A program made the translations under genes and the position numbers. Of a DNA stretch of 64,000 nt, positions 1-64,000 are shown one piece after another. Within the stretch, counting starts at the first letter, position 1. The number at the start of each line of letters is the position of its first letter. Source of the stretch: Chitinophaga pinensis DSM 2588 (GTDB lineage: Bacteria; Bacteroidota; Bacteroidia; Chitinophagales; Chitinophagaceae); the NCBI RefSeq assembly GCF_000024005.1, contig NC_013132.1, positions 5,202,001 through 5,266,000 on the forward strand, written 5' to 3'. Under the pieces are notes generated by a model that was not told the origin of the DNA, made no database searches, and saw nothing but the letters and a program-made list of their open reading frames with translations.

Positions 1-3000
1 TGTCCATATTGGCCTGGCCGGCAGCAATAGTGGCGGAACCACTTACCAGGGTCCAGGTACCGACAGCTCCTGTTACAGATGGTTTGTTGGCCGCCATGAT
101 AAAGTCAAGACCTTCACACTGGGACTGGTCAGCACCAGCAGCAGCCGCAGCTGGCTGTGCATAGTTGCCCAGTAAGATGGTGTCACTTGTTGTACAACCG
201 CCGTTAGCGATCGTCCATTTCAGTGTCAGTTCAGTACCTGCAGGTATATTAATATTAGCGGTAGGATTAGCTACATCCGCAGCAGGGAAAGTATAACCTG
301 CCGGGGAGATCACATCCCATCTGCCGGTGCCACCAGCTGCGCTGTTGGCAGCAAGGGTGAAGGCAGCCACATTACATTTTAACTGATCAGGACCGGCAGC
401 AGCAGGATTAGGCGCCAGACTGTTTGACAGTACCACATCATCGGAAGTAGCACAGCCGCCGTTGGAGATCGTCCAGCGTAATACGACTGTTGTACCGGCA
501 GGCAAACTGAGACTAGCTGTCGGATTGTTAGCTACACCAGCTGGCAGTACATTCCCTGCAGGCGTAGAAGAGATTACTGTCCAGCTACCGGTACCGATTG
601 TTGCGGTGTTGGCTGCCAGTGTAAAGGCGCCGTTACCACATTGTGCCTGGTCAGGACCGGCAGCAGCTACTGTTGCAGCTAAGCCGTTGCTCAGTTGCAC
701 CGTATCAACCGTGGTACAGGTACCACTGGAAGTTGTCCATATTGCAAAGGTGGTGGATCCTATTGGTAAGGTAATAGTTGCATTCGGGTTATTGGCCTGT
801 CCTGCAGTAATGGTAGCCGGGCTACCTGCAGGCAGGGTCCATGTACCCGTACCGGTAGTAACCGGTGTTGCAGCCATGATAAAGTTATTATTACCACATT
901 GTGCCTGGTCAGGACCGGCATTTGCGGTAGTTGGTCCGGCAGTGCTGGTCAGCACAACCGTATCACTGGTTGTACACAGCATATTGGTGATGGTCCAGAT
1001 CGCTCTTGTCGTTGAACCGGTTGGAACCGTGATCAATGCTGTCGGACTGTTTGCCTGTCCTGCAGCAATGGTAGCCGTGCTACCGGCCACCAGGGTCCAT
1101 ACGCCTGTACCGGTTACCGCTGCATTGGCAGCCATGGTAAAGGCCGTGTTACCACATTGTGCCTTATCCGGACCTGCATTAGCGAGGGTTGGTAATGCAT
1201 AGTTGATCAGTCTTACGGTATCATTTGCCACACAGGTACCATTAGTTACACTCCATACGGCGTCTACTGTGATACCGGCAGGTACATTAATAACAGCAGC
1301 AGGATTGTTGCTCTGACCGGCTGTTACGGTAGCCGTTGTGCCAGCAGGCAGTACCCATGTACCTGTACCCGGAGTGGCTACACTTGCAGCCATCGTAAAG
1401 GCAGTGGTGTTACATTTAGACTGATCAGGACCCGCATTGATATTCGCTGGCATACCGGTGAAGGTAACTGTTGTGCTCACACAGGCAGTTGTATCACAGG
1501 CGCCCAGACTTTCAGCTCTTACATAGAAAGTAGTTACGGCAGTCAGTGGTACAGTAATGGTCGGACCAGTACCCAGACGGGTACCTGTACCACAACCACC
1601 CGCGTACCATGCCCATATCGCATTAGGCGTTACACCGTCAGCCTGCAGACCAAGACTACCACCATTTACGGTCAGTGTAGCGGAACCGCTGCCACATACG
1701 CCGGTTGTGCTGGAAGTAATACTTGTTGCTGCTATTGGTGCAGTTTCTACATTCACCGTAAACGGAACGGTAGAATCGCAACCCGATTTAGCAGTTCTGT
1801 AGCTCAGGTTAAAGTTATATGTACCCGGCGCCAGATTAGTTGGGATATTCACCCGCAGTGGCCATGACAATGGCTGATTGTTCACTGCTACAAATCCTGG
1901 CATTGCCGGTGTTGCTGCTGCAATAGAATAGATGGTTGGCGTGCCTTTGGTAGATAAGGTGTCCAGCATGAAGAACCCTTTGCTGGTACATGCCTTCGCA
2001 GGACTTGCCAGTCTGATGATCGGTTTACCGATCTTATGCAGGGTCACCATATCTGTATTCGCCACACAACCACCAAGGTTCGTGATCGTCCAGCTCAAAA
2101 CGATATCGCCTTCCGGATCGAGGGCTGTTACAGTTGTATTATAAGCAGTATCGTAAGCGATCGTTGCGTTACCGGAGATCAGCGTCCATTTACCTCTTTC
2201 CTCAGCCGCTCCATACAGTTCTGTTATAGGAGCAGGTTTGCTGGCGTTCATGGTGAAGACATTATCTGTACCACACTGGGTTGTATCCGGACCGGCATTT
2301 GAGTAGGTCGGATCGAGCAGCAGGTTCAGGGTATCCAGTACTACAGTTGTACAACCACTGTTAGCGGCTGTTCTGAGTGTCCAGGACAGTACTACGGAAG
2401 TACCTGGTTTCTTGATCGTCACCCTTGTTCTTTCCGCCGATGGCAGCAGAATTCTTACGTAATCATCAATTACGTCGTCGGTTACTGCAGGGCCGAAGAT
2501 CTCTTCCACTCTCCAGGTACCGGCAGCGCCAGTAACCTTGTCTACTTCCACGGTAAAGTTACCTGATGCATTCGTGCTTGCGCAGAAAGTCTTTGTGTTA
2601 GGTTTCAGCTGGGTGATCGGTGTGACAGAGGACTTAATAATAATAGGATCAGATTCTACCACACAGATATTAGCCGGATCACTTACCACTACACTGAACA
2701 CACTGTCGGCAACGGAACCGATCTGGTACTGGGTGATATCGGTGAGACCATCGTACTCAGGCATCGCTACTTTGTTACCGTTTACGTCAGGACCTCTGAA
2801 CCAGTGAATATTGTAACCACTCAGTACGCTGTTGATCTTCATGTCAATTGATTCGCCGATACAAACATTTGAGTTGGACACGAAAACATCCAGTACCGGA
2901 TTACGTACGGTACCGATGAAAATGCTGTTTTCATCCTGACAGGTATGACCATCTGCATAGTTCACATAACCAAACACCGTGATCGCCGTATCCTTGTCTA

Positions 3001-4507
3001 CTACGATCGTACGGGTGGTACCAGTATAACCAGGCAAATCTTTCCAGCTATAGGAGTCAAATCCACCGGAAGCTTCCAGGTCTACGTTATCGCCGGCACA
3101 CACCTGGCTGGCAGTCAGTGTCAGGTTTGGCATCGGCAGGATCGTCAGTCTGATCTCAGAAGAAGGAGATGCACAGATGCTTTGGTCGCTGCCTCTTTCA
3201 TATATAATGGTACGGAATAAATAATCGGACGCCACTTTCCGTGTGCCTTTCAGTTCTCCGTCTCCTATAATCAATTTATTACCTGTAGATGTTCCGAATG
3301 GTACAGGCAACCATGTTTTACCTTCGTCATCACTCATCTGCCATTCAAACACCGGATCAGTGAAGTAGTCAGCAGGCGCATAGCTGGAAGTCAGTGTAAT
3401 AGGCGCGCCTTCACACAATACTTCTGCCAGGCTTTGTTTATCACCATCTATTTCTGATACGATGTTAGGGCTACAATAAGAAAATTCGATATCGTCAATG
3501 GCGATATCGTTTCCGCAACCTCCCGGTTTGTTATTTACTATATATACTATTACGGAGTCTACATCCGAGGGTACGACGAAGGTACCACCATAACGTTGCC
3601 AGGTGGGCCCCTTAGCCCCCAGCATCATCGATACGGAACGAGTATCAAATGCATTCAGTACCCTTGTTGGCGTCTTGGCGTCTACCACTTTGAAAGTAAC
3701 ACCTGCATACTGATAGTTACCACAATCTGTCAGGTCGTTTCCTGTGTTGACGTTTAATAACCAGGCACTGAAGTTATAGATAGAACCCGGACAAAGACCA
3801 GTGACAGTCTTTGAATAAAACTGACGCGGTGTAATGGAGGAATTCACGACGAGCATACCGCCACGGAAGCCGCCGGTATGGTCAGTTACATTCGCCCAGG
3901 TATCTCTTGCCAGTCTTGGGTTATTTGAAATCACATAATTATCTTCTGTCAATGCACCGTTAGGCTGGTAGGTATATAATACAACACCATCCACCGGATA
4001 GTTTCTACGGTCAACCCCGATATTCATTGCTCCGAAATCTTCCGAAAAACCTGCCATTGTTGATGAGCCATCACCACAGGTAGTGATCGTACAGTTGACA
4101 GCGTGCAGCATTCTTGTCTCTACCACTGTTCTTGTTACCCCGTCAGATCCTGTATAGGTCATGGTGGCTTTGAAGGTGTAGTTACCTGGTACCAGGAACT
4201 GCAACGTCAGTGTTGTGGTATTCTTCAGTTTCGTAGGCTTATCAGCAGCATTATTCTCAGAATAGAGCACTTCGTAGTCGGCATCAGTGCCATTAGGCGT
4301 CGTGATCTCCCACGTCGCCTTTTGTGTCACGGTAATACCGGTGCCAGTTACTCTTGCATTCATACTTGAGAACTTCTGCTGATTCGCTGTCGCATTGGTT
4401 GTAGACATACATACCGTGTCCGGTACGTTCACATACACTGTCTGAGCATGCACCATTTCAAATGCACCAACCAGGAACAGGCATAGGAGTATTAGAAGCT
4501 TTTTCAT
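1..4507 (-). CDS. Giant secreted repeat protein, N-terminal 1502 codons (runs off left edge)
   Basis: The minus-strand frame is open from an ATG at 4507 to base 2, so at least 1502 residues are encoded and the C-terminus is outside the window. A signal peptide (MKKLLILLCLFLVGAF... ending HAQ) is clear. After an Ig-like region comes a lectin-like domain with Cys-rich spacing, ending near the sequence DIAIDDIEFSYC. Then come several Ig/PKD-like domains. The last part (bases about 1-1500) is a tandem array of six units of about 86 residues. Each has the signature AGPDQ..C...F.MAA....GTG.W and ends ..C...DTV.L.N. A diverged seventh copy lies near base 2290. Such architectures in Bacteroidota are usually cell-surface adhesins or gliding/T9SS-related proteins with a C-terminal sorting domain, but that end is not visible here. 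Function is inferred only as surface or extracellular. Confidence 0.85.
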   Translation of the reverse strand, partial: MKKLLILLCLFLVGAFEMVHAQTVYVNVPDTVCMSTTNATANQQKFSSMNARVTGTGITVTQKATWEITTPNGTDADYEVLYSENNAADKPTKLKNTTTLTLQFLVPGNYTFKATMTYTGSDGVTRTVVETRMLHAVNCTITTCGDGSSTMAGFSEDFGAMNIGVDRRNYPVDGVVLYTYQPNGALTEDNYVISNNPRLARDTWANVTDHTGGFRGGMLVVNSSITPRQFYSKTVTGLCPGSIYNFSAWLLNVNTGNDLTDCGNYQYAGVTFKVVDAKTPTRVLNAFDTRSVSMMLGAKGPTWQRYGGTFVVPSDVDSVIVYIVNNKPGGCGNDIAIDDIEFSYCSPNIVSEIDGDKQSLAEVLCEGAPITLTSSYAPADYFTDPVFEWQMSDDEGKTWLPVPFGTSTGNKLIIGDGELKGTRKVASDYLFRTIIYERGSDQSICASPSSEIRLTILPMPNLTLTASQVCAGDNVDLEASGGFDSYSWKDLPGYTGTTRTIVVDKDTAITVFGYVNYADGHTCQDENSIFIGTVRNPVLDVFVSNSNVCIGESIDMKINSVLSGYNIHWFRGPDVNGNKVAMPEYDGLTDITQYQIGSVADSVFSVVVSDPANICVVESDPIIIKSSVTPITQLKPNTKTFCASTNASGNFTVEVDKVTGAAGTWRVEEIFGPAVTDDVIDDYVRILLPSAERTRVTIKKPGTSVVLSWTLRTAANSGCTTVVLDTLNLLLDPTYSNAGPDTTQCGTDNVFTMNASKPAPITELYGAAEERGKWTLISGNATIAYDTAYNTTVTALDPEGDIVLSWTITNLGGCVANTDMVTLHKIGKPIIRLASPAKACTSKGFFMLDTLSTKGTPTIYSIAAATPAMPGFVAVNNQPLSWPLRVNIPTNLAPGTYNFNLSYRTAKSGCDSTVPFTVNVETAPIAATSITSSTTGVCGSGSATLTVNGGSLGLQADGVTPNAIWAWYAGGCGTGTRLGTGPTITVPLTAVTTFYVRAESLGACDTTACVSTTVTFTGMPANINAGPDQSKCNTTAFTMAASVATPGTGTWVLPAGTTATVTAGQSNNPAAVINVPAGITVDAVWSVTNGTCVANDTVRLINYALPTLANAGPDKAQCGNTAFTMAANAAVTGTGVWTLVAGSTATIAAGQANSPTALITVPTGSTTRAIWTITNMLCTTSDTVVLTSTAGPTTANAGPDQAQCGNNNFIMAATPVTTGTGTWTLPAGSPATITAGQANNPNATITLPIGSTTFAIWTTSSGTCTTVDTVQLSNGLAATVAAAGPDQAQCGNGAFTLAANTATIGTGSWTVISSTPAGNVLPAGVANNPTASLSLPAGTTVVLRWTISNGGCATSDDVVLSNSLAPNPAAAGPDQLKCNVAAFTLAANSAAGGTGRWDVISPAGYTFPAADVANPTANINIPAGTELTLKWTIANGGCTTSDTILLGNYAQPAAAAAGADQSQCEGLDFIMAANKPSVTGAVGTWTLVSGSATIAAGQANMD
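115..1440 (-). repeat. Six tandem Ig-like repeat units of about 258 bp inside the giant surface protein
   Basis: The conserved AGPDQ..C stretch recurs at bases near 127, 383, 646, 904, 1163 and 1423, a spacing of 256-263 bp, or about 86 residues. Units share Trp, Cys and DTV positions. They differ in sequence, so the array is diverged rather than freshly amplified. The array may continue beyond base 1. Confidence 0.8.
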
Positions 4508-4825
4508 CAATAGGGATTTCGTAAATAGTCGACTAACAGTTTTACATTTAAGCATTTACTATTAGTTGACGGACAAGGTTTTAATGTTTGAAAAAGCCCC
4601 ATTCTCCATTCCCATCGATATGTAACAGGAGACGTAGAGAGTGTTCATAGGCATAAGTAGTATAGCTAAAATATATTACTATTTTAAAATTAAAAGTATA
4701 AATAATATGAAAATATTAAAAATGCGTACTGTAATATAATATAGGCTTCAGGTATGGTGAGGCAGCGGACTCTGGTTATGAAATCTGATAGTCAGTCGTT
4801 TAAAAACTAAAGGACTCTTTTTAAA

Positions 4826-4853
4826 AGTTATCCACATTTGAGTTATCCACATT
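4826..4853 (+). repeat. Two tandem perfect DnaA boxes (TTATCCACA x2)
   Basis: The 13-mer AGTTATCCACATT occurs twice in the same orientation with a 15-bp period. Each copy contains TTATCCACA, the consensus DnaA box. The repeats lie in an AT-rich intergenic region. No dnaA, dnaN or other origin-linked gene is visible in the window, so a regulatory or DnaA-titrating role is as likely as an origin. Confidence 0.6.
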
Positions 4854-5011
4854 GCCGGTAAAGGCCAGATTAACAAGCCATATTTGTGACTCTATTAGCA
4901 ACTCGCTTATAATCAATCATCACGATAAGATGGGGCTGATTTTAGCTTTTTGGTGTTTCAGGTGAACCCCTTAGCTCCTATTTGTGTTTTTTTATAGTGC
5001 CGGAATACTAC

Positions 5012-5046
5012 TGACATAGGGCTGTCACTTCGCCTGATTTTCTTTG
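5012..5046 (+). promoter_or_regulatory. TGACA-N6-TGTCA operator with promoter, shared with the site at 47875
   Basis: The inverted repeat TGACA (5012-5016), N6, TGTCA (5023-5027) is followed 16 bp later by a TTTG box at 5043-5046. The same arrangement, with the same 6-bp spacer and the same 16-bp distance, is found at 47875-47909 in front of a VOC gene. This spacing places the palindrome over the -33 region of a Bacteroidota-type promoter. The regulator is unknown. Confidence 0.6.
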
Positions 5047-5086
5047 TATTGTCAAGCGAAACATTCATTACTAAAATCATCTGAAC

Positions 5087-5587
5087 ATGACACAGGAACT
5101 GATCAGCACACCATCTGTTATTACCCCGGCGGAACTGCTCACTCACTGGCAGGGACACCGCACATTAACCCGTAAAGTCATTGAAGCATTTCCGGAGAAA
5201 GACCTGTTTTCATTTTCTGTCGGCGGTATGCGTCCTTTCGCAGAACTGGCGCTGGAAATGATCAGTATGAATGACCCAGGTATTGATGGTATACTTACCG
5301 GTAAATGGTCAACCGACTTTTCTACGTATGAAAACGGCCGTGGTCCGAAAACAAAAGCCGACCTGCTGGCGCTCTGGGATCAACTAACGGAAAAGCTTAA
5401 TCGTTTATGGCCACAAATACCTGTAGCGCGTTTTCATGAGATTGATCTGGCTTTTGGTCAGTGGGAAGGTCCTATTTATTTTATCCTGTTTTACTGGATC
5501 GATAATGAAATCCATCACAGGGCACAGGGGTATGTATATCTGCGGGCATTGGGTATTGAGCCACCTGCTTTCTGGGACAGACAATAA
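5087..5587 (+). CDS. DinB-like four-helix metal-binding protein
   Basis: A 166-residue protein with the layout of the DinB/YfiT superfamily. It has an N-terminal helix with HWQGHR (His20 and His24) and a C-terminal helix with DNEIHHRAQGYVYLRALG, supplying the His ligands of the usual metal site; it ends PPAFWDRQ as many relatives do. Members act as metal-dependent thiol transferases or hydrolases, or have no known activity. The ATG at 5087 follows the promoter at 5012-5046. A PhnB-like VOC gene follows 101 bp downstream on the same strand and is probably cotranscribed with it, up to the terminator at 6131. The substrate cannot be deduced. Confidence 0.8.
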   Translation: MTQELISTPSVITPAELLTHWQGHRTLTRKVIEAFPEKDLFSFSVGGMRPFAELALEMISMNDPGIDGILTGKWSTDFSTYENGRGPKTKADLLALWDQLTEKLNRLWPQIPVARFHEIDLAFGQWEGPIYFILFYWIDNEIHHRAQGYVYLRALGIEPPAFWDRQ

Positions 5588-5688
5588 ACTTGTCCTGTTT
5601 TCACCGTGTGTATGTCTTATTCAACCCTCTTTACAAAGCGGAGATCATGGTAATTTTAATGTATTGTATAACTCTCAAATAAACTGAT

Positions 5689-6111
5689 ATGGCTTCATTG
5701 AATCCTTACCTGCTTTTTAATGGTACCTGCGAGGAAGCGTTCAACCTTTACAAGTCTGTGTTTGGAGGAGAATTCCAAATGATATCCAAGTTCAAAGACA
5801 TGCCCGGAGAAGGGGTCGATCCAAAGTATGCCGAGCATATCATGCATGTTGCATTACCTGTGGGGGGTAAAGACATCCTGATGGGCAGTGATTGCGGTCC
5901 GGAGAGTGCCAATATTCGGATTGGTACTAACTTTTCCGTAGCCATCTCAACGGCTTCCGAAGAAGAAACCAGGAAGATCTTCGACGGACTGGCAGCCGGC
6001 GGTAAAGTCACTATGCCGCTGGATAAGACTTTCTGGGCCCCTTTGTTTGGTATGGTTACCGACAAATTCGACATCAACTGGATGGTGAGTTTTGACGTAC
6101 AACCCCAGTAA
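5689..6111 (+). CDS. VOC-family protein, PhnB-like
   Basis: A 140-residue protein with PhnB/3-demethylubiquinone-methyltransferase-like VOC features: LNPYLLFNGTCEEAFNLYKSVFGGE at the N-terminus, the central HIMHVALPVGGKDILMGSD, and a C-terminal WAPLFGMVTDKFDINWMVSFD. PhnB-type VOC proteins form a paired beta-alpha-beta-beta-beta fold. They are often annotated as glyoxalase-like, but their reactions are mostly unknown. It follows the DinB-like gene and ends just before a hairpin terminator. Another VOC gene at 47936 is preceded by the same operator as this transcription unit, which suggests coordinated control of these small cytosolic enzymes. Confidence 0.85.
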   Translation: MASLNPYLLFNGTCEEAFNLYKSVFGGEFQMISKFKDMPGEGVDPKYAEHIMHVALPVGGKDILMGSDCGPESANIRIGTNFSVAISTASEEETRKIFDGLAAGGKVTMPLDKTFWAPLFGMVTDKFDINWMVSFDVQPQ

Positions 6112-6130
6112 GAAGATCCTGATGACAAGC

Positions 6131-6170
6131 AAAAGCCTTAAGTTCAATGAAGAACTTTAAGGCTTTTTAT
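6131..6170. terminator. Bidirectional hairpin terminator between convergent genes
   Basis: AAAAGCCTTAAGTTC (6131-6145) pairs with GAACTTTAAGGCTTTT (6152-6167), with one bulged base and a 6-nt loop. T-runs on both strands suit termination of the VOC gene and of the convergent phosphodiesterase gene. Confidence 0.8.
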
Positions 6171-6194
6171 TGGGTTTCTCACAGGCAGGGTCAA

Positions 6195-7532
6195 TTATTT
6201 CAGTACGCCGGCAGGCACTTTTCCGTCGGCCGTGTTAAACTGTAAGCCAAGCAGTTTTGCAATCAGCGGCGCTACATCCGTCAGGTCCATTTCCTTCAGG
6301 TTATTTCCTTTTGCAATACCAGGCCCATATGCTACAAAACCGGTCTGTATTTCATGGAAATCAGGGTAGTAACCGTGTGTTCCACCTTTTGCATCTTTCA
6401 GTACTGCACCTTTTACAGCGCCTCCGATTGTTACACCCGGAACAGCAGCCAATGCCAGTACCGCATTGGGATCTGCACCGATTGCATCCAGCTGTTTACG
6501 ATCGATCACCCTGAATAATTGCTGTTGATCGGCTGGCAGATGTGCGAGTATTTCTTTTACTTTCTCCAGTGACTGTTTGTCGTTCTTATCTTTCAGATGC
6601 AGGAATGCAGAACCGCCGGAGGCATGGAAACGCGCTTTCCAGTCTGCCTTATCGATGTCTTTAATCAGTCCTGCTTCAGCAAGTAATACGTTCGGAGAAA
6701 ATGACTGTTTAATATTTACAAATCCGTGGTCGCCTGTAACGATAACAGCCGTACTGTCTTTGATACCGGCTCTGATCAGCGCTTCCAGTATCGTACCGAT
6801 TGCCCTGTCTGCACCACTTACGGCTTTTCTTACCAGCAAACCATCTCTGCCCTGCATATGCTCATAGTGGTCAGCGCAGGCCAGGTGTAAGGTCGTAAAA
6901 GCGGGTTTGTATTTAGTGATGATATAAGCGCCCATTCTGGCTACGTTTTCGTCCATTACCAGTTCTTCCCTGACCATGGTGAAATCTTCAGGACCCAGCT
7001 TTCCGGTGGCATTGTTCTGTATTTCCTGCCACAGAGACGCTGGTGTTGTTGCGGCAGCGGTGGCGTCTCTCCTGTCCGTTTTTTTGCCCAGGGGCCATAC
7101 ATCCGGAATATTGTAATCTACCGGTGCGCCTACAGATACCGGCCAGATTACGTTCGCGTTGGTTTTACCAGCTGCATGTACGGCGTCGTACAGTGTTGGT
7201 ACCTTGATCGCGTTATAATACCAGTACCATTTGCCGCTGGCTTTCCCCTCTTCAAAAGGCGCATTGTAATAGATACCGTGTTTGGCTGGTTTTACCCCGG
7301 TAATAATCGTCGTGTGATCCGGATATGTAACACTCGGGAATACACAGTTTACGCCATCTGCTGATACACCGCTGTCCTTCATCATACGAAGGTTGTTCAT
7401 TCCCCAGGAGGCGTCCTGGTAGAAGTCGGGACGGAATCCGTCAATAGTGATCAGTACTACGTGGTTTACCTTTTGTGCGGCGGCTGACAATGTTAACAGC
7501 AGTCCGCCCGCGATTGCATAGAAACGCTTCAT
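6195..7532 (-). CDS. Secreted alkaline-phosphatase-superfamily nucleotide pyrophosphatase/phosphodiesterase
   Basis: A 445-residue protein with a signal peptide ending at AAAQ (about residue 20). LITIDGFRPD contains the first metal-binding Asp (Asp31). PSVTYPDHTTIITG carries the Thr nucleophile (about residue 69) typical of the type I phosphodiesterase/NPP group. Further metal ligands are seen in ADHYEHMQGRDG, VTGDHGFV and GTHGYYPDFHEI. The family hydrolyses phosphodiester or pyrophosphate bonds in the periplasm using two zinc ions. It is a single-gene unit, divergent from the 7766 operon across about 230 bp, and ends at the shared terminator. The precise substrate is unknown. Confidence 0.88.
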   Translation of the reverse strand: MKRFYAIAGGLLLTLSAAAQKVNHVVLITIDGFRPDFYQDASWGMNNLRMMKDSGVSADGVNCVFPSVTYPDHTTIITGVKPAKHGIYYNAPFEEGKASGKWYWYYNAIKVPTLYDAVHAAGKTNANVIWPVSVGAPVDYNIPDVWPLGKKTDRRDATAAATTPASLWQEIQNNATGKLGPEDFTMVREELVMDENVARMGAYIITKYKPAFTTLHLACADHYEHMQGRDGLLVRKAVSGADRAIGTILEALIRAGIKDSTAVIVTGDHGFVNIKQSFSPNVLLAEAGLIKDIDKADWKARFHASGGSAFLHLKDKNDKQSLEKVKEILAHLPADQQQLFRVIDRKQLDAIGADPNAVLALAAVPGVTIGGAVKGAVLKDAKGGTHGYYPDFHEIQTGFVAYGPGIAKGNNLKEMDLTDVAPLIAKLLGLQFNTADGKVPAGVLK

Positions 7533-7765
7533 TTCGCTGTCGTTGTTTTATAAAAGAACCGCAAAATGAAGTGGGTACCGTCAGCCGGGAAGGTTAAGAA
7601 ATTGTTACGTCCCTCCTGCCGGGCAATCAGCCGACTTTCACACTTCGTTAACAAGGTATTAACGAATTACTCAGGAATATATATTAAACTAGCGGAAGCA
7701 AGACAACCACGTATTATGTAGTGTCAACAAGATAATCCCTTTACTATTACCCGAGATTGCGCAAA

Positions 7766-9565
7766 ATGATGGACGGATTTTTCAGGGAGGAATGGACAAA
7801 TTACCTTAAATCTTATGGTTTTCCAGGCAACCCTAAAGAGAACTTTTACGAGATAGCGAATAAAACGGTCTCCCTGCTCCAGAAGGACGAGATCACGCTT
7901 TTAAACAAGGCATTATTAAACCAACAGGTATATACCGGCATCGCTCCTGTAAGGGTTATTCCTTATGAATATGACTGCTTATTTGAAGGTACGCTCCAGC
8001 TCCTGCTGGCGGATCATTATGATGAACAGCAACTGGTAACCGTGTATAAACAAGTGATCAGCTATCATCAGGAACGTCAGCAACTTGCCGATCCAGGCAC
8101 AACAGCCCCTGCTTTGCCTCCTCCGCCTGCCTATAATGGAATCGACGTGATCGACATCAGCCAGGAAGGCAGTATCATCGATTATAGCGAAACACCTCCG
8201 CCTGCTGTTACGCCGGCGGCTACTACGGATAATACGCCCAGCTATTATGAGGAGAATGCCAAACTGGGGCATCGGTTTAAAGAGAAGCTATATCTCAATG
8301 TACGGGAGGCTGAGTGGCTGAATAAGTTCTGGAATCCGGACAATATCTTCCTGTCCGTAGAAGGCTGCTGTATCGCTGTTATCCGTTTATACCTGGCTTG
8401 TATCAAGGCCATCGATAAAGTATATAAACAACAGGACAGTTCATTTGAGACCTGTATCAGCAACCTGACCGATAATGCGATGCAGGTGCTTTACCCGGGT
8501 AAATCAAAGAACGATGCGGTCTATTACCGGGAAAGGCTGGAAAGCGATATTTACCTGACTATTTTCAAACGGGCGGAAAATGCAGTACGTGAAAAATATC
8601 GTCAGAAAAGAAAATTGAACGAGGATTTTCCTTACGATAAATATAGTGCCGCATTTGAAGAGCAGGTAGGTCAATTTGTTGCCGAGGCGCTTGTCAGCAG
8701 AGAAAAGGCCATCCCTCCTGCCGACAGGGTCACGGAAATTCAGCTGAATGCCCAGAACAATACCCGGTGGCGTTTATACTTTGACGAGATCGAGCAGAAA
8801 GTCAGCAAGGATAACTATGCCGGATGCATCAGCGAAGTAATGCAACTGGCCGCATTGAATATCAACAATCCACAGAAGGAAAACATCTTCTTTGAAGCCT
8901 CCAAACTCTTTGCCTCCTACGATCGCCAGGATGCAGTCAGGTTCTACCTGAAGTACCTGCATGCCGATTTGCGCTCTGAAAAGGCCGACCAGAAGCAGCT
9001 GCCTAAAAACATCCATAAAAGCCTGTTTAAAACAGAACAGGAAAAGCAGTCTTTTGAGCTGGTAGCGGGTAACCTGGTACAGACGCTTAATCTGAAGGCA
9101 GCATTGGAAGAGGTACCTGGTATTTTCGCCAAGAAGAGAAAAACTGTGCAACTGGACGCCGCTGCTATTGAAGCCGTCATCTCCGCACATAATGAAACAG
9201 TAGAAAGCCTGAATAAATTATTACAGGACGACGAACCGGAAGAAGCGCCCGGTTTACCTCCGATAGCCTCCATCACGCTGCTGCCTCCGGTGGTAGAGAT
9301 AAAAACAGAAAGCGCCATCGCCTTTGCAGAAGGGATTGTGTTAAATACGCACCAGGAAGAACTACTGTCCGTATTCAAAGAAAATGCCTTTTCCCTGCCT
9401 GCAGAGAAGGTGGGTCATTTCGCCAAAGAAAGAAAACTCTTCCGCGATCAGCTGATCGAAAGCATCAATAGCAGTTGCTATGAGGTGCTGGACGACCTGC
9501 TCATTGAGGAATATGACGATACTTATACCATCACCGAAAGTTATTTTCAAACCATTACCGTATGA
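7766..9565 (+). CDS. TerB_C-domain protein, first gene of an ATPase/helicase operon
   Basis: About 599 residues from the ATG at 7766; an upstream in-frame TTG at 7757 is less likely. The N-terminal half is helical with a Pro-rich linker near residues 115-160. A segment EAEWLNKFWNPDNIFLSVEG resembles regions conserved in TerB-associated proteins. The last 75 residues fit the TerB_C domain (LFRDQLIESINSSCYEVLDDLLIEE followed by a DDTYTI strand). TerB_C proteins are linked to tellurite-type stress and predicted phage-response systems. The stop overlaps the next start (ATGA), so the three genes are translationally coupled. It probably acts as the sensor, scaffold or loader for the ATPase and helicase; that role is inference. 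Confidence 0.75.
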   Translation: MMDGFFREEWTNYLKSYGFPGNPKENFYEIANKTVSLLQKDEITLLNKALLNQQVYTGIAPVRVIPYEYDCLFEGTLQLLLADHYDEQQLVTVYKQVISYHQERQQLADPGTTAPALPPPPAYNGIDVIDISQEGSIIDYSETPPPAVTPAATTDNTPSYYEENAKLGHRFKEKLYLNVREAEWLNKFWNPDNIFLSVEGCCIAVIRLYLACIKAIDKVYKQQDSSFETCISNLTDNAMQVLYPGKSKNDAVYYRERLESDIYLTIFKRAENAVREKYRQKRKLNEDFPYDKYSAAFEEQVGQFVAEALVSREKAIPPADRVTEIQLNAQNNTRWRLYFDEIEQKVSKDNYAGCISEVMQLAALNINNPQKENIFFEASKLFASYDRQDAVRFYLKYLHADLRSEKADQKQLPKNIHKSLFKTEQEKQSFELVAGNLVQTLNLKAALEEVPGIFAKKRKTVQLDAAAIEAVISAHNETVESLNKLLQDDEPEEAPGLPPIASITLLPPVVEIKTESAIAFAEGIVLNTHQEELLSVFKENAFSLPAEKVGHFAKERKLFRDQLIESINSSCYEVLDDLLIEEYDDTYTITESYFQTITV

Positions 9566-10878
9566 TGATAGAAAACATTAAACCACGGGAAGCCACATCC
9601 ATTATAAACTCCCTCTTAGGCGGCGTTGTTCCCAAAACAGGTGTACAACATATCACTGTAGGCCGTTCTGCAGAAATACAGGCATTTATAAATGCCCTGG
9701 AAGACGTTAAGAACGGACACAGTATGGTGAAGTTCTGGATCGGCGATTTCGGTTCGGGTAAGTCATTTATGATGCACCTACTGAATACCGTGGCAATGAA
9801 GCAGAAGTTTGTTGTAGCCAATGCTGATTTTACGCCGCAAAACCGCATATATGCCAATGATGGTAAGTCCCTGGCATTATATACCGCAATCATCGATAAC
9901 CTGGCGATACAAACCAAACCGGAAGGCGGCGCATTGTCTACCCTGATGGAAAAATGGATCGAACAGATCATCACGAAAGCTGCGCAGGAAAACAATATAT
10001 CTATCGAGGATATCAGGAATGAACAGTACGAAAAACTGATCCAGGATTATATCATGCGCACCGTCAACGAACTGACGGACGTAGGCGGTTTTGATTTCGG
10101 TCTGGTGATCATGAAGTATTACCAGGGCTATATCAAAGATGATGAATTACTCCGGAAAAATGCCCTTCGCTGGCTGAAAGGAGAATACCATACCAAAACA
10201 GAAGCCAGACAGGATCTGGGTGTAAGGGATATCATCGGTGATGATAACTTCTATGATATGCTGAAGAACTTCTGTAAACTGTTTGTCAGCATCGGGTATA
10301 GCGGTTTTATGATCAACCTGGACGAGGCAATCAATCTCTATAAGATCCCTACGGCTGTCATGCGGGAGAAAAACTATGAGAAGATCCTGAGCATCTATAA
10401 CGACTGTTTCCAGGGTAAAGTCAGCAACCTGTTCTTCAACTTTGCCGGCACCCGCGAGTTCCTGGAAAATGAAAGAAGGGGCTTGTTCAGTTACCAGGCG
10501 CTGAAATCAAGACTGGAAACAAACAAGTTTGAATCGCAGGAAATCAGGGATTTCGCACAACCAGTGATCCGCCTGATGCCCTTAAATGAAACAGAGATTT
10601 TTGTACTGCTGCAAAAGCTGAAACAGGTTTTTGATATCAATTACAAAACCAATGTAGACATCACCAGTGAAGATATACAACTGTTCATGGAAGAACTGTT
10701 CAACAGACCGGGCGCCAGCGAATTCCTGACACCCAGGGAAGTGATCAGGGACTTCCTGAATATCATGAGCATACTCCGGCAAAACCCTGGTTTTGACAAA
10801 GCAAAACTCTTTGCTGATATAGAAGTAAAGGACGAAAGACCAGTAGAGGAAGACCTTGAAAATATCAAGGAAATATGA
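9562..10878 (+). CDS. DUF2791 / BrxD-like P-loop ATPase
   Basis: A 438-residue protein. The start VVPKTGVQHITVGRSAEIQ and the Walker A GDFGSGKS (residues 61-68) match the DUF2791 family, which includes BrxD of type 2 BREX. NADFTPQNRIYANDGKSLALY and a Walker B-like GFMINLDEA (about residue 255) support this. A STAND-like or ORC-like helical C-terminus follows. BrxD has no defined biochemical activity beyond predicted ATP binding. The gene overlaps both neighbours by 4 bp, in a TerB_C-ATPase-helicase operon. None of the core BREX genes (pglZ, methyltransferase, brxC) is visible, so this is a stand-alone module and not a BREX locus within the window. Confidence 0.85.
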   Translation: MMIENIKPREATSIINSLLGGVVPKTGVQHITVGRSAEIQAFINALEDVKNGHSMVKFWIGDFGSGKSFMMHLLNTVAMKQKFVVANADFTPQNRIYANDGKSLALYTAIIDNLAIQTKPEGGALSTLMEKWIEQIITKAAQENNISIEDIRNEQYEKLIQDYIMRTVNELTDVGGFDFGLVIMKYYQGYIKDDELLRKNALRWLKGEYHTKTEARQDLGVRDIIGDDNFYDMLKNFCKLFVSIGYSGFMINLDEAINLYKIPTAVMREKNYEKILSIYNDCFQGKVSNLFFNFAGTREFLENERRGLFSYQALKSRLETNKFESQEIRDFAQPVIRLMPLNETEIFVLLQKLKQVFDINYKTNVDITSEDIQLFMEELFNRPGASEFLTPREVIRDFLNIMSILRQNPGFDKAKLFADIEVKDERPVEEDLENIKEI

Positions 10879-13025
10879 GTGAATTTGCTTTACTCTCAGA
10901 ACCGATACGCCGGTATATCAATGACAAACGATGGGGAGCCTTCCGACCGATACAGTCCGCCGCTATTAAGCGGATCCTGGGTACGGAAGACAATTATATA
11001 CTCGTATCCAGAACAGCTTCCGGCAAAACGGAAGCCGCCTTTCTGCCTATTCTCTCCAAAGTGGATTTTAAAGAGCCGGGTGTACAGGTGCTGTATGTCT
11101 CCCCGTTGATCGCATTGATCAACGACCAGTTTGTGCGTGTGGAAGACCTTTGCCGCTATATAGACGTCAGTATCACCAGGTGGCACGGAGAGGCCAATCA
11201 GGCGGCTAAAAAGAAGCTGTTGAAACAACCGGAAGGGGTTTTACTGATAACGCCGGAGTCGATAGAATCTCTTTTCACCAATCACCCGGAACATGCCAGA
11301 GCGCTGTTCTCTCGTTTGAAGTTCATTGTAATAGACGAGATCCATACTTTCCTGGGTAGCGACAGAGGGATGCACCTGCGTTCATTATTGTCCAGGATCA
11401 ATGATCTTGCTGCTGACAAGAAGCCGCGTATTGTGGGGCTTTCGGCGACGGTAGGCGACTATGAGGAGCCTAAACGTTTTACCGGCGATCCTGCTCATAC
11501 AAAGGTCCTGATCGATCCTACAGCAAAGGGAATTAATGCCCGTTTCAAGTACTTCAAACAGGAGGACGAATACACTCCGCAGTTCATCGAAGAACTGTAT
11601 AACCAGGTAAAAGACAGTAAAGTACTCATCTTCCCCAATACCCGTGGGAATGCGGAGGAAATAGCCGTGAAGCTCAAACGGGTGTCCGAAAGGAAGAAAG
11701 GACACCCTTATTTCTTTTCACACCATTCGGCGGTCGACAAGGAACTAAGGGAATATGTGGAAGATTTTGCCAAAACCAACAAGCGTAATAACTTCTGTAT
11801 TGCCTGTACCTCTACGCTGGAACTGGGTATCGATATCGGTACCGTAGAAACCGTGATACAGGTAGACGCAACTCATTCCATCGCTTCTCTTATTCAGCGC
11901 GTAGGACGTAGCGGCAGAAGAGAAGGACACGAAAGCCAGCTGTTATTATACGCAACAGAACATTGGTCTACCTTACAGTCATTTGCCTGCTGGGAGCTGT
12001 TCAAAGAACAGTTCGTTGAACCGGTTTACAGTCAGGAAAAGCCATATGACTTAATGTTTCATCAGACATTATCCATCCTGAAAGAGACAAATGGTTTAGG
12101 CAGACAGGCGCTGTTGCAAAGGCTGCAAAATAATCCTGTATTCAGCCGTTTCAGCGCCGCTGAGATAGATTCCCTGCTGGATTATATGATTAAGTCGGAA
12201 TATATAGAAGACCTGCGCAGGGAATTGATTGTAGGGGCTGAAGGAGAAAAGCTGACGACTTCCCGGGACTTTTACTCCATGTTTATGTCCGCAGTCATGC
12301 TGAAGGTGATTCATGCAGGCGTCACTATCGGGGAACTGGAATTAACACCCTGGCTGGAGGTAAACGACAACATCTTACTGTCGGCTAAAATCTGGAAGAT
12401 TGCCGATATTGACCTGAAGGCAAAGAAGATATTCGTCATCCCTGCCAATGACGGCAAGAAACCGGTATTTACCAGCGGTAGCGGAGATGTACATCCCCGT
12501 ATCAGACAGAAAATGATGGAATTGCTGAATGCTGATTTAAACAGGGATGAAGCAGATGATAGTGCGATTGACAGTGTTAATGAAATCAAACTGTTATTTA
12601 AGGACTTCAGACTGGATCATCTGTCTGCCGTGCGGCCGGCGATCGTAAAGCATAAGGAGATAGATATCTATACCTTTACAGGAACTAAGATCAATGAAAC
12701 CTTATTCTTCCTTATCAAAACACTGCATATCGCGGCTGAACTGGAGGACAGAAAAAGCAGGCTCAGGGTGTTTGATAACAGTATCAATCTGAACGAGCTG
12801 GTTGCTAATCTGCGGCATCAGTTATTGAACATAAAGATGCATGTAAGCACCCTGTTTGAAAATGGGGAAGATGGCTTCCGGTTAAGCAAATGGGCCGTTT
12901 ATCTGCCTGTTGAGTTAAAGGTGGAATATGTATTGCAAAACAGCTTTGACATCCCCGGGACTACCGCATTCCTGGAAGGACTGCAACTGGCGACACCGAT
13001 CCTGGCGGAGACTATTGTTAAATAA
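10875..13025 (+). CDS. Lhr/BrxHI-like DEAD/DEAH superfamily 2 helicase
   Basis: A 716-residue SF2 helicase with a Q-motif-like RPIQSAAI, Walker A SRTASGKT (about residues 45-52), DEIH (154-157), SAT (VGLSATVG), CTSTLELGIDIG and QRVGRSGRREG, so all catalytic motifs are intact. The core is followed by a winged-helix region and a C-terminal extension, as in Lhr-like helicases and the BrxHI helicases of type 2 BREX. It is coupled by ATGA to the DUF2791 ATPase. BrxD and BrxHI occur side by side in BREX type 2, and this operon keeps that pair with a TerB_C protein in front. Likely activity is ATP-dependent remodelling of DNA or DNA:RNA hybrids, inferred from family. Confidence 0.87.
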   Translation: MSEFALLSEPIRRYINDKRWGAFRPIQSAAIKRILGTEDNYILVSRTASGKTEAAFLPILSKVDFKEPGVQVLYVSPLIALINDQFVRVEDLCRYIDVSITRWHGEANQAAKKKLLKQPEGVLLITPESIESLFTNHPEHARALFSRLKFIVIDEIHTFLGSDRGMHLRSLLSRINDLAADKKPRIVGLSATVGDYEEPKRFTGDPAHTKVLIDPTAKGINARFKYFKQEDEYTPQFIEELYNQVKDSKVLIFPNTRGNAEEIAVKLKRVSERKKGHPYFFSHHSAVDKELREYVEDFAKTNKRNNFCIACTSTLELGIDIGTVETVIQVDATHSIASLIQRVGRSGRREGHESQLLLYATEHWSTLQSFACWELFKEQFVEPVYSQEKPYDLMFHQTLSILKETNGLGRQALLQRLQNNPVFSRFSAAEIDSLLDYMIKSEYIEDLRRELIVGAEGEKLTTSRDFYSMFMSAVMLKVIHAGVTIGELELTPWLEVNDNILLSAKIWKIADIDLKAKKIFVIPANDGKKPVFTSGSGDVHPRIRQKMMELLNADLNRDEADDSAIDSVNEIKLLFKDFRLDHLSAVRPAIVKHKEIDIYTFTGTKINETLFFLIKTLHIAAELEDRKSRLRVFDNSINLNELVANLRHQLLNIKMHVSTLFENGEDGFRLSKWAVYLPVELKVEYVLQNSFDIPGTTAFLEGLQLATPILAETIVK

Positions 13026-13035
13026 TAAATCAATA

Positions 13036-13071
13036 AAAATGGGCTGTTCACTATAATGAACAGCCCATTTT
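13036..13071. terminator. Bidirectional terminator after the TerB_C operon
   Basis: AAAATGGGCTGTTCA (13036-13050) and TGAACAGCCCATTTT (13057-13071) form a perfect 15-bp stem with a 6-nt loop. It separates the helicase gene from the convergent acyltransferase gene. Confidence 0.85.
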
Positions 13072-13072
13072 A

Positions 13073-14122
13073 CTATAACTTGAAAAAGATCCCTTTCTTA
13101 TACAACCAGTAACACAAGCCCCATTCCAGTCCCCACGTCACTAATGCTGCAGCGATATGCCAGGGAATGAAGATCGCAACCACCCCATTGACCCATTGTG
13201 CACCCACCGTTTCGAAAAAGACATAGATAAATATGGCATTCATGCCTACTACTACAGGTATCCAGGTATAACGCCGGTGATCTTTTATGTCAATCCACCA
13301 GTATAAAAATGACAGTATCAGCAATACCCAGCCGGCAGATGCCATTACAAAGCCTGCGGTACTGATTCTTTTGATGATCGGTGAAATACCGGCCAGGTCC
13401 ACTCCAAATCCTAAAACAAGCAAAATAGCGCCCGCTATCGCTAACAGGGCGGTTTTACGGCTGCTATTCATTGCGGAGGAAAGCAATTTACCTGCCGTTA
13501 CACCCCATATGGTATGTGCTGCCGTCGGAATGATATTGATCGCTACCCAGCCATCCTGGTTAATCTTGCCCATCAATAAGGTATCCATGTAAGCGCCGAA
13601 ATTATGGTACTCCACAAAAGGCTGGTCAAAACCAGGTACCAGGATAGTCCGGTATAACACATCATTGAGTAATATCAGCAGAAAGCCGGTAACCATCTGA
13701 AAAGTATAAGAACGTCCGATGACCAGGTACGCAATAATGCCTGTTATGGACAATTGTGTCAGCACATTCCAGAGCTCCCATACCAGTTTGCCTGCATAAA
13801 TGCAATGCAAGCCTGTTCCTAACAGGAATAGTTTCAGACTACGAATGAGGATGTGTTTGAAGTTCTGCGACCAGGAAACGCCTTTTCTCAGCTTACTTTG
13901 ATACGAGATATACATAGCGGTACCCGCCATCAGCATGAATGCCGGTTGTACCAGGTCCCAGAAGCGAAGGCCATGCCAGGGATGATGAAAGAACTGTCTG
14001 ATAAAAGCGTTGTCATGCCATTCATGGAGCGATTCATATACCCGGCAGCTCTCTCCCGCCAGCAATATCATGATCAGTCCACGCATGACGTCCAGCGATA
14101 ATAAACGACCGGAATTATTCAT
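13073..14122 (-). CDS. DUF5009/heparan-glucosaminide N-acetyltransferase-like membrane protein
   Basis: A 349-residue polytopic membrane protein with about 9-10 hydrophobic segments. It begins LLSLDVMRGLIMILLAGES, the hallmark of the NagX/HGSNAT-like and OpgC-like acyltransferase group, whose first helix carries the Arg-Gly pair. The conserved His of HPWHGLRFWDL lies between helices 1 and 2. These proteins are thought to acetylate sugars across the inner membrane. The gene stands alone downstream of the SusCD-type locus, with 145 bp between it and the PKD lipoprotein, and could belong to the same glycan-use programme. Substrate is unknown. Confidence 0.8.
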   Translation of the reverse strand: MNNSGRLLSLDVMRGLIMILLAGESCRVYESLHEWHDNAFIRQFFHHPWHGLRFWDLVQPAFMLMAGTAMYISYQSKLRKGVSWSQNFKHILIRSLKLFLLGTGLHCIYAGKLVWELWNVLTQLSITGIIAYLVIGRSYTFQMVTGFLLILLNDVLYRTILVPGFDQPFVEYHNFGAYMDTLLMGKINQDGWVAINIIPTAAHTIWGVTAGKLLSSAMNSSRKTALLAIAGAILLVLGFGVDLAGISPIIKRISTAGFVMASAGWVLLILSFLYWWIDIKDHRRYTWIPVVVGMNAIFIYVFFETVGAQWVNGVVAIFIPWHIAAALVTWGLEWGLCYWLYKKGIFFKL

Positions 14123-14267
14123 GAAAAATCAGGAATTAAGATTAAGAATTGTAGGACAATGTTGTTCCCTGGTGTTTATAAATGTCCGCAAAAAATCCCA
14201 TGGATAGAGATTCTTTGCGGACATGCCCATGCTGCACCATACTGCATTCTATAAGTACACACACATA

Positions 14268-15122
14268 TTACTCAAAATTGATCAATACGGATGTGCTGCC
14301 ATCGGGCATATTGCCCAGGGTAGCAGACCAATCTCCTTTCGTAGCCTGAATACCCAGGCGCAGGGCTGTTGTAGCCGCCAGCCCTTTCAGTTTCGCACGG
14401 GACAGACGCAGCTCAAACTTCAGCACATTTCCCTCCTGCTGCGTGGCCCCCACTGTAACGAACTCCGTCACACCGGAAGCATCAAATGTAAAAGCGTCCT
14501 GTGCGCCTTTATGATAGAAAGCATCAAACCAGTCGGCCAGTACAGCGCCTTCCAGCAATACATCATAACCTCCGCCCGGGAACGTGCCTGTCAGCAGACC
14601 GGTACCAGGGTTGTTATCCGTATCCATGTAGAAGTCATAAATATCGGCATTGGCCGCCCTGGAATTCACCTCCAGGTATACGTATACATAAGACGCGTCG
14701 TAATCAAATTTAGCCTTTCTGAAATAGGTTTCTCCCGCACCGGAAGTAACCTGGTAATCGGTTACCTCATCCCAGTCGGACAAAGTATTGTCATTCATTT
14801 TCACAGGGGAAGACTTCGCAATATAAACAACGGTAGATCCCTCGGTCACCTTACCCTCTTTTGTGGTGGCATACAGGGTCGGTACATATTTTCCTTTCCC
14901 CGGATAGGTATGCACCGGGCTTTCCTCCTCAGAGCTGGTACCATCTCCAAAATCCCATTTGTAGGAGACGGCGCCGGCGGTCTTATTGCTAAAAGTGACG
15001 TCATTCCCGTTAATACTCACTTCGTAGAACAGATCAGCATCCGGTGTTACTTTATCTTTATCGCTGCATCCACTGAGAAATGCGGCTGTTATAATGCTTA
15101 AAAAGAGATATCTGAGTTGCAT
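14268..15122 (-). CDS. PKD-domain lipoprotein downstream of SusCD
   Basis: A 284-residue predicted lipoprotein with lipobox LSGC (Cys about residue 19). Residues about 30-100 form a PKD domain with the signature YKWDFGDGTSSEEESPVHTY. The C-terminal half, starting near DWDEVTDYQVTS, looks like a carbohydrate-binding beta-sandwich with FYMDTDNNPGTG, similar to CBM9-like modules. Its place directly after the SusD gene (24 bp) matches the SusE/SusF or surface glycan-binding protein position, so an outer-membrane glycan-binding role is inferred. The start codon is the only ATG that leaves a full signal peptide. Confidence 0.8.
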   Translation of the reverse strand: MQLRYLFLSIITAAFLSGCSDKDKVTPDADLFYEVSINGNDVTFSNKTAGAVSYKWDFGDGTSSEEESPVHTYPGKGKYVPTLYATTKEGKVTEGSTVVYIAKSSPVKMNDNTLSDWDEVTDYQVTSGAGETYFRKAKFDYDASYVYVYLEVNSRAANADIYDFYMDTDNNPGTGLLTGTFPGGGYDVLLEGAVLADWFDAFYHKGAQDAFTFDASGVTEFVTVGATQQEGNVLKFELRLSRAKLKGLAATTALRLGIQATKGDWSATLGNMPDGSTSVLINFE

Positions 15123-15146
15123 AATGATCAGGCATTTAAAGATGAA

Positions 15147-16661
15147 TTAAGGATTCTGTGAACACAGTTTATTGGTCTGTATTTCATCGATGGGAATGTA
15201 ATAGATCACCCGTTTATTGTCCGGATTGATGACCATATTCTCATAGCCCGCAGGACGTTTACTAAGGTCTATATCAGACTCTTTCAGCCCTGGCAGGTGG
15301 TAGCCCCAGTAGGTACGGTTCATCACCTGTTTGTTGCGATAAACGTCATACACCCGGTGTCCTTCAAAAGCCAGTTCAATCCTTCTTTCCTTTAGTACGG
15401 TTTCCAGGGCCGTCTTACCTGCCGGCACTTTTCCCCCATAGAGGGCATGCTGTAATCCCCTGTTCTTCCGTATCATATCCAGGTCGTCTAAAGCCCCGGT
15501 GCTATTCCCTGCCTTGGCTTTCGCTTCTGCCCTGTTCAGGTACATCTCCGCCAGGCGGAACATGATGGGGGAACTCAGCGTAGGACTACCTGCTTGTCCG
15601 GAGAACTTCATAATGTAATAAGTCTCAATACCGTTCTTTTTCTGCAAATTGCCGCTACCATCTTTTAAAGGAAGAATATAAGCCCAACGGGCGTCTTCCG
15701 TATAGGCCGACATAGTATCGCGCAGCGATTGTGAAGCGAACTCCTCTCCCCATCCGGAGTTACCATCAGAATAGATCATAGAGGCGATAGAACCCGCTTT
15801 ACCATAATCATCCACGGTCGTAAACGCGACACAGAAGATCGTCTCTTTACTGCCCGTTGCATTGGCAAACATGGTCTTAAAACCTGTTGTATCGGTCAGA
15901 CCGAACCGGCCTGAATTGATGACCTTATCACTATAGTAGATCGTGCTGTCATTCACGCCTTTATATAAGTAGGCTCTTGATAATAATGCCCAGGCAGCTT
16001 CCTGTGAAGCGTATTGTACGCCACGCTGTTGCTGCATCAGCGAAGCGCCTTTCTCTGCATCCGCAATCACAGATGCATAGACCTCTGCTACGGTGGAGCG
16101 GGCTTTGGTAGAAGGATCGCTGGTGGAAGTACGTAATATTACACCATCAGCACCCGGGTTCTCCGTATAAGGGCGGGCATATAGTTTTACCAGATTGAAG
16201 TGACAGAAAGCCCGCATAAAATAACACTCTCCCAGCAGCTGTTTAATGGTGGCATCCGGGTTCTGGACAGCTTCCGCTGCCTCGATAACCGTATTGACAT
16301 CATTGATGATCTTGTAGGAGATATACCAGAAATAACGGCTGTTTGTCTGCGTAGGCGTATGATTCAGCGAAAAGCTGTAATACAGCGGATCTGTGGTCGT
16401 CTGTGCACACACAATATCATCGCTGGCGAAATCGCTCATCTGAAAATACTGCCGCAGGTACATGTTATTCAGATCGGTGGTACCGTTAAATTCCACGTGA
16501 TCTTTAAATAAAGCATATGCACCATTTAATGCCTGTTTCAATCCCTGGGCCGTCTGCGTCAGTGTACCGGTAGTCAGTGAATCGCTGGGATTCACGTCTT
16601 TCAGACAACTGCCAAAAAGCAGCGGAAATGCAATTATGAGTAAAAGAGATCTGGTTGTCAT
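15147..16661 (-). CDS. SusD/RagB-family outer-membrane lipoprotein
   Basis: A 504-residue lipoprotein with lipobox FGSC (about residue 19) and SusD-family landmarks: QALNGAYALFKDH near the N-terminus, the TPR-like helix KQLLGECYFMRAFCHFNLVKLYARPY, and a C-terminal RMAEMYLNRAEAKAKAGN-like segment (here FRLAEMYLNRAEAKAK) followed by ILKERR-type KERRIELAFEGHRVYDVYR. SusD proteins cap the SusC barrel and bind the substrate at the cell surface. It lies 14 bp downstream of the SusC gene in the same transcription unit. Confidence 0.95.
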   Translation of the reverse strand: MTTRSLLLIIAFPLLFGSCLKDVNPSDSLTTGTLTQTAQGLKQALNGAYALFKDHVEFNGTTDLNNMYLRQYFQMSDFASDDIVCAQTTTDPLYYSFSLNHTPTQTNSRYFWYISYKIINDVNTVIEAAEAVQNPDATIKQLLGECYFMRAFCHFNLVKLYARPYTENPGADGVILRTSTSDPSTKARSTVAEVYASVIADAEKGASLMQQQRGVQYASQEAAWALLSRAYLYKGVNDSTIYYSDKVINSGRFGLTDTTGFKTMFANATGSKETIFCVAFTTVDDYGKAGSIASMIYSDGNSGWGEEFASQSLRDTMSAYTEDARWAYILPLKDGSGNLQKKNGIETYYIMKFSGQAGSPTLSSPIMFRLAEMYLNRAEAKAKAGNSTGALDDLDMIRKNRGLQHALYGGKVPAGKTALETVLKERRIELAFEGHRVYDVYRNKQVMNRTYWGYHLPGLKESDIDLSKRPAGYENMVINPDNKRVIYYIPIDEIQTNKLCSQNP

Positions 16662-16675
16662 GAGCTGTAAGTTTA

Positions 16676-19600
16676 CTAGAACCTGATGTTGATGTTGAAC
16701 AGAAACTGGCGGTTATTTGGATACTTAAAATCCGATACGCCAGGCATTACATAACTGCCGGAGGTAATAGTCGTAGCAGGGTCCTGTCCGAGGAACTTAG
16801 TGAATGTGTATACGTTATCCGCGGTCAGCGACAGTGTTACTCCATCCATATGCCAGCGGGTCATCCAGGCTTTTGACAGTTTGTAGGACAAGGAGATATT
16901 CCTGATGGCCAGGAAGTCGCCGTCTTTCAGATAGCGGGTGGAGGTTTCTGTGGAATTGGCAGCATTTTGCGGACTAGGTTCTGTTGCATCATCACCGGGA
17001 TGCGTCCATATCTTGTAATCCGAAGGCAGGTTGATCTGGTTGTAGTAAGGCTCATTGCCATCATTCATCACGAAACGCAGACTGTTGCTGAATACTTTGT
17101 TGCCCGTCAGGTAATAGGCATTGACGCTTAATGATACGTTCTTGTAGGTCCACTGTGTTGTGAAGCCTCCCTGTAACTTAGGCAAAGCGGAACCTACCTC
17201 CTGGTAGGTAGCGCTGGCATAGTCTGAAGTGGCTGACCGGGAGATCTCCTTGCCATTTGCATCCCTGTTGATCACCTCCCACTGTGGGGCGCCTGTTTCC
17301 TTATTTACGCCTAACCATTTCGGCATATAGAATTCATACAGGTTACCGTCATTGCGATAGATCTGGGAAATACTCCAGGTAGGCTGTGTGCGGGTAATAT
17401 CACTGGGTAATTCCTTCAGTTTGTTGGTGTTATAGTTGATGTTGAAATCAGTGGTCCACTCAAAATCTTCCGTCTTGATATTGACCGTATTGATACCCAG
17501 TTCTATCCCATTATTGATGACCTTACCTACATTCTCCCAACGTTGTTCAAACCCTACAGAGAGGGGTTGCGGTACCTGTAGCAGGAGGTTATCCGTCACG
17601 TTATTATAAGCATCGATCGTCAGGTTGATGCGGTTAAATAAGCCGATATCCAGTCCGGCGTTCAGTTGCCTTTTACTCTCCCATGTCAGGTTCGGGCTTG
17701 GCAACTGAGAAGGCGTCGCCGCTGTTCCACCATTATACTGGCTGCTTAACGCATACAATCCCAGGTAACGGGAAGAGCCTATATCCTGTGTACCTGTCAC
17801 GCCATAACTGGCACGTACTTTCAGGTTGCTGAATAGCCTGCTGTGCAGCAGGAAATCTTCATGACTGATCTGCCAGGCAGCAGATACTGCCGGAAAAGAA
17901 CCATAACGTTTGCTGGCCGGGAAAGCGGTTGATCCATCTACACGGTAGGAACCTGTGAGGAAGTATTTGTCCTTATAGCCATAACTGAGCTGCGAGATAA
18001 ACGACTGGATGATAGCCTGGTCATAAGAACCGGTTACCAGCTGGTTGTTGGATACAACGTTCAGCACAGATAAGCCTTCAGGCAATCCTTTACCGGAAGC
18101 GCCCAATATTTCTGTTTTGCTGTTTTCAATCGCAATACCTGCCAGACCACTGATGGTATGATCTCCCTTGTGGAAATTGAATTTCAGCAGGTCGTTGGAG
18201 ATAACGCCATATGACAAGGTGCTGAGTTCATTCAGGTAACCGGTGCTGTTATACAAACCGGCGACAACCGGAGAATAATAGTCAGATCCTTTGTTATAGC
18301 TGACAGCTGCGCGGTTACTGCTGGAAAAAGACAGCCAGTCGGTGATATTGATATTCAGTCCGAGGTCGTAGTTGACGTCAAAGTTTTTATAAGGGTGGTT
18401 GGAGTTTTTGATGGTATGGATAGGATTCACCTTATCCCTGGACCACCATTTAAAACCAACATTACCGTCTACATATACCGGGTTACGATTGGCGTCATAA
18501 GGATTGTCCCAGGGCATATTCAGATAAGCATAGTAAACATCCTCATAGTTGTAGCTGTTGCCCGTGGAACCGCTGATATTGATATTATTGGTAACGCTTA
18601 CATTTTTGGAGAAATGGTAGGTGGAGTTACCACGCAGGTTGATACGCTGGAAGCCTGTATTCATGAAAGTACCTCTTTCATTATAATACGATAGGCCGGT
18701 ATAGTATTCACTTTTTTCAGAAGTACCACTGGCAGAGATATAGACATTCTCTACGGGAGCAGTGCCGAACATGGTAGTCAGCCAGTTGTAGTTCTGTTGT
18801 TGCAGTGTTTTGGGTCTTTCTGCGTAGAATTTCAGGATATCTACTTTATAGGAGTTATTATCGGTGCCGGGGATATAGTCCCGGTAAAACTCTTTATGGC
18901 GCTCATACAGTTCGCTGCCATTCATCATTTCCATCTTCCCGAAATCCGGTTTACGGAAGCCGGTAGTGACCTTTGCTTCAAAACGCGTCTTCCCCAGTTT
19001 TGCCTTTTTAGTAGTGATGATGATGACACCTGCATTTGCCTGCGAACCATACATCGCGGTAGCACCGGCATCTTTCAGAACGGTAATGCTTTCTACGTCA
19101 TTCGGGTCGTAGTTACCGCCGATGATACCGTCTACAACAAAGAGCGGCGTTTGGGAGGCATTCACAGAAGACACACCACGGAGTCGTAGTTCGGCAGCTG
19201 TACCAGGCACACCGGAACTGTTCACTACCTGCAGCCCAGCAACTTTACCCTGTAACATGCTACCGACATCATTGGTGGTAACATCTTTAAGTTTTTCAGC
19301 AGATACCACACTTACGGCGCTGGTCAGTTCACTTTTCTTTTTGTCGCTATAACCCACTACGATGACTTCATTGAAGTTGCGGGTATCTTCTTCCAGTTGC
19401 AGTGTGACCTGTTCAGTTGCAGCGACTTCCCGGGTGGTAAATCCAATGTTGCTGATGATCAGGATGTCCTGTTTGCGTACACCAGATAAGGTAAATTGCC
19501 CTTCTCCGTTGGTCTGGGTGCCTTTCCGGGTACCCTTGACCAGTACGGTGGCGCCAGGTAATGGTCCTCCGGCGGCAGCGCTGACAGTCCCCCTGATGGT

Positions 19601-20002
19601 AATGGTCGTATCTGCCTGAGGAGAGGTTCCGGCAGGTGGCGGTATCGTTTTCTTTATGACAAAGTTCTTTCCTTCGAGTGCGTAGATGACCTGCTGATTG
19701 TGGAGGCAGAGGTCGAGTACTTCACGGACGGAGGCGTCTTTCACACGGAAAGTGACGGGGGCCGTATTGGCCAGTACACTTTCAGAATATACGATGGATA
19801 CGCCTGTCTGTGTGATGATTTCGGTAAACACATCGCGGAGCGGCATATTCCTGGCCGTCAGCGTCACTTTCTGGGAATATCCTGCGGCACTCACCTGTAA
19901 GATGATCACCAGTAGCAGGAACGTGGTCAATTTCATAACCAGGCAAATTTTGGTTGATAGCCCGCGCAGTGTGCGGGCCTGTACATAACAGTCGAAATGC
20001 AT
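16676..20002 (-). CDS. SusC/RagA-family TonB-dependent receptor with N-terminal STN domain
   Basis: A 1108-residue protein. The ATG at 20002 gives an N-terminal extension before a second plausible start at MKLTTFLLLVIILQVSA (residue 23), where the signal peptide really begins. After it comes a secretin/TonB short N-terminal (STN) domain (MPLRDVFTEIITQTGVSIVY), a carboxypeptidase-D-like domain (RGTVSAAAGGPLPGATVLVKG), the plug (VVSAEKLKDVTTNDVGSMLQGKVAGLQV) and the barrel ending in FNINIRF. The STN domain is the part that contacts the FecR anti-sigma factor, and FecR and sigma genes lie directly upstream, so the locus is likely autoregulated by substrate import. The substrate is probably a glycan or peptide, undetermined. 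Confidence 0.95.
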   Translation of the reverse strand: MHFDCYVQARTLRGLSTKICLVMKLTTFLLLVIILQVSAAGYSQKVTLTARNMPLRDVFTEIITQTGVSIVYSESVLANTAPVTFRVKDASVREVLDLCLHNQQVIYALEGKNFVIKKTIPPPAGTSPQADTTITIRGTVSAAAGGPLPGATVLVKGTRKGTQTNGEGQFTLSGVRKQDILIISNIGFTTREVAATEQVTLQLEEDTRNFNEVIVVGYSDKKKSELTSAVSVVSAEKLKDVTTNDVGSMLQGKVAGLQVVNSSGVPGTAAELRLRGVSSVNASQTPLFVVDGIIGGNYDPNDVESITVLKDAGATAMYGSQANAGVIIITTKKAKLGKTRFEAKVTTGFRKPDFGKMEMMNGSELYERHKEFYRDYIPGTDNNSYKVDILKFYAERPKTLQQQNYNWLTTMFGTAPVENVYISASGTSEKSEYYTGLSYYNERGTFMNTGFQRINLRGNSTYHFSKNVSVTNNINISGSTGNSYNYEDVYYAYLNMPWDNPYDANRNPVYVDGNVGFKWWSRDKVNPIHTIKNSNHPYKNFDVNYDLGLNINITDWLSFSSSNRAAVSYNKGSDYYSPVVAGLYNSTGYLNELSTLSYGVISNDLLKFNFHKGDHTISGLAGIAIENSKTEILGASGKGLPEGLSVLNVVSNNQLVTGSYDQAIIQSFISQLSYGYKDKYFLTGSYRVDGSTAFPASKRYGSFPAVSAAWQISHEDFLLHSRLFSNLKVRASYGVTGTQDIGSSRYLGLYALSSQYNGGTAATPSQLPSPNLTWESKRQLNAGLDIGLFNRINLTIDAYNNVTDNLLLQVPQPLSVGFEQRWENVGKVINNGIELGINTVNIKTEDFEWTTDFNINYNTNKLKELPSDITRTQPTWSISQIYRNDGNLYEFYMPKWLGVNKETGAPQWEVINRDANGKEISRSATSDYASATYQEVGSALPKLQGGFTTQWTYKNVSLSVNAYYLTGNKVFSNSLRFVMNDGNEPYYNQINLPSDYKIWTHPGDDATEPSPQNAANSTETSTRYLKDGDFLAIRNISLSYKLSKAWMTRWHMDGVTLSLTADNVYTFTKFLGQDPATTITSGSYVMPGVSDFKYPNNRQFLFNINIRF

Positions 20003-20126
20003 ACTTTTGCAATGTTTGGTAGTACTTAAATGGTCTTTACAGCGATTATTGAGGATGCCAGATAACTGACCGGAGGTGTTGCGAGCATCTCCGGTTTTAT
20101 CAACGCATCTTTCTGGTTGATACTAA

Positions 20127-21275
20127 TTATGGTAATACAATTACTTTTCTACCTTCAATCCCGAAATGATTAAAGCCATTCCCTTCCAGCAGGGCCAGTA
20201 CGTCTGCCAGCTGCAGGTCTCTTCCTATACCGCCTCCGTATAATTCCGCTCCGGGGCTGGCTTTATAAACGATGTCTACATCGTACCAGCGGGCTACTTC
20301 TCTTAATATGGCGGGTAAAGCCATGTCATTGAAAACAAACATGCCGTTCTTCCACGCGGTTACTTTTCTGATGTCAGCTGTTTTTACGGTCAGCTGATGA
20401 TCCTGGTTGTCTATCACTGCCTGTTGTCCAGGTTGTAACAATTGTTTTGTACTGCCTTCCTTCACCAGTATGCTACCGGTGAGCAATGTGGTATTAACTG
20501 AATTTTCATCCCCATAGGCCATTACATCGAAGTCTGTGCCCAATACAAGCACTTCCATGTCACGCACCTTTACTTTAAATGGTTGCTGCGCATTGGCTGC
20601 GATCTCAAAGTATCCCTGTCCGTCCAGTTCCACAACGCGTTCCTTTCCTGAGAAAGTGGTGGGGTAGCGTAACATGGAAGCTGAGTTCAGCCATACTTTA
20701 GTGCCATCAGGCAATACGAGTCTGAATTGTCCTCCTCTTGGCGTGGTGAGTTTGTTATAGTGAATATTGCCATCTGTTGGCTGACTGGCATATAATAGCT
20801 GTCCGTTTTGTTGTCTGATCGCTACGTTACCCTGCTGAATCAGCTGTTTCCCTGTACTATCCAGCGGCACTGTCGTACCATCTGATAATGTCAGTACGGC
20901 TTTATTGGTCGCCGGCAGAATACGCCGCTGAGCAGGCTGTATCAGCACCGTCGCTTGCTTTCCGGTCCGTTTGGATGGTAGCAACCAGTAGGCGGTACCA
21001 GCCAGTAACAATAACGATGCAGCGATAGCGATTCTTTTGAGGGGAATAGTCTTCCGTACCGGAACAGCGGGTTTAATCTGCCGGTACACTGCTTCATAAT
21101 CAATCTCCGGGGCAGGATGTCTTGCCTGCCATATCTCTTCCAGCAATTGTTCCAGTCCTTCCGGACCATCACCCTGACCAATAGCAGAAAACAGTTCATC
21201 CAGCTCTTCCCGGCTGCATGTTTTGTCTGCATAACGTGCTAATAGATAAGCAATTCTTTGTTGGTGATCAGGCAT
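20127..21275 (-). CDS. FecR-family anti-sigma factor
   Basis: A 382-residue single-pass membrane protein. An N-terminal cytosolic part (LLARYADKTCSREELDELF) is followed by one hydrophobic helix near residues 82-100. The periplasmic FecR domain has the signature TPRGGQFRLVLPDGTKVWLNSASMLRYPTTF. A C-terminal STN-like region (LPAILREVARWYDVDIVYK) is present, as in Bacteroidota FecR proteins. It relays the signal from the SusC-type transducer to the ECF sigma factor encoded 55 bp upstream. Confidence 0.93.
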   Translation of the reverse strand: MPDHQQRIAYLLARYADKTCSREELDELFSAIGQGDGPEGLEQLLEEIWQARHPAPEIDYEAVYRQIKPAVPVRKTIPLKRIAIAASLLLLAGTAYWLLPSKRTGKQATVLIQPAQRRILPATNKAVLTLSDGTTVPLDSTGKQLIQQGNVAIRQQNGQLLYASQPTDGNIHYNKLTTPRGGQFRLVLPDGTKVWLNSASMLRYPTTFSGKERVVELDGQGYFEIAANAQQPFKVKVRDMEVLVLGTDFDVMAYGDENSVNTTLLTGSILVKEGSTKQLLQPGQQAVIDNQDHQLTVKTADIRKVTAWKNGMFVFNDMALPAILREVARWYDVDIVYKASPGAELYGGGIGRDLQLADVLALLEGNGFNHFGIEGRKVIVLP

Positions 21276-21330
21276 ATAACTATAAAGACGAACGTGAGAG
21301 AATAAAGGACCGTGGTTTTGGATAATTTTT

Positions 21331-21912
21331 TCAGAAGTTGCTCAGGAGGCAGAGAAGCAACAGAAATTCAGCATGTTGTGACAGAAACTGACGTATGAAG
21401 CGGAGTGTTTCCACCTGTACGTTTTTAACCCTGCTCTTGGATAAATGCAGTTTGTCGGCGATGGTGGCATGATCAAGTCCGTCCTGTCTGCTCAGGCGGA
21501 AAATAGTACGTTGCTGCTCGCTGAGCCGTGAAAGGGCGGTATTGATCAATTGCTGGCTTTCCCGGGCATCCAGTTCCAGATCGAGGGCATCTGCAGTGGC
21601 GGATATATTGGCCCACACATGATCCACCAGTTTCTGTTGCCGGGCTATTTTTCGGAGATGATCCAGGGTTTTATTCCTGGCGATGATAAAGATATAACTG
21701 GCTGGATTGACGATAGCGGGCAGCTGTTCCCTGCTTGTCCAGAGTGTAAGGAAAGTCTCCTGGAGAATGTCTTCTGCGTCAACAGCAGAATGTGTCAGAT
21801 GGAAAATAAACGCAGCCACCTGCCTGCTATGCCGGTCGTATAGCTGCCGGAAGGCGCTTTCGTCGCCTTGCCTCATTTTTTGTAACAGTTCCGTATCGGT
21901 ATCTGGCTGCAT
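21331..21912 (-). CDS. ECF sigma factor of the Bacteroidota FecI-like/SusCD group
   Basis: A 193-residue ECF sigma factor. Region 2 is DESAFRQLYDRHSRQVAAFIFHLTHSAVDAEDILQETFLTLW and region 4 is LSRLSEQQRTIFRLSRQDGLDHATIADKLHLSKSRVKNVQVETLRFIRQFL. It is the first gene of the minus-strand unit sigma, fecR, susC, susD and PKD lipoprotein, so it likely directs transcription of the transporter operon once released by FecR. The C-terminus ends in a hydrophobic tail (LLLLCLLSNF), common in this group. Confidence 0.93.
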   Translation of the reverse strand: MQPDTDTELLQKMRQGDESAFRQLYDRHSRQVAAFIFHLTHSAVDAEDILQETFLTLWTSREQLPAIVNPASYIFIIARNKTLDHLRKIARQQKLVDHVWANISATADALDLELDARESQQLINTALSRLSEQQRTIFRLSRQDGLDHATIADKLHLSKSRVKNVQVETLRFIRQFLSQHAEFLLLLCLLSNF

Positions 21913-22035
21913 GCGTAAAATCCGCTGTCTCCCTTTAGCTGCTTTAAAATGTTAACTATCTAAAAATACAAAAAAACTATACTTATCCTTCTTATCTTGC
22001 ATACAGATTTATCTTTATTCAAACACCATATCCCT

Positions 22036-22911
22036 ATGCACGCTGCTGGTACTTTCTATAAGGCCTCAGGATTGATTAAGCCTAAACGACTGTTCCTTTC
22101 TTTATTTGGTGGTATTTCTCTTTCCGTACTGATCGGCTGGTTGTTTTACTTTCTTACCAACTTTATCTCTTTTGTTTATCTGAACTTCATCTTACTCTTT
22201 GGGGTACTTTGTGCCAGTATTGTCGCTTTTACTTTATTGCGGCTTTTCAGTAAGAGCAGACATCATGTATTAAATGTATCACTGGCAGCACTATTCTGCT
22301 ACCTGGCATGGTCAGCTCAGTGGACGTTTTATAACCAGCAATGGAATTCCGGATATTCTTTCCTGGAGGGTGTCTTTAATCCCTTTGCGACTTTTGAAAT
22401 CATCGCAAGACGGATCGTGCAGATAGATACGGATCATTTTAACAGGGCGGCGGGACGGTTTCCTTTTAGCGGCGGACTCACAGGATTCTTTTATGTGATA
22501 GAATTTATTGCTTTTATGTTGCCGGTGAAGTTCCTGTTGGAGGATAAACAATATTATTGTGAGGGATGCGACCGCTTCTACGATCAGAAGGATGCTTTTG
22601 TAACAGAAACAGGTTCCTTCTTTTCAATTCTGGGTGGCGCAGGTGAAAATCATGTATATAATTTTCTGCCGGAGGTAAGCTACTATAGTAAGCTTGCGCC
22701 TATCTATGCAAGAACAAGAGAGATCGTGAAGGTATCTATCCACTATTGTCCAAAATGTCTTGATAACAATATTATTTCTGTATCTGCGTTTGAACAACAA
22801 CCTGATTCTGATAATCAAAATAAGGCGCCGTTAACAAATGAAATTGAAATAACCCGCGGAATGTACATAGAAAAAGATACAGCGCATTTATTAATTCGTA
22901 AATTCGCATAA
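22036..22911 (+). CDS. Uncharacterised membrane protein with a CxxC...CxxC zinc-ribbon-like cytosolic part
   Basis: About 291 residues from the ATG at 22036, which begins MHAAGTFYKASGLI; an upstream TTG at 21997 is less likely. There are three to four hydrophobic segments in the first half (GGISLSVLIGWLFYFL, FISFVYLNFILLFGVLC, LNVSLAALFCYLAWSAQW) and one near LTGFFYVIEFIAFMLP. After the last helix two Cys pairs occur, YYCEGCDRFY and HYCPKCLDN, which could bind one zinc ion. I do not recognise the family. It is a single-gene unit with a perfect terminator directly downstream. Confidence 0.7.
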   Translation: MHAAGTFYKASGLIKPKRLFLSLFGGISLSVLIGWLFYFLTNFISFVYLNFILLFGVLCASIVAFTLLRLFSKSRHHVLNVSLAALFCYLAWSAQWTFYNQQWNSGYSFLEGVFNPFATFEIIARRIVQIDTDHFNRAAGRFPFSGGLTGFFYVIEFIAFMLPVKFLLEDKQYYCEGCDRFYDQKDAFVTETGSFFSILGGAGENHVYNFLPEVSYYSKLAPIYARTREIVKVSIHYCPKCLDNNIISVSAFEQQPDSDNQNKAPLTNEIEITRGMYIEKDTAHLLIRKFA

Positions 22912-22931
22912 ACTACCATCCCAATAAATTC

Positions 22932-22959
22932 AAAAAGGTCCGCAATTGCGGACCTTTTT
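22932..22959. terminator. Perfect 28-nt palindromic terminator
   Basis: AAAAAGGTCCGCAA followed by its exact complement, with T-runs on both sides, lies between convergent genes ending at 22911 and 22982. It can serve both. Confidence 0.85.
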
Positions 22960-22981
22960 CTTTCCAGCTACTTTACACGTA

Positions 22982-24523
22982 TCATAATGCTGTTTCGTCT
23001 GCGCCTATATCCACCCTGTTATTCTGCTTACGCGACTGCTTGTCGATATCCAGTTCGCCGGATGCAGGCACAAAAGCAGGATCACCGGCGTTAATACAGG
23101 CCGACCCACTTGCCAGATGCAGGTTCAGTGTAGCCAGCGTACTGTTGATAAAAGTCGGGATACCATAAGTACTGTTGGCATCCAGTCCGGTACCACTCTT
23201 GAAGGTGGCCAGCGAACCATAACTTGTACCATTGATACCACCCCAGTCAAACGTGATGGTATTGGCCGTACCGGAAGCCGTATAATATTTATTATAGTTC
23301 ATGGCGAGATTGGTGCTGGTATATCCCAACAGGGCAATCACCACAATGTTGCTGGCTGACTGTACGACATTATTAGAGAGGGTGATATGATCTGTATGCT
23401 GGAGACTGATCTCTCCTCCCCACCCGCCGTTGGTGTAATTCTTAAACAAGGTGTTGTTAGTAGCTGAAGACCAGGCTACTTTACTACCTGCTGCATTCGA
23501 ACCAATTACAAGACCTGCTTCTTTATTATTGTAAATAAAGTTGCTGCGGATATTGATACCTTCCGCTGTATTGTTTGCATTCTCACAACCCACAGTAATA
23601 CCTGCGCCGTTGTTAAAACTGGTATTTCCTTCGATGTTGATCCACTTACCACCATCTACATAAATACCACCACTGGTAGCCACCGGAGATACACAGTTGT
23701 ACACCACATTATTTTTCACATTCCCATTACGGGCAAAGTTCACACTATCCGGTGCACCCGTCCAGCTATAATGCCCGGTCATATCTATACCGATGTTTTT
23801 GATATGGTGTACGATGTTGTTCTCAATCAGGAAGTTGTTGACGTTACCGGACATGGTCAGTCCTTCGCTATAACCGGTGTTGCAGGCGTATATCTGGTTA
23901 CTGCCCACATAGATCTGTGAGTAGGCGGTTTGTGTAGTACCGACTATCACCAGTGGATTCGCATTATTCGCAGAAGAAGGAACCGCTGTAGAGTCGCTTG
24001 TCCAGCCGATATTATAAATACGGCAGGAAGTAATCTGTACATCCGTACCAGCGCCGCTGATATAGATTCCGGAGGCAAAACTCCTGATGTTGTTGGCAAT
24101 ACGGATGTTGTTGATCCTCAGATAGCTTTTACTACTGACATTAATCATGGCATTCTGCGCATTATTGGTGGCGCCTACGCCATCCAGTATTACTGTACCT
24201 CCGCTGTAGTTGGTCAGCGTAATGGGTTCAGCCGCAGAAGCGCCGGAATGCGGCCAGTTAAGCCGTTCCTTATAGGTACCACCCGCTACATAAATGGTGC
24301 TGCCTGCTCCTTCGGTGGTCTTGTTGAGTGCTGCCTGAATGGTTTTCAGGGCAGTCGTGGCAGTTGTACCGGCATTGGCGTCATTACCCGAAGTACCGTT
24401 GACATAGTAATTGGTGATGACCAGTTCGGGATGGGCATCAGTCGTTTGTTCCTGTAATTTGTCTTCTTTCTTAGTACAGGCAATCAGGGTCGCCAATAAC
24501 AGGCATGCGATGGCATTCTTCAT
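22982..24523 (-). CDS. Right-handed parallel beta-helix lipoprotein
   Basis: A 513-residue predicted lipoprotein (lipobox LIAC, Cys about residue 16). It starts with YYVNGTSGNDANAGTTATTALKTIQAALN, the DUF1565-type cap of pectate-lyase-like beta-helix proteins. Repeated N-N-x-I/V and 'NNIVHHIKNIGIDMTG' type coils follow, ending in the frequent INAGDPAFVPASGELDIDKQSR...VDIGADE tail. Such proteins bind or cleave polysaccharides such as pectins (for example PL9-type lyases), but no catalytic residues can be assigned by eye. It is probably anchored at the cell surface. Confidence 0.82.
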   Translation of the reverse strand: MKNAIACLLLATLIACTKKEDKLQEQTTDAHPELVITNYYVNGTSGNDANAGTTATTALKTIQAALNKTTEGAGSTIYVAGGTYKERLNWPHSGASAAEPITLTNYSGGTVILDGVGATNNAQNAMINVSSKSYLRINNIRIANNIRSFASGIYISGAGTDVQITSCRIYNIGWTSDSTAVPSSANNANPLVIVGTTQTAYSQIYVGSNQIYACNTGYSEGLTMSGNVNNFLIENNIVHHIKNIGIDMTGHYSWTGAPDSVNFARNGNVKNNVVYNCVSPVATSGGIYVDGGKWINIEGNTSFNNGAGITVGCENANNTAEGINIRSNFIYNNKEAGLVIGSNAAGSKVAWSSATNNTLFKNYTNGGWGGEISLQHTDHITLSNNVVQSASNIVVIALLGYTSTNLAMNYNKYYTASGTANTITFDWGGINGTSYGSLATFKSGTGLDANSTYGIPTFINSTLATLNLHLASGSACINAGDPAFVPASGELDIDKQSRKQNNRVDIGADETAL

Positions 24524-24744
24524 AGTGGTTTGTTTTGTTAATGAGGGAAAAGTTCATCGGTAAAGACGTTTCTGCGTCCACAAAAGGACCGTCACAAAAA
24601 CATAATTATTTGAAAATAAAACGAATAATAAAAAACCACTATCTACATAAAATTAATTTCCAGTATAATTAGGTAGATTCATAAAAAATGGCATAGTTTT
24701 GTCTACTGTACTGTATAAATTGATAAACCATAAAAAGTCAGGCT

Positions 24745-25221
24745 ATGAAAAAGTTATTTTTGAGTTTAGCAACCGTAACGGTGCTATTCGCCTGTAATAA
24801 CAAAGCGTCACAGGAAGAAGCTATTGAAAGTGCCAAACAGGCGGCTGTAGATTCTGTTAATAATGCGAACGCAGTAAACGAAGCAAAACAACAGGCGATT
24901 GATTCCATGAAGGCTGTTGAAAAAGCACGCGCAAGCAGTGCACCAGCAACCGTACATCACAGTAATAGTAACAGTGAAGACAACAGCGCTCCTGCTGCTT
25001 CTACTGCAACTACTACTACTGAAAAGAAAAAAGGCTGGAGCCATACTGCTAAAGGCGCCGTTGTAGGTGCTGGTACCGGTGCGGTAACAGGTGCGATCAT
25101 CAACAAGAACGACCGTGTGAAAGGTGCGGCTATTGGTACTGTAGTAGGTGCTGGTGCAGGTGCCGGTATCGGTGCGATCGTTGATCACGCTAAAAAGAAA
25201 AAAGAAGCTAACAAGCAGTAA
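24745..25221 (+). CDS. Glycine-zipper lipoprotein
   Basis: A 158-residue predicted lipoprotein (lipobox LFAC, Cys about residue 17). A charged, Ala-rich helical stretch (residues 20-60) and a Ser/Thr-rich linker lead to a glycine-zipper segment, AKGAVVGAGTGAVTGAIINK and KGAAIGTVVGAGAGAGIGAIV. It ends with a Lys-rich tail. Glycine-zipper proteins insert in or bridge envelope membranes (as in SlyB or YMGG-like proteins), often as stress-responsive envelope factors. It is a single gene with its own terminator. Function in this organism is unknown. Confidence 0.85.
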   Translation: MKKLFLSLATVTVLFACNNKASQEEAIESAKQAAVDSVNNANAVNEAKQQAIDSMKAVEKARASSAPATVHHSNSNSEDNSAPAASTATTTTEKKKGWSHTAKGAVVGAGTGAVTGAIINKNDRVKGAAIGTVVGAGAGAGIGAIVDHAKKKKEANKQ

Positions 25222-25248
25222 TTGCTTGCAGGAATACATTTTTTGAGG

Positions 25249-25278
25249 TCCCGGACGTATCGAGCGTCCGGGATTTTT
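25249..25278 (+). terminator. Rho-independent terminator after the glycine-zipper gene
   Basis: TCCCGGACG (25249-25257) pairs with CGTCCGGGA (25265-25273), followed by TTTTTAT. Confidence 0.85.
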
Positions 25279-25403
25279 ATTGATTACCCCTTTATAAGCC
25301 CTGTTTTGCGCTATCCGGCTTGTCCCGGGAAATATTACAGGCGGTTATAAAAACCGCGCTATTATCTCTACTTTTCGGCTTGCGGTCAATAAATCCCATC
25401 ATC

Positions 25404-26480
25404 ATGCTGAAAACGTATACACTGCTCCTCTCCCTGTTTCTATCCGTCAATACCTATGCACAACCGGCTTATCCCAAACCACAGGAAGGCAATTATACCA
25501 TTGCACATTATACGTTTGAAAACGGGCAGGAACTCGCAGCACTCAACCTGCATTATTACACCATTGGTAGCCCGAAAAAGGGAAAAGATGGTAAAATAGC
25601 CAATGCGGTACTGATCATGCATGGCACCACTTCTTCTGCAGCTGCGTTTCTTTCAAAGCAGTTTGCCGGGGAACTATTCGGTCCGGGTCAGTTACTGGAT
25701 GCCACAAAATACTTTATCATACTACCCGACGCGATTGGTCATGGGAAATCGAGCCGTCCGAGTGACAGTCTGCATATGCAGTTTCCCAACTATACCTACA
25801 ATGACATGGTCACTGCTGAGCATGAACTGGTTACCAAACACCTGGGGATCGATCATCTTCGCCTGATACTGGGCACATCCATGGGAGCGATGCACGCCTG
25901 GGTATGGGGTTATACCTATCCCGACTTTATGGACGCAATCATGCCACTGGCCTGTCAGCCAGCACCTATTGCCGGCCGTAACAGGATGATGCGTAAAATG
26001 GCCATCGATCTTATTAAAATGGATCCTGCCTGGAATAACGGCGAGTATCAAACACAGCCTGTATTGGGTATGAGTGGTGCTTTGTCTTCTTTTTTCTTCA
26101 TGAACAGCAGTCCGCTGCAATTGCAGCTGTCTGCTCCTACACGTATTGCTGCGGATACGCTTGTGGCGCATATGAGACGTGCTAATCTGGCTGCCCTGGA
26201 TGCCAATGATGTTATTTACGCCCTGGAGGCTTCCCGGTATTACGATCCCTCTCCTTATCTCCAAAAGATAAAAGCCACCGTATATGCCATCAATTCAGCG
26301 GATGACGAGATCAATCCTGCGGAACTCGGTGTAATGGAACGGGAAATTAAAAAGGTAGCATATGGTCGTTATGTCCTCCTGCCTATTACGGATAAAACAG
26401 TTGGTCATGGTACGAATTCACTGCCTGCCGCATGGGGCGTATATCTGAAAGAATTGCTGGAAGTATCTGCAAAACGGTAG
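25404..26480 (+). CDS. Secreted alpha/beta-hydrolase, homoserine-acetyltransferase-like
   Basis: 358 residues from the ATG at 25404 (MLKTYTLLLSLFLSVNTYAQ signal peptide); a TTG upstream at 25320 would add an unlikely leader. The alpha/beta-hydrolase core shows NAVLIMHGTTSS, the nucleophile elbow GTSMGAMHAW (Ser), DDEINPAE (acid region) and a C-terminal GHGTNSLPAAW (His). The order and the GTSMGAMHAW elbow resemble the MetX-like group, but the signal peptide points to a periplasmic hydrolase rather than a biosynthetic enzyme. A PPC-domain gene follows 54 bp downstream. Confidence 0.82.
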   Translation: MLKTYTLLLSLFLSVNTYAQPAYPKPQEGNYTIAHYTFENGQELAALNLHYYTIGSPKKGKDGKIANAVLIMHGTTSSAAAFLSKQFAGELFGPGQLLDATKYFIILPDAIGHGKSSRPSDSLHMQFPNYTYNDMVTAEHELVTKHLGIDHLRLILGTSMGAMHAWVWGYTYPDFMDAIMPLACQPAPIAGRNRMMRKMAIDLIKMDPAWNNGEYQTQPVLGMSGALSSFFFMNSSPLQLQLSAPTRIAADTLVAHMRRANLAALDANDVIYALEASRYYDPSPYLQKIKATVYAINSADDEINPAELGVMEREIKKVAYGRYVLLPITDKTVGHGTNSLPAAWGVYLKELLEVSAKR

Positions 26481-26534
26481 TCCGGACCTGCCGATGGCAC
26501 ATTATTCGTTCCTGATGGAGTGTAAAGCTTCATT

Positions 26535-27020
26535 ATGAAAAAGATCGCTTACTTCCTGATACAGTTGTTATCAGTCGGACTGGCAGCCAACGCGCAATCT
26601 CCTTATGTGAAAGTGCCCGCAGGGTATCTGATGGTATTACAGCAGGGTGATGACCTTTTTGCCCAACTTGAAGCATTTATGCTGAAGGAGAACATCCCGG
26701 CGGCTAACTTCACCGGAATGGGCTTTGTGAATGCGAAATTTGGCTTTTTTAATCAGCAGACCAAGCAATATGATCCCAGGTCATTTGATAACGTAGAACT
26801 GGCCAGTATGCAGGGGAGCATTGCCTGGCAACAGGATACCGTATCCATTCACGCACATGGGGTGGTTACCGACAACACCTTTCAGGCTTACGGTGGACAT
26901 ATGCTGGGCGCCACCGTGAGTACAGGATCTGTAGAGATCATGATTACGGTGCACGATAAGCGGTTTAAAAGAGTAAAAGATGAAAAGATCGGGGCGAATG
27001 TGTTACAACTGAGGGAGTAA
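26535..27020 (+). CDS. Secreted PPC-domain (DUF296) protein
   Basis: A 161-residue protein with a signal peptide (ending ANAQ) and a PPC/DUF296 domain: YLMVLQQGDDLFAQLEAFMLKENIPAANFTGMGFVNAKFGFF, VSIHAHGVVTDNTFQAYGGHMLGATVSTGSVEIMI. The His-rich HAHGVV...GGH motif is the typical core, which in structures binds a metal or small ligands. In plants the domain accompanies AT-hooks; bacterial stand-alone forms are uncharacterised. Probably cotranscribed with the upstream hydrolase. Confidence 0.85.
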   Translation: MKKIAYFLIQLLSVGLAANAQSPYVKVPAGYLMVLQQGDDLFAQLEAFMLKENIPAANFTGMGFVNAKFGFFNQQTKQYDPRSFDNVELASMQGSIAWQQDTVSIHAHGVVTDNTFQAYGGHMLGATVSTGSVEIMITVHDKRFKRVKDEKIGANVLQLRE

Positions 27021-27026
27021 GTCCGC

Positions 27027-27407
27027 TTATTCATCAATAGCTTTCTCGAAGTCAAAAAGACTATCAAAGTGCAAGTTGAAATCACTGAAATCTCCGCGGG
27101 CCAGGATAATACCATTATATGCGAGTAATTTAAACCCTGCTGCATCGTCTGTCAGCGTGTATGCCCATTCATGCATATCATCGGGGCGTCTTGAAAGACT
27201 GACATTCGCATTTTCCCTCTCTATAAAGCCCTGAATATAAAATACGCCGCCGCATACCAGCATGAGTTGTTCACCTTTTATATCCGTCCATAAACGAACG
27301 GCCATACGCCGGAGAGAAATGCTATAAGCCCAGATCTGTGCGTTGCAGTCCTTATGTTGCTGCAGTATTTCGTTAATACGATCGATGTCTTTTACAATGG
27401 TCACCAT
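27027..27407 (-). CDS. Conserved-looking hypothetical protein
   Basis: A 126-residue soluble protein rich in aromatic and acidic residues (CGGVFYIQGFIERENANVSLSRR, DDMHEWAYTLTDDAAGFKLLAYNGIILARG). No signal peptide or membrane segment. The composition and codon pattern fit a real gene, and it fills the space between convergent neighbours. I do not recognise the family. Confidence 0.6.
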   Translation of the reverse strand: MVTIVKDIDRINEILQQHKDCNAQIWAYSISLRRMAVRLWTDIKGEQLMLVCGGVFYIQGFIERENANVSLSRRPDDMHEWAYTLTDDAAGFKLLAYNGIILARGDFSDFNLHFDSLFDFEKAIDE

Positions 27408-27476
27408 AGTGGTAAAATTGGCATTATGGGCTAATAATATGACGAAAAGCAGCCTAATTAGCTAAAAGGACAGACT

Positions 27477-28670
27477 TTATGCAACTTGCGCTGCCTCTGG
27501 TGCTTTATTTTTTGTTGCGTTTGATGCCGCCTTTGTTTCAAATGTCTTTTTAAGCAATAAAAACCTGGATTCGATAAAACGATAAGATATATAAGCCGTC
27601 AGTATCGTAATACCGGTAGCAGCCGTATAGAGTGTAATGGTAGCACTTAATGGAGATAAGACGCGCAAGGTATTCTTCAGGAATATGATGGTAACAAATA
27701 ACACAATACCGTGATACATATAGATACCATAGGAAAGATTCCCGAGGAAATTAAGCACTTTATTATCTGTATGGAAAATGGTCTTAGGATTTGAAGACGT
27801 GTTAAGGATCAGCCACAGGAAAAGCGAGCAGGTGAAAAGAAACGAATAAAAATGCCCGAATACAGCAGTATAAATCGTTCCTATCCAGGTAGTATCTGCT
27901 GTTAAATACTTATGACAGCTAAGTCGTACAACGATCAGTGCTAAAAACAACACCTGACATCCCAGGCTGAATATTTTTGTTTGCATCATGCGCTCCCGGA
28001 AATTATAAAGTAACCAGGCTCCCAATCCGCCAAGACTCATTGCTTCAAACTTCATGGTATAGATAAACCGCAGCAGCGAGGTGGAAGGATGCGTCGCATA
28101 ATAGGCATAAAAGAGTCCGCGTAATACAATAATCGTCACAAAGATGACAATGACGTTCTTCCTGAAATATTTCACCAGTGGCGCCCAGAAGAAATAAAAT
28201 TGCTCTTCTACGCCTATTGACCACAAAGGCGCAAGAAAGCCCGCTCCCCAGATACTTTCGACAAGATTGGGCAGGAAAAAGACAAAAAGCAAACTGGCCG
28301 TAGCAACCGGAAAATGGGAGGTATATTCTATATGCAGCGCTTTAATGGCGACAGGTATCAGTAAGATACCGATGATCAGGAGTATGTAGTATAAGGGCCA
28401 TATTCTGAGCACGCGCCGCATATAAAAATGCCTGATATTAACTGTACCTGTATTTGCTTCCTCTTCTAACAGCAGGTATGTGATCAGGAAACCGCTTAAT
28501 ACAAAGAAAAACTCTACCGCGATAGAGCCGGAATTAAAAAGTGTGTAGTCTGCAAGGTTGAATAAAGAATACTTTTGTCTGATGGACTCCGCATGTTGCA
28601 TGAGTACCAGAAAGGCTGCAAAAAAGCGCAACCCGTTGAGACCCTTAAAATAAACTTTCGCTTGCTGCAT
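27477..28670 (-). CDS. OafA/Acyltransferase_3-family membrane O-acyltransferase
   Basis: A 397-residue membrane protein with about ten hydrophobic helices. The family motifs are visible: GLNGLRFFAAFLVLMQHAESI (catalytic-type His near residue 26), NSGSIAVEFFFVLSGFLITYLLL and the RRVLRIWPLYY segment. WSIGVEEQFYFFWAPLV follows. Such proteins acylate polysaccharides, lipids or peptides at the inner membrane. It is a single-gene unit on the minus strand; the substrate cannot be deduced. Confidence 0.92.
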   Translation of the reverse strand: MQQAKVYFKGLNGLRFFAAFLVLMQHAESIRQKYSLFNLADYTLFNSGSIAVEFFFVLSGFLITYLLLEEEANTGTVNIRHFYMRRVLRIWPLYYILLIIGILLIPVAIKALHIEYTSHFPVATASLLFVFFLPNLVESIWGAGFLAPLWSIGVEEQFYFFWAPLVKYFRKNVIVIFVTIIVLRGLFYAYYATHPSTSLLRFIYTMKFEAMSLGGLGAWLLYNFRERMMQTKIFSLGCQVLFLALIVVRLSCHKYLTADTTWIGTIYTAVFGHFYSFLFTCSLFLWLILNTSSNPKTIFHTDNKVLNFLGNLSYGIYMYHGIVLFVTIIFLKNTLRVLSPLSATITLYTAATGITILTAYISYRFIESRFLLLKKTFETKAASNATKNKAPEAAQVA

Positions 28671-28808
28671 ATCTTTTAATTCGGTATTGGATTTTGCCTT
28701 TATTAACTACAATAACATCAATCAGGACATGGATAGTACCCGTATAGGCAGCGCAAATATCGAAAAAAACAGCTAAAATCAGTATTGTTCTGTTAAAATA
28801 AAGGTCTG

Positions 28809-30035
28809 CTAGGTTGCCGGTTTCCTGCCTGCACTAAACACCAGTCCGCCTCCCCCCAGTACCAATACGAGTAGCGCAACAATAAACAAATCCCATCCCC
28901 AACTGGTCAGTACCACGCCCGTGGCGGTACCTATAAATGAAGAACCTGCATAATAAAACAACCAGTACAAAGAGGTTGCCGTACTCTTCCCTTCTTTTGC
29001 CTCCTGCGATATCAGTCTGCTGGCCAGCGTATGCGTAGCAAAGAAACTAAAAGTGAACACCCCCAGTCCGCCGGCGGTGGAGATCAGTTCCGGTATCAGC
29101 ATCGGCAGCAGCCCTGCTCCCATGACAGGAATAAATACCCTGATCAGTCTTGCAGGCGGTATCCTGTCGGATAGTCGTCCGGCGACCATCGTACCTAATA
29201 CGCCTACAGTATACATGAGGAAGATGCCGGCAATCACGTAATGGGGCAGGGAAAACGGCGGACTTTCCAGGCGGAAACCCGTATAGTTATAAATACTTAC
29301 GAAAGCGCCCATCAGCAATGAGGCGGCAAAATAGACCAGTACCATCACCCGTTGCCGGAAAAAGGAGCCCATTTGCTGCCATTTCTGCCCTACATTCACC
29401 GGTAAGGCCACGAAGTGTTTGGAAGCCGGCAGTCTTTTGATAAAGAACAAACCCAGTATCAGACTTGAGGTACCAATACATCCTGCCGCCCAACGCCAAT
29501 CCGCCCAACCGGCTATCAACATTACCACAATCCTTCCTGCCATTCCACCGATCGCATTGCCACTCAGGTATAAACTGATCGCCAGTCCCAGGGATGCACT
29601 GGCTACTTCCTCTGACAAATAAGCCAGGGCAACTGCCGTCACGCCCGACAGTATAGCCCCTTTCAGAAAGTTCACTGCTATCAGCAAATGAAAATTATAA
29701 ATGAAGACAGATACTAAGGTTAATACCGCAGATCCCAGCATTGCAAAGCCCATCAGGTGCTTACGGGGTACTGTATCTGCCTTGAAAGAGAAGATAAACA
29801 AACCTACTGCCATGCCCATTGTCGACGCTGATACCGCCCAGCTGCTCTGTGCCGGTGTCACGCCAAATTCCTTACATAATAGCGGTAATACGGGTTGAAA
29901 AAGATATAACTGGGCAAATACAGAAAGCCCTGAGAGAAAAATACTGTTTTTAATACGCCGGAAGCGGACACTGCCCCTTTCGGCCCGAATTGCTGTAGAT
30001 GTTTGAGTCACTGCCGTTGCTGTTGAGTCGTTCAC
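28809..30035 (-). CDS. Major facilitator superfamily transporter
   Basis: A 408-residue protein with twelve predicted helices. The start is GTG at 30035; no in-frame ATG precedes the first helix. The motif GRLSDRIPPARLI between helices 8 and 9 and the DXXGRK-like loop (KADTVPRKHLMGFAM) between 2 and 3 mark the MFS. The paralogue group YnfM/'inner membrane transport protein' has similar VFAQLYLFQPVLPLLCKEFGVTPAQSSWAVS starts. Substrate unknown; probably a drug or small-molecule exporter. Confidence 0.88.
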   Translation of the reverse strand: MNDSTATAVTQTSTAIRAERGSVRFRRIKNSIFLSGLSVFAQLYLFQPVLPLLCKEFGVTPAQSSWAVSASTMGMAVGLFIFSFKADTVPRKHLMGFAMLGSAVLTLVSVFIYNFHLLIAVNFLKGAILSGVTAVALAYLSEEVASASLGLAISLYLSGNAIGGMAGRIVVMLIAGWADWRWAAGCIGTSSLILGLFFIKRLPASKHFVALPVNVGQKWQQMGSFFRQRVMVLVYFAASLLMGAFVSIYNYTGFRLESPPFSLPHYVIAGIFLMYTVGVLGTMVAGRLSDRIPPARLIRVFIPVMGAGLLPMLIPELISTAGGLGVFTFSFFATHTLASRLISQEAKEGKSTATSLYWLFYYAGSSFIGTATGVVLTSWGWDLFIVALLVLVLGGGGLVFSAGRKPAT

Positions 30036-30055
30036 TGCGCAAAAGTGAGATAAAA

Positions 30056-30160
30056 ATTAGGAATTAGGAATTAGGAATTTAAGTGAGAAGGTGGAAGTAG
30101 GTGGAATTGGGAGGTAATGGGAAGAGAATTAAGAATTAAGAATTAAGAATTAAGAATTTA
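30056..30160. repeat. Heptanucleotide arrays (GAATTAR)n, left arm
   Basis: Two short arrays of a 7-bp unit, GAATTAG near 30056-30079 and GAATTAA near 30125-30160, separated by a G-rich spacer. The complementary unit is found in the opposite orientation at 30263-30329. Confidence 0.85.
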
Positions 30161-30225
30161 AGGTACTAGGTTGTATTGGTTTGAATTGACTGATTTGAAG
30201 AAAGCGTTACAAATTGTCTTAAATA

Positions 30226-30257
30226 GAAAAGCGTTCTTCGTTGGAGGAACGCTTTTC
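30226..30257 (-). terminator. Hairpin terminator downstream of the 30332-32539 gene
   Basis: GAAAAGCGTTC (30226-30236) pairs with GAACGCTTTTC (30247-30257). On the minus strand the stem is followed by a T-containing run. Confidence 0.65.
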
Positions 30258-30262
30258 CATAT

Positions 30263-30329
30263 AATTCCTAATTCTTAATTCCTAATTCTTAATTCCTAAT
30301 TCCTAATTCCTAATTCTTAATTCCTAATT
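30263..30329. repeat. Heptanucleotide array (YTAATTC)n, right arm
   Basis: About nine to ten copies of a 7-bp unit alternating TAATTCC and TAATTCT, ending 2 bp from the stop codon of the 30332 gene. It is the inverted counterpart of the arrays at 30056-30160. Confidence 0.85.
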
Positions 30330-30331
30330 GT

Positions 30332-32539
30332 TTATGGTAGTATTGCAAAACCCAGGTATTTTTCCGCATAATGACTGGTCAGGTTGTAGATATAAGAGCC
30401 GTCCAGGAAGACGATCTTATAACCCAGCAAGGACCTGTCTGTTGCACTCAGGCGGATGGTATATCCGCAGGACTGCAAATACTGCGTGTTAATGGTAAAG
30501 GAAGTGCCATTGTCGCCATTATCCGCCAGACTAACCACCGTTCTGGAAGCCGGCGCAATAAAGGTACTCAGTGGCGTACCCAATGGTACGATGTGCGCCG
30601 CAGGCTGCAGACTGAAACTCCATCCGCTGAAGTATTTGTCCAGCACCTTTAGCTGACCACTGATGATATCGCCTTTCTTGTAGAACTTACAATCGCCTCC
30701 CGCAATGATCACATCCAGTGTACTGCCAGGATCGAGCGTAGAAGAAGGCGCGCCGTTGACAGTATAACCGGTAGTATCCAGATAGATAAATACTTCGGAG
30801 GAGTAACTGATATTCACCGGATTAAACAGTGGATCTTTGGTAAACAATACTCTCAGTTTATGCAACCCGTTGCGGCTACCGCTGTCCCAGAATGCCAGCA
30901 GGGAAAGCTTTTCTGCCTTCGCAGGCACGGCAGGAAGGTAGGTCAGCCAGCCTCCTGTTGCAGAAGGATCCTGGTCATGCAGCGTTTGTACACTGCCTTC
31001 GATGATCTGGAATTTCTGTTTATCCATCACATCCTGCCAGGTTCCGCTGCTGGTATCGAGGAACTGTACTTTATAGAAAGTGGTACCGGACGCGCCACTG
31101 TTGGTCAGCATACCACTCAGTTTGATTAATCCGCCAAAAGGATAAGCTGCATTCGGGAAACTCGCGCCTGAATAAGCAAGCCCCCTGGTGGTAATTGCTA
31201 CCTGGTCAATGTTGCTGATAGCAACACCATTCACATCGAAAAGATTAATACCCAGTTTGCCACCATCCAGCTGGCCTGGTCTTACCTGTACCCGTACATC
31301 GATACGGTTACCATAGTAATTCAAGGCATTCGGATCAGTCGTAGAAGGTAAGGTCTGCCATGACATCACCGCACGTATCCTGATGATATTCGGTGTTTCG
31401 CAGCTTCTCAGACGTTTAGTCAGATCGACCGGCAGGGCTACATTGTAATACAGACCATCTTTCGGAATGTTACTGATATCATGTACGACTACGCTGGCTG
31501 TACCCAGGTATTCATCGAAAGTGCCATCGTTGTTCCAATCCGCCCAGAAAGCAACATGCTCTTTAGAACCTGCGGTACACATATTACCACTGAAACCACT
31601 GGATTTCTTCACTTTAATGACCGCACCCAGTGTATCGGTATTGGTATTCAGACCCACACAGGTCATTTCTTCATAATTAACATTGGCTTTGTTGTTATCA
31701 AATATGGGACTCAGGATAAGCTTTGTCAGATCTGCTATCTTGATCCCCAGTTTACTGGCGGCCTCCAGGTCATAGGCGGCTTCCGGGGCCTGGAATTTGG
31801 CTACTTCCGGTATATTCGGCATAATACTGCTGAAGAAGGTACGGTGATCTTCCACGCCGGCGGACTTGTACGCCCTGTAGTACTGTTCAATCGGCGGAAG
31901 CGGTTTATCGATCACAGGCACCTTAAACTGTTCGTCGATATGTGGCAGGATATCCAGTTTTTCCTGGATGCCCAATTCCTTGATAAGATCCGCCCAGATG
32001 ATGATCCGTTTTCTTTTCAGCTGAATGTCCGCGTTTACGACATTGCCGAAATGAGGAATGTCATTCGGGTTTGGAGAAGGAACCGTATTCCAGGACAGGA
32101 CAGCCCTTACAGTAGGTATAATGGCCGTTTCACAATTGGTGAAACGGCGGTGCGCCTCATCGTTCAGGAACAGGTACACCATGTAATGCAGCGGATGTTT
32201 TGTTTGTGGTGCAGGATCCGGGATATCCGCTACTTTAAAGCTGGTAACGCCCGCATCCTGGAAACCGGCACCATCATGATAATCTACAAAGAAGCGTACA
32301 AACTCGTGAGAGCCGGCACTACATAATCCTCCACTGTAGCCGAAAGCCTGCTTAACGCTGACTACCGCTTCCAGACGGGATACATCGGGGTTAAAGCCTA
32401 CGCAAAGCAGCTGTTCCCAGTAAGTAATGCTGGCCGTCTGCTGGGGTAGGAATTTGGATAACAATAATAATTTACGGTTTTCCAGATACAGTTTAACCTG
32501 TTCTTCAGGCAGGTTGTCTGTCAGAATTGCTTTCTCCAT
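30332..32539 (-). CDS. Large uncharacterised protein with an internal domain duplication
   Basis: A 735-residue protein without a signal peptide. Two homologous domains of about 130-150 residues lie near residues 40-185 and 285-430. The first reads YWEQLLCVGFNPDVSRLEAV...GYSGGLCSAGSHEFVRFFVDY, the second NYEEMTCVGLNTNTDTLGAV...GFSGNMCTAGSKEHVAFWADW; both end in a CET..I...RAV.SW.T.PS segment. The C-terminal 300 residues look like beta-sandwich domains (FWDSGSRNGLHKLRVLF). I do not recognise the family. The first domain pair has a conserved C....AGS..., suggesting a shared fold. The gene is single, with AT-rich repeats at its 3' end. Confidence 0.7.
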   Translation of the reverse strand: MEKAILTDNLPEEQVKLYLENRKLLLLSKFLPQQTASITYWEQLLCVGFNPDVSRLEAVVSVKQAFGYSGGLCSAGSHEFVRFFVDYHDGAGFQDAGVTSFKVADIPDPAPQTKHPLHYMVYLFLNDEAHRRFTNCETAIIPTVRAVLSWNTVPSPNPNDIPHFGNVVNADIQLKRKRIIIWADLIKELGIQEKLDILPHIDEQFKVPVIDKPLPPIEQYYRAYKSAGVEDHRTFFSSIMPNIPEVAKFQAPEAAYDLEAASKLGIKIADLTKLILSPIFDNNKANVNYEEMTCVGLNTNTDTLGAVIKVKKSSGFSGNMCTAGSKEHVAFWADWNNDGTFDEYLGTASVVVHDISNIPKDGLYYNVALPVDLTKRLRSCETPNIIRIRAVMSWQTLPSTTDPNALNYYGNRIDVRVQVRPGQLDGGKLGINLFDVNGVAISNIDQVAITTRGLAYSGASFPNAAYPFGGLIKLSGMLTNSGASGTTFYKVQFLDTSSGTWQDVMDKQKFQIIEGSVQTLHDQDPSATGGWLTYLPAVPAKAEKLSLLAFWDSGSRNGLHKLRVLFTKDPLFNPVNISYSSEVFIYLDTTGYTVNGAPSSTLDPGSTLDVIIAGGDCKFYKKGDIISGQLKVLDKYFSGWSFSLQPAAHIVPLGTPLSTFIAPASRTVVSLADNGDNGTSFTINTQYLQSCGYTIRLSATDRSLLGYKIVFLDGSYIYNLTSHYAEKYLGFAILP

Positions 32540-32897
32540 GTTGTTTGATTTTTGAGGTTAAAAACGGAAACGGAATACGTGATAGAACAGTGCGAGGCGC
32601 ACGGCGTATCACATGACAATGGAAATCTTACTTTTGGGGGGCTGGCGTTTTTGGGGTAATGCTGATGTTGTGATGAAAACTTGTGTGCTGATAACGTTAT
32701 TGGAGTTCTCTTGTCCCGCCGATACAAAGGTCTTTTAATAGCCATTTTCTGACAAGCGTATTAATACCTGGTTTATGTGTAGTAAATACGGGAATCTTAT
32801 TCTCTTCCCGTCAGGCAACAATAGGACAGTACAGGACAGTTTAAGATGAACATTCTCTATATTCAACCTCTTAAATACTAACCACAATTTCCGCGTC
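32540..32897. other. 358-bp divergent intergenic region
   Basis: Between the minus-strand 735-residue gene and the rhamnosidase. I see no convincing gene. The last 60 bases before 32898 are AT-rich and likely hold the rhamnosidase promoter. Confidence 0.6.
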
Positions 32898-35627
32898 ATG
32901 TACAAAACAGGTCTTTTATGCTTCCTGCTCGGATTGTCCGTTGCGGATACTGCCGCACAGACAAAGGTAGATTCACTACTCTGTGAGAATCGCCATAATC
33001 CGGAGGGAGTCGATGTAACCCATCCTCTTTTCAGCTGGCAATTATCCGGCAGCAGGCGAAATATCCGGCAGTCTGCTTACGAACTCAGGGCAGGCACTTC
33101 CCCCAAACAATTAAACCAGGGCAAAGAACTGGTCTGGCAAAGTGGTAAAATCACCTCTGATCAGTCCATACACGTCCCTTACCAGGGCGATGCGCTCTCC
33201 TCCGGTAAGAAGTACTACTGGCAGGTAAGGGTCTGGGATGAAAGTGGTCGTGCTTCTGACTGGAGCCCGGTAGCACAGTGGCAGATGGCCCTTTTACAGT
33301 CGTCCGACTGGAAAGCAAGCTGGATAGAGCCCGGTGTTAAACTGGACAGTCTGACAAGGCCCAGTCCCCTGTTCCGCAAAACCTTCAATGCGGGGAAAAA
33401 GATACAGTCCGCCACTGCCTATGTCACGGCCCGTGGTCTTTATGAAGCCTGTATCAACGGCAAACGTGTCGGGGATGCTTTTCTGACACCTGGCTGGACC
33501 ACTTACCGCAAAAGATTACAGTATCAGCAATATGATGTGACCGATCTGTTACGCCAGGGCGATAATGCCATCGGTGTTACGCTGGGGGTTGGCTGGTACA
33601 GCGGTTATCTCGCCTGGGGAGATAGCAGGAACCACTTCGGCTCACGCATCGGCTTACTTTTTCAACTGAATATCCAATATACGGATGGTACGGAGGAAGT
33701 AATCACTTCCGATAACAGCTGGAAGTCATCTACCGGCAGCATCCTTTATTCCGAGATCTATCATGGAGAGACGATCGATGCCCGCAAAGAAAAGCAGGGC
33801 TGGTGCAATCCTGATTATAATGACAAAAACTGGGCAGGGGTACAGTTAAGTCCTGATACGACTAAAAGTACCCTGATATCCACGATCAACGAGCCTATCA
33901 GGAAACACGAACAAATTAAACCACTTAAAATACTCACTACGCCGGCAGGTGAAAAGGTGATCGATTTTGGTCAGAACCTCGTGGGATGGGTACAGGTACG
34001 CGTCAATGGACGTGCAGGAGACAGTATCGTACTGCAACATGCGGAAGTACTGGACAAAGCGGGTAATTTCTATACAGAGAACCTGCGTCTGGCCAAACAG
34101 AAAAATACTTACATTTTTAAAGGGAATGGCATAGAACAGTTTGAGCCGCATTTCACTTTCCAGGGTTTTCGTTTTGTGAAAATAACAGGTTATAAAGGCG
34201 TTATCAAGCCGGAGGACTTTACCGCTATCGTGCTTTATTCTGACATGCCTGCAACAGGTTCTTTCAGCTGTTCTAATGCATTGATCAACCAGTTACAGCA
34301 TAATATCCAATGGGGACAACAGGGCAACTTCCTGGATGTACCGACAGATTGTCCGCAACGTGATGAACGACTGGGCTGGACCGGCGATGCGCAGGCATTC
34401 TCCAGAACGGCTGCCTTTAACCGTCAGGTCAATAACTTCTTTGCCAAATGGCTGAAAGACGTCGCAGCAGATCAGCGGGCAGATGGCAGCGTACCTTTTG
34501 TTGTACCAAACGTCCTCGGAAATGATGCTATGGGTTCTGCCGGCTGGGCGGATGTAGCTACCATCGTACCCTGGAATATGTACCTGGCTTACGATGATAA
34601 ACGCCTCCTGGAACAACAGTACCCCAGTATGAAATCATGGGTGGAGTACATCCATAAGAACAGTCCGAAGGACTTATGGAATACCGGTTTCCATTTCGGC
34701 GACTGGCTCTTCTACCGTCCCGATGATGATAATGACGGCAGGGCCGCTATTACCGATAAATACCTGATCGCGCAGTGTTTCTATGCACATTCCACACAAT
34801 TGTTGATCAATGCGGCCAAAGTACTAGGTAAACAGGCTGACGTAGATACCTATACGGCGCTTTTACAGCGGATCAAAACAGCTTTTGGTAAAGAATATCT
34901 GACGCCTAACGGTCGACTGGTATCCAGTTCGCAAACCGCCTACGTACTGGCCCTGAACTTCGATATGTTGCCGGAAAACCTGCGTGCACAGGCAGCCGGC
35001 CGTCTGGCAGAAAATATCAAAAGTTATAATACACACTTAACTACCGGTTTCCTTGGTACACCCTACCTGTGTCATGTGCTGAGCCGTTTTGGTTATACGG
35101 ATCTGGCTTATTCCCTGTTATTGCAGGAAAGCTATCCTTCCTGGTTGTACCCCGTAAAAATGGGTGCTACTACGATCTGGGAAAGATGGAATGGAGAAAA
35201 GCCCGATCATACCTTTGAAACACCGGGTATGAATTCCTTCAATCACTATGCATACGGCGCTATCGGTGACTGGATGTACAGAGTGATCGCAGGTATAGAT
35301 ACGAAAGAAGAGATGCCTGGTTACAAGCATATCACCATTGCGCCACATCCCGGAGGTACGCTGACCCAGGTTTCCGCTAATCTGCTGACTTATTACGGAA
35401 TGATCAGTTCTTCCTGGAAGCTCGAAAACGGACAATTATCACTGGATGTGGAGATTCCGGCAAACACAAAAGCGACGGTATATATACCGGTGAAAGAAGG
35501 GAATAAAGTACTGGAAGGCGGACAGCCTGTTGCCAGTCAGAAAGATATTAAAGTGGCCGGTACAGATAAAGGTGTGACGACACTGGAAGTCGGTTCCGGA
35601 CAATATCATTTTGTAGTAGGAAGTTGA
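32898..35627 (+). CDS. Secreted alpha-L-rhamnosidase, GH78 family
   Basis: A 909-residue protein with a signal peptide (to about TAAQ, residue 21). N-terminal Fn3-like domain (NPEGVDVTHPLFSWQLSG), then carbohydrate-binding and beta-sandwich domains (ARGLYEACINGKRVGDAFLTPGWTTYRKRLQYQQYDVTD is the usual GH78 signature). The (alpha/alpha)6 barrel shows the catalytic-acid region DCPQRDERLGWTGDAQ (about residues 482-497) and a second Glu in GATTIWERWNG (about residue 760). Hydrolyses terminal alpha-L-rhamnose from plant glycans or flavonoids outside the cytoplasm. It is not next to the SusCD locus, and a terminator follows at 35651. Confidence 0.94.
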   Translation: MYKTGLLCFLLGLSVADTAAQTKVDSLLCENRHNPEGVDVTHPLFSWQLSGSRRNIRQSAYELRAGTSPKQLNQGKELVWQSGKITSDQSIHVPYQGDALSSGKKYYWQVRVWDESGRASDWSPVAQWQMALLQSSDWKASWIEPGVKLDSLTRPSPLFRKTFNAGKKIQSATAYVTARGLYEACINGKRVGDAFLTPGWTTYRKRLQYQQYDVTDLLRQGDNAIGVTLGVGWYSGYLAWGDSRNHFGSRIGLLFQLNIQYTDGTEEVITSDNSWKSSTGSILYSEIYHGETIDARKEKQGWCNPDYNDKNWAGVQLSPDTTKSTLISTINEPIRKHEQIKPLKILTTPAGEKVIDFGQNLVGWVQVRVNGRAGDSIVLQHAEVLDKAGNFYTENLRLAKQKNTYIFKGNGIEQFEPHFTFQGFRFVKITGYKGVIKPEDFTAIVLYSDMPATGSFSCSNALINQLQHNIQWGQQGNFLDVPTDCPQRDERLGWTGDAQAFSRTAAFNRQVNNFFAKWLKDVAADQRADGSVPFVVPNVLGNDAMGSAGWADVATIVPWNMYLAYDDKRLLEQQYPSMKSWVEYIHKNSPKDLWNTGFHFGDWLFYRPDDDNDGRAAITDKYLIAQCFYAHSTQLLINAAKVLGKQADVDTYTALLQRIKTAFGKEYLTPNGRLVSSSQTAYVLALNFDMLPENLRAQAAGRLAENIKSYNTHLTTGFLGTPYLCHVLSRFGYTDLAYSLLLQESYPSWLYPVKMGATTIWERWNGEKPDHTFETPGMNSFNHYAYGAIGDWMYRVIAGIDTKEEMPGYKHITIAPHPGGTLTQVSANLLTYYGMISSSWKLENGQLSLDVEIPANTKATVYIPVKEGNKVLEGGQPVASQKDIKVAGTDKGVTTLEVGSGQYHFVVGS

Positions 35628-35650
35628 GATTGTTATTGCTGCAAATTCAT

Positions 35651-35680
35651 GGGGCTGGATGTGTCATCCGGCCCTTTTTG
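35651..35680 (+). terminator. Terminator after the rhamnosidase gene
   Basis: GGGCTGGATG and CATCCGGCCC form a stem with one mismatch and a 3-nt loop, followed by TTTTTG. Confidence 0.7.
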
Positions 35681-35699
35681 TTATTACCTTAGCGGCATC

Positions 35700-36170
35700 A
35701 TGGATAAGATCACCCTGCAAAGAACTGCCAGTTCACATGCCGACTTCCAGTTACTCATACACGAACTGGATGCTGACCTGCGCCAACGCAACGGAGACAT
35801 TATGGATATTTATGACCAGCATAATAAACTGGAATTACTGGATACTGCCGTAATCATCTATCTGAATGACATACCCGTTTGCTGCGGTTGTTTCAAGTCT
35901 TACGATGAAGAAGCCGTAGAAGTAAAAAGGGTCTTTGTGCGGGAACAGGCAAGAGGAAAAGGCATCAGTAAATTACTGATGCAGGAACTGGAACACTGGG
36001 CTGTCGAACTGGGTTTCAGGAAGACCGTCCTTGAAACCGGTAGTCAACAGCAAGAGGCATTAGGTCTCTACCAGCGGCTCGGTTATAAGCGTATTCCTAG
36101 TTACCCGCCATATACAGACCTGCCGGATAGTGTCTGCTTTGAAAAGGAGCTGACTATTTCCGGGCAATAA
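35700..36170 (+). CDS. GNAT-family N-acetyltransferase
   Basis: 156 residues from the ATG at 35700. The acetyl-CoA binding motif A reads VKRVFVREQARGKGISKLLMQELEHWA (R/Q-x-x-G-x-G/A pattern) and motif B FRKTVLETGSQQQEALGLYQRLGYKRIPSYPPY. An upstream in-frame start at 35649 would overlap the terminator and is rejected. Substrate unknown. The 3' end overlaps the convergent methyltransferase gene by 17 bp. Confidence 0.9.
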   Translation: MDKITLQRTASSHADFQLLIHELDADLRQRNGDIMDIYDQHNKLELLDTAVIIYLNDIPVCCGCFKSYDEEAVEVKRVFVREQARGKGISKLLMQELEHWAVELGFRKTVLETGSQQQEALGLYQRLGYKRIPSYPPYTDLPDSVCFEKELTISGQ

Positions 36171-36780
36171 GCTGGAAGATCTCTGCCGGATTCCCGTTCA
36201 TCGTCTTTACGCTGATAATCTGTTCATCCAGGATGGTAAAGCGCTTTAACAGTGTCTGTATCCATTCCCTGGGATGGTGCCGGAGTGTGGCGCCCTCAGG
36301 TAAGGTGAAAACACCGTAATTGTCTTTATCCCCTTCATACCAGGTATAACGGTCGGTATTAGCCTGCAGGTAGTAATCACTGATATAAATAATTCCTCCC
36401 GGGCGCAGCTTGTCGTATAAGATGTCAATGAGGTGTTGCTGCCCTGCATTCGTAGGTATACAGGTAAGTACAGCGAAGAGTAATACCGCATCTATTGTAG
36501 CTTCCGACAGGGGCAATACATCCACGTTCTCCACATGCTGTAGCGGCAGTTGCTGATCCAATCCCCTTTGAACCAGTTTTTCTGAGGTGTCAAAGCCGGT
36601 AACATTTGTGTAGTCTGCTGCCAGTAATTCAGCTACGATACGGCCATATCCACAGCCATAGTCGAGTATGGCAGCATCCTTACCAATGTGTTGCTGCAAG
36701 AAGGGAAGATCAAGTGGGTGGGTAAATACTTTCTGGTCGGCGACCTTATCCCAGTAGTTTGTCTGATTGTTGATATCCAT
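36154..36780 (-). CDS. Class I SAM-dependent methyltransferase
   Basis: 208 residues from the ATG at 36780; an in-frame TTG two codons earlier is less likely. Motif I is AILDYGCGYGRIVAELL, motif II FDTSEKLVQRG, and post-I DVLPLSEATIDAVLLFAVLTCIPTN, followed by LRPGGIIYISDYYL. This is the Methyltransf_25/11 arrangement for small-molecule methyltransferases. The substrate is not evident. It overlaps the GNAT gene tail to tail by 17 bp. Confidence 0.9.
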   Translation of the reverse strand: MDINNQTNYWDKVADQKVFTHPLDLPFLQQHIGKDAAILDYGCGYGRIVAELLAADYTNVTGFDTSEKLVQRGLDQQLPLQHVENVDVLPLSEATIDAVLLFAVLTCIPTNAGQQHLIDILYDKLRPGGIIYISDYYLQANTDRYTWYEGDKDNYGVFTLPEGATLRHHPREWIQTLLKRFTILDEQIISVKTMNGNPAEIFQLIARK

Positions 36781-37037
36781 GAACAAAGGTAAGCGATAAT
36801 TCCGGAACGCCCGTTTTAATCCGCTTCTCTCCTTTTCAGCTATCCCCCTCCTTTCTCTTATGGATGGCGGCGTATACAGGGCTTGTTTTTGAATACCTGT
36901 TGCCGTTTTTTCTGCGAATACGACGGCAGATCCCTTAGATGTACTTGCCTATTTTACAGGGACTGTTTTTTATTATTTTGTACATCGGCAGCGGATCGCC
37001 AAACAGGCACACAAAGTCTCCTGATAATCAGGCGGAT

Positions 37038-37934
37038 CTATAATTCTGCGAATTCCTGTACCGGTTTCTTTTCCTTGTAGATGTTCAGGTAAATGATGGC
37101 GCCAAGCATCAGCAGTATACCAAGTATCTGCAGGGAGTTGACTTCCTCCTTCAATATAAAATGCGCACAAAGCACCGCTACGGGTAGTTCCATCGTCACT
37201 AATATGGCACTCAGTCCGGCGCCTATTTTAGGCATCCCCTTCGTAAACAATACCGGTGGAATGACAGTACCGAAGAGTGCCAGGAAGGTTCCCCATTGCA
37301 ACAGTCTGCCGTCAAAATGTTCGCTAAGCCGGAGGCTATTGAAATTGATCATGAAGATAATAGCCGCCGAACCTGTAATCATCATGGCGCTCTTTTCAAA
37401 CATCGGCACTTTTGTCCCGAGTCTGCTTGTACAAATAACAGCTATCGCGTATGTCAATGCCGACAACAAACCATATGCGATGCCAATCAGGGAGAACTCA
37501 AATGTTCCCACCTGTAGCAGATTACCGGCCAGCACGGTTCCCGCCAGGATTACAGCAGTTACGTATAACTCAATCGTCAATGGTTTCCGTTTAAAAAGCA
37601 GCCATTCCATGAATGTGCTCATCCAGGTCATCTGCATCAGTAGTATGATGGCAAGAGAGGCTGGAATGTACTGGACTGCCAGGTAATAAGTATAAGTAGA
37701 AATGCCGATCCCCATACCGGCGAGTAGCAGTCGCCAGTTTGCCAATGAAGGCGCCTGTCTTTCCCGTATCCTTTTGACAAGCACCGGCATCCAGAGTAAC
37801 AAAGCCCCGATAGCTGCCTGTGCGAAAGTAATCTCAGCCGCGTTATATCCTTCACGATAGGCTGTTTTCGCAAAAGAAGAGAGCATCCCGTAACTGGCGG
37901 CGCCGGTCAGGACAAATAGTATATACTTTTTCAT
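37038..37934 (-). CDS. EamA-family (DMT) transporter
   Basis: 298 residues from the ATG at 37934 (MKKYILFVLTGAASYGMLSSF); an upstream GTG/ATG-like frame to 37979 is less likely as it precedes a poor context. Ten hydrophobic helices form two EamA repeats, with the second beginning VSLIGIAYGLLSALTYAIAVICTSRLG-like and the end carrying NSLQILGILLMLGAIIYLNIY. Exports small metabolites or amino acids in this family; cargo unknown. A cupin gene follows upstream on the same strand, spaced 84 bp. Confidence 0.85.
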   Translation of the reverse strand: MKKYILFVLTGAASYGMLSSFAKTAYREGYNAAEITFAQAAIGALLLWMPVLVKRIRERQAPSLANWRLLLAGMGIGISTYTYYLAVQYIPASLAIILLMQMTWMSTFMEWLLFKRKPLTIELYVTAVILAGTVLAGNLLQVGTFEFSLIGIAYGLLSALTYAIAVICTSRLGTKVPMFEKSAMMITGSAAIIFMINFNSLRLSEHFDGRLLQWGTFLALFGTVIPPVLFTKGMPKIGAGLSAILVTMELPVAVLCAHFILKEEVNSLQILGILLMLGAIIYLNIYKEKKPVQEFAEL

Positions 37935-38018
37935 CAACTGTATTTTTGGAAATGACTGTTCCTGTCCGCATGGGAACATGCAGCAAGGTAACGAGTGATC
38001 CGTATGAGTTAGCTTCGA

Positions 38019-38351
38019 TTATCGGAGGGCTTTGTAGTCTTCCCTCACCGGACTGAATATGTCAAAAATTCTGCAATCTGTCAGGGCCACGCCGCCGTGT
38101 TCTGCCATAGAAGGAATCACTGCCACCATGCCTTTTGTATATACCCTCGTATCTCCTGCAATCGTCAGTTCAAACTCACCTTCCTCTACCTGTGTCACCT
38201 GCTCATGTAGGTGCTTATGCAGGGGTAATACCGCCCCTTTGGTAACATCCCAGTAGCTCAGGGTCATGTTATCGGTATGAACGAATCTTGCCTGGAAACC
38301 TGGCAGGATCTCTCTGCGCTCAATATCATTTAAAATAAACACCTTGGACAT
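38019..38351 (-). CDS. Small cupin-domain protein
   Basis: A 110-residue single cupin. The motif pattern LPLHKHLHEQVTQVEEGEFELTIAG supplies the His/His/Glu metal ligands and a second His appears in VIPSMAEHGGVALTD. Cupins of this kind can be isomerases, dioxygenases or binding proteins; it may act on a metabolite handled by the adjacent EamA transporter or by the divergent Lrp regulator. No substrate can be assigned. Confidence 0.85.
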   Translation of the reverse strand: MSKVFILNDIERREILPGFQARFVHTDNMTLSYWDVTKGAVLPLHKHLHEQVTQVEEGEFELTIAGDTRVYTKGMVAVIPSMAEHGGVALTDCRIFDIFSPVREDYKALR

Positions 38352-38503
38352 GTAACTGCATTTTGTGCGGATAAAATTATAGTAAATTGAATTAAGTAGT
38401 AAGCATGTGGTATAATTACGGAAAATGTCCTGATATGATGCCTATTCCCTGATTTCTGTACAGAAAGACTCCCCGTTTTCCTTACCTTGGCGGAAAAAAT
38501 CCG

Positions 38504-38965
38504 ATGGAACAGCTAAATAAACAGGAACTTGAGCTGCTGAGGATATTGCAGAAAAATGCAAAATTCGACATAGGAGACCTTACGACACGTTTAAACATGT
38601 CGCGCAGTGCGATTTACGACAAGATCAAGAAACTCGAAAATGAGGGCTATATAAAGGAATATGTAGCAATTGTGGATCCCAGGAAGGTAGGACTGAATTT
38701 CTCCGTTATTATATCGGTCTCTTTAAACAGTCAGCGCCTCGATTATGTCCAGGAATTCTCAAGACAGGTCACTGCCCTGGAAGAGGTAGCGGACGCATAT
38801 GTAACCGGGGGCATCTTTGATTATATCCTGCGGGTGGTGGTAAAAGACCTGGACGCCTTTAACGAGTTTATCACAACTAAACTGGCGGTCATTCCCAATG
38901 TCAGCAAAATCCAGAGTTCTTTTGTGATTACCAATATCAAACAGTCCACCGCTCTTCATTTTTAA
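38504..38965 (+). CDS. Lrp/AsnC-family transcriptional regulator
   Basis: A 153-residue regulator with an N-terminal HTH (DIGDLTTRLNMSRSAIYDKIKKLENEGYIKEY) and a C-terminal RAM/AsnC ligand-binding beta-sheet domain (DAYVTGGIFDYILRVVVKDLDAFNEFI). Such regulators sense amino acids and usually control divergent or adjacent genes; the divergent cupin-EamA pair across 152 bp is the natural target (inference). It is followed after 10 bp by a Crp/Fnr gene. Confidence 0.93.
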   Translation: MEQLNKQELELLRILQKNAKFDIGDLTTRLNMSRSAIYDKIKKLENEGYIKEYVAIVDPRKVGLNFSVIISVSLNSQRLDYVQEFSRQVTALEEVADAYVTGGIFDYILRVVVKDLDAFNEFITTKLAVIPNVSKIQSSFVITNIKQSTALHF

Positions 38966-38975
38966 TTAAGTGTCC

Positions 38976-39560
38976 ATGACCTACGATCTATTCTTCCAGC
39001 GATTCAACGAGAAAGTTCCTTTAACAGCAGAAGAGACGGCGATCATCAAAGCGCATGTCGTTCCCCGGAAAATAAAAAAGAAGGAGTTCCTGCTGCATGA
39101 GGGAGAAGTGTCCCGGCATATTGCTTTTGTAGAAAAGGGGGTGCTGCGGATGTACCTGCCGGAGGAGAATGGTCATCAGCGTATCACACAGTTTGCTGTA
39201 GAAGGATGGACCATTGCAGACCTTTACAGTTTCCTCACCGGCGAACCGGCCACCCAGAGTATTGATGCATTGGAAGATACAGAGATCCTCCTGATCAGCA
39301 AGAGCGCACATGAAGAGTTGCTTCAGCAATTAGGTAAATATGAGACGTATATGCGCTTAATTATCACCAACGCCTATCTCGCTTTGCAAAAACGTTTTGC
39401 ATCCACTTTCAGACTCCCTTTAGAAGAGCAATATCAGCATTTTGTGAGTACATATCCGCAGATAGTGAACAGAGTCCCACAGCACATGATTGCTTCATAC
39501 ATGGGACTGACGCCTGCTACATTGAGTAGATTAAGAAGAAGAATATTAACGAAGAAATAA
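38976..39560 (+). CDS. Crp/Fnr-family transcriptional regulator
   Basis: 194 residues from the ATG at 38976; a GTG two codons upstream at 38970 is less likely. N-terminal cyclic-nucleotide-binding beta-barrel (RKIKKKEFLLHEGEVSRHIAFVEKGVLRMYLPEENGHQRITQF) and a C-terminal winged helix (VPQHMIASYMGLTPATLSRLRRRI). It lacks the Fnr-type Cys cluster, so it is not an iron-sulfur sensor. It is cotranscribed with the Lrp gene. Confidence 0.92.
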   Translation: MTYDLFFQRFNEKVPLTAEETAIIKAHVVPRKIKKKEFLLHEGEVSRHIAFVEKGVLRMYLPEENGHQRITQFAVEGWTIADLYSFLTGEPATQSIDALEDTEILLISKSAHEELLQQLGKYETYMRLIITNAYLALQKRFASTFRLPLEEQYQHFVSTYPQIVNRVPQHMIASYMGLTPATLSRLRRRILTKK

Positions 39561-39700
39561 GACGGTAAACGCAGTAACCTCCGCACTTATTATCTATTAT
39601 TTTGATTATATTTACAAGACGGAAATAACCATTACCTCAAGTCCCAAATAATCATTCAACCCTATATTTTATCACCTATATAAGCCACACCCATTTTACC

Positions 39701-41950
39701 ATGAAAAAATGTTACCTGCTTGGCGGTTTGCTGTTTGCTGTCTGTACGGCATATGCAAATACCGGCCCTATTATCGAACAAAGCACGCTTGATAAGATTC
39801 AGACCCAACTCACGCGTAGCGAATACTTTATCAACCGGGAAAACAATACCGGCGTCTACCAGAGCACGAACCGTCAACATAGTCTGTTGGCTACATACAC
39901 AAGTCGGGAAATGAGTATTACCCCCCGTAACACACTACAACCCTGGTCATTCGGATTAACAGTAAAAGGAGTAGCGGCGGATGGTCGTCCGCTATATCAG
40001 CCTGCTGCACTGACTTCCGTTAAAATGAATGATGGTACGGTACAATTTAATCATGACAATCACTACACCGTTGAGTATGTCAATAATGATGAAGGTATCC
40101 GCCAGAACTTTATCATTCAGCAACCAGCAGTGCAGGTGCATACTCTGAGTGTGCAACTCCAGACAGCTGAAGGATGGCAGACGTTCAAACGTAGTGAAAC
40201 CAGTCTTACATTCCGCAACCAGGAGCACCTGCTTTATTACAATGACCTGAAAGTATGGGATGCCAGGGGTACGATATTACCTGCGCATTTCTCCGTACGT
40301 GACAACCAGGTGCAGATAGAAGTAGATGTAAAGAAAGCGGTTTATCCTGTTACCATTGACCCGATTGTGCTGAACGGGACACCACAGAATGCCAATACCT
40401 TTCTGCAAAGTAATCAGGAGAATGCACTGATGGGTTTCAGGGTAGCTACAGCCGGAGATATCAATGGCGACGGTCGCGATGAAGTCATGCTGCTGGCGCC
40501 ATCTTATCACCTTACATCGGGTGGCTATGGTGCAGTATTCATCTATTACGGCAGCAACCGTGGCATTAATCCAAACGTTAAAACAACGTTAGCCCACTCG
40601 GTAAACGGCGGACAATATTTTGCCGGTATGGCCGGTGGCGGCGACCTGAATGGTGACAATTTTGACGACATCGCCATTAATGTTCCCGCTGACAGCCAGC
40701 ACCAGGGAGGTTTGGCCATATATTATGGCACCTCAACCGGCCTGGATACTACCGCGCAAATTTTGTATGGCGATCCGTCTTATGGCTCACTGGCGGGATA
40801 TTTAGCGATTGCTAAAGACCTGAACGGAGATGAAATAGACGATCTTGTTGTAGGTTCAACCACGTCCTCACATGGACAGATATATGAAGGTATCGTAACG
40901 ATCATCTATGGTAATGCATGGGGTATCGAAAATAGCGCCTGGACAATCATTGAAGGTAATCAGGCCGGATTCCAGCTGGGTACCAGGGTGATGGGCGCTA
41001 ACGATATCAATAATGATGGCTACAATGATATTGTAGTGGCAGCTGCCAACAAAGTACTCACCTATTATGGCGGTCCTGCCGGTGTTGAGATAACACCAGC
41101 GACTACTATGACATTAAGTATACCGGATGAGCGTTTTTCAATTTCAGCCGGCGGAGATATTAACGGGGATGGATACAGTGACCTCATTGTAGGTAATCCG
41201 AATTACTCAAATGGCCAGTCGCTTGAAGGCGCCGTATTTGTGTATCATGGCAGTTCTACAGGTCTTGATTCCGTTCCTGCACAGGTGCTGGAGGGAAATA
41301 AAGACTCTACTCAATTTGCGGTCGAAATTTCTTTTGCAGGGGATGTCAATGCTGATGGATTCAGTGATGTCGTTGTAGGTGCAATCTCTGAAAGCAACAA
41401 CATTAACCAGAGAAATGAAGGATTTGCATATGTATTTTACGGGCGGTCTAATGGTATTAATCCCGTTCCTGCATCCACGATACAATCTAATCAGGCGAAT
41501 GCATGTCTGGGATTTAGTGTGGCTGGTGCAGGGGATGTGAATGGTGATGGCTATAGCGATGTGCTGGTTGGCGCCTTTATATATGCTAACGGGCAGCCTT
41601 TCGAAGGAGCCGGATTTGTCTATCACGGTGGAGCTGGTCTGGCAGGATTACTGGCGGCAGCACCTCCGGAAACAAGCGCCAAAATAGAAACACCTGCATC
41701 CGCTGCAGTAAAAGTATACCCTAACCCCGCCGTCAATAACCTGTCCGTTCAATTACAGGGTTTAGATAGCCATAGCCCTACTTATATCCAGATCGTGAAT
41801 ATACAGGGTACAACCGTACAAATCACCCAGGCGGGTAGTATAGAAGGCTACCAGCAATCTATTGATATCAGCAAACTGACCCCTGGTATCTACTTCCTGG
41901 TTGTCCGGAATGGCAGTAAGATCTTCCGCGAAAAGATCATTAAACAATAA
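39701..41950 (+). CDS. Secreted FG-GAP repeat protein with T9SS sorting domain (copy 1)
   Basis: A 749-residue protein. Signal peptide to about residue 20 (ending YANT), then a beta-rich N-terminal domain (residues about 25-230), followed by about six or seven FG-GAP repeats with calcium-loop motifs such as DINGDGRDEV, DLNGDNFDDI, DINNDGYNDI and DVNADGFSDV. A C-terminal T9SS type A sorting domain (VKVYPNPAVNNLSVQLQG... ending REKIIKQ) predicts secretion and surface attachment. A paralogue follows at 42089, including a duplicated leader and upstream region. Likely a beta-propeller adhesin; ligand unknown. Confidence 0.9.
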   Translation: MKKCYLLGGLLFAVCTAYANTGPIIEQSTLDKIQTQLTRSEYFINRENNTGVYQSTNRQHSLLATYTSREMSITPRNTLQPWSFGLTVKGVAADGRPLYQPAALTSVKMNDGTVQFNHDNHYTVEYVNNDEGIRQNFIIQQPAVQVHTLSVQLQTAEGWQTFKRSETSLTFRNQEHLLYYNDLKVWDARGTILPAHFSVRDNQVQIEVDVKKAVYPVTIDPIVLNGTPQNANTFLQSNQENALMGFRVATAGDINGDGRDEVMLLAPSYHLTSGGYGAVFIYYGSNRGINPNVKTTLAHSVNGGQYFAGMAGGGDLNGDNFDDIAINVPADSQHQGGLAIYYGTSTGLDTTAQILYGDPSYGSLAGYLAIAKDLNGDEIDDLVVGSTTSSHGQIYEGIVTIIYGNAWGIENSAWTIIEGNQAGFQLGTRVMGANDINNDGYNDIVVAAANKVLTYYGGPAGVEITPATTMTLSIPDERFSISAGGDINGDGYSDLIVGNPNYSNGQSLEGAVFVYHGSSTGLDSVPAQVLEGNKDSTQFAVEISFAGDVNADGFSDVVVGAISESNNINQRNEGFAYVFYGRSNGINPVPASTIQSNQANACLGFSVAGAGDVNGDGYSDVLVGAFIYANGQPFEGAGFVYHGGAGLAGLLAAAPPETSAKIETPASAAVKVYPNPAVNNLSVQLQGLDSHSPTYIQIVNIQGTTVQITQAGSIEGYQQSIDISKLTPGIYFLVVRNGSKIFREKIIKQ

Positions 41951-42088
41951 GTCAATATCCTGAATAGCTGTCATAACAGTGTTAATCAGTAAGGTTGTTA
42001 TGACAGTCATTCAGCTATTTACCTCACCACGATCATTATCAGTCAACCCTATATTTTATAACCTATCATACGACACAATTACCTCACC

Positions 42089-44347
42089 ATGAAAAAACTC
42101 TACCTGCTTGGCAGTATGCTGCTTGCTGTCTGCTCCGCACATGCAAACACAGACCCTATCATTGAAAAAGGTACGCTTGACCAGATCCAGACACAACTCG
42201 CGCGTAGCGAATATTTTATCCACTGGCAAAATTACGCGGGCATCTACCAGAGTACGAACCGGAAAAATAGTCTGCGGGCCACCTATACCGCTCAGGAAAT
42301 GCATATTGCTCCCCGGGATGCCTCACAACAATGGTCATTCGGATTAACAGTAAAAGGAGTCGCTGCGGATGGTCGTCCGCTATACCGGTCTGCCACACAG
42401 ACCGCTGTTAAATTGAACGATGGTACCGTACAATTTAACCATGATAATCATTATACCGTTGAATACGTTAATAATGAGGACGGTATCCGGCAGAACTTTA
42501 TCATTCAGCAACCGGCAGTAAAGGCTCATACAATCAATGTACAACTACAGGCAGCTGAAGGATGGCAGATTGCAAAGCGTAATGAGACCAGTCTGACATT
42601 CAGTAACGGTCAGCAATTGCTTTCCTATAATGATCTTAAAGTATGGGATGCAAAGGGCACTATTTTACCGGCTCAATTTTCTGTACACAATAACCAGTTC
42701 CAGATAGCAGTTGACGTTGAAAAGGCAGTTTATCCTGTTACCATCGATCCGATTGTACTAAATGGTACCCCACAGAATGCCAATACCTTTCTGCAAAGCA
42801 ATCAGTCGTTCGCATTTCTCGGATATTCTGTATCCAGTGCGGGTGACATCAATGGCGATAACTATGACGACATCGTTCTAGGCGCTCCGGGATATGATCA
42901 TCCCAATGGCGGAAATGGCGCTGCATTTGTTTACTATGGCAGTAACCGTGGTATTAATCCGACGAGATTTTCTATGCTGACCTCCAACATTGTTAGCGGA
43001 CAGGACGGTACACTTATCGCCGGCGGAGGGGATGTAAATGATGATGGTTTTGACGATATAGTCACTACTGCTTCTTATGACAGCACGATCAACCTGGATG
43101 GTATTTGTATCTACTACGGGGCGGCGAGCGGTATTACTACCACACCTGTAATCATTTATGGGAACCCTGCCTATGGAACGTTCGCAGATGCGATTACTAT
43201 CTCTAAAGATCTTGACGGAGATTTTATCGATGATATCGTTGTAGGCTCCGGATACGGCTCCCATGGGCAAACCGGTGAAGGTATTGTAACAATCATTCCC
43301 GGAAGTCCCTGGGGAGCAGAATATACTGCGTGGACAGTCATTGAAGGTAATCAGTTAGGTTTGCATCTGGGCAATCATGTAAAGTCCGCGGGCGATGTAA
43401 ACGGTGATTCCTACAATGATCTCATCATTGGCACCGGCAATATGGTCTTAGTCTATTTCGGTGGACCTGGCGGTCTCGCTACCACACCAGGTAGTTCACT
43501 GACAATTACCGCAGGATCTATACATCCTCCCTATGCGCTGGCGGCCGGCGGAGATATTAATGGAGATGGACATACTGACATTATTGTCGGCAAAACCGTC
43601 TACTCCAATGGCCAGTCCCAGGAAGGTGCTGTATGGGTATATTATGGTAATGCCACGGGCATCGACACCATTCCGGCTACTATCCTGGAAGGAAACGCAG
43701 ATTCTATTTCCTACGGTGTATCAGTCGCCTTTGCCGGAGATATCAATAACGATGGATTTAGCGATATCGTAGTGGGAGCATTAGGCCAGAGCAATGATAT
43801 CAACCAGAAAGGGGAAGGTATGGCCTACGTTTATTATGGTAGAGCCACCGGTCTTAATCCTGTACCTGCATCAACCATACAATCCAACCAGAAAGACGCG
43901 TTACTCGGCATCAGTGTTGCTGGCGCAGGCGATGTTAACGGCGATGGGTACAGTGATGTAGTGATTGGCGCTATGCTGTATACAAACGGGCAGGAAGCGG
44001 AAGGTGCAGCATTTGTTTATCACGGTGGCGCAGGCTCCGCAGGATTGCTCGCGGCAACAACAGCCGGTAAGATGACGGCATCTCCTGCAGATCCCTTTTC
44101 CGCTGTAAAAGTATTTCCTAATCCGACAGTTAACAACCTCTCTGTTCAGCTGCAGGGTTTAGACAGCCAGCTACCTACTGAAATACAGATCATGAATCTA
44201 CAAGGTAGAATAGTGCAGGTAGTGAAAGCGGGGAATATAGACAGTTATCAGCAGTCAGTTGACCTTAGCAGACTGACAGCTGGCATATACTTTGTGGTGA
44301 TCCGGAACGGCAGCAAGGTGTTCCGGGAAAAGATAATTAAGCAATAA
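42089..44347 (+). CDS. Secreted FG-GAP repeat protein with T9SS sorting domain (copy 2)
   Basis: A 752-residue paralogue of the preceding gene with the same order: signal peptide, N-terminal beta domain (WSFGLTVKGVAADGRPLYR), FG-GAP repeats (DINGDNYDDI, DVNDDGFDDI, DLDGDFIDDI, DVNGDSYNDL, DINGDGHTDI, DINNDGFSDI) and a T9SS tail ending FREKIIKQ. Similarity spans the whole protein, and the 40 bp before each start codon are also alike, which points to a tandem duplication carrying its promoter. The first FG-GAP repeats are more diverged than the N-terminal domain. Confidence 0.9.
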   Translation: MKKLYLLGSMLLAVCSAHANTDPIIEKGTLDQIQTQLARSEYFIHWQNYAGIYQSTNRKNSLRATYTAQEMHIAPRDASQQWSFGLTVKGVAADGRPLYRSATQTAVKLNDGTVQFNHDNHYTVEYVNNEDGIRQNFIIQQPAVKAHTINVQLQAAEGWQIAKRNETSLTFSNGQQLLSYNDLKVWDAKGTILPAQFSVHNNQFQIAVDVEKAVYPVTIDPIVLNGTPQNANTFLQSNQSFAFLGYSVSSAGDINGDNYDDIVLGAPGYDHPNGGNGAAFVYYGSNRGINPTRFSMLTSNIVSGQDGTLIAGGGDVNDDGFDDIVTTASYDSTINLDGICIYYGAASGITTTPVIIYGNPAYGTFADAITISKDLDGDFIDDIVVGSGYGSHGQTGEGIVTIIPGSPWGAEYTAWTVIEGNQLGLHLGNHVKSAGDVNGDSYNDLIIGTGNMVLVYFGGPGGLATTPGSSLTITAGSIHPPYALAAGGDINGDGHTDIIVGKTVYSNGQSQEGAVWVYYGNATGIDTIPATILEGNADSISYGVSVAFAGDINNDGFSDIVVGALGQSNDINQKGEGMAYVYYGRATGLNPVPASTIQSNQKDALLGISVAGAGDVNGDGYSDVVIGAMLYTNGQEAEGAAFVYHGGAGSAGLLAATTAGKMTASPADPFSAVKVFPNPTVNNLSVQLQGLDSQLPTEIQIMNLQGRIVQVVKAGNIDSYQQSVDLSRLTAGIYFVVIRNGSKVFREKIIKQ

Positions 44348-44376
44348 GCTGATATAATATAATTATCCGAAGATGA

Positions 44377-44410
44377 AACAATGGCCTTGCTTTTTTGCAA
44401 GGCCATTGTT
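44377..44410 (+). terminator. Terminator after the second FG-GAP gene
   Basis: AACAATGGCCTTGC (44377-44390) and GCAAGGCCATTGTT (44397-44410) form a perfect 14-bp stem with a T-rich 6-nt loop. Confidence 0.8.
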
Positions 44411-44613
44411 ATTGTAGCAACCCACAACCAATCTAAACTTCTTTGCCTGTTATATAATAACGAGCGCCTGTCAGGAATAGCATCAACAACATCATATTGT
44501 GGAAAATTATCTATAGGCATGTGGATATTACAGACCAATACATTTACCGCTGCAGCGAGTTCTTTTACATTTATGAAGACTACTATTCTTAATAATTAAA
44601 ACCCTGAGTAAAA

Positions 44614-47600
44614 ATGCGAAAACTTCTACTCCTCGCAACTGCACTACTGTGCAGTACACTGTCGTTTGCACAGGACTACTGGAGGCCACACACCGACGGC
44701 GCCAGAATTAGTACCGATAAAGCTGTAGCCCGTCTTGCTTTCCCTACTGAGTTTAAACTGTTTGATCTCAATTTCACCCCTTTCAGAGATCAGGCTTTCA
44801 GATCGGTCGGTAATAAGTCCGCACATGCTACCATTATTTCTTTACCCAATGCCGACGGACAGATTGAACAATTCGAAATTACAGAAGCATCCAATTTCGA
44901 ACCTGCTTTACAAGCCCGGTTCCCGGATATCAGAGCCTTTTCGGGAAAGGGTATTACCGACAAATATGCCACGTTAAAACTGAGCATATCTCCCGAAGGT
45001 ATACAGACGACTGTATTCCGTACCGGGAAAGAAAATGAATTTATTGAGCCGTATTCTGCTGACCATACAGTATATACTGTATTCAAGAAAAGAGCGAATA
45101 CCTTACCTTGGAAATGTTCCACTCCTGAGCAACAACTGGCGACTGACATAGGCAGCCGCATACCTGATGTTGCAGGCCGGTCCACCGGTGATGCCAAGAC
45201 ATTACGGCTGGCACAATCGGTAACCGCTGAGTACTCCAATTACTTTGGCGCTACCAGCGCTTCACAGGTAGCCTTAGTACTGGCCGCTGTAAACGCTACG
45301 CTGACCCGTTGTAACGGGGTGTATGAGAAGGATCTTGCGATCCATCTTAACCTGGTGGCTTCCACTACCAGTGTATTCTATTATAATGCTTCCACAGATC
45401 CGTATTCTTCTGCCAGTTCAGGAGCCGGTGGCGCCTGGAACGGTGAATTACAGAGTACCCTGAACTCCGTAATCGGTGCTGCCAACTACGATATCGGTCA
45501 CCTGTTTGGTGCATCCGGTGGTGGCGGTAACGCTGGTTGTATCGGTTGTATCTGTGTTGATAATTCAAAAGGAAGTGGATTCACCTCTCCTGCTGATGCG
45601 ATTCCACAGGGCGATAATTTCGATATCGACTATGTGGTACACGAAGTAGGTCACCAGTTAGGCGCTAACCACACTTTTTCTATGAGCAATGAAGGTACAG
45701 GTGTGAACGTTGAACCTGGTTCAGGTATCACGATCATGGGGTATGCCGGTATCACCAGTCAGGATCTGGCGCCGCATTCTATTGATATTTTCCATGCGGC
45801 TTCCATTGCACAGATCCAGGCAAACCTGGCAACTAAGAGTTGTCCTGTAACAACCGTTATATCTGGCAATAACGCTACGCCAGTAGTAAGTGCCGGTGGT
45901 AATTTTACCATTCCTATCAGCACGCCGTTTGTCCTGACTGGTTCCGCTACTGACGCTAATCCATCTGATGTACTGACATATGCCTGGGAACAATTTGACA
46001 ATGCCTCTTCTTCACAAACAGGCTCCAGCAGTGTGGCCAGTCCGACCAAAGCTACTGGTCCGAACTGGATCTCATTGCCGCCAGTTACCTCACCTACCAG
46101 GTACTTCCCTAAACTGGCGACCGTCCTCGCCGGTAACTTAGTCTCTGGTCCTTTAACCGGTGGTGATGCAGGCGCGAATACAGAGGCATTAAGTGCTGTG
46201 TCCAGGACCCTGCGTTTCCGTTTAACAGTAAGAGATAATGCCCCTTATAGTTCTACCGCGCCGGTGACTATCGGACAGACCAACTTCTCGGATATGACGG
46301 TTACTGTCAGCAATACCTCCGGACCATTCTCCGTAACGGCTCCTAATACGGCTGTTTCCTGGGCGGGTAATTCTTCCCAGAATATCACCTGGAATGTGGC
46401 CAATACAACCGCTTCTCCCGTAAGTTGTGCGAATGTTAAGATCTCCATTTCTACTGACGGAGGTAATACATTCAGCACCTTAGTTAGCAGTACACCGAAT
46501 GATGGTAGTCAGTCGGTTATCATTCCTAACACACCAACAACGACAGCCAGAATAAAAGTCGAATCTGTAGGAAATATCTTCTTTGACATTTCCAATACCA
46601 ACTTCACGATTGTATCCGGATCATCCTGTACTTCTCCGACAGGACTGAGCGATTCAGCGATTACCGCTACTTCTGCTACGATCACCTGGGCAGATGTAAG
46701 TGGAGCAGTATCGTATGACGTTGATTACAAAGCAGTCGCAGATACTACCTGGATCAGTGCTGCCGCAGGCATTACTGTTACAGGCGTTAACCTGACAGGT
46801 CTGCTGGCAGGACATACATATGATTACAGAGTAAGGTCACATTGTGCGAGCGATAGTAGTTCTTATGCTGTCGGACAGCTCACAACTACGCCAAGTGCAT
46901 CCTGTAGCGCACCTGGTGGTTTAAGCAGTACATCGGTAACTACGACTGCTGCTGTTATCAGCTGGACGGCTGTAAGCGGTGCATTGAGTTATGATGTTGA
47001 TTATAAACCAGCTGCAAGTGCTACCTGGATCAATGTCCAGGCTGGAGCGACAGCAACATTTGCGAACCTGACTGGATTAACCGCTACCACTACATACGAC
47101 TGGAGAGTGAGGACAAACTGCTCCGATGGTAATGGCGCTTATGCGAGTGCACAGTTCACTACCCAAACACCGCCAACCTGTGCTAATAACAAGGATACTG
47201 CTACCAATGGTAATACTGCCGGTGCAGCTACTATTCCATTCAATACGGATATTACGGGTCTTATCAGTCCGTCTGGTGACATCGATCATTATAAGTTTGT
47301 GATCACCACTGCAGGTACGATCACTATCACCCTGGGTACCTTACCAGGCGACTATGACCTGAAACTGCTGAACAGTGCCGGTACACAGCTGGCCATTTCA
47401 CAGGCGGGTGGTACGAGCAGTGAAACGATCAGCAGAAATATGACGCCAGGTACTTATTATGCACAGGTATATGGTTACAATGGCGCTAACAGTACTACAT
47501 CTTGTTATACATTGCGCGTACAGTTAGGTACTGCCAGCCGTAGCACGGATGTAAGCAGCGGAGATCTCCCTAAAGTAGCGGTATTCCCGAACCCTGCTAA

Positions 47601-47805
47601 TAACGTAGTGAACGTTAATCTGACAGGCTTCAAAGGAAAATCTGCCGTAACGATGTATGATGTCAATGGTCGTGTGGTATTACGCCGTGAAATGAATCCG
47701 GTGAATACGCAGCTGGACATTTCCACATTACCGACAGGTGTTTATATTCTGAAGATCAGGAACGGTGCGAAAGAGGTGAATATGACGAAGATCATCAAGC
47801 AATAA
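44614..47805 (+). CDS. Secreted reprolysin-like (M12B-type) metalloprotease with Fn3, PPC and T9SS domains
   Basis: A 1063-residue protein. Signal peptide to FAQ (about residue 19), a propeptide-like region, then the catalytic domain with the zinc motif HEVGHQLGANH (residues 343-353) and a Met-turn IMGYAG (about residue 374). Ig-like sections follow, then two fibronectin type III repeats (SYDVDYKA and SYDVDYKP segments), a pre-peptidase C-terminal domain (NNKDTATNGN...DIDHYKFVITTAGTITITLG) and a T9SS type A tail (KVAVFPNPANNVVNVNL... ending MTKIIKQ). It degrades extracellular protein; the autoprocessing site is not evident. It follows the FG-GAP pair but has its own terminators on both sides. 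Confidence 0.93.
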   Translation: MRKLLLLATALLCSTLSFAQDYWRPHTDGARISTDKAVARLAFPTEFKLFDLNFTPFRDQAFRSVGNKSAHATIISLPNADGQIEQFEITEASNFEPALQARFPDIRAFSGKGITDKYATLKLSISPEGIQTTVFRTGKENEFIEPYSADHTVYTVFKKRANTLPWKCSTPEQQLATDIGSRIPDVAGRSTGDAKTLRLAQSVTAEYSNYFGATSASQVALVLAAVNATLTRCNGVYEKDLAIHLNLVASTTSVFYYNASTDPYSSASSGAGGAWNGELQSTLNSVIGAANYDIGHLFGASGGGGNAGCIGCICVDNSKGSGFTSPADAIPQGDNFDIDYVVHEVGHQLGANHTFSMSNEGTGVNVEPGSGITIMGYAGITSQDLAPHSIDIFHAASIAQIQANLATKSCPVTTVISGNNATPVVSAGGNFTIPISTPFVLTGSATDANPSDVLTYAWEQFDNASSSQTGSSSVASPTKATGPNWISLPPVTSPTRYFPKLATVLAGNLVSGPLTGGDAGANTEALSAVSRTLRFRLTVRDNAPYSSTAPVTIGQTNFSDMTVTVSNTSGPFSVTAPNTAVSWAGNSSQNITWNVANTTASPVSCANVKISISTDGGNTFSTLVSSTPNDGSQSVIIPNTPTTTARIKVESVGNIFFDISNTNFTIVSGSSCTSPTGLSDSAITATSATITWADVSGAVSYDVDYKAVADTTWISAAAGITVTGVNLTGLLAGHTYDYRVRSHCASDSSSYAVGQLTTTPSASCSAPGGLSSTSVTTTAAVISWTAVSGALSYDVDYKPAASATWINVQAGATATFANLTGLTATTTYDWRVRTNCSDGNGAYASAQFTTQTPPTCANNKDTATNGNTAGAATIPFNTDITGLISPSGDIDHYKFVITTAGTITITLGTLPGDYDLKLLNSAGTQLAISQAGGTSSETISRNMTPGTYYAQVYGYNGANSTTSCYTLRVQLGTASRSTDVSSGDLPKVAVFPNPANNVVNVNLTGFKGKSAVTMYDVNGRVVLRREMNPVNTQLDISTLPTGVYILKIRNGAKEVNMTKIIKQ

Positions 47806-47829
47806 TTTTGATAATGAATAATAGATATG

Positions 47830-47867
47830 AAAAAGCCGGTACCTGTCCAGGTACTGGCTTTTTTTAT
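47830..47867 (+). terminator. Terminator after the metalloprotease gene
   Basis: AAAAAGCCGGTACCTG pairs with CAGGTACTGGCTTTTTTT across a short loop, with one mismatch; a T7 run follows. Confidence 0.85.
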
Positions 47868-47874
47868 GGGCTGC

Positions 47875-47909
47875 TGACATAGGGTTGTCACTTGCCCCCT
47901 TTTACTTTG
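47875..47909 (+). promoter_or_regulatory. TGACA-N6-TGTCA operator with promoter, second copy
   Basis: TGACA (47875-47879), N6, TGTCA (47886-47890), then TTTG at 47906-47909. The spacer TAGGGT differs by one base from TAGGGC at 5017-5022. The spacing to the TTTG box is identical (16 bp), and the gene start follows within 30 bp. It precedes the VOC gene at 47936. Confidence 0.6.
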
Positions 47910-47935
47910 TGTCATTCTAAACAAAATCAACAGAC

Positions 47936-48337
47936 ATGACGCTTTCATCAGTCCGCATCATTACCGATGATATTAAACGCCTGGTAAACTTTTATGAGAT
48001 CGCTCTGGGAGCGAAGTTTACCTGGTTTACCGACGATTTTGCCGAATTAAAGACTTCCCGTGCGGCATTGGCGATCGGCAGTACGCGTACACTGGCTTTT
48101 TTCGGTGAAACACCCATCGCTGTTCCTGCCAGCAACCGTTCCGTTATCATTGAATTTCAGGTAGATAATGTAGATGAACAATATCCTGCGGTAGCCGATA
48201 TAGCTGGAAAGGACGTGGTACAGGTACCTACGACGATGCCCTGGGGCAATCGTTCTTTATTGTTCCGGGATCCGGATGGGAACCTGGTGAATCTCTTCAC
48301 TCCTGTGTCACAGGAAGCACAAAAAAGGTTCGAGTAA
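47936..48337 (+). CDS. VOC-family glyoxalase/dioxygenase-like protein
   Basis: A 133-residue single-domain VOC protein: SVRIITDDIKRLVNFYEIALGAKFTWFTDDFAELKTSRAALAIG at the N-terminus and IIEFQVDNVDEQYPAVADIAGKDVVQVPTTMPWGNRSLLFRDPDGNLVNLFTPV at the C-terminus. The RSLLFRDPDGNLVNLF end is the hallmark. The enzyme class (bleomycin-resistance-like or dioxygenase) is uncertain. It is monocistronic, with an operator shared with the DinB/PhnB-like unit at 5012 and a terminator at 48349. Confidence 0.88.
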   Translation: MTLSSVRIITDDIKRLVNFYEIALGAKFTWFTDDFAELKTSRAALAIGSTRTLAFFGETPIAVPASNRSVIIEFQVDNVDEQYPAVADIAGKDVVQVPTTMPWGNRSLLFRDPDGNLVNLFTPVSQEAQKRFE

Positions 48338-48348
48338 ACTGATTGTAA

Positions 48349-48378
48349 ACGCCGGAGAAAGTGCTTCTCCGGTGTTTT
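48349..48378. terminator. Terminator between convergent VOC and outer-membrane genes
   Basis: CCGGAGAA (48352-48359) and TTCTCCGG (48365-48372) with a T-rich tail. Confidence 0.75.
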
Positions 48379-48384
48379 TATTTA

Positions 48385-49254
48385 TCAGAGCGGCTGTATG
48401 ATGGTCCGCTTTTTATACTTGTGGGATAAGATGAAGAAAGGGATACTTGCTGAAGTAACGACAGCCCCTGAACCCAATAACCACTGGTAGGTGGCGGGCT
48501 TAATGCTGTTTGTTTCCGCACTTGCGATGGCAGTTACGAGACCAAGGAGTGTCAATGGCACCCCTACACCGACTGATACCCAGCCCAGTGCTTTATAAGA
48601 TCGTTGTGTTTTCCAGTCTTCACTGGTTTTATCATATACAGGACGGGCTTTGTATGGTGGTGGTGTCCGCTCTTTCATCAAACTGTCGATGGTATGTAGT
48701 CCTCTGAGAGAAAAGGCATATGCCACTCCTACACCGATATGACTGGCGGCAAACCCGCCTTTATTCCAACGTTCATAGTTTGCCGAAAGCGAAATATGTT
48801 TAGCGATATAGGTGCCGATGGTGAGGCCATAGGTAGTTGAGCCGCTTTGATAGAAGGTATTGTTATCTGCGAAATAGGTAAATCCGAATTGTGGTTCTGC
48901 GAATAAGGACTGATACCTGAGTTGTGCGCCTATTTTAACGGGGATAGCTGTAAATCCGCCGGTAGTGGTTGTAGCAGATGCTTTCGGATGGTATCTTACG
49001 GCGCCCGTCTGCAGCGAAAAACCATACATACTATTGAGGCGGAGCAGGTATTTCACGGTTCCACCGATACCATAGTCGTATCCGGGATCTTTCACATCAA
49101 CAAAAGTGGCCCTTCCTTCTCTGAAATCCCCCAGGGGGATAGCGTATTGGGCGCCGACAGAGATTTCTGATGTAGGAAATGGTTTCCGTTCCTGGGCGTA
49201 CAATATAGGTGTAGGCAGGGATAGCAAAAGCAACAGAAAATATATTCTTTTCAT
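48385..49254 (-). CDS. Outer-membrane beta-barrel-like protein
   Basis: A 289-residue protein with a signal peptide (PTPILYAQ). Residues about 25-185 alternate in a pattern typical of a porin-like or OmpW-like barrel (SEISVGAQYAIPLGDFREG, YLLRLNSMYGFSLQTGAVRYH, FGFTYFADNNTFYQ, ISLSANYERWNKGGFA). The last third carries two hydrophobic stretches (LGWVSVGVGVPLTLLGLVTAIAS and LLGSGAVVTSASIPFFILS), unusual for a barrel, so the protein may also touch the inner membrane. No homologue is recognised with confidence. Confidence 0.6.
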   Translation of the reverse strand: MKRIYFLLLLLSLPTPILYAQERKPFPTSEISVGAQYAIPLGDFREGRATFVDVKDPGYDYGIGGTVKYLLRLNSMYGFSLQTGAVRYHPKASATTTTGGFTAIPVKIGAQLRYQSLFAEPQFGFTYFADNNTFYQSGSTTYGLTIGTYIAKHISLSANYERWNKGGFAASHIGVGVAYAFSLRGLHTIDSLMKERTPPPYKARPVYDKTSEDWKTQRSYKALGWVSVGVGVPLTLLGLVTAIASAETNSIKPATYQWLLGSGAVVTSASIPFFILSHKYKKRTIIQPL

Positions 49255-49308
49255 CTTGTGCCTTATTATTTTGAGGCAGTTTAAAGTTAACCTTTTACCT
49301 TGTAATGC

Positions 49309-51084
49309 TTATTGATAATGTTTGCCCATGGTATCTTTCTGGTGTTTCCAGAGTTCCTGGAAGATAGGGCTGTGCTCCTTCAGCTGCTCAAAAGTGCCTT
49401 CCCCGACAATTTTTCCCTGTTGGAGTATATATACATAATCGAAGTGTGTCAGCAGGTGCAGGCGGTGAATCGAGGAGATGACTGCCTTATCTGCAAAAGC
49501 CTTGAATAGTTTGGTGTAGATCATGACTTCCGTTTTGGGGTCTACACTGCTGGTAGGTTCATCGAGCAGTACTACTTCACTTTCGCGGGCGGCGAGTATA
49601 CCACGTGCCAGGGCAAGCCGTTGTTTTTGTCCGCCGGAGAGATTGACCCCTTTCTCCCGGATATCAGATTCCAGTCCGAGGGGCAGTTGTCTGATCACAT
49701 CGGTAAAATGTGCGCCTTCGCAGACTTCTTCAATATCTGCCTCGCTGAAGGGGAGTCCGAGTGTGACATTATAAGCAATAGTATTCTCAAATATTTCCGG
49801 TTCCTGCGGAAAGAGGGTGACGGTTTCATTGAGCGTATCCATATCATATATCTTTCCATCTACGGAGAGTTCCATACCGGGCTGAGGATCGTATAATCCC
49901 CTCAGCAAAGACAGTAAGGTACTTTTACCACTACCGCTTTCTCCTATCAATGCGATACGTTTCCCCCGGGGAATCTGGATGTTCAGTCCGTGCAGGCTTT
50001 GCGGTGCATGTTCGGCGTATTCCTCGCGATGGGAGAAGTTCAGGTCTTTTATACTGATCATCTGCCAGCTATCCGGCAGATCTGTGGGTGCATCCGGGCG
50101 GTGTTGTTTTTTGAATGCTTCATCAATATTGGCTGCCGTTTGTACATAGGTGTTGTATTGGGTGATATCGGTATACTGCCAGGCGAAGTCGTAGAATACG
50201 CTGGTGAACTGGTTCACGTATCCCAGTAAGGTGACCAGTCCGGCGATATAAAACACCTGTCCGGGTTGCCAGTACTGTATGATATAACCAACGGCTACCA
50301 CACAATAAATCACCGTAATCAGCACATCTGCCACAAACCATTTCCATTCATTGATCCGGATATTCTTTTTAAACGGTGGTACGATCTGATGTACTTTCCC
50401 CAGGAGACCGGTTTCCATACTCTTTTCCAATCGCAGGGTGATGACGGTCATGATATTGGAAAGGCTGTCGAACAGAGTGGAGGATACGACGTGTTCCTTT
50501 TCGTTCACTTCATCCAGGGTCCGGATAAAAGGTTTGTCAAACTTAAAGATTACCCAGATGGTAATGATACCGAGCACAACACCGATGGTACCAAACAGCG
50601 GCGAAAAGTATACGATGGCAGCTACCGAGAAAATGAGTTTACCGACTGCCCGCAGATACATAAAGCCGTGATCGAAGAAAGTTTTCAGGGCTTCGTAAGC
50701 TTTACGTATGCGGTTGATCGTAGCGCCGCTGTGATGGTCCTGGTGCCATTTTACCGGCAGGTGCAATACCTGGTGATATCGTTCCTGCAGGAAGTTACGG
50801 CTGAGATTAAAAGCGAGCTCACGCTCCATTACACGGGCGGGGCCGTGAAAGGCCCATTCCAGTAATTTAAGTACAAAGTAGCTGCCTGCATACAGGAATG
50901 CATAATGTAATACCTGCTGTGTATCCTGCTGGATCTTGTTGATAAACCATCCCAGTAATACGGGATATAGTGCGTTGATAATGGCAGAAACGACGAACAT
51001 GGCATATACCAATACATACCTTTTCCGTTCTTTTCGCGCATAAATCCAGGCTGTCCGCAACAGGGATATATATGGGTTGGCCAT
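49309..51084 (-). CDS. ABC exporter, fused permease and ATPase
   Basis: A 591-residue half-transporter with six N-terminal helices (residues about 20-310) and a C-terminal nucleotide-binding domain. Walker A is GESGSGKS, signature LSGGQKQRLALARGIL, Walker B VVLLDEP, and an H-loop SSIHRL. The type is a B-subfamily (MsbA-like) homodimeric exporter of lipids, drugs or peptides. It is a single-gene unit, with the LytTR-region terminator at 51115 separating it from the next genes. Substrate unknown. Confidence 0.92.
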   Translation of the reverse strand: MANPYISLLRTAWIYARKERKRYVLVYAMFVVSAIINALYPVLLGWFINKIQQDTQQVLHYAFLYAGSYFVLKLLEWAFHGPARVMERELAFNLSRNFLQERYHQVLHLPVKWHQDHHSGATINRIRKAYEALKTFFDHGFMYLRAVGKLIFSVAAIVYFSPLFGTIGVVLGIITIWVIFKFDKPFIRTLDEVNEKEHVVSSTLFDSLSNIMTVITLRLEKSMETGLLGKVHQIVPPFKKNIRINEWKWFVADVLITVIYCVVAVGYIIQYWQPGQVFYIAGLVTLLGYVNQFTSVFYDFAWQYTDITQYNTYVQTAANIDEAFKKQHRPDAPTDLPDSWQMISIKDLNFSHREEYAEHAPQSLHGLNIQIPRGKRIALIGESGSGKSTLLSLLRGLYDPQPGMELSVDGKIYDMDTLNETVTLFPQEPEIFENTIAYNVTLGLPFSEADIEEVCEGAHFTDVIRQLPLGLESDIREKGVNLSGGQKQRLALARGILAARESEVVLLDEPTSSVDPKTEVMIYTKLFKAFADKAVISSIHRLHLLTHFDYVYILQQGKIVGEGTFEQLKEHSPIFQELWKHQKDTMGKHYQ

Positions 51085-51114
51085 AGTATTCGGTGGTTTG
51101 TAAGGTACAAAGAT

Positions 51115-51146
51115 ATAAAAACATCCGGACGCGGTTGTCCGGATGT
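51115..51146 (-). terminator. Minus-strand terminator after the 99-residue gene
   Basis: ACATCCGGAC and GTCCGGATGT form a perfect 10-bp stem with a 6-nt loop. On the minus strand it is followed by a TTTTAT run. Confidence 0.75.
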
Positions 51147-51161
51147 TCTCTCTTACACCGG

Positions 51162-51461
51162 TTAAAAAAACGAGACGGACAGCTCCTCCTGATGTCCCTG
51201 ATCATCTATGGCCTTGATGTGCAATTTTGCACTTGGAAAGTCCGGATTAGGGATCAGGGTGCGGTAGCTCCATACGTTATTGTTATTATTTGCCTGACCG
51301 GACTCCAGTACATTACCATCTACGGAGATGATGTTTACAATTACCCGGGCAGTGTTTCTGATGACCATGTAGATGACGTCATTGATGGCGCCTTTGTAGT
51401 AATCAGTAATAACGAATCGGATATTGGCCTGTACGGATGCCAGTAATTGTTTATTTCTCAT
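51162..51461 (-). CDS. 99-residue C-domain-only protein of the two-domain small family
   Basis: The sequence from DYYKGAINDVIYMVIRN to GHQEELSVSFF closely follows the C-terminal half of the neighbouring 189-residue protein (NTYKGVIGDVIKISARD ... GNVTEKEVVIS). It shares VLE.G.A, W.Y and the ending .A.D..G...E. No signal peptide. The N-terminal half of the family is absent, so it is a stand-alone C domain. Probably cotranscribed after the 189-residue gene. Function unknown; the strands suggest an Ig-like or beta-sandwich fold. Confidence 0.7.
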   Translation of the reverse strand: MRNKQLLASVQANIRFVITDYYKGAINDVIYMVIRNTARVIVNIISVDGNVLESGQANNNNNVWSYRTLIPNPDFPSAKLHIKAIDDQGHQEELSVSFF

Positions 51462-51490
51462 GATATGTTAGCTTAATTGTGAGATAAAGA

Positions 51491-51511
51491 GCGTCCGCTG
51501 TATGCGGACGC
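51491..51511 (-). terminator. Short hairpin after the 189-residue gene
   Basis: GCGTCCGC and GCGGACGC form a perfect 8-bp stem with a 5-nt loop between the 189- and 99-residue genes. Its minus-strand tail has a weak T-run, so it may attenuate rather than terminate. Confidence 0.5.
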
Positions 51512-51523
51512 CCGATGATTGTT

Positions 51524-52093
51524 TTAGGAGATGACAACTTCCTTCTCTGTGACGTTTCCAGGCAAGTCTGTTGCGGTAGCTACGATGCGAGTACCGGGTA
51601 ATGTCGCGTTGGCGACGGTTGCCGTGTAGGTCCAGATGCGTTGGTTAGTTGCATCGATGATGGCATCACCTTGTTCTAATACAGTTCCCGTCGGTGAGGA
51701 GATGGTTACTGTTACGGATTTAGGGGTGATGACATCTCTGGCGGAGATTTTTATCACATCTCCGATAACTCCCTTATAAGTGTTTATACCCACGCTATCA
51801 ATTACTGGTGGTTTTGCAGCATCTTTGAAAGCAGCATTGTAGGCAGTCTGACCGCCCCTGGCAACTTTCTGATATTCCGCTTTCACCACAGGGTCTTTCA
51901 TAGCGCTTTGTGCATATAAAGATGCTATAACGAATTGTTCGCGTACTTCCTGTTGTTCGTCTGTCGGCGGTATCGTGTTAGGACCACGCTTAACAGCTAC
52001 GACTGTCTTACCTTTCCTGACGCGGAAATTCATCTTTTTACCCACTGTACCGGATACACCGGTGATAAATATATTGTCTTTTACGTATGCCAT
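51524..52093 (-). CDS. 189-residue two-domain protein of unknown function
   Basis: No signal peptide. The N domain (residues about 1-90) is rich in basic residues: GTVGKKMNFRVRKGKTVVAV, then a helix ending KAEYQKVARGGQTAYNAAFKDA. The C domain (about 95-189) is beta-rich and matches the 99-residue neighbour. The N domain matches the 95-residue protein at 53057. The gene lies directly downstream of a LytTR gene and of a 21-bp-period repeat, suggesting it is the regulated target. It could be DNA- or phage-capsid-like, but no known family is recognised. Confidence 0.7.
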   Translation of the reverse strand: MAYVKDNIFITGVSGTVGKKMNFRVRKGKTVVAVKRGPNTIPPTDEQQEVREQFVIASLYAQSAMKDPVVKAEYQKVARGGQTAYNAAFKDAAKPPVIDSVGINTYKGVIGDVIKISARDVITPKSVTVTISSPTGTVLEQGDAIIDATNQRIWTYTATVANATLPGTRIVATATDLPGNVTEKEVVIS

Positions 52094-52212
52094 TGTGATT
52101 CAGTTTTTGTGATTAAAAAATGTTGTTTTAATCATAATCATGATCACCAGGTTAGACAAGAGGCGCCCCTCTCCTGTCTTAGGCGCAGACCCGTTGTTCA
52201 CGATTGCTGATA

Positions 52213-52293
52213 CAATATTAGGCCGATTATGCTAACGAATTTTGGCAATGTACACAGGACGCCAAATCGTGTGCATAGGACGCCAAATCGTGT
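52213..52293 (-). promoter_or_regulatory. Putative LytTR binding site and promoter of the 189-residue gene
   Basis: AGGACGCCAAATCGTGT occurs twice (52256-52272 and 52277-52293), a 21-bp period in the same orientation, as LytTR regulators use (direct repeats one to two helical turns apart). On the minus strand CAATATTA at 52213-52220 reads TAATATTG, close to the TAnnTTTG -7 element, about 36 bp downstream of the repeat. The LytTR gene itself ends at 52307, so the site lies between regulator and likely target. Confidence 0.55.
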
Positions 52294-52306
52294 ACACGCG
52301 AATATT

Positions 52307-52627
52307 TTAAATGATGTCAAAATTGCTAAGGAAGGATTCTTTGAATTCTTTGCTGATAGGGAGCGGTTCGCCGTTTTTCATAGTGACGACTGTGTCGACA
52401 TACCTGATATGGCGCAGGCAGACTATATAATTCTTGTGGATGCGGATGAAAAGGTTAGGGGGAAGTCTCTTTTCAAATCGCCGGAGGCTGGTTCTTACTA
52501 TAAAGTTTCTGTCATTGATAAGTACGATCTTGGTATAATGCTTTTCAACAGTAGCATATAGTATCTCTTCATTTTCTATTTTTTCACGGGTTGTATCCTT
52601 AATAAGGAGTAATAGTGGCTTTTGCAT
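52307..52627 (-). CDS. Free-standing LytTR-domain DNA-binding regulator
   Basis: A 106-residue protein that is essentially a LytTR domain: EEILYATVEKHYTKIVLINDRNFIVRTSLRRFEKRLPPNLFIRIHKNYIVCLRHIRYVDT followed by GEPLPISKEFKESFL. It lacks a receiver domain, so its activity is set by expression or by a partner. LytTR proteins bind direct repeats upstream of promoters. It lies directly upstream of the candidate site 52256-52293 and the 189-residue gene. Confidence 0.87.
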   Translation of the reverse strand: MQKPLLLLIKDTTREKIENEEILYATVEKHYTKIVLINDRNFIVRTSLRRFEKRLPPNLFIRIHKNYIVCLRHIRYVDTVVTMKNGEPLPISKEFKESFLSNFDII

Positions 52628-53056
52628 AAGATTTGTCGGATTAAGTTAGGTAATGTAGAATTGATGCGGTGAGAAATGAAAGATGCGCAAAGTCGAAGGA
52701 CAGGAAGGAGACTAAGTCGAAGTCGAAGGAAGGATGGAGCAGACAGTAGATATTGAGCGATTGAAGAGCTGGTGATGATTTTTACATTGGTAGTTAAATT
52801 GTTTGCGTAATACATAACTGTATTTTTTGTGGGTTAATTATTTGTCCGGTAACCGGACGGGTTAAGATTCAATGTACAATTTTAGGAAAAATAATAACCT
52901 CGCGATCATTTCGCTGCGAAGTCCGTGAAAAAAATGTCTTTTAATAGTACTTATCCTACGTTGATCTTACATTCACGAATGTAGGATCAACGTAGGATAA
53001 GTATTATTAAAAGAATATCTGAAGCTGTTGTAGTGAGAGCCCATATATTTTTCATG
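52628..53056. other. 429-bp gene-free region with a long palindrome
   Basis: Between the LytTR start and the 95-residue gene. I see short direct repeats around 52690-52735 (AAGTCGAAGGA-type, three copies) and the hairpin at 52938-53013, but no convincing coding frame. Confidence 0.55.
52938..53013 (-). terminator. Long near-perfect palindrome, 37-bp arms, likely minus-strand terminator
   Basis: The arms 52938-52974 and 53013-52977 match at 35 of 37 positions with a 2-nt loop. On the minus strand the stem is followed by ACATTTTTTT. It lies downstream of the stop codon of the 95-residue gene, so termination is the simplest role. The stem is far longer than a typical terminator. Confidence 0.6.
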
Positions 53057-53344
53057 TTAATGCCCCAGGAAATCTTTAATAGCGCTATGATAAACGGTGG
53101 ATCCAGGTCGTGGTTTATATGCTGCTTTTAAAACAGGATTATGTACGATGCTCTTTGCGTACTTTACCGCGTCAGCGAACCTGGATTTCTCCTGTAGCTG
53201 GGCTACAGACGGGACTACGTTACTCATGTCAGGATACTTAGTAATGAATGTGCGTCCCTTTCTGCTTTTTAGGCTAAACTGCTTGCCTGTTGCGTTTTTA
53301 CTAACCTTGTACCCGGTTAGTAACGGGTTGTTTGTTTTTGCCAT
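53057..53344 (-). CDS. 95-residue N-domain-only protein of the two-domain small family
   Basis: Basic N-terminus (TGYKVSKNATGKQFSLKSRKGRTFITKYPDM), then VPSVAQLQEKSRFADAVKYAKSIVHNPVLKAAYKPRPGSTVYHSAIKDFLGH, which aligns with the N domain of the 189-residue protein (QQEVREQFVIASLYAQSAMKDPVVKAEYQKVARGGQTAYNAAFKDA). It lacks the C domain. No signal peptide. Possibly a regulated small basic protein, function unknown. It is the last chromosome-like gene before the tRNA that bounds the island. Confidence 0.7.
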   Translation of the reverse strand: MAKTNNPLLTGYKVSKNATGKQFSLKSRKGRTFITKYPDMSNVVPSVAQLQEKSRFADAVKYAKSIVHNPVLKAAYKPRPGSTVYHSAIKDFLGH

Positions 53345-53613
53345 AAGAATGTTTTTATGGTAAAAATAGATAAATCAGGTGTGCGGGTTTTACGCAATTT
53401 CGGGTATGGTTGTCGGATAAATTTTCTTCTACAATATTTAAATGCGTTAGTGATGCAGGTGATTGTTTGCATTGTATAACCGTCTTGGTTCTAACATTTT
53501 GTTTTGTGTGTTTCAGGATGTGTTTTTTAAGGGAAGTGTATTTTTTCCTTTCGAAAAAAGGTTTAATTTAAAATAGGATTGATGTTGTGGGATAAGTGTT
53601 GAATGTAGTAGTT

Positions 53614-53696
53614 GCCCAGATGGCGGAACTGGTAGACGCGCTGCACTTAGAATGCAGTTCCCCTGTGGTGTGCAGGTTCGATTCCTGTTCTGGGCA
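53614..53696 (+). tRNA. tRNA-Leu (anticodon UAG), attachment site of the island
   Basis: An 83-nt class II tRNA. The acceptor stem GCCCAGA/TCTGGGC is perfect, the anticodon stem CTGCA/TGCAG closes a loop CTTAGAA with anticodon TAG at 53648-53650, and the variable arm is long. The T loop is TTCGATT with stem pairs GCAGG/CCTGT. No CCA is encoded. The recombinase gene of the adjoining island ends inside this tRNA on the opposite strand, so the tRNA 3' part is the integration site. Confidence 0.93.
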
Positions 53697-55224
53697 CAAA
53701 AGCGGAAAGGTCGGAAAAGTCTCCGACCTTTTGCTTTTTATAGTCGTCGGAGCCCGCTCTGGGCCTGCTTATCAGCTCGAGGATGACGTTTGGTTCTGTG
53801 GTTCGAAATTTGTTTTCTGAAAAAATCAGCTTTTCTGCGAAGATCGAACCAATGATTTGTTTTTTGCCTATTGGGGAAGCTGTGATATAGCGATTAGCAA
53901 TATTCTTTATGATTTCGCCGCCTTGGGAAAGGTATTCCTGGTAGTTGTCGTTGGTGGATATTAATTTAGTCTTCTTCTTTTCCAGGTCTTCTATCTTCTT
54001 GGTAAGGTCTGTCTTAATCTCTTTAAATTCTTCTGCGGTAAATTCATCGTCCAGGCGCAAAGAACGGGCGTTTTGTATTCTTGTATAGAGCTTGTCTATT
54101 TCAGCCTGTGTTTCTTTTAGCTCCTGCTCCTTCCCCTGGTTATCCTTCTTTAGTGAATTACTGATAAGCTGACAATAATAGTCGATGATAGGTGCATTGA
54201 CTGCTATCTGGCATAACTGTCTAACAAATGCCTCGTTAGCGGTATCTGCCCGAAAACGCTCTTTACAAAACTTTACGGATTGGCAGTGGTAGTAGTAATA
54301 GATACCGCCGTTACCTTTTGATCCACTCCCACTTAATAGTCTTCCGCAGCGAGGGCATATTAGGAAACCTCTTAGAGGGAGTTGCTGATCAATTTCTGTG
54401 AAGGTATTGACCCTGACATTCCGCTTCTTCCCTTTTAGCACGTCCTGAACATCGTCAAATAGACCTTCGGGGATGATAGGCTCATGGATACCTTTTACAC
54501 AATGAGCGGGTTCGTTCTTATAGGCAGCTATAAAGACTTTCCCGCAATAAACAGGATTACGGACGAGGCTCCAGAACTGGCTACGACCTATTTTTAGTCC
54601 CTTTCTATTTGCCATACGCCTTAGTGTATCAATATCCCATATACCCCTGGATAGCTCTTCGAACGCCCAACGGACTGTCTCTGCCTTTTCATTGGGGATA
54701 AGGAAGGGCTTGTTCTGGGCGTCCCGTCCATTCTTATAGCCAATTGGGGCAATACCCAGGTATCTTCCCTCTTTCTTTGCTCTCCGCATACCGTGAAGTG
54801 TATTTAGGGCTCTCCGGTCATTTTCTACCTCCGGTGTAGTAAGATAGATTGCCAGCATGATCTTGCTTTCTGGTATATCCATGTCCAAAGGCTGTTCGAT
54901 GGACTGAGGTTCTACAGATAGCCTTTTCAGCTTACCGATCATTTCGTAGGCAGCGGCGACATTTCGGGAGAAGCGATCCCATTTAGAAAATAATATCAGA
55001 TCAACAATGCCTTTGTTTTTGCTGATTACATGCAGCATCTTCTGAAACTCCGGCCTGTCAAACGTCTTTGCCGAATGGTCTTCCCTGTAAATGCCAACTA
55101 CCTGTACATTCTCTTTCTCACAATAACGTATTAATACTTCCTCTTGATGGGCCAAGCTATAACCGTCAGCTTGCTCGTCTGTGCTTACTCTTGGATATAG
55201 AAATGCTTTTCTTTGATTGATCAT
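53647..55224 (-). CDS. Large serine recombinase (resolvase/invertase-type integrase) ending inside tRNA-Leu
   Basis: 525 residues from the ATG at 55224 (MINQRKAFLYPRVSTDEQADGYS); an upstream start at 55269 is possible but breaks the family start. The N-terminal resolvase domain has the catalytic Ser in YPRVSTDEQ, followed by the recombinase domain (APIGYKNGRD... RRMANRKGLKIGRSQFWSLVRNPVYCG) and a zinc ribbon (CPRCGRLLSGSG...YYHCQSVKFCKERF). A coiled-coil stretch follows (KDNQGKEQELKETQAEIDKLYTRIQNAR). The last 16 codons and the stop (53647-53649) are antisense to the tRNA and give the peptide FVPRTGIEPAHHRGTAF. This overlap is a standard sign of integration at the tRNA. The protein likely integrates and excises the island. 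Confidence 0.9.
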   Translation of the reverse strand: MINQRKAFLYPRVSTDEQADGYSLAHQEEVLIRYCEKENVQVVGIYREDHSAKTFDRPEFQKMLHVISKNKGIVDLILFSKWDRFSRNVAAAYEMIGKLKRLSVEPQSIEQPLDMDIPESKIMLAIYLTTPEVENDRRALNTLHGMRRAKKEGRYLGIAPIGYKNGRDAQNKPFLIPNEKAETVRWAFEELSRGIWDIDTLRRMANRKGLKIGRSQFWSLVRNPVYCGKVFIAAYKNEPAHCVKGIHEPIIPEGLFDDVQDVLKGKKRNVRVNTFTEIDQQLPLRGFLICPRCGRLLSGSGSKGNGGIYYYYHCQSVKFCKERFRADTANEAFVRQLCQIAVNAPIIDYYCQLISNSLKKDNQGKEQELKETQAEIDKLYTRIQNARSLRLDDEFTAEEFKEIKTDLTKKIEDLEKKKTKLISTNDNYQEYLSQGGEIIKNIANRYITASPIGKKQIIGSIFAEKLIFSENKFRTTEPNVILELISRPRAGSDDYKKQKVGDFSDLSAFVPRTGIEPAHHRGTAF

Positions 55225-55423
55225 TGTTGTAGTCTTTAAGGTGATGGATTTGTGGATTTGATTGTTCATAGATATTCAGATCAATAGCGGCCAGACGATG
55301 TATGAAATCAATTATTATTGTAACTTCCTCGTCTGTATAAGCGTATTGATCTGCCTGAAGGATTCGTTTTGCTTCCTCGATTGAGGGCTTGGCGGGTAAC
55401 TGACGTTGGACTTCATGTTTCAT
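55166..55423 (-). CDS. Small conserved protein coupled to the recombinase
   Basis: 85 residues from the ATG at 55423; an in-frame TTG at 55432 is less likely. The core is IEEAKRILQADQYAYTDEEVTIIIDFIHRLAAIDLNIYEQ, a pattern seen next to serine recombinases in Bacteroidota (recognised by position, not by database). Its 3' end overlaps the start of the recombinase gene by 59 bp, so translation is probably coupled. It may assist or control recombination directionality; this is inference. Confidence 0.65.
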   Translation of the reverse strand: MKHEVQRQLPAKPSIEEAKRILQADQYAYTDEEVTIIIDFIHRLAAIDLNIYEQSNPQIHHLKDYNNDQSKKSISISKSKHRRAS

Positions 55424-55733
55424 ATGATTCAATAAGAGACCAATATACAGCCACCCAAAAATCTACTTTCCCGCTTTTCTTCGAAATGTCATGTATGGTA
55501 AAAAACTTGCTCGAATTTGCTCAGATTATTTTCCACCATTCAGTCGTAAACCATATTCAGGAGCATTTAAAATGGCGTAAATCTGTTTCAAGACTAGATA
55601 AACTGCATCGGCTAATAGTCGACTTCCATTTGCCCGCGAGTTGAAATCCATTTGACTTTTAGTTGAAATAGATCGAAACAAGTTAAAAAGAGTCGGAAAA
55701 TGGTGGAAACCTAGACAAACTAATTGGCTATCT
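55424..55733. other. 310-bp gene-free region upstream of the recombinase pair
   Basis: Contains an 11-bp inverted repeat, TTTCCACCATT at 55530-55540 and AATGGTGGAAA at 55699-55709, separated by 158 bp. Likely holds the recombinase promoter and possibly excision-factor sites. No convincing gene. Confidence 0.5.
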
Positions 55734-55997
55734 CTACACTGTCGGTTCTCCATAGCGTCGTTTTAATATTATACTACATGCCTCTACTAATCGAATAACA
55801 TCCTCACACAGAATGATATTAAATGACGCGTTACAATCTTGATCGCTACATGCCATTAATAGAAGTGATCGCAGATACTCCCTAAATTCCGGCAACGGAT
55901 AAGAATGAAGGAAATCTGAAACAACCGACATCGGTTCAGAAATCTCTTCAACTGTCAATTCCAATGGCTTCTCGTGCCATTCAGGTAAATTTCTCAT
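55734..55997 (-). CDS. Small hypothetical protein (87 aa)
   Basis: MRNLPEWHEKPLELTVEEISEPMSVVSDFLHSYPLPEFREYLRSLLL is acidic and amphipathic with two predicted helices, followed by a Cys-rich middle (CSDQDCN) and helix (DVIRLVEACSIILKRRYG). No signal or membrane segment. Function unknown; the gene is one of several small island ORFs with sensible start and codon use. Confidence 0.6.
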   Translation of the reverse strand: MRNLPEWHEKPLELTVEEISEPMSVVSDFLHSYPLPEFREYLRSLLLMACSDQDCNASFNIILCEDVIRLVEACSIILKRRYGEPTV

Positions 55998-56175
55998 ATG
56001 GATATAGTTATTTTTTTATGGTTGGTAATAAAAACCGGCGGAGGAAGAATCCATTACCGGTGTTCCCTTCAAGATAAAACCCTATGTTTATTTCAGCTAT
56101 GGATTATTCACGAACATTCGTATAAGTATCCTTTCATAATATGAATATGAGCTCAATGGCTTGCTGGAAGCATTA

Positions 56176-56457
56176 TTAAGTTAACTGGTGCTTATCCCAT
56201 CTGAACGCTCTATCATGTATCTGGCACATAACAAGGGACTCATAGATTGGAATAATTATGCTAACCTGCTTTTTGTTAAAAACAGTATATGTATCATAAT
56301 CCTTGGCTACAGGCGCCAAACGATACGAGTCGAATTTACTGGGTTGCCACTTTAAATTTGAACAAACACATTCTTTGAATAAGGCCGGTGCATTTTCCAA
56401 AGCTGCAACTAAATCTCTTATCATAGTATTGAAATGAGTGTCCGATAACTTCAGCAT
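56176..56457 (-). CDS. Small paralogue of the 68-residue protein (93 aa)
   Basis: From the ATG at 56457 (MLKLSDTHFNTMIRDLVAALENAPALFKECVCSNLKW) its length fits the paralogue at 56542; an in-frame TTG at 56487 would add ten residues lacking a counterpart. Residues 1-33 align with the neighbour (DL..AL..AP..F.......L.W). The C-terminal 60 residues are unique. Function unknown. Confidence 0.6.
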   Translation of the reverse strand: MLKLSDTHFNTMIRDLVAALENAPALFKECVCSNLKWQPSKFDSYRLAPVAKDYDTYTVFNKKQVSIIIPIYESLVMCQIHDRAFRWDKHQLT

Positions 56458-56541
56458 ATTTTGAATAGGCTTCTGCGAAGTGTTCAATCTTTTCTTCCAG
56501 TGGAGTGATCGTTTCAGTAGTAAATGAAAGACAATAGAATG

Positions 56542-56748
56542 CTAATATATTCTTAAAACATGCTCAGCCTCCTTGATAGACATTAGATCAATCTCCACAG
56601 GCGCATCAGCCTCCATATTTGCTTTTAACCTTATTTTGCTCCATCGAAGACCCTTACTGATGGCACTAGTAAATTCATCTGGTGCATGTTCAAGGGAAGT
56701 CATCAGATCATTTAAAAAATTGTTAGAATAGCTTTTTATTTCAGTCAT
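56542..56748 (-). CDS. Small paralogue, 68 aa
   Basis: MTEIKSYSNNFLNDLMTSLEHAPDEFTSAISKGLRW aligns with the N-terminus of the 93-residue neighbour; the rest (KANMEADAPVEIDLMSIKEAEHVLRIY) is acidic. The start is 1 bp after the stop of the receiver-like gene, so translation is coupled. Function unknown; perhaps an adaptor of that protein. Confidence 0.6.
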   Translation of the reverse strand: MTEIKSYSNNFLNDLMTSLEHAPDEFTSAISKGLRWSKIRLKANMEADAPVEIDLMSIKEAEHVLRIY

Positions 56749-56749
56749 C

Positions 56750-57160
56750 TTATTCTGCGTTTTTATGTTTTATGTAACTGGTTAGCATTTCTTTAAGCTC
56801 TTTTCTACTGACAGGCTTGGCTAGTGTACCAATGATATCCATTTCACGTGGTGGTTTAACTGATTTGATCCTACTCGCATCCGTTAGGATAATTATCGGA
56901 ATTATAGCTAGTGGACTATCACTGAAAATGACCAGGAAATCAGGATCAGAAAAGTCTTTGTACCATTCCGAGATAATAAAATTGGGCGGCCCTTTTTGCG
57001 TATAACATAAATATTCATCTATCAACTCATAGAAATTGGAACAAATGATTGGTATATAGATATCCATATTGTCCAGAACGTGTGCCAAGCCAGACCTAGT
57101 TAGCCGGTCTTCGTCAACCAAACAAATTGATAGCTTCTTTTTAGCTCTTACGGGAATCAT
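56750..57160 (-). CDS. Receiver-like protein with Glu at the phosphoacceptor position
   Basis: A 136-residue protein with receiver-domain layout: LVDEDRLTRSGLAHVL (acidic pair near residues 16-17), beta-3 end NFIISEW with Glu65 where the phospho-accepting Asp would be, TDAS (Thr93) and LAKPVSRKELKEML (Lys115). The rest of the fold looks intact. Glu at this position mimics constitutive activation in some studied cases, or the domain is a pseudo-receiver for protein contacts. It lies downstream of a histidine-kinase-like gene and is coupled to the 68-residue paralogue. Confidence 0.72.
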   Translation of the reverse strand: MIPVRAKKKLSICLVDEDRLTRSGLAHVLDNMDIYIPIICSNFYELIDEYLCYTQKGPPNFIISEWYKDFSDPDFLVIFSDSPLAIIPIIILTDASRIKSVKPPREMDIIGTLAKPVSRKELKEMLTSYIKHKNAE

Positions 57161-57299
57161 AGTGGAATTTTTACTCCTTGACTGTACTAAGGAATAATGC
57201 CTAGGAATTATTAAACAATGGTTTGTGTGTCAGTCTTAAGCTCTATTTCGGTGGCACATTTGATCTATCCAATGCACAGAGCATACATTACGGCCACAG

Positions 57300-58241
57300 C
57301 TATCTCAAAAGGCATGGTAGGCTGGCTTGAATGACTGTTTCGTATTTTTCACTAAGTACTCGTATCACGCCATCTAACGCATCAATACATTTCTTCGCCA
57401 TATATAAGTTCGCTCCCCAGTTATTAGCCAGTGTTATCGAACCATTAAGCAGTTTAAAAAGATTTTCAACATCGGCATTGGACATTTGCTTTCCCTCACT
57501 TTTCACGCTAATTGAAAGCCGTTCAGCTACTGCTTCGACTAATATGAACACCCTTGTCGATTTTCTACTGTGGGCATATGCAACGTGTATAAGACTGGAC
57601 ATTATTATGTCCAGCATGACCTTATCCGTTAGTAGGTTTTGACTTGATTCAACTGTGTTCCTTATCTCGACCACTCTGCCTGTTGCATCTTCGAATAATT
57701 TAAATGGGGCTGTCACCTCATCAATAAAGATTGCCAGATTGAACTTTGCCATATTGGGATTTAGGGTGAGATCACCTCCACTAAACTTGACCTTGTGATT
57801 AATATCCCGTAATAAGTGCCTACTCCGGGCCATAATCAGACGAAATGTGCTTATGTGACAGGCTATCTCTGGCCTGGTAGCGAAAAGATGAAATTCATGC
57901 TCTTCCATCAGCCTATTCATCGCAATTTCAGCAAGTCCCAATTGAGCATCAATCATATCTATCATCACTAATAACAGCTTGGCATGTAGGCAGTTGGCAA
58001 AATCTTCATCTGTTCGAGGTTGCTGTGATGAACTTGCCAAAATATGCCCAGCCTCAATCATTCTTTGAAGATCAACATTGAATGATGCCGTAAAAACCGC
58101 TTTCATACTCTGAAGAATAGACTCCAAGCTATACTTCATGAAAACCTTATTGAATACCTGTAAAGGATATTCGGTTTCGCTTTTAGTAAGCAATGACTGG
58201 CTAGTCCCACTCTTTTCAGAGTAAGTCATTTGTTTCTTCAT
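57300..58241 (-). CDS. Histidine-kinase-like protein with degenerate ATP-binding boxes
   Basis: A 313-residue soluble protein. N-terminal helical part (DHp-like; HAKLLLVMIDMIDAQLGLAEIAMN), then a region resembling HATPase: VMLDIIMSSLIHVAYAHSRKSTRVFILVEAVAERLSISVKSEGKQMSNADVENLF, followed by WGANLYMAKKCIDALDGVIRVLSEKYETVIQASLP. The canonical NLLxNA box reads SLIHVA and the DxGxG box reads KSEGK, so ATP binding looks impaired. No phospho-His in an E-L-R/H-E-L-x-x-P context is seen. It is probably a structural relative, not an active kinase; partner is the receiver-like gene 139 bp downstream. Confidence 0.6.
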   Translation of the reverse strand: MKKQMTYSEKSGTSQSLLTKSETEYPLQVFNKVFMKYSLESILQSMKAVFTASFNVDLQRMIEAGHILASSSQQPRTDEDFANCLHAKLLLVMIDMIDAQLGLAEIAMNRLMEEHEFHLFATRPEIACHISTFRLIMARSRHLLRDINHKVKFSGGDLTLNPNMAKFNLAIFIDEVTAPFKLFEDATGRVVEIRNTVESSQNLLTDKVMLDIIMSSLIHVAYAHSRKSTRVFILVEAVAERLSISVKSEGKQMSNADVENLFKLLNGSITLANNWGANLYMAKKCIDALDGVIRVLSEKYETVIQASLPCLLR

Positions 58242-58711
58242 TTTTAAGATTTACAGCTTTAGGTAATAAGATCCTGGACCAAGATGGATATCTTAGCTAC
58301 CGTTTGGTTAATCCTGTAAGTTTTGAATGATTTTCGGAAGTGTATAGGCGTAAGAGGGCTGTACCTTTTCTAAAAGAAAAAGGCGCAAGCACATCTTGCC
58401 GCCGTGGAGCCAGTCGAAGGGCTGTATGCAGACAAGAAGGCCCACGCCAATAACGTGAGCACTCTCCTTATCATCCTAGCATACCTGAGAATTTCGACTT
58501 TCCACGGGCTGGATTAAGTAAGAAGCGAGCTTCAATAAAATATTTTTGAGTCTGTAAATGTACAAAACTATCCTGTATCCGTATTAGTTATACGCATATC
58601 TTGTTTCATATAGTTAATTTGATAATTGTGAGTCTAAGATAAGAAATAAATATACATGGACAAGTACATGTGCTGAATATTTTTAGAATATTTTTATTCG
58701 CGAGCAAAAAG
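58242..58711. other. 470-bp region between divergent island operon and XRE gene
   Basis: Includes a GC-richer segment at 58308-58478 that stays open on the minus strand for 55 codons (…CIQPFDWLHGGKMCLRLFLLEKVQPSY…) and also reads open in a neighbouring frame. No ATG gives a normal-length gene, so it is listed as possible structured RNA or remnant. An ATACATG...TACATG repeat near 58655 may be an operator. Confidence 0.45.
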
Positions 58712-58945
58712 ATGAATATTAAGTCCCCGTTAGACCAATATGTGATTGAAAAGGTAAAGGAAATGAGAACTGCTAGGAAGGTGAGTCAGATCGATTTGTC
58801 CCAGGGGGCTGGATTTAATGATGCATTTGTGGGGCATTGTGAGAATCCTAAAAGAAGGGAGAAATACAATCTTCAACATTTGAACGCGATTGCGAAGTTT
58901 TTTGGATGTTCGATAAAAGATTTTATACCAGACGCTCCTCTATAG
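58712..58945 (+). CDS. XRE-type HTH regulator
   Basis: About 77 residues from the ATG at 58712 (MNIKSPLDQYVIEKVKEMRTARKVSQIDLSQGAGFNDAFVGHCENPKRREKYNLQHLNAIAKFFGCSIKDFIPD). The HTH spans RKVSQIDLSQGAGFNDAFVGHCE. An earlier ATG at 58670 would add a hydrophobic stretch and is less likely. It is divergent from the kinase-like operon and may repress island genes. Confidence 0.8.
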   Translation: MNIKSPLDQYVIEKVKEMRTARKVSQIDLSQGAGFNDAFVGHCENPKRREKYNLQHLNAIAKFFGCSIKDFIPDAPL

Positions 58946-59558
58946 CCGCCTATAGCAGTTCACTAATTGTAGTTAAAGGTGGTGTAATAATGCAATCACC
59001 TTATTATTAAACAGATTCTTTATAATTGTTAGTATTGTAAGCAAATCCTAACAAATTTATAGATTGGTCTATTAGTCGAAGTTTTATAGAAATATAGGCC
59101 ATACAACAAGCTAAGCGACCACAGTATTCTATTTAAAATTGTACTAATTGTAAATAGTAATACCACCATAATACATTTGATAATTAATAAGTTAGAAATA
59201 AATTTTAATACCATAATCCGCCTTGAAAAATTCCGAACTCTTATTTATTAGTTTATAAACTGACCTCATGCTTAGCGGATACCAATTGTTCAAAGTATAT
59301 CGAGGATTAAAACCCAAATATAAATGCTCTTCGAATATTTATATAACAAGGTTATAATACTTCTGAAATTCAATCTTGGCGCTAACTAGAAGGAGAGCCT
59401 TAAAGAAGGAAATTATCGCCTAAAACTTCATTCGCTCCAAAATTCCACCGTTAATGTTTGATCTTTTAAAAACTATTGTTTTAGACTTAATTAAAATAAT
59501 TGTACACATACACATCTATTCAACTTATGCACTATACCCATATTTGATCAGCTCCTTG
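58946..59558. other. 613-bp AT-rich gene-free region left of the IS element
   Basis: No convincing gene; the minus-strand 61-residue frame at 59029-59214 is hydrophobic and AT-driven. It could hold an RNA of the reverse transcriptase system; one weak stem AAGGTG/CACCTT at about 58976-59001 was noted. The IS inserted at 59558 in this region. Confidence 0.5.
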
Positions 59559-59629
59559 TGTAAGTACCCCTTAACGGCAGACAGTTTAAAATTAGATAAA
59601 AGTGTTAATTTTAAACTAATCTGTTCATC

Positions 59630-59920
59630 ATGAAAAAAACAAGATTTACAGAATCCCAGATTGTTTCTATCCTTAAACAACAAGAATCCGGGATACCGAC
59701 CAAAGAGATCTGCCGACAACACGGCATTTCAGAAGCGACTTTCTATAATTGGAAGAGTCGTTATGGAGGTATGGAAGCCTCAGATGTAAGGCGTTTGAAA
59801 GATCTAGAAGAAGAAAATGCGCGTCTGAAAAGGATGTATGCTGATGTATCCCTGGATAATCAACTTCTTAAAGATCTCTTCACAAAAAAAGGCTGGGCCC
59901 TGCCACCCAAAGACAAATAG
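59630..59920 (+). CDS. IS3-family transposase OrfA (HTH)
   Basis: 96 residues with an HTH and coiled coil: MKKTRFTESQIVSILKQQESGIPTKEICRQHGISEATFYNWKSRYGG, then RRLKDLEEENARLKRMYADVSLDNQLLKDLF, as in IS407-group OrfA. Near the end, A-AAA-AAA-G at 59884-59891 is a classic -1 slippery site; the -1 frame continues into OrfB, so an OrfAB fusion transposase is expected. Confidence 0.92.
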   Translation: MKKTRFTESQIVSILKQQESGIPTKEICRQHGISEATFYNWKSRYGGMEASDVRRLKDLEEENARLKRMYADVSLDNQLLKDLFTKKGWALPPKDK

Positions 59921-59952
59921 CGCATGAGCTGGTTAGTGAAGAAGGTATTTCT

Positions 59953-60741
59953 GTGAGTAGGGCCTGTAGACTTGTATCCTTTCCACGATCTCAATTCTAT
60001 TACAATAGCCGTAAGAATGATAATGCAGTTATTATTGCATTGCAGGAATTGGCTTTTAAGCATCCTAATTACGGCTTCAGGAAGCTATCCTCTTATTTGC
60101 GGAGGGCAGGCCATAAATGGAATCATAAACGGATTTACCGTGTTTATAGGCTATTAAAACTCAACAAACGTAGGAAAGGGAAAAGACGATTACCCGCCCG
60201 GATAAAGCAACCACTGATCAGGCAACAAATGATTAACGTTAGTTGGAGTATGGATTTTATGAGTGATAGTATGACTGGTAATAGACGCTTCCGGACTTTT
60301 AATGTAATGGATGACTGTTCAAGAGAAGCATTGGCTATTGAGATCGATACATCCCTATCTGCCAAGAGGGTTACGCGGGTACTGGACCGAATATTGACAA
60401 CACGTGGTAAGCCGAATAGTATACGAGTAGATAATGGACCGGAGTTCACTTCTACAAAGTTTTGCCTATGGTGCAAAACGAATAATATCATCGTTCAATA
60501 CATCCAGCCAGGTAAGCCAATGCAAAACGGATATATAGAAAGGTTTAACCGTCTATATCGTGAGGCTGTTCTTGATGCATACTTATTTTTTGACCTTAAC
60601 CAGGTACGAGAGTTAACAGAGGAGTGGCTGGAAGAATACAATCAGCGTAGACCACATGAAGCATTAAATAATCTTACCCCAGAAGAGTGGAAAAACATGG
60701 TTCTTGAAGAAACGATTCTCCAGAAGAATACTGTTTGCTAA
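59953..60741 (+). CDS. IS3-family transposase OrfB (DDE integrase core), GTG start or made by frameshift
   Basis: 262 residues in the -1 frame relative to OrfA. The DDE residues are in WSMDFM, RVDNGPEF and NGYIERFN; the C-terminus has EWLEEYNQRRPHEALNNLTPEEW. The GTG at 59953 is a weak start; the natural product is probably the fusion from 59630 by -1 frameshifting at 59884-59891, which reads through with no stop. Confidence 0.9.
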   Translation: MSRACRLVSFPRSQFYYNSRKNDNAVIIALQELAFKHPNYGFRKLSSYLRRAGHKWNHKRIYRVYRLLKLNKRRKGKRRLPARIKQPLIRQQMINVSWSMDFMSDSMTGNRRFRTFNVMDDCSREALAIEIDTSLSAKRVTRVLDRILTTRGKPNSIRVDNGPEFTSTKFCLWCKTNNIIVQYIQPGKPMQNGYIERFNRLYREAVLDAYLFFDLNQVRELTEEWLEEYNQRRPHEALNNLTPEEWKNMVLEETILQKNTVC

Positions 60742-60789
60742 ACGGGGTACTTACACTTGACCGGCCTTCGGTTACATTTACCAGTTTAA

Positions 60790-60912
60790 GTTGGCTATGG
60801 CTATTTTTTAGCTGGAAAAAAGATCGATATCATCTATAATAAAAGCGAACAAGCCATTATACAGGCATCAAAATCAATTATAGAGACCGGTACTGAAAGT
60901 ATTATTTATTAA
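60790..60912 (+). pseudogene. C-terminal coding remnant between the IS and the reverse transcriptase gene
   Basis: An open frame without a start codon reads GYGYFLAGKKIDIIYNKSEQ... and ends ESIIY at a stop 26 bp before the reverse transcriptase ATG. An in-frame stop lies at 60787-60789, so it is not read from the IS. It may be the tail of a gene disrupted by decay or frameshift, or chance. Low confidence. Confidence 0.3.
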
Positions 60913-60938
60913 CTCTCCCACCAATATTCCTATAGAAT

Positions 60939-63900
60939 ATGTTAAGATTAGAGGATCAATTTTTAGATAAAGAAAACTTCTTTATAGCATTTAAGAAAAT
61001 TAGTTTCTATATAAAGCAACTGAATGAATGGTATGATCCATTAGTATTAGCTGAATATGAAGCGACCCTTCCCAAGAGAATTGCCGACATAATCGACTTA
61101 ATAAAAAAGGATCAATACACGCCAAAACCGATCGAGCCACTCCCCTTCCCAAAGAAAAGTAGTTCTACAGGTGAAAAGCGTATCAGACCATATTATAACA
61201 TTAGCCTTGATGATCAGCTTATCTGGATGGCAATAGTTAACGTTATTGGGAAATATGTAGAAGATCAAATGCCAGACTGGAGTTATGGCAATCGATTATA
61301 TAGACCTGTTTGGTTTGAAAAAAACACCCATGATGAAAGAATAATATTCAAAAAAGGGTCTCTCAAAAACACGTCTAAATACGTTTATAGGAAATGGGGA
61401 CAGAGTTGGCCTTTATATAAAAGACATATCGCATTAACAATAAAAGTCTTAGCCAAAACGACTCACTTCAAAACAACAGACATACATGATGAAAAAGAGC
61501 TATCGGTCTATGAACAAGCGGCGGCCACAAAATTCGAGAGCGCTAAATACTTGAAGAAAGACTATTGGAAAAAAGGCCAATATTCGAAACTCAGCTGGGT
61601 AAGTCTAGATTTTGAGAAATTTTTTCCAACTATAAACTCATTTAAAATAATAGAAAATATTACAGCTTGCTTAACGAAAGAAAATGGCTCAAGAAGAGAT
61701 GATGTTAATCTGATTTTAAAGTTGATAGATAAAATGCTAACTTTTCCATTAAATACTAAAGGATGGAATCAGCAGGATCTTCGGGATAGCAATCTTTTTG
61801 ATTTACCCAACGTTCAAAATTACAGGGGCATACCAACTGGATTGGTTGTCGGTGGTTTTTTAGCTAACGTAGCGGTCTTAGATCTTGATAAAGCAGTTGA
61901 TGAATTTGTCAATAAAAATAAGAATATAGCGGTATTCAAATATGTAGATGATCATATAGTACTTGCCCAATCAAGAGAAGCACTTCTTACATTCCTAAAT
62001 TTTTATAATAATAATATATCAAAGCTTAACGCTTCTTTAAAATTCCAACCATCCAAAATCGAACCGGCAAACTTTTTAAGTTATGACGAAAATAATGGAT
62101 TTGCATATACGAATGAAGAAGATGTCAGCTATGAATTAGATGTAGAGTTTCCGACCCCTTTGATGACCAATACTTTGAAAAAAGTCTCACATATCAACAA
62201 CATTGACTTCAATCTACTGGAAAAAGAAGATATTGACAATATTGAAATCGACCTTAAGCACCTACTACTTGCAGAATTCCCAAAAACTGAAATTCGGCCC
62301 GATACGAAGATGTCATTTGCTTCGAGCAAGCTATGTAGGTTGGCACTAGAAATTAAACCGGATTTCTCAATTATTGATCCATCGTATGAAAATAACAAAG
62401 ATGCTGTTGAGAATTTATATAAAAAATTGAAAGAAGGCCAAAAGAGAATTCCGAAAGATAAAAAAGAAGAACAAGAATTCAAGAATAAACTAAAAGACAA
62501 GGCAGGGAGGCATTTTATAGCTAACACACTAGCGCTAGAAATTAGCAAAGTCCGAAAAAAACAAGAAGGGATTTTCAACTTGCTCTTAAAAGCATTAAAA
62601 GAAAATCCCGATAAAGTAAAGTTATGGAAGAAATGCATTGAGTTTTGTTTTCAAACAGGCTACCCTGGTATTAATGAGATACTGAATACAATCGGAAAAT
62701 GTAGTATCCATGAGCGCAGCTTTACTTACCTAATTTCGTACTGCTTTACAAATATACAAGTCAACCTTGAAAAATCATTTTTCTTACTAAATGATGATCA
62801 ATCACTATTCTGGAAAACTCATTGTTCTTATGAGTTTATTCGTAATTCAATTGACATTAACACGAAATCATTCTCATCATTATCCGGAAAATATCCTTTC
62901 TCTAAACAAGCGCGCGAAAATCTAAATACATCAAAGAAATTCGTTCTGGAACAGCTTCCTGAGATATTCAAGCTATCAACCCAAACGGAGTTTTTAAATA
63001 TTAAAAATGTTATTAGATCCAGAAAGGCACTTAAAAATAAAATATACAGCACAAATCAAATCTGGTATTACTTATCTAATTACAACTGGAGATTAAAAGA
63101 TGCCTTCTTTTCGCAAACCGTAAATAAAGTTGATTTAAGCGATCCTTTGAGCTGGAGTATTTTGTCACTTTTTCCACATCTAATCCCTTACAAAAAAATC
63201 ACAGAAATCATTGATAATATACCAGCAAAAGGAAATAAGTTACTGCATCCATATTCAGAAATGTCAAATCTCATAAGTAGTAACGGATTTACATACGATA
63301 TGCTTAAATCTCTCAAAGAAAAAAGCAACACAAGATCTTATCTTAAATGTGTTAAACATTATCCTTCAATTCATAAAATTCTAACACGAGCCGATACAAA
63401 ATATATAAGCATGGAGCAGTGGCTTGATAAGTTGCTCTTTGAAAGTCGCGATTTAAATTGGATAGACCCCAGATTGACTGAATGGTCGCTAATCGAGATA
63501 ATAAAACAAATTTCATCTAGCTTATTAAAAGTTAATCGACAAGTCAATAAAAATATTTTTTCTGCCGTTAGTAAATCTAACTATAAGTATGTCCACCCTT
63601 CAAATTATCTAATTCCAGTGGAATGGGGTACTCAGCATCATTTAAACTGGGCTGAATGGGAAAAAATTGTTAGTAAGCATAAAATCAAACTTGCTGATAA
63701 AAGACACTTTATTTATGATCATCGCTTTTACCCTATTCAATCACGTTGGAAGAGTACCATATTACCGTTTATGGGAAGTCCTGAAATACCAATTGTGATT
63801 GGATTATCAATACTCTTAATTAAATTGTTATCAAAAACTTTCACCTGGCCCCCTGCTGCTAACAAGATAACTTTTATCGATCAACTATATAGTAGCGCAT

Positions 63901-64000
63901 ATATTGCTCTTGAGAATGAGCCTATATCATCAGACTTGCGAATTCTTCTGAATGCAATCTTTTCAAAAACAGATTTTAACGACATTTTCTATCAAAATGA
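60939..64000 (+). CDS. Large reverse transcriptase-domain protein, UG/Abi (DRT)-like, C-terminus beyond the window
   Basis: The frame is open from the ATG at 60939 to the right edge: 1020 complete codons, translated by hand with no stop. RT motifs: RPYYNISLDDQLIWMAI (residues about 82-98), YGNRLYRP (about 119), motif A WVSLDFEKFFPTI with Asp224, motif B GIPTGLVVGGFLAN from Gly297, and motif C YVDDH (residues 335-339, catalytic Asp337 and Asp338). Thereafter no group II intron maturase or retron signature is visible; instead long helical stretches (VKLWKKCIEFCFQTGYPGINEIL; HPSNYLIPVEWGTQHH) extend beyond residue 900. A C-terminal helical repeat region is known for UG/Abi reverse transcriptases, which give phage defence. 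The IS lies 183 bp upstream and may affect expression. Low G+C. Subfamily cannot be named without a search. Confidence 0.85.
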   Translation, partial: MLRLEDQFLDKENFFIAFKKISFYIKQLNEWYDPLVLAEYEATLPKRIADIIDLIKKDQYTPKPIEPLPFPKKSSSTGEKRIRPYYNISLDDQLIWMAIVNVIGKYVEDQMPDWSYGNRLYRPVWFEKNTHDERIIFKKGSLKNTSKYVYRKWGQSWPLYKRHIALTIKVLAKTTHFKTTDIHDEKELSVYEQAAATKFESAKYLKKDYWKKGQYSKLSWVSLDFEKFFPTINSFKIIENITACLTKENGSRRDDVNLILKLIDKMLTFPLNTKGWNQQDLRDSNLFDLPNVQNYRGIPTGLVVGGFLANVAVLDLDKAVDEFVNKNKNIAVFKYVDDHIVLAQSREALLTFLNFYNNNISKLNASLKFQPSKIEPANFLSYDENNGFAYTNEEDVSYELDVEFPTPLMTNTLKKVSHINNIDFNLLEKEDIDNIEIDLKHLLLAEFPKTEIRPDTKMSFASSKLCRLALEIKPDFSIIDPSYENNKDAVENLYKKLKEGQKRIPKDKKEEQEFKNKLKDKAGRHFIANTLALEISKVRKKQEGIFNLLLKALKENPDKVKLWKKCIEFCFQTGYPGINEILNTIGKCSIHERSFTYLISYCFTNIQVNLEKSFFLLNDDQSLFWKTHCSYEFIRNSIDINTKSFSSLSGKYPFSKQARENLNTSKKFVLEQLPEIFKLSTQTEFLNIKNVIRSRKALKNKIYSTNQIWYYLSNYNWRLKDAFFSQTVNKVDLSDPLSWSILSLFPHLIPYKKITEIIDNIPAKGNKLLHPYSEMSNLISSNGFTYDMLKSLKEKSNTRSYLKCVKHYPSIHKILTRADTKYISMEQWLDKLLFESRDLNWIDPRLTEWSLIEIIKQISSSLLKVNRQVNKNIFSAVSKSNYKYVHPSNYLIPVEWGTQHHLNWAEWEKIVSKHKIKLADKRHFIYDHRFYPIQSRWKSTILPFMGSPEIPIVIGLSILLIKLLSKTFTWPPAANKITFIDQLYSSAYIALENEPISSDLRILLNAIFSKTDFNDIFYQN

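What the first reader, a model, noticed from the sequence alone, without database searches (positions are those of the whole stretch)
60939..64000. Long UG/Abi-like reverse transcriptase in a tRNA-Leu island: candidate antiphage system
A hand translation gives 1020 or more uninterrupted residues with YVDDH, LDFEKFFPTI and GIPTGL motifs, so catalytic residues are intact. No intron, retron or maturase features are seen. Its length and helical C-terminal part fit the DRT/UG-Abi group, and its place in a recombinase-borne island fits defence cargo. The subgroup and C-terminal domain are unknown, so novelty is possible.
Basis: partly seen in the sequence, partly recalled or inferred. Interest (0 to 1): 0.9.

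Follow-up and report, generated by a model that had tools for sequence, protein, structure and literature searches.

The report
Primase-less UG6 reverse transcriptase–nitrilase defence system
A bacterium carries, on what looks like a mobile island with other antiviral genes, an intact reverse transcriptase paired with a nitrilase enzyme: it resembles a known but untested kind of anti-virus suicide system, in an unusual form without the primase gene that most of its relatives have.

Summary
The ORF at 60939 is an intact reverse transcriptase (RT) running 62 codons past the window (1082 aa). PADLOC profiles file them as RT_UG6 (E 6e-139) and RTasNitrilase (2e-87). Profiles of both find DRT1 (PDB 9YFD). 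The nitrilase tetrad and DRT1's lid lysine are invariant in 35 of 35 aligned, own included.

Unusual: 48 of 56 related loci also have a DnaG-like primase gene upstream of, or fused to, the RT. The window's system and its six nearest relatives do not, and no such primase was recognised in their genomes. Two careful trees nest this clade among primase-bearing systems, so loss is likely; a quick tree did not resolve it.

It lies in a probable ~25-kb tRNA-Leu island with Gabija and GmrSD genes. Best reading: an abortive-infection UG6 system, probably protein-primed like DRT1, with its effector in a second gene. No function was tested. New variant of a known kind.

The parts
60939..64000 (+). UG6-type reverse transcriptase, residues 1-1020 of 1082; the gene continues past the window to L002:12187 (window-equivalent 64187). 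RT core about 1-410, then a mostly helical part. Its partner lies wholly outside the window at L002:12184-13086 (+): a 300-aa nitrilase with a 4-nt ATGA overlap, tetrad E63-K129-E136-C174 and lid motif K285-x-x-P288.
59559..60755 (+). Insertion sequence, IS3-like by inspection (two ORFs, 59630-59920 and 59953-60741; no family search run), with a 4-bp flanking duplication CTTG; seven ~100% copies in the genome, this one included. No primase remnant is seen beside it.
60756..60938 (+). 183-bp leader between the IS and the RT start; no Rfam match, no significant similarity to the upstream DNA of six sister loci; holds a 40-codon open tail without a match among the relatives' ORFs.
53614..53697 (+). 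tRNA-Leu at the left end of the probable island; window 53690-53715 is repeated 25/26 at L003:6778-6803.
53647..55269 (-). Large serine recombinase (Resolvase, Recombinase and zinc-ribbon domains).

Best explanation
It is a two-gene UG6 defence-associated RT system: an RT with a helical C-terminal part plus a nitrilase effector encoded as a separate protein. Inferred working: the RT, without a template and primed on one of its own residues, adds short DNA to itself. The DNA-bearing RT binds nitrilase subunits and orders them into an oligomer whose active site is covered by the C-terminal KxxP lid. A phage replication event disturbs the complex, the nitrilase opens and destroys or makes a small molecule, and the infected cell stops before phage are released. 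Shown here: intact genes, family, homology to DRT1 in both parts, conserved catalytic and lid residues, linkage, genomic setting, and absence of the primase. Inferred from DRT1: priming mode, oligomer, lid control, trigger and cell death. The clade most likely lost the primase that other UG6 systems keep, so it must start DNA synthesis without it.
For: RT_UG6 profile E 5.8e-139 over residues 110-1074; nitrilase RTasNitrilase E 2.1e-87. A nitrilase ORF follows the RT in 54 of 56 related loci, one of them as a fusion; the other two end at contig edges. Profiles of relatives hit DRT1 9YFD: RT E 1e-19, the match reaching its YVDD (ending at 325); nitrilase E 1.2e-28, with K285 on K1219; C174 falls on C1116. 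D324/D325, C1116 and K1219 are needed for defence in DRT1 (PMC13275509, sections read). E63, K129, E136, C174, K285 and P288 are invariant in 35 of 35. Purified DRT1 and DRT5 make protein-linked DNA from dNTPs without an added RNA template. Defence neighbours: GajA, GajB and a GmrSD protein here; Shedu, AbiEii and pAgo genes upstream in 3 of 4 sister loci scanned.
Against: No assay of a UG6 system turned up in my searches and none was run here. DRT1's priming serine S402 is not conserved in other class 3 RTs, and the fixed Ser/Thr of this clade at 410-417 face no Ser in three DRT1 relatives, so the priming residue is unknown. The KxxP-type lid is visible in two of those three DRT1 relatives, not in the third (L080). 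Losing the primase could mean loss of function: RT frames are broken in 2 of 6 sister loci (L022, L024). A separate nitrilase may not assemble as a fused one does. The IS upstream could have altered expression.
Confidence: 0.6

Rival explanations
1. The RT still needs a primase-made primer and borrows the host's housekeeping DnaG in place of the missing dedicated primase.
For: The dedicated primases keep the CHC2 zinc-site and Toprim E/DxD residues in 27 of 27 aligned (of 47 separate genes), so primer synthesis is probably their job; all seven primase-less genomes searched give a DnaG-like match.
Against: Purified DRT1 and DRT5 start DNA synthesis on protein (paper).
Confidence: 0.15
2. A decaying, inactive remnant: the clade lost its primase and the system no longer defends.
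For: RT frames are broken in 2 of 6 sister loci (L022, L024); an IS sits 183 bp upstream here.
Against: The window RT and nitrilase are full-length with the invariant catalytic residues; the clade spans three Bacteroidota families, and 25 further proteins of about full length at 31-48% identity, genomic context unknown, are in the database (set used).
Confidence: 0.12
3. An RNA-templated system like class 2 DRTs, with a noncoding RNA near the RT.
For: Class 2 DRTs and retrons work this way (papers listed).
Against: No Rfam match except the tRNA; the leader has no significant similarity to the upstream DNA of six sister loci (best E 0.05, opposite strand); in primase-bearing loci the RT starts within about 10 nt of the primase gene's end, mostly inside it, leaving no room between, though an RNA upstream of the primase gene was not looked for.
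Confidence: 0.06
4. Not defence: a metabolic nitrilase coupled to an RT with another cellular role.
For: The nitrilase model's nearest solved folds are metabolic nitrilase-superfamily enzymes.
Against: Sparse distribution: a UG6 match at E <= 1e-30 in 1 of 394 other genomes of the phylum sample, and in the genus only own and G016 of 36; defence neighbours; sequence match to the DRT1 nitrilase.
Confidence: 0.07

Closest known systems
UG6 RT with RTasDnaG-like and RTasNitrilase (PADLOC-DB; that the UG/Abi survey defined the group is recalled)
   Same: RT family, nitrilase gene directly downstream and usually overlapping, catalytic residues.
   Different: The DnaG-like primase gene found in 48 of 56 related loci is missing from the locus, and none was recognised in the genome.
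DRT1 (UG1), PDB 9YFD, PMC13275509
   Same: RT, helical part and nitrilase; D324/D325, C1116 and lid K1219/P1222 have counterparts D337/D338, C174, K285/P288.
   Different: DRT1 is one polypeptide of 1229 aa primed at S402; here the nitrilase is a separate protein and no S402 counterpart was identified.
UG5-nitrilase
   Same: RT associated with a nitrilase; the nitrilase part matches RT_UG5-nitrilase (E 6.5e-32).
   Different: The RT itself reached no UG5 profile at E 0.001.
AbiK, Abi-P2, AbiA
   Different: About half the length; no nitrilase partner (recalled).

Membership tests
UG6 DRT | RT matches the RT_UG6 profile best | tested here: met
   E 5.8e-139 against next best 8.4e-23 (Drt1a)
UG6 DRT | Intact RT catalytic Asp residues | tested here: met
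   D224, D337, D338 identical in 75 of 75 UG6-like RTs
UG6 DRT | Associated nitrilase with E-K-E-C tetrad | tested here: met
UG6 DRT | Associated DnaG-like CHC2/Toprim primase (usual; not shown to be required) | tested here: not met
   absent from the locus; in the genome only a 674-aa-frame DnaG-like match (E 8e-38) and a weak one (E 2e-7)
UG6 DRT | Antiphage activity | not testable with these tools
   needs plaque assays
DRT1 (UG1) | RT and nitrilase in one polypeptide | tested here: not met
   separate ORFs with ATGA overlap
DRT1 (UG1) | Priming serine S402 | tested here: inconclusive
   fixed Ser/Thr at 410-417 face no Ser in three DRT1 relatives; the region aligns poorly and the 9YFD letters there were not seen
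DRT1 (UG1) | C-terminal nitrilase lid (K1219, A1223) | tested here: met
   K285 aligns with K1219 and is invariant in 35 of 35; the residue facing A1223 is Pro
Group II intron maturase | Score above the family cut-off | tested here: not met
   45.2 bits against 300
Retron | Match to a retron RT profile or a retron RNA family | tested here: not met
   none of the RT's six PADLOC matches is labelled retron; Rfam gave only the tRNA

The most novel reading that the evidence does not exclude
UG6 systems come in two priming modes: in the three-gene form the DnaG-like primase makes the primer for defence DNA, while in the clade of this window the primase was lost and the RT switched to priming on its own residue, with DRT1's nitrilase lid control kept across two separate proteins. 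The family would then be a natural before-and-after of a switch from primase-primed to protein-primed DNA synthesis.
Probability: 0.2. Interest if true: 0.72.

Novelty: new variant of a known kind. Interest (0 to 1): 0.5.

Why it matters
Class 3 DRTs, which include the nitrilase-linked ones, are called the least characterized in the DRT1 paper, and the nitrilase substrate and full trigger are unknown even for DRT1. A natural system in which the effector is a separate 300-aa protein, the lid residues are conserved and the primase is absent lets each part be purified, mixed and swapped. That makes two open questions directly testable: how the DNA adduct controls the nitrilase, and what the dedicated primase does in other UG6 systems.

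Tried and rejected
Viral contigs: two scans, with the protein and with alignment A1, found no relative; phage records none; plasmids one partial match, Vibrio, 24%. The first genome-contig scan with the single protein found none; the alignment scan gave 56 loci. L067 and L074 carry the same strain name and may be two pieces of one system.

The idea that the IS replaced a primase gene here: not supported. No primase letters remain beside it, and six sister loci lack the gene as well (I did not search those for this IS).

The idea that the open tail between IS and RT is a cut third gene: it is 40 codons with a stop before it in the right flank, and has no match among the relatives' ORFs; uninformative.

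Loss versus later gain of the primase: the quick tree with all rows put the rows labelled primase-bearing on one side of a branch with support 46, which would fit ancestral absence. The careful RT tree (first 520 residues; four long-branch rows and eight more rows removed; its bootstrap had not fully settled) and the careful nitrilase tree (which carries long-branch warnings) nest the primase-less clade; in their bootstraps the labelled rows form one side in only 2% and 0% of 200 trees. L070, which lacks the primase, and in the nitrilase tree L067, which cannot be judged, were labelled primase-bearing there. Loss is likely, not proven; the DRT1 outgroup branch is very long.

Candidate priming residue: Y601 is fixed in 30 of 30 RTs of the clade (25 of them database proteins of unknown context), absent in the 45 other UG6 RTs aligned (L070 among them) and Tyr in three DRT1 relatives; a second alignment agrees, 28 of 28 against 0 of 24. 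It is one of 16 clade-specific columns, and at several others (18, 229, 334, 561) DRT1 agrees with the other side. Post hoc; a lead only.

A loose lid pattern matched 53 of 55 nitrilase ORFs; the other two hold the motif in a form the pattern missed.

Foldseek and VIA-align did not list 9YFD; that library ends April 2026, so the absence says nothing. The UG/Abi survey (10.1093/nar/gkac467, PMC9226505) is not held, so what it says of UG6 is recalled. Paper searches (listings) showed no experimental UG6 study; PMC12632851, PMC13213688 and PMC13275509 have no 'UG6' in their main text (term searches).

Full report
What is there. The window is bases 5202001-5266000 of a 9.13-Mb genome held as one contig. 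The genus is probably Chitinophaga: a same-genus genome (G016) carries an RT-nitrilase pair with the same ORF lengths and nitrilase score as the Chitinophaga dinghuensis pair; this is an inference. The ORF at 60939 runs off the window with 1020 codons. The flank shows one RT of 1082 aa followed by a 300-aa ORF that starts in the RT's stop codon (L002:12184). The stop-free length is far beyond chance.

Family. PADLOC gives RT_UG6 at E 5.8e-139 for the RT and RTasNitrilase at E 2.1e-87 for the partner. Pfam sees only RVT_1 in the RT and nothing in the partner. The group II maturase model fires weakly, 45 bits against a 300 cut-off; a published survey reports that domain name in 93% of UG6 RTs in complete genomes (PMC8934634, passages). 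The RT alone has no PDB sequence match at E 0.01. A profile of 53 RTs finds DRT1, 9YFD, first (E 1e-19), then group II RTs (best 1.8e-7); the nitrilase profile finds only 9YFD (E 1.2e-28). In the alignments the RT match ends on DRT1's YVDD at 325, nitrilase C174 meets C1116 (single-sequence match), and K285-x-x-P288 meets K1219-x-x-P1222. The DRT1 paper (Main, five results sections and Discussion read) shows that D324/D325, C1116 and K1219 are needed for defence, that DNA is added without template onto S402, and that residues 1218-1221 lie over the nitrilase pocket. E63, K129, E136, C174, K285 and P288 are invariant in all 35 nitrilases aligned: own plus 34 of the 54 loci with one.

Structure. 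AlphaFold2 models: RT mean pLDDT 85.7, pTM 0.87, an RT core followed by a mostly helical part from about residue 411; nitrilase 91.8 and 0.91. The RT model matches group II and DGR RTs best over its core and aligns over longer stretches with AbiK, Abi-P2 and AbiA; residues beyond about 560 were barely tested. The nitrilase model matches nitrilase-superfamily enzymes.

Relatives and the missing gene. Fifty-six loci came from public genomes. In 54 of 56 a nitrilase ORF follows the RT: 25 with exactly a 4-nt overlap, 52 within -149 to +107 nt, one fused (L054), one 1515 nt away because the RT frame is broken (L063); the other two loci end at contig edges. In 47 of 56 a CHC2/Toprim gene of mostly 330-400 aa lies directly upstream, mostly overlapping the RT, and in one more (L033) it is fused to the RT. 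PADLOC already has this partner as RTasDnaG-like, so the three-gene form is known. Its zinc-site and Toprim E/DxD residues are invariant in the 27 of 47 that I aligned. It is missing in L019-L024, the closest relatives of the window by tree, and in the window's own locus; it also looks lost in L070, and L067 cannot be judged (contig edge). tblastn with 27 primases found nothing in these flanks at E 1e-3, with a positive control working. Searching own plus the six sister genomes gave matches no better than E 5e-42, mostly in longer, DnaG-sized frames, against 4e-75 to 2e-118 for the dedicated gene in three control genomes; I did not examine every weaker match, and sister assemblies are drafts.

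Direction of change. A careful RT tree of 45 rows and a careful nitrilase tree of 54 rows, rooted on three fused DRT1 relatives, show the seven primase-less members as one clade (100/100 in both) inside the primase-bearing family (nesting branches 95/94 and 95/100 for RT; 99/99 and 100/98 for nitrilase). An earlier quick tree with long-branch rows did not resolve this and leaned the other way (support 46). Loss on the stem of this clade is the better supported history. No gene cluster shared by these seven loci was seen in its place (clusters of three or more loci).

Setting. The tRNA-Leu 3' end is repeated 25/26 bp at L003:6778-6803, suggesting an island of about 25.1 kb that starts with a serine recombinase. 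Similar sequence occurs at three other genome sites and a partial copy lies further right at L003:13352, so the boundary is a candidate. Between lie the RT-nitrilase pair, a GmrSD-type protein, GajA and GajB (Gabija), and an HSP90-like ATPase with a ComEC-like neighbour. Shedu, AbiEii and pAgo genes stand upstream of the RT in three of four sister loci scanned; the fourth (L024) gave no match. The RT stretch is 33% GC against 46% in the window before the tRNA.

How it works. The parts and their conserved residues argue for DRT1-like action: template-free DNA on the RT, a lid-controlled nitrilase and cell arrest. The steps beyond gene content are inferred. Without the dedicated primase the RT must prime on protein, as purified DRT1 and DRT5 do, or use the host DnaG. 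The first is more likely. The priming residue is unknown.

Verdict. An intact UG6-type RT-nitrilase pair in a defence-rich, probably mobile region; the family is known, no functional study was found in the searched library, and this primase-less two-gene clade is not described in what I could read. New variant of a known kind.

Noticed in passing
L002:18842 to L003:3091 (GajA at L100:842-3184): A complete Gabija pair, GajA 780 aa (E 4e-248) and GajB 628 aa (E 1e-219), in the same probable island.
   Followed up: partly
L002:13419-15302: A single-protein GmrSD-type enzyme directly after the nitrilase, also matching Orf5 and HEC-06 defence models.
   Followed up: partly
L003:3368-6523: An HSP90-like ATPase (weakly like BbrUII/MutL) next to a weakly ComEC-like protein at the right end of the probable island; perhaps an undescribed two-gene module.
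   Followed up: no
L003:13352-13372 and G000:C1:4389890, 3145379, 7590123: Further copies of tRNA-Leu end or terminator-like sequence; the region may be a tandem of insertions, and other sites may hold kindred elements.
   Followed up: no
L054 and L033: Natural fusions in relatives: RT-nitrilase in one 1270-aa ORF (Praeruminimicrobium) and primase-RT in one 1467-aa ORF (Proteiniphilum).
   Followed up: partly
L034, L040, L048, L052, L056, L059, L065, L068, L069 (downstream) and L045, L053, L063, L073 (upstream): A gene that looks like a DnaQ-type exonuclease (by inspection, no family search) next to UG6 operons in 13 proteobacterial loci, a possible fourth partner; five more loci have another exonuclease-like gene.
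   Followed up: no
L070:5700-6992: The Mesorhizobium tianshanense UG6 locus appears to have lost its primase independently.
   Followed up: partly
window 56750-58241: A small receiver-domain-like protein and a histidine-kinase-like ATPase protein, both below Pfam cut-offs, between the recombinase and the IS.
   Followed up: no
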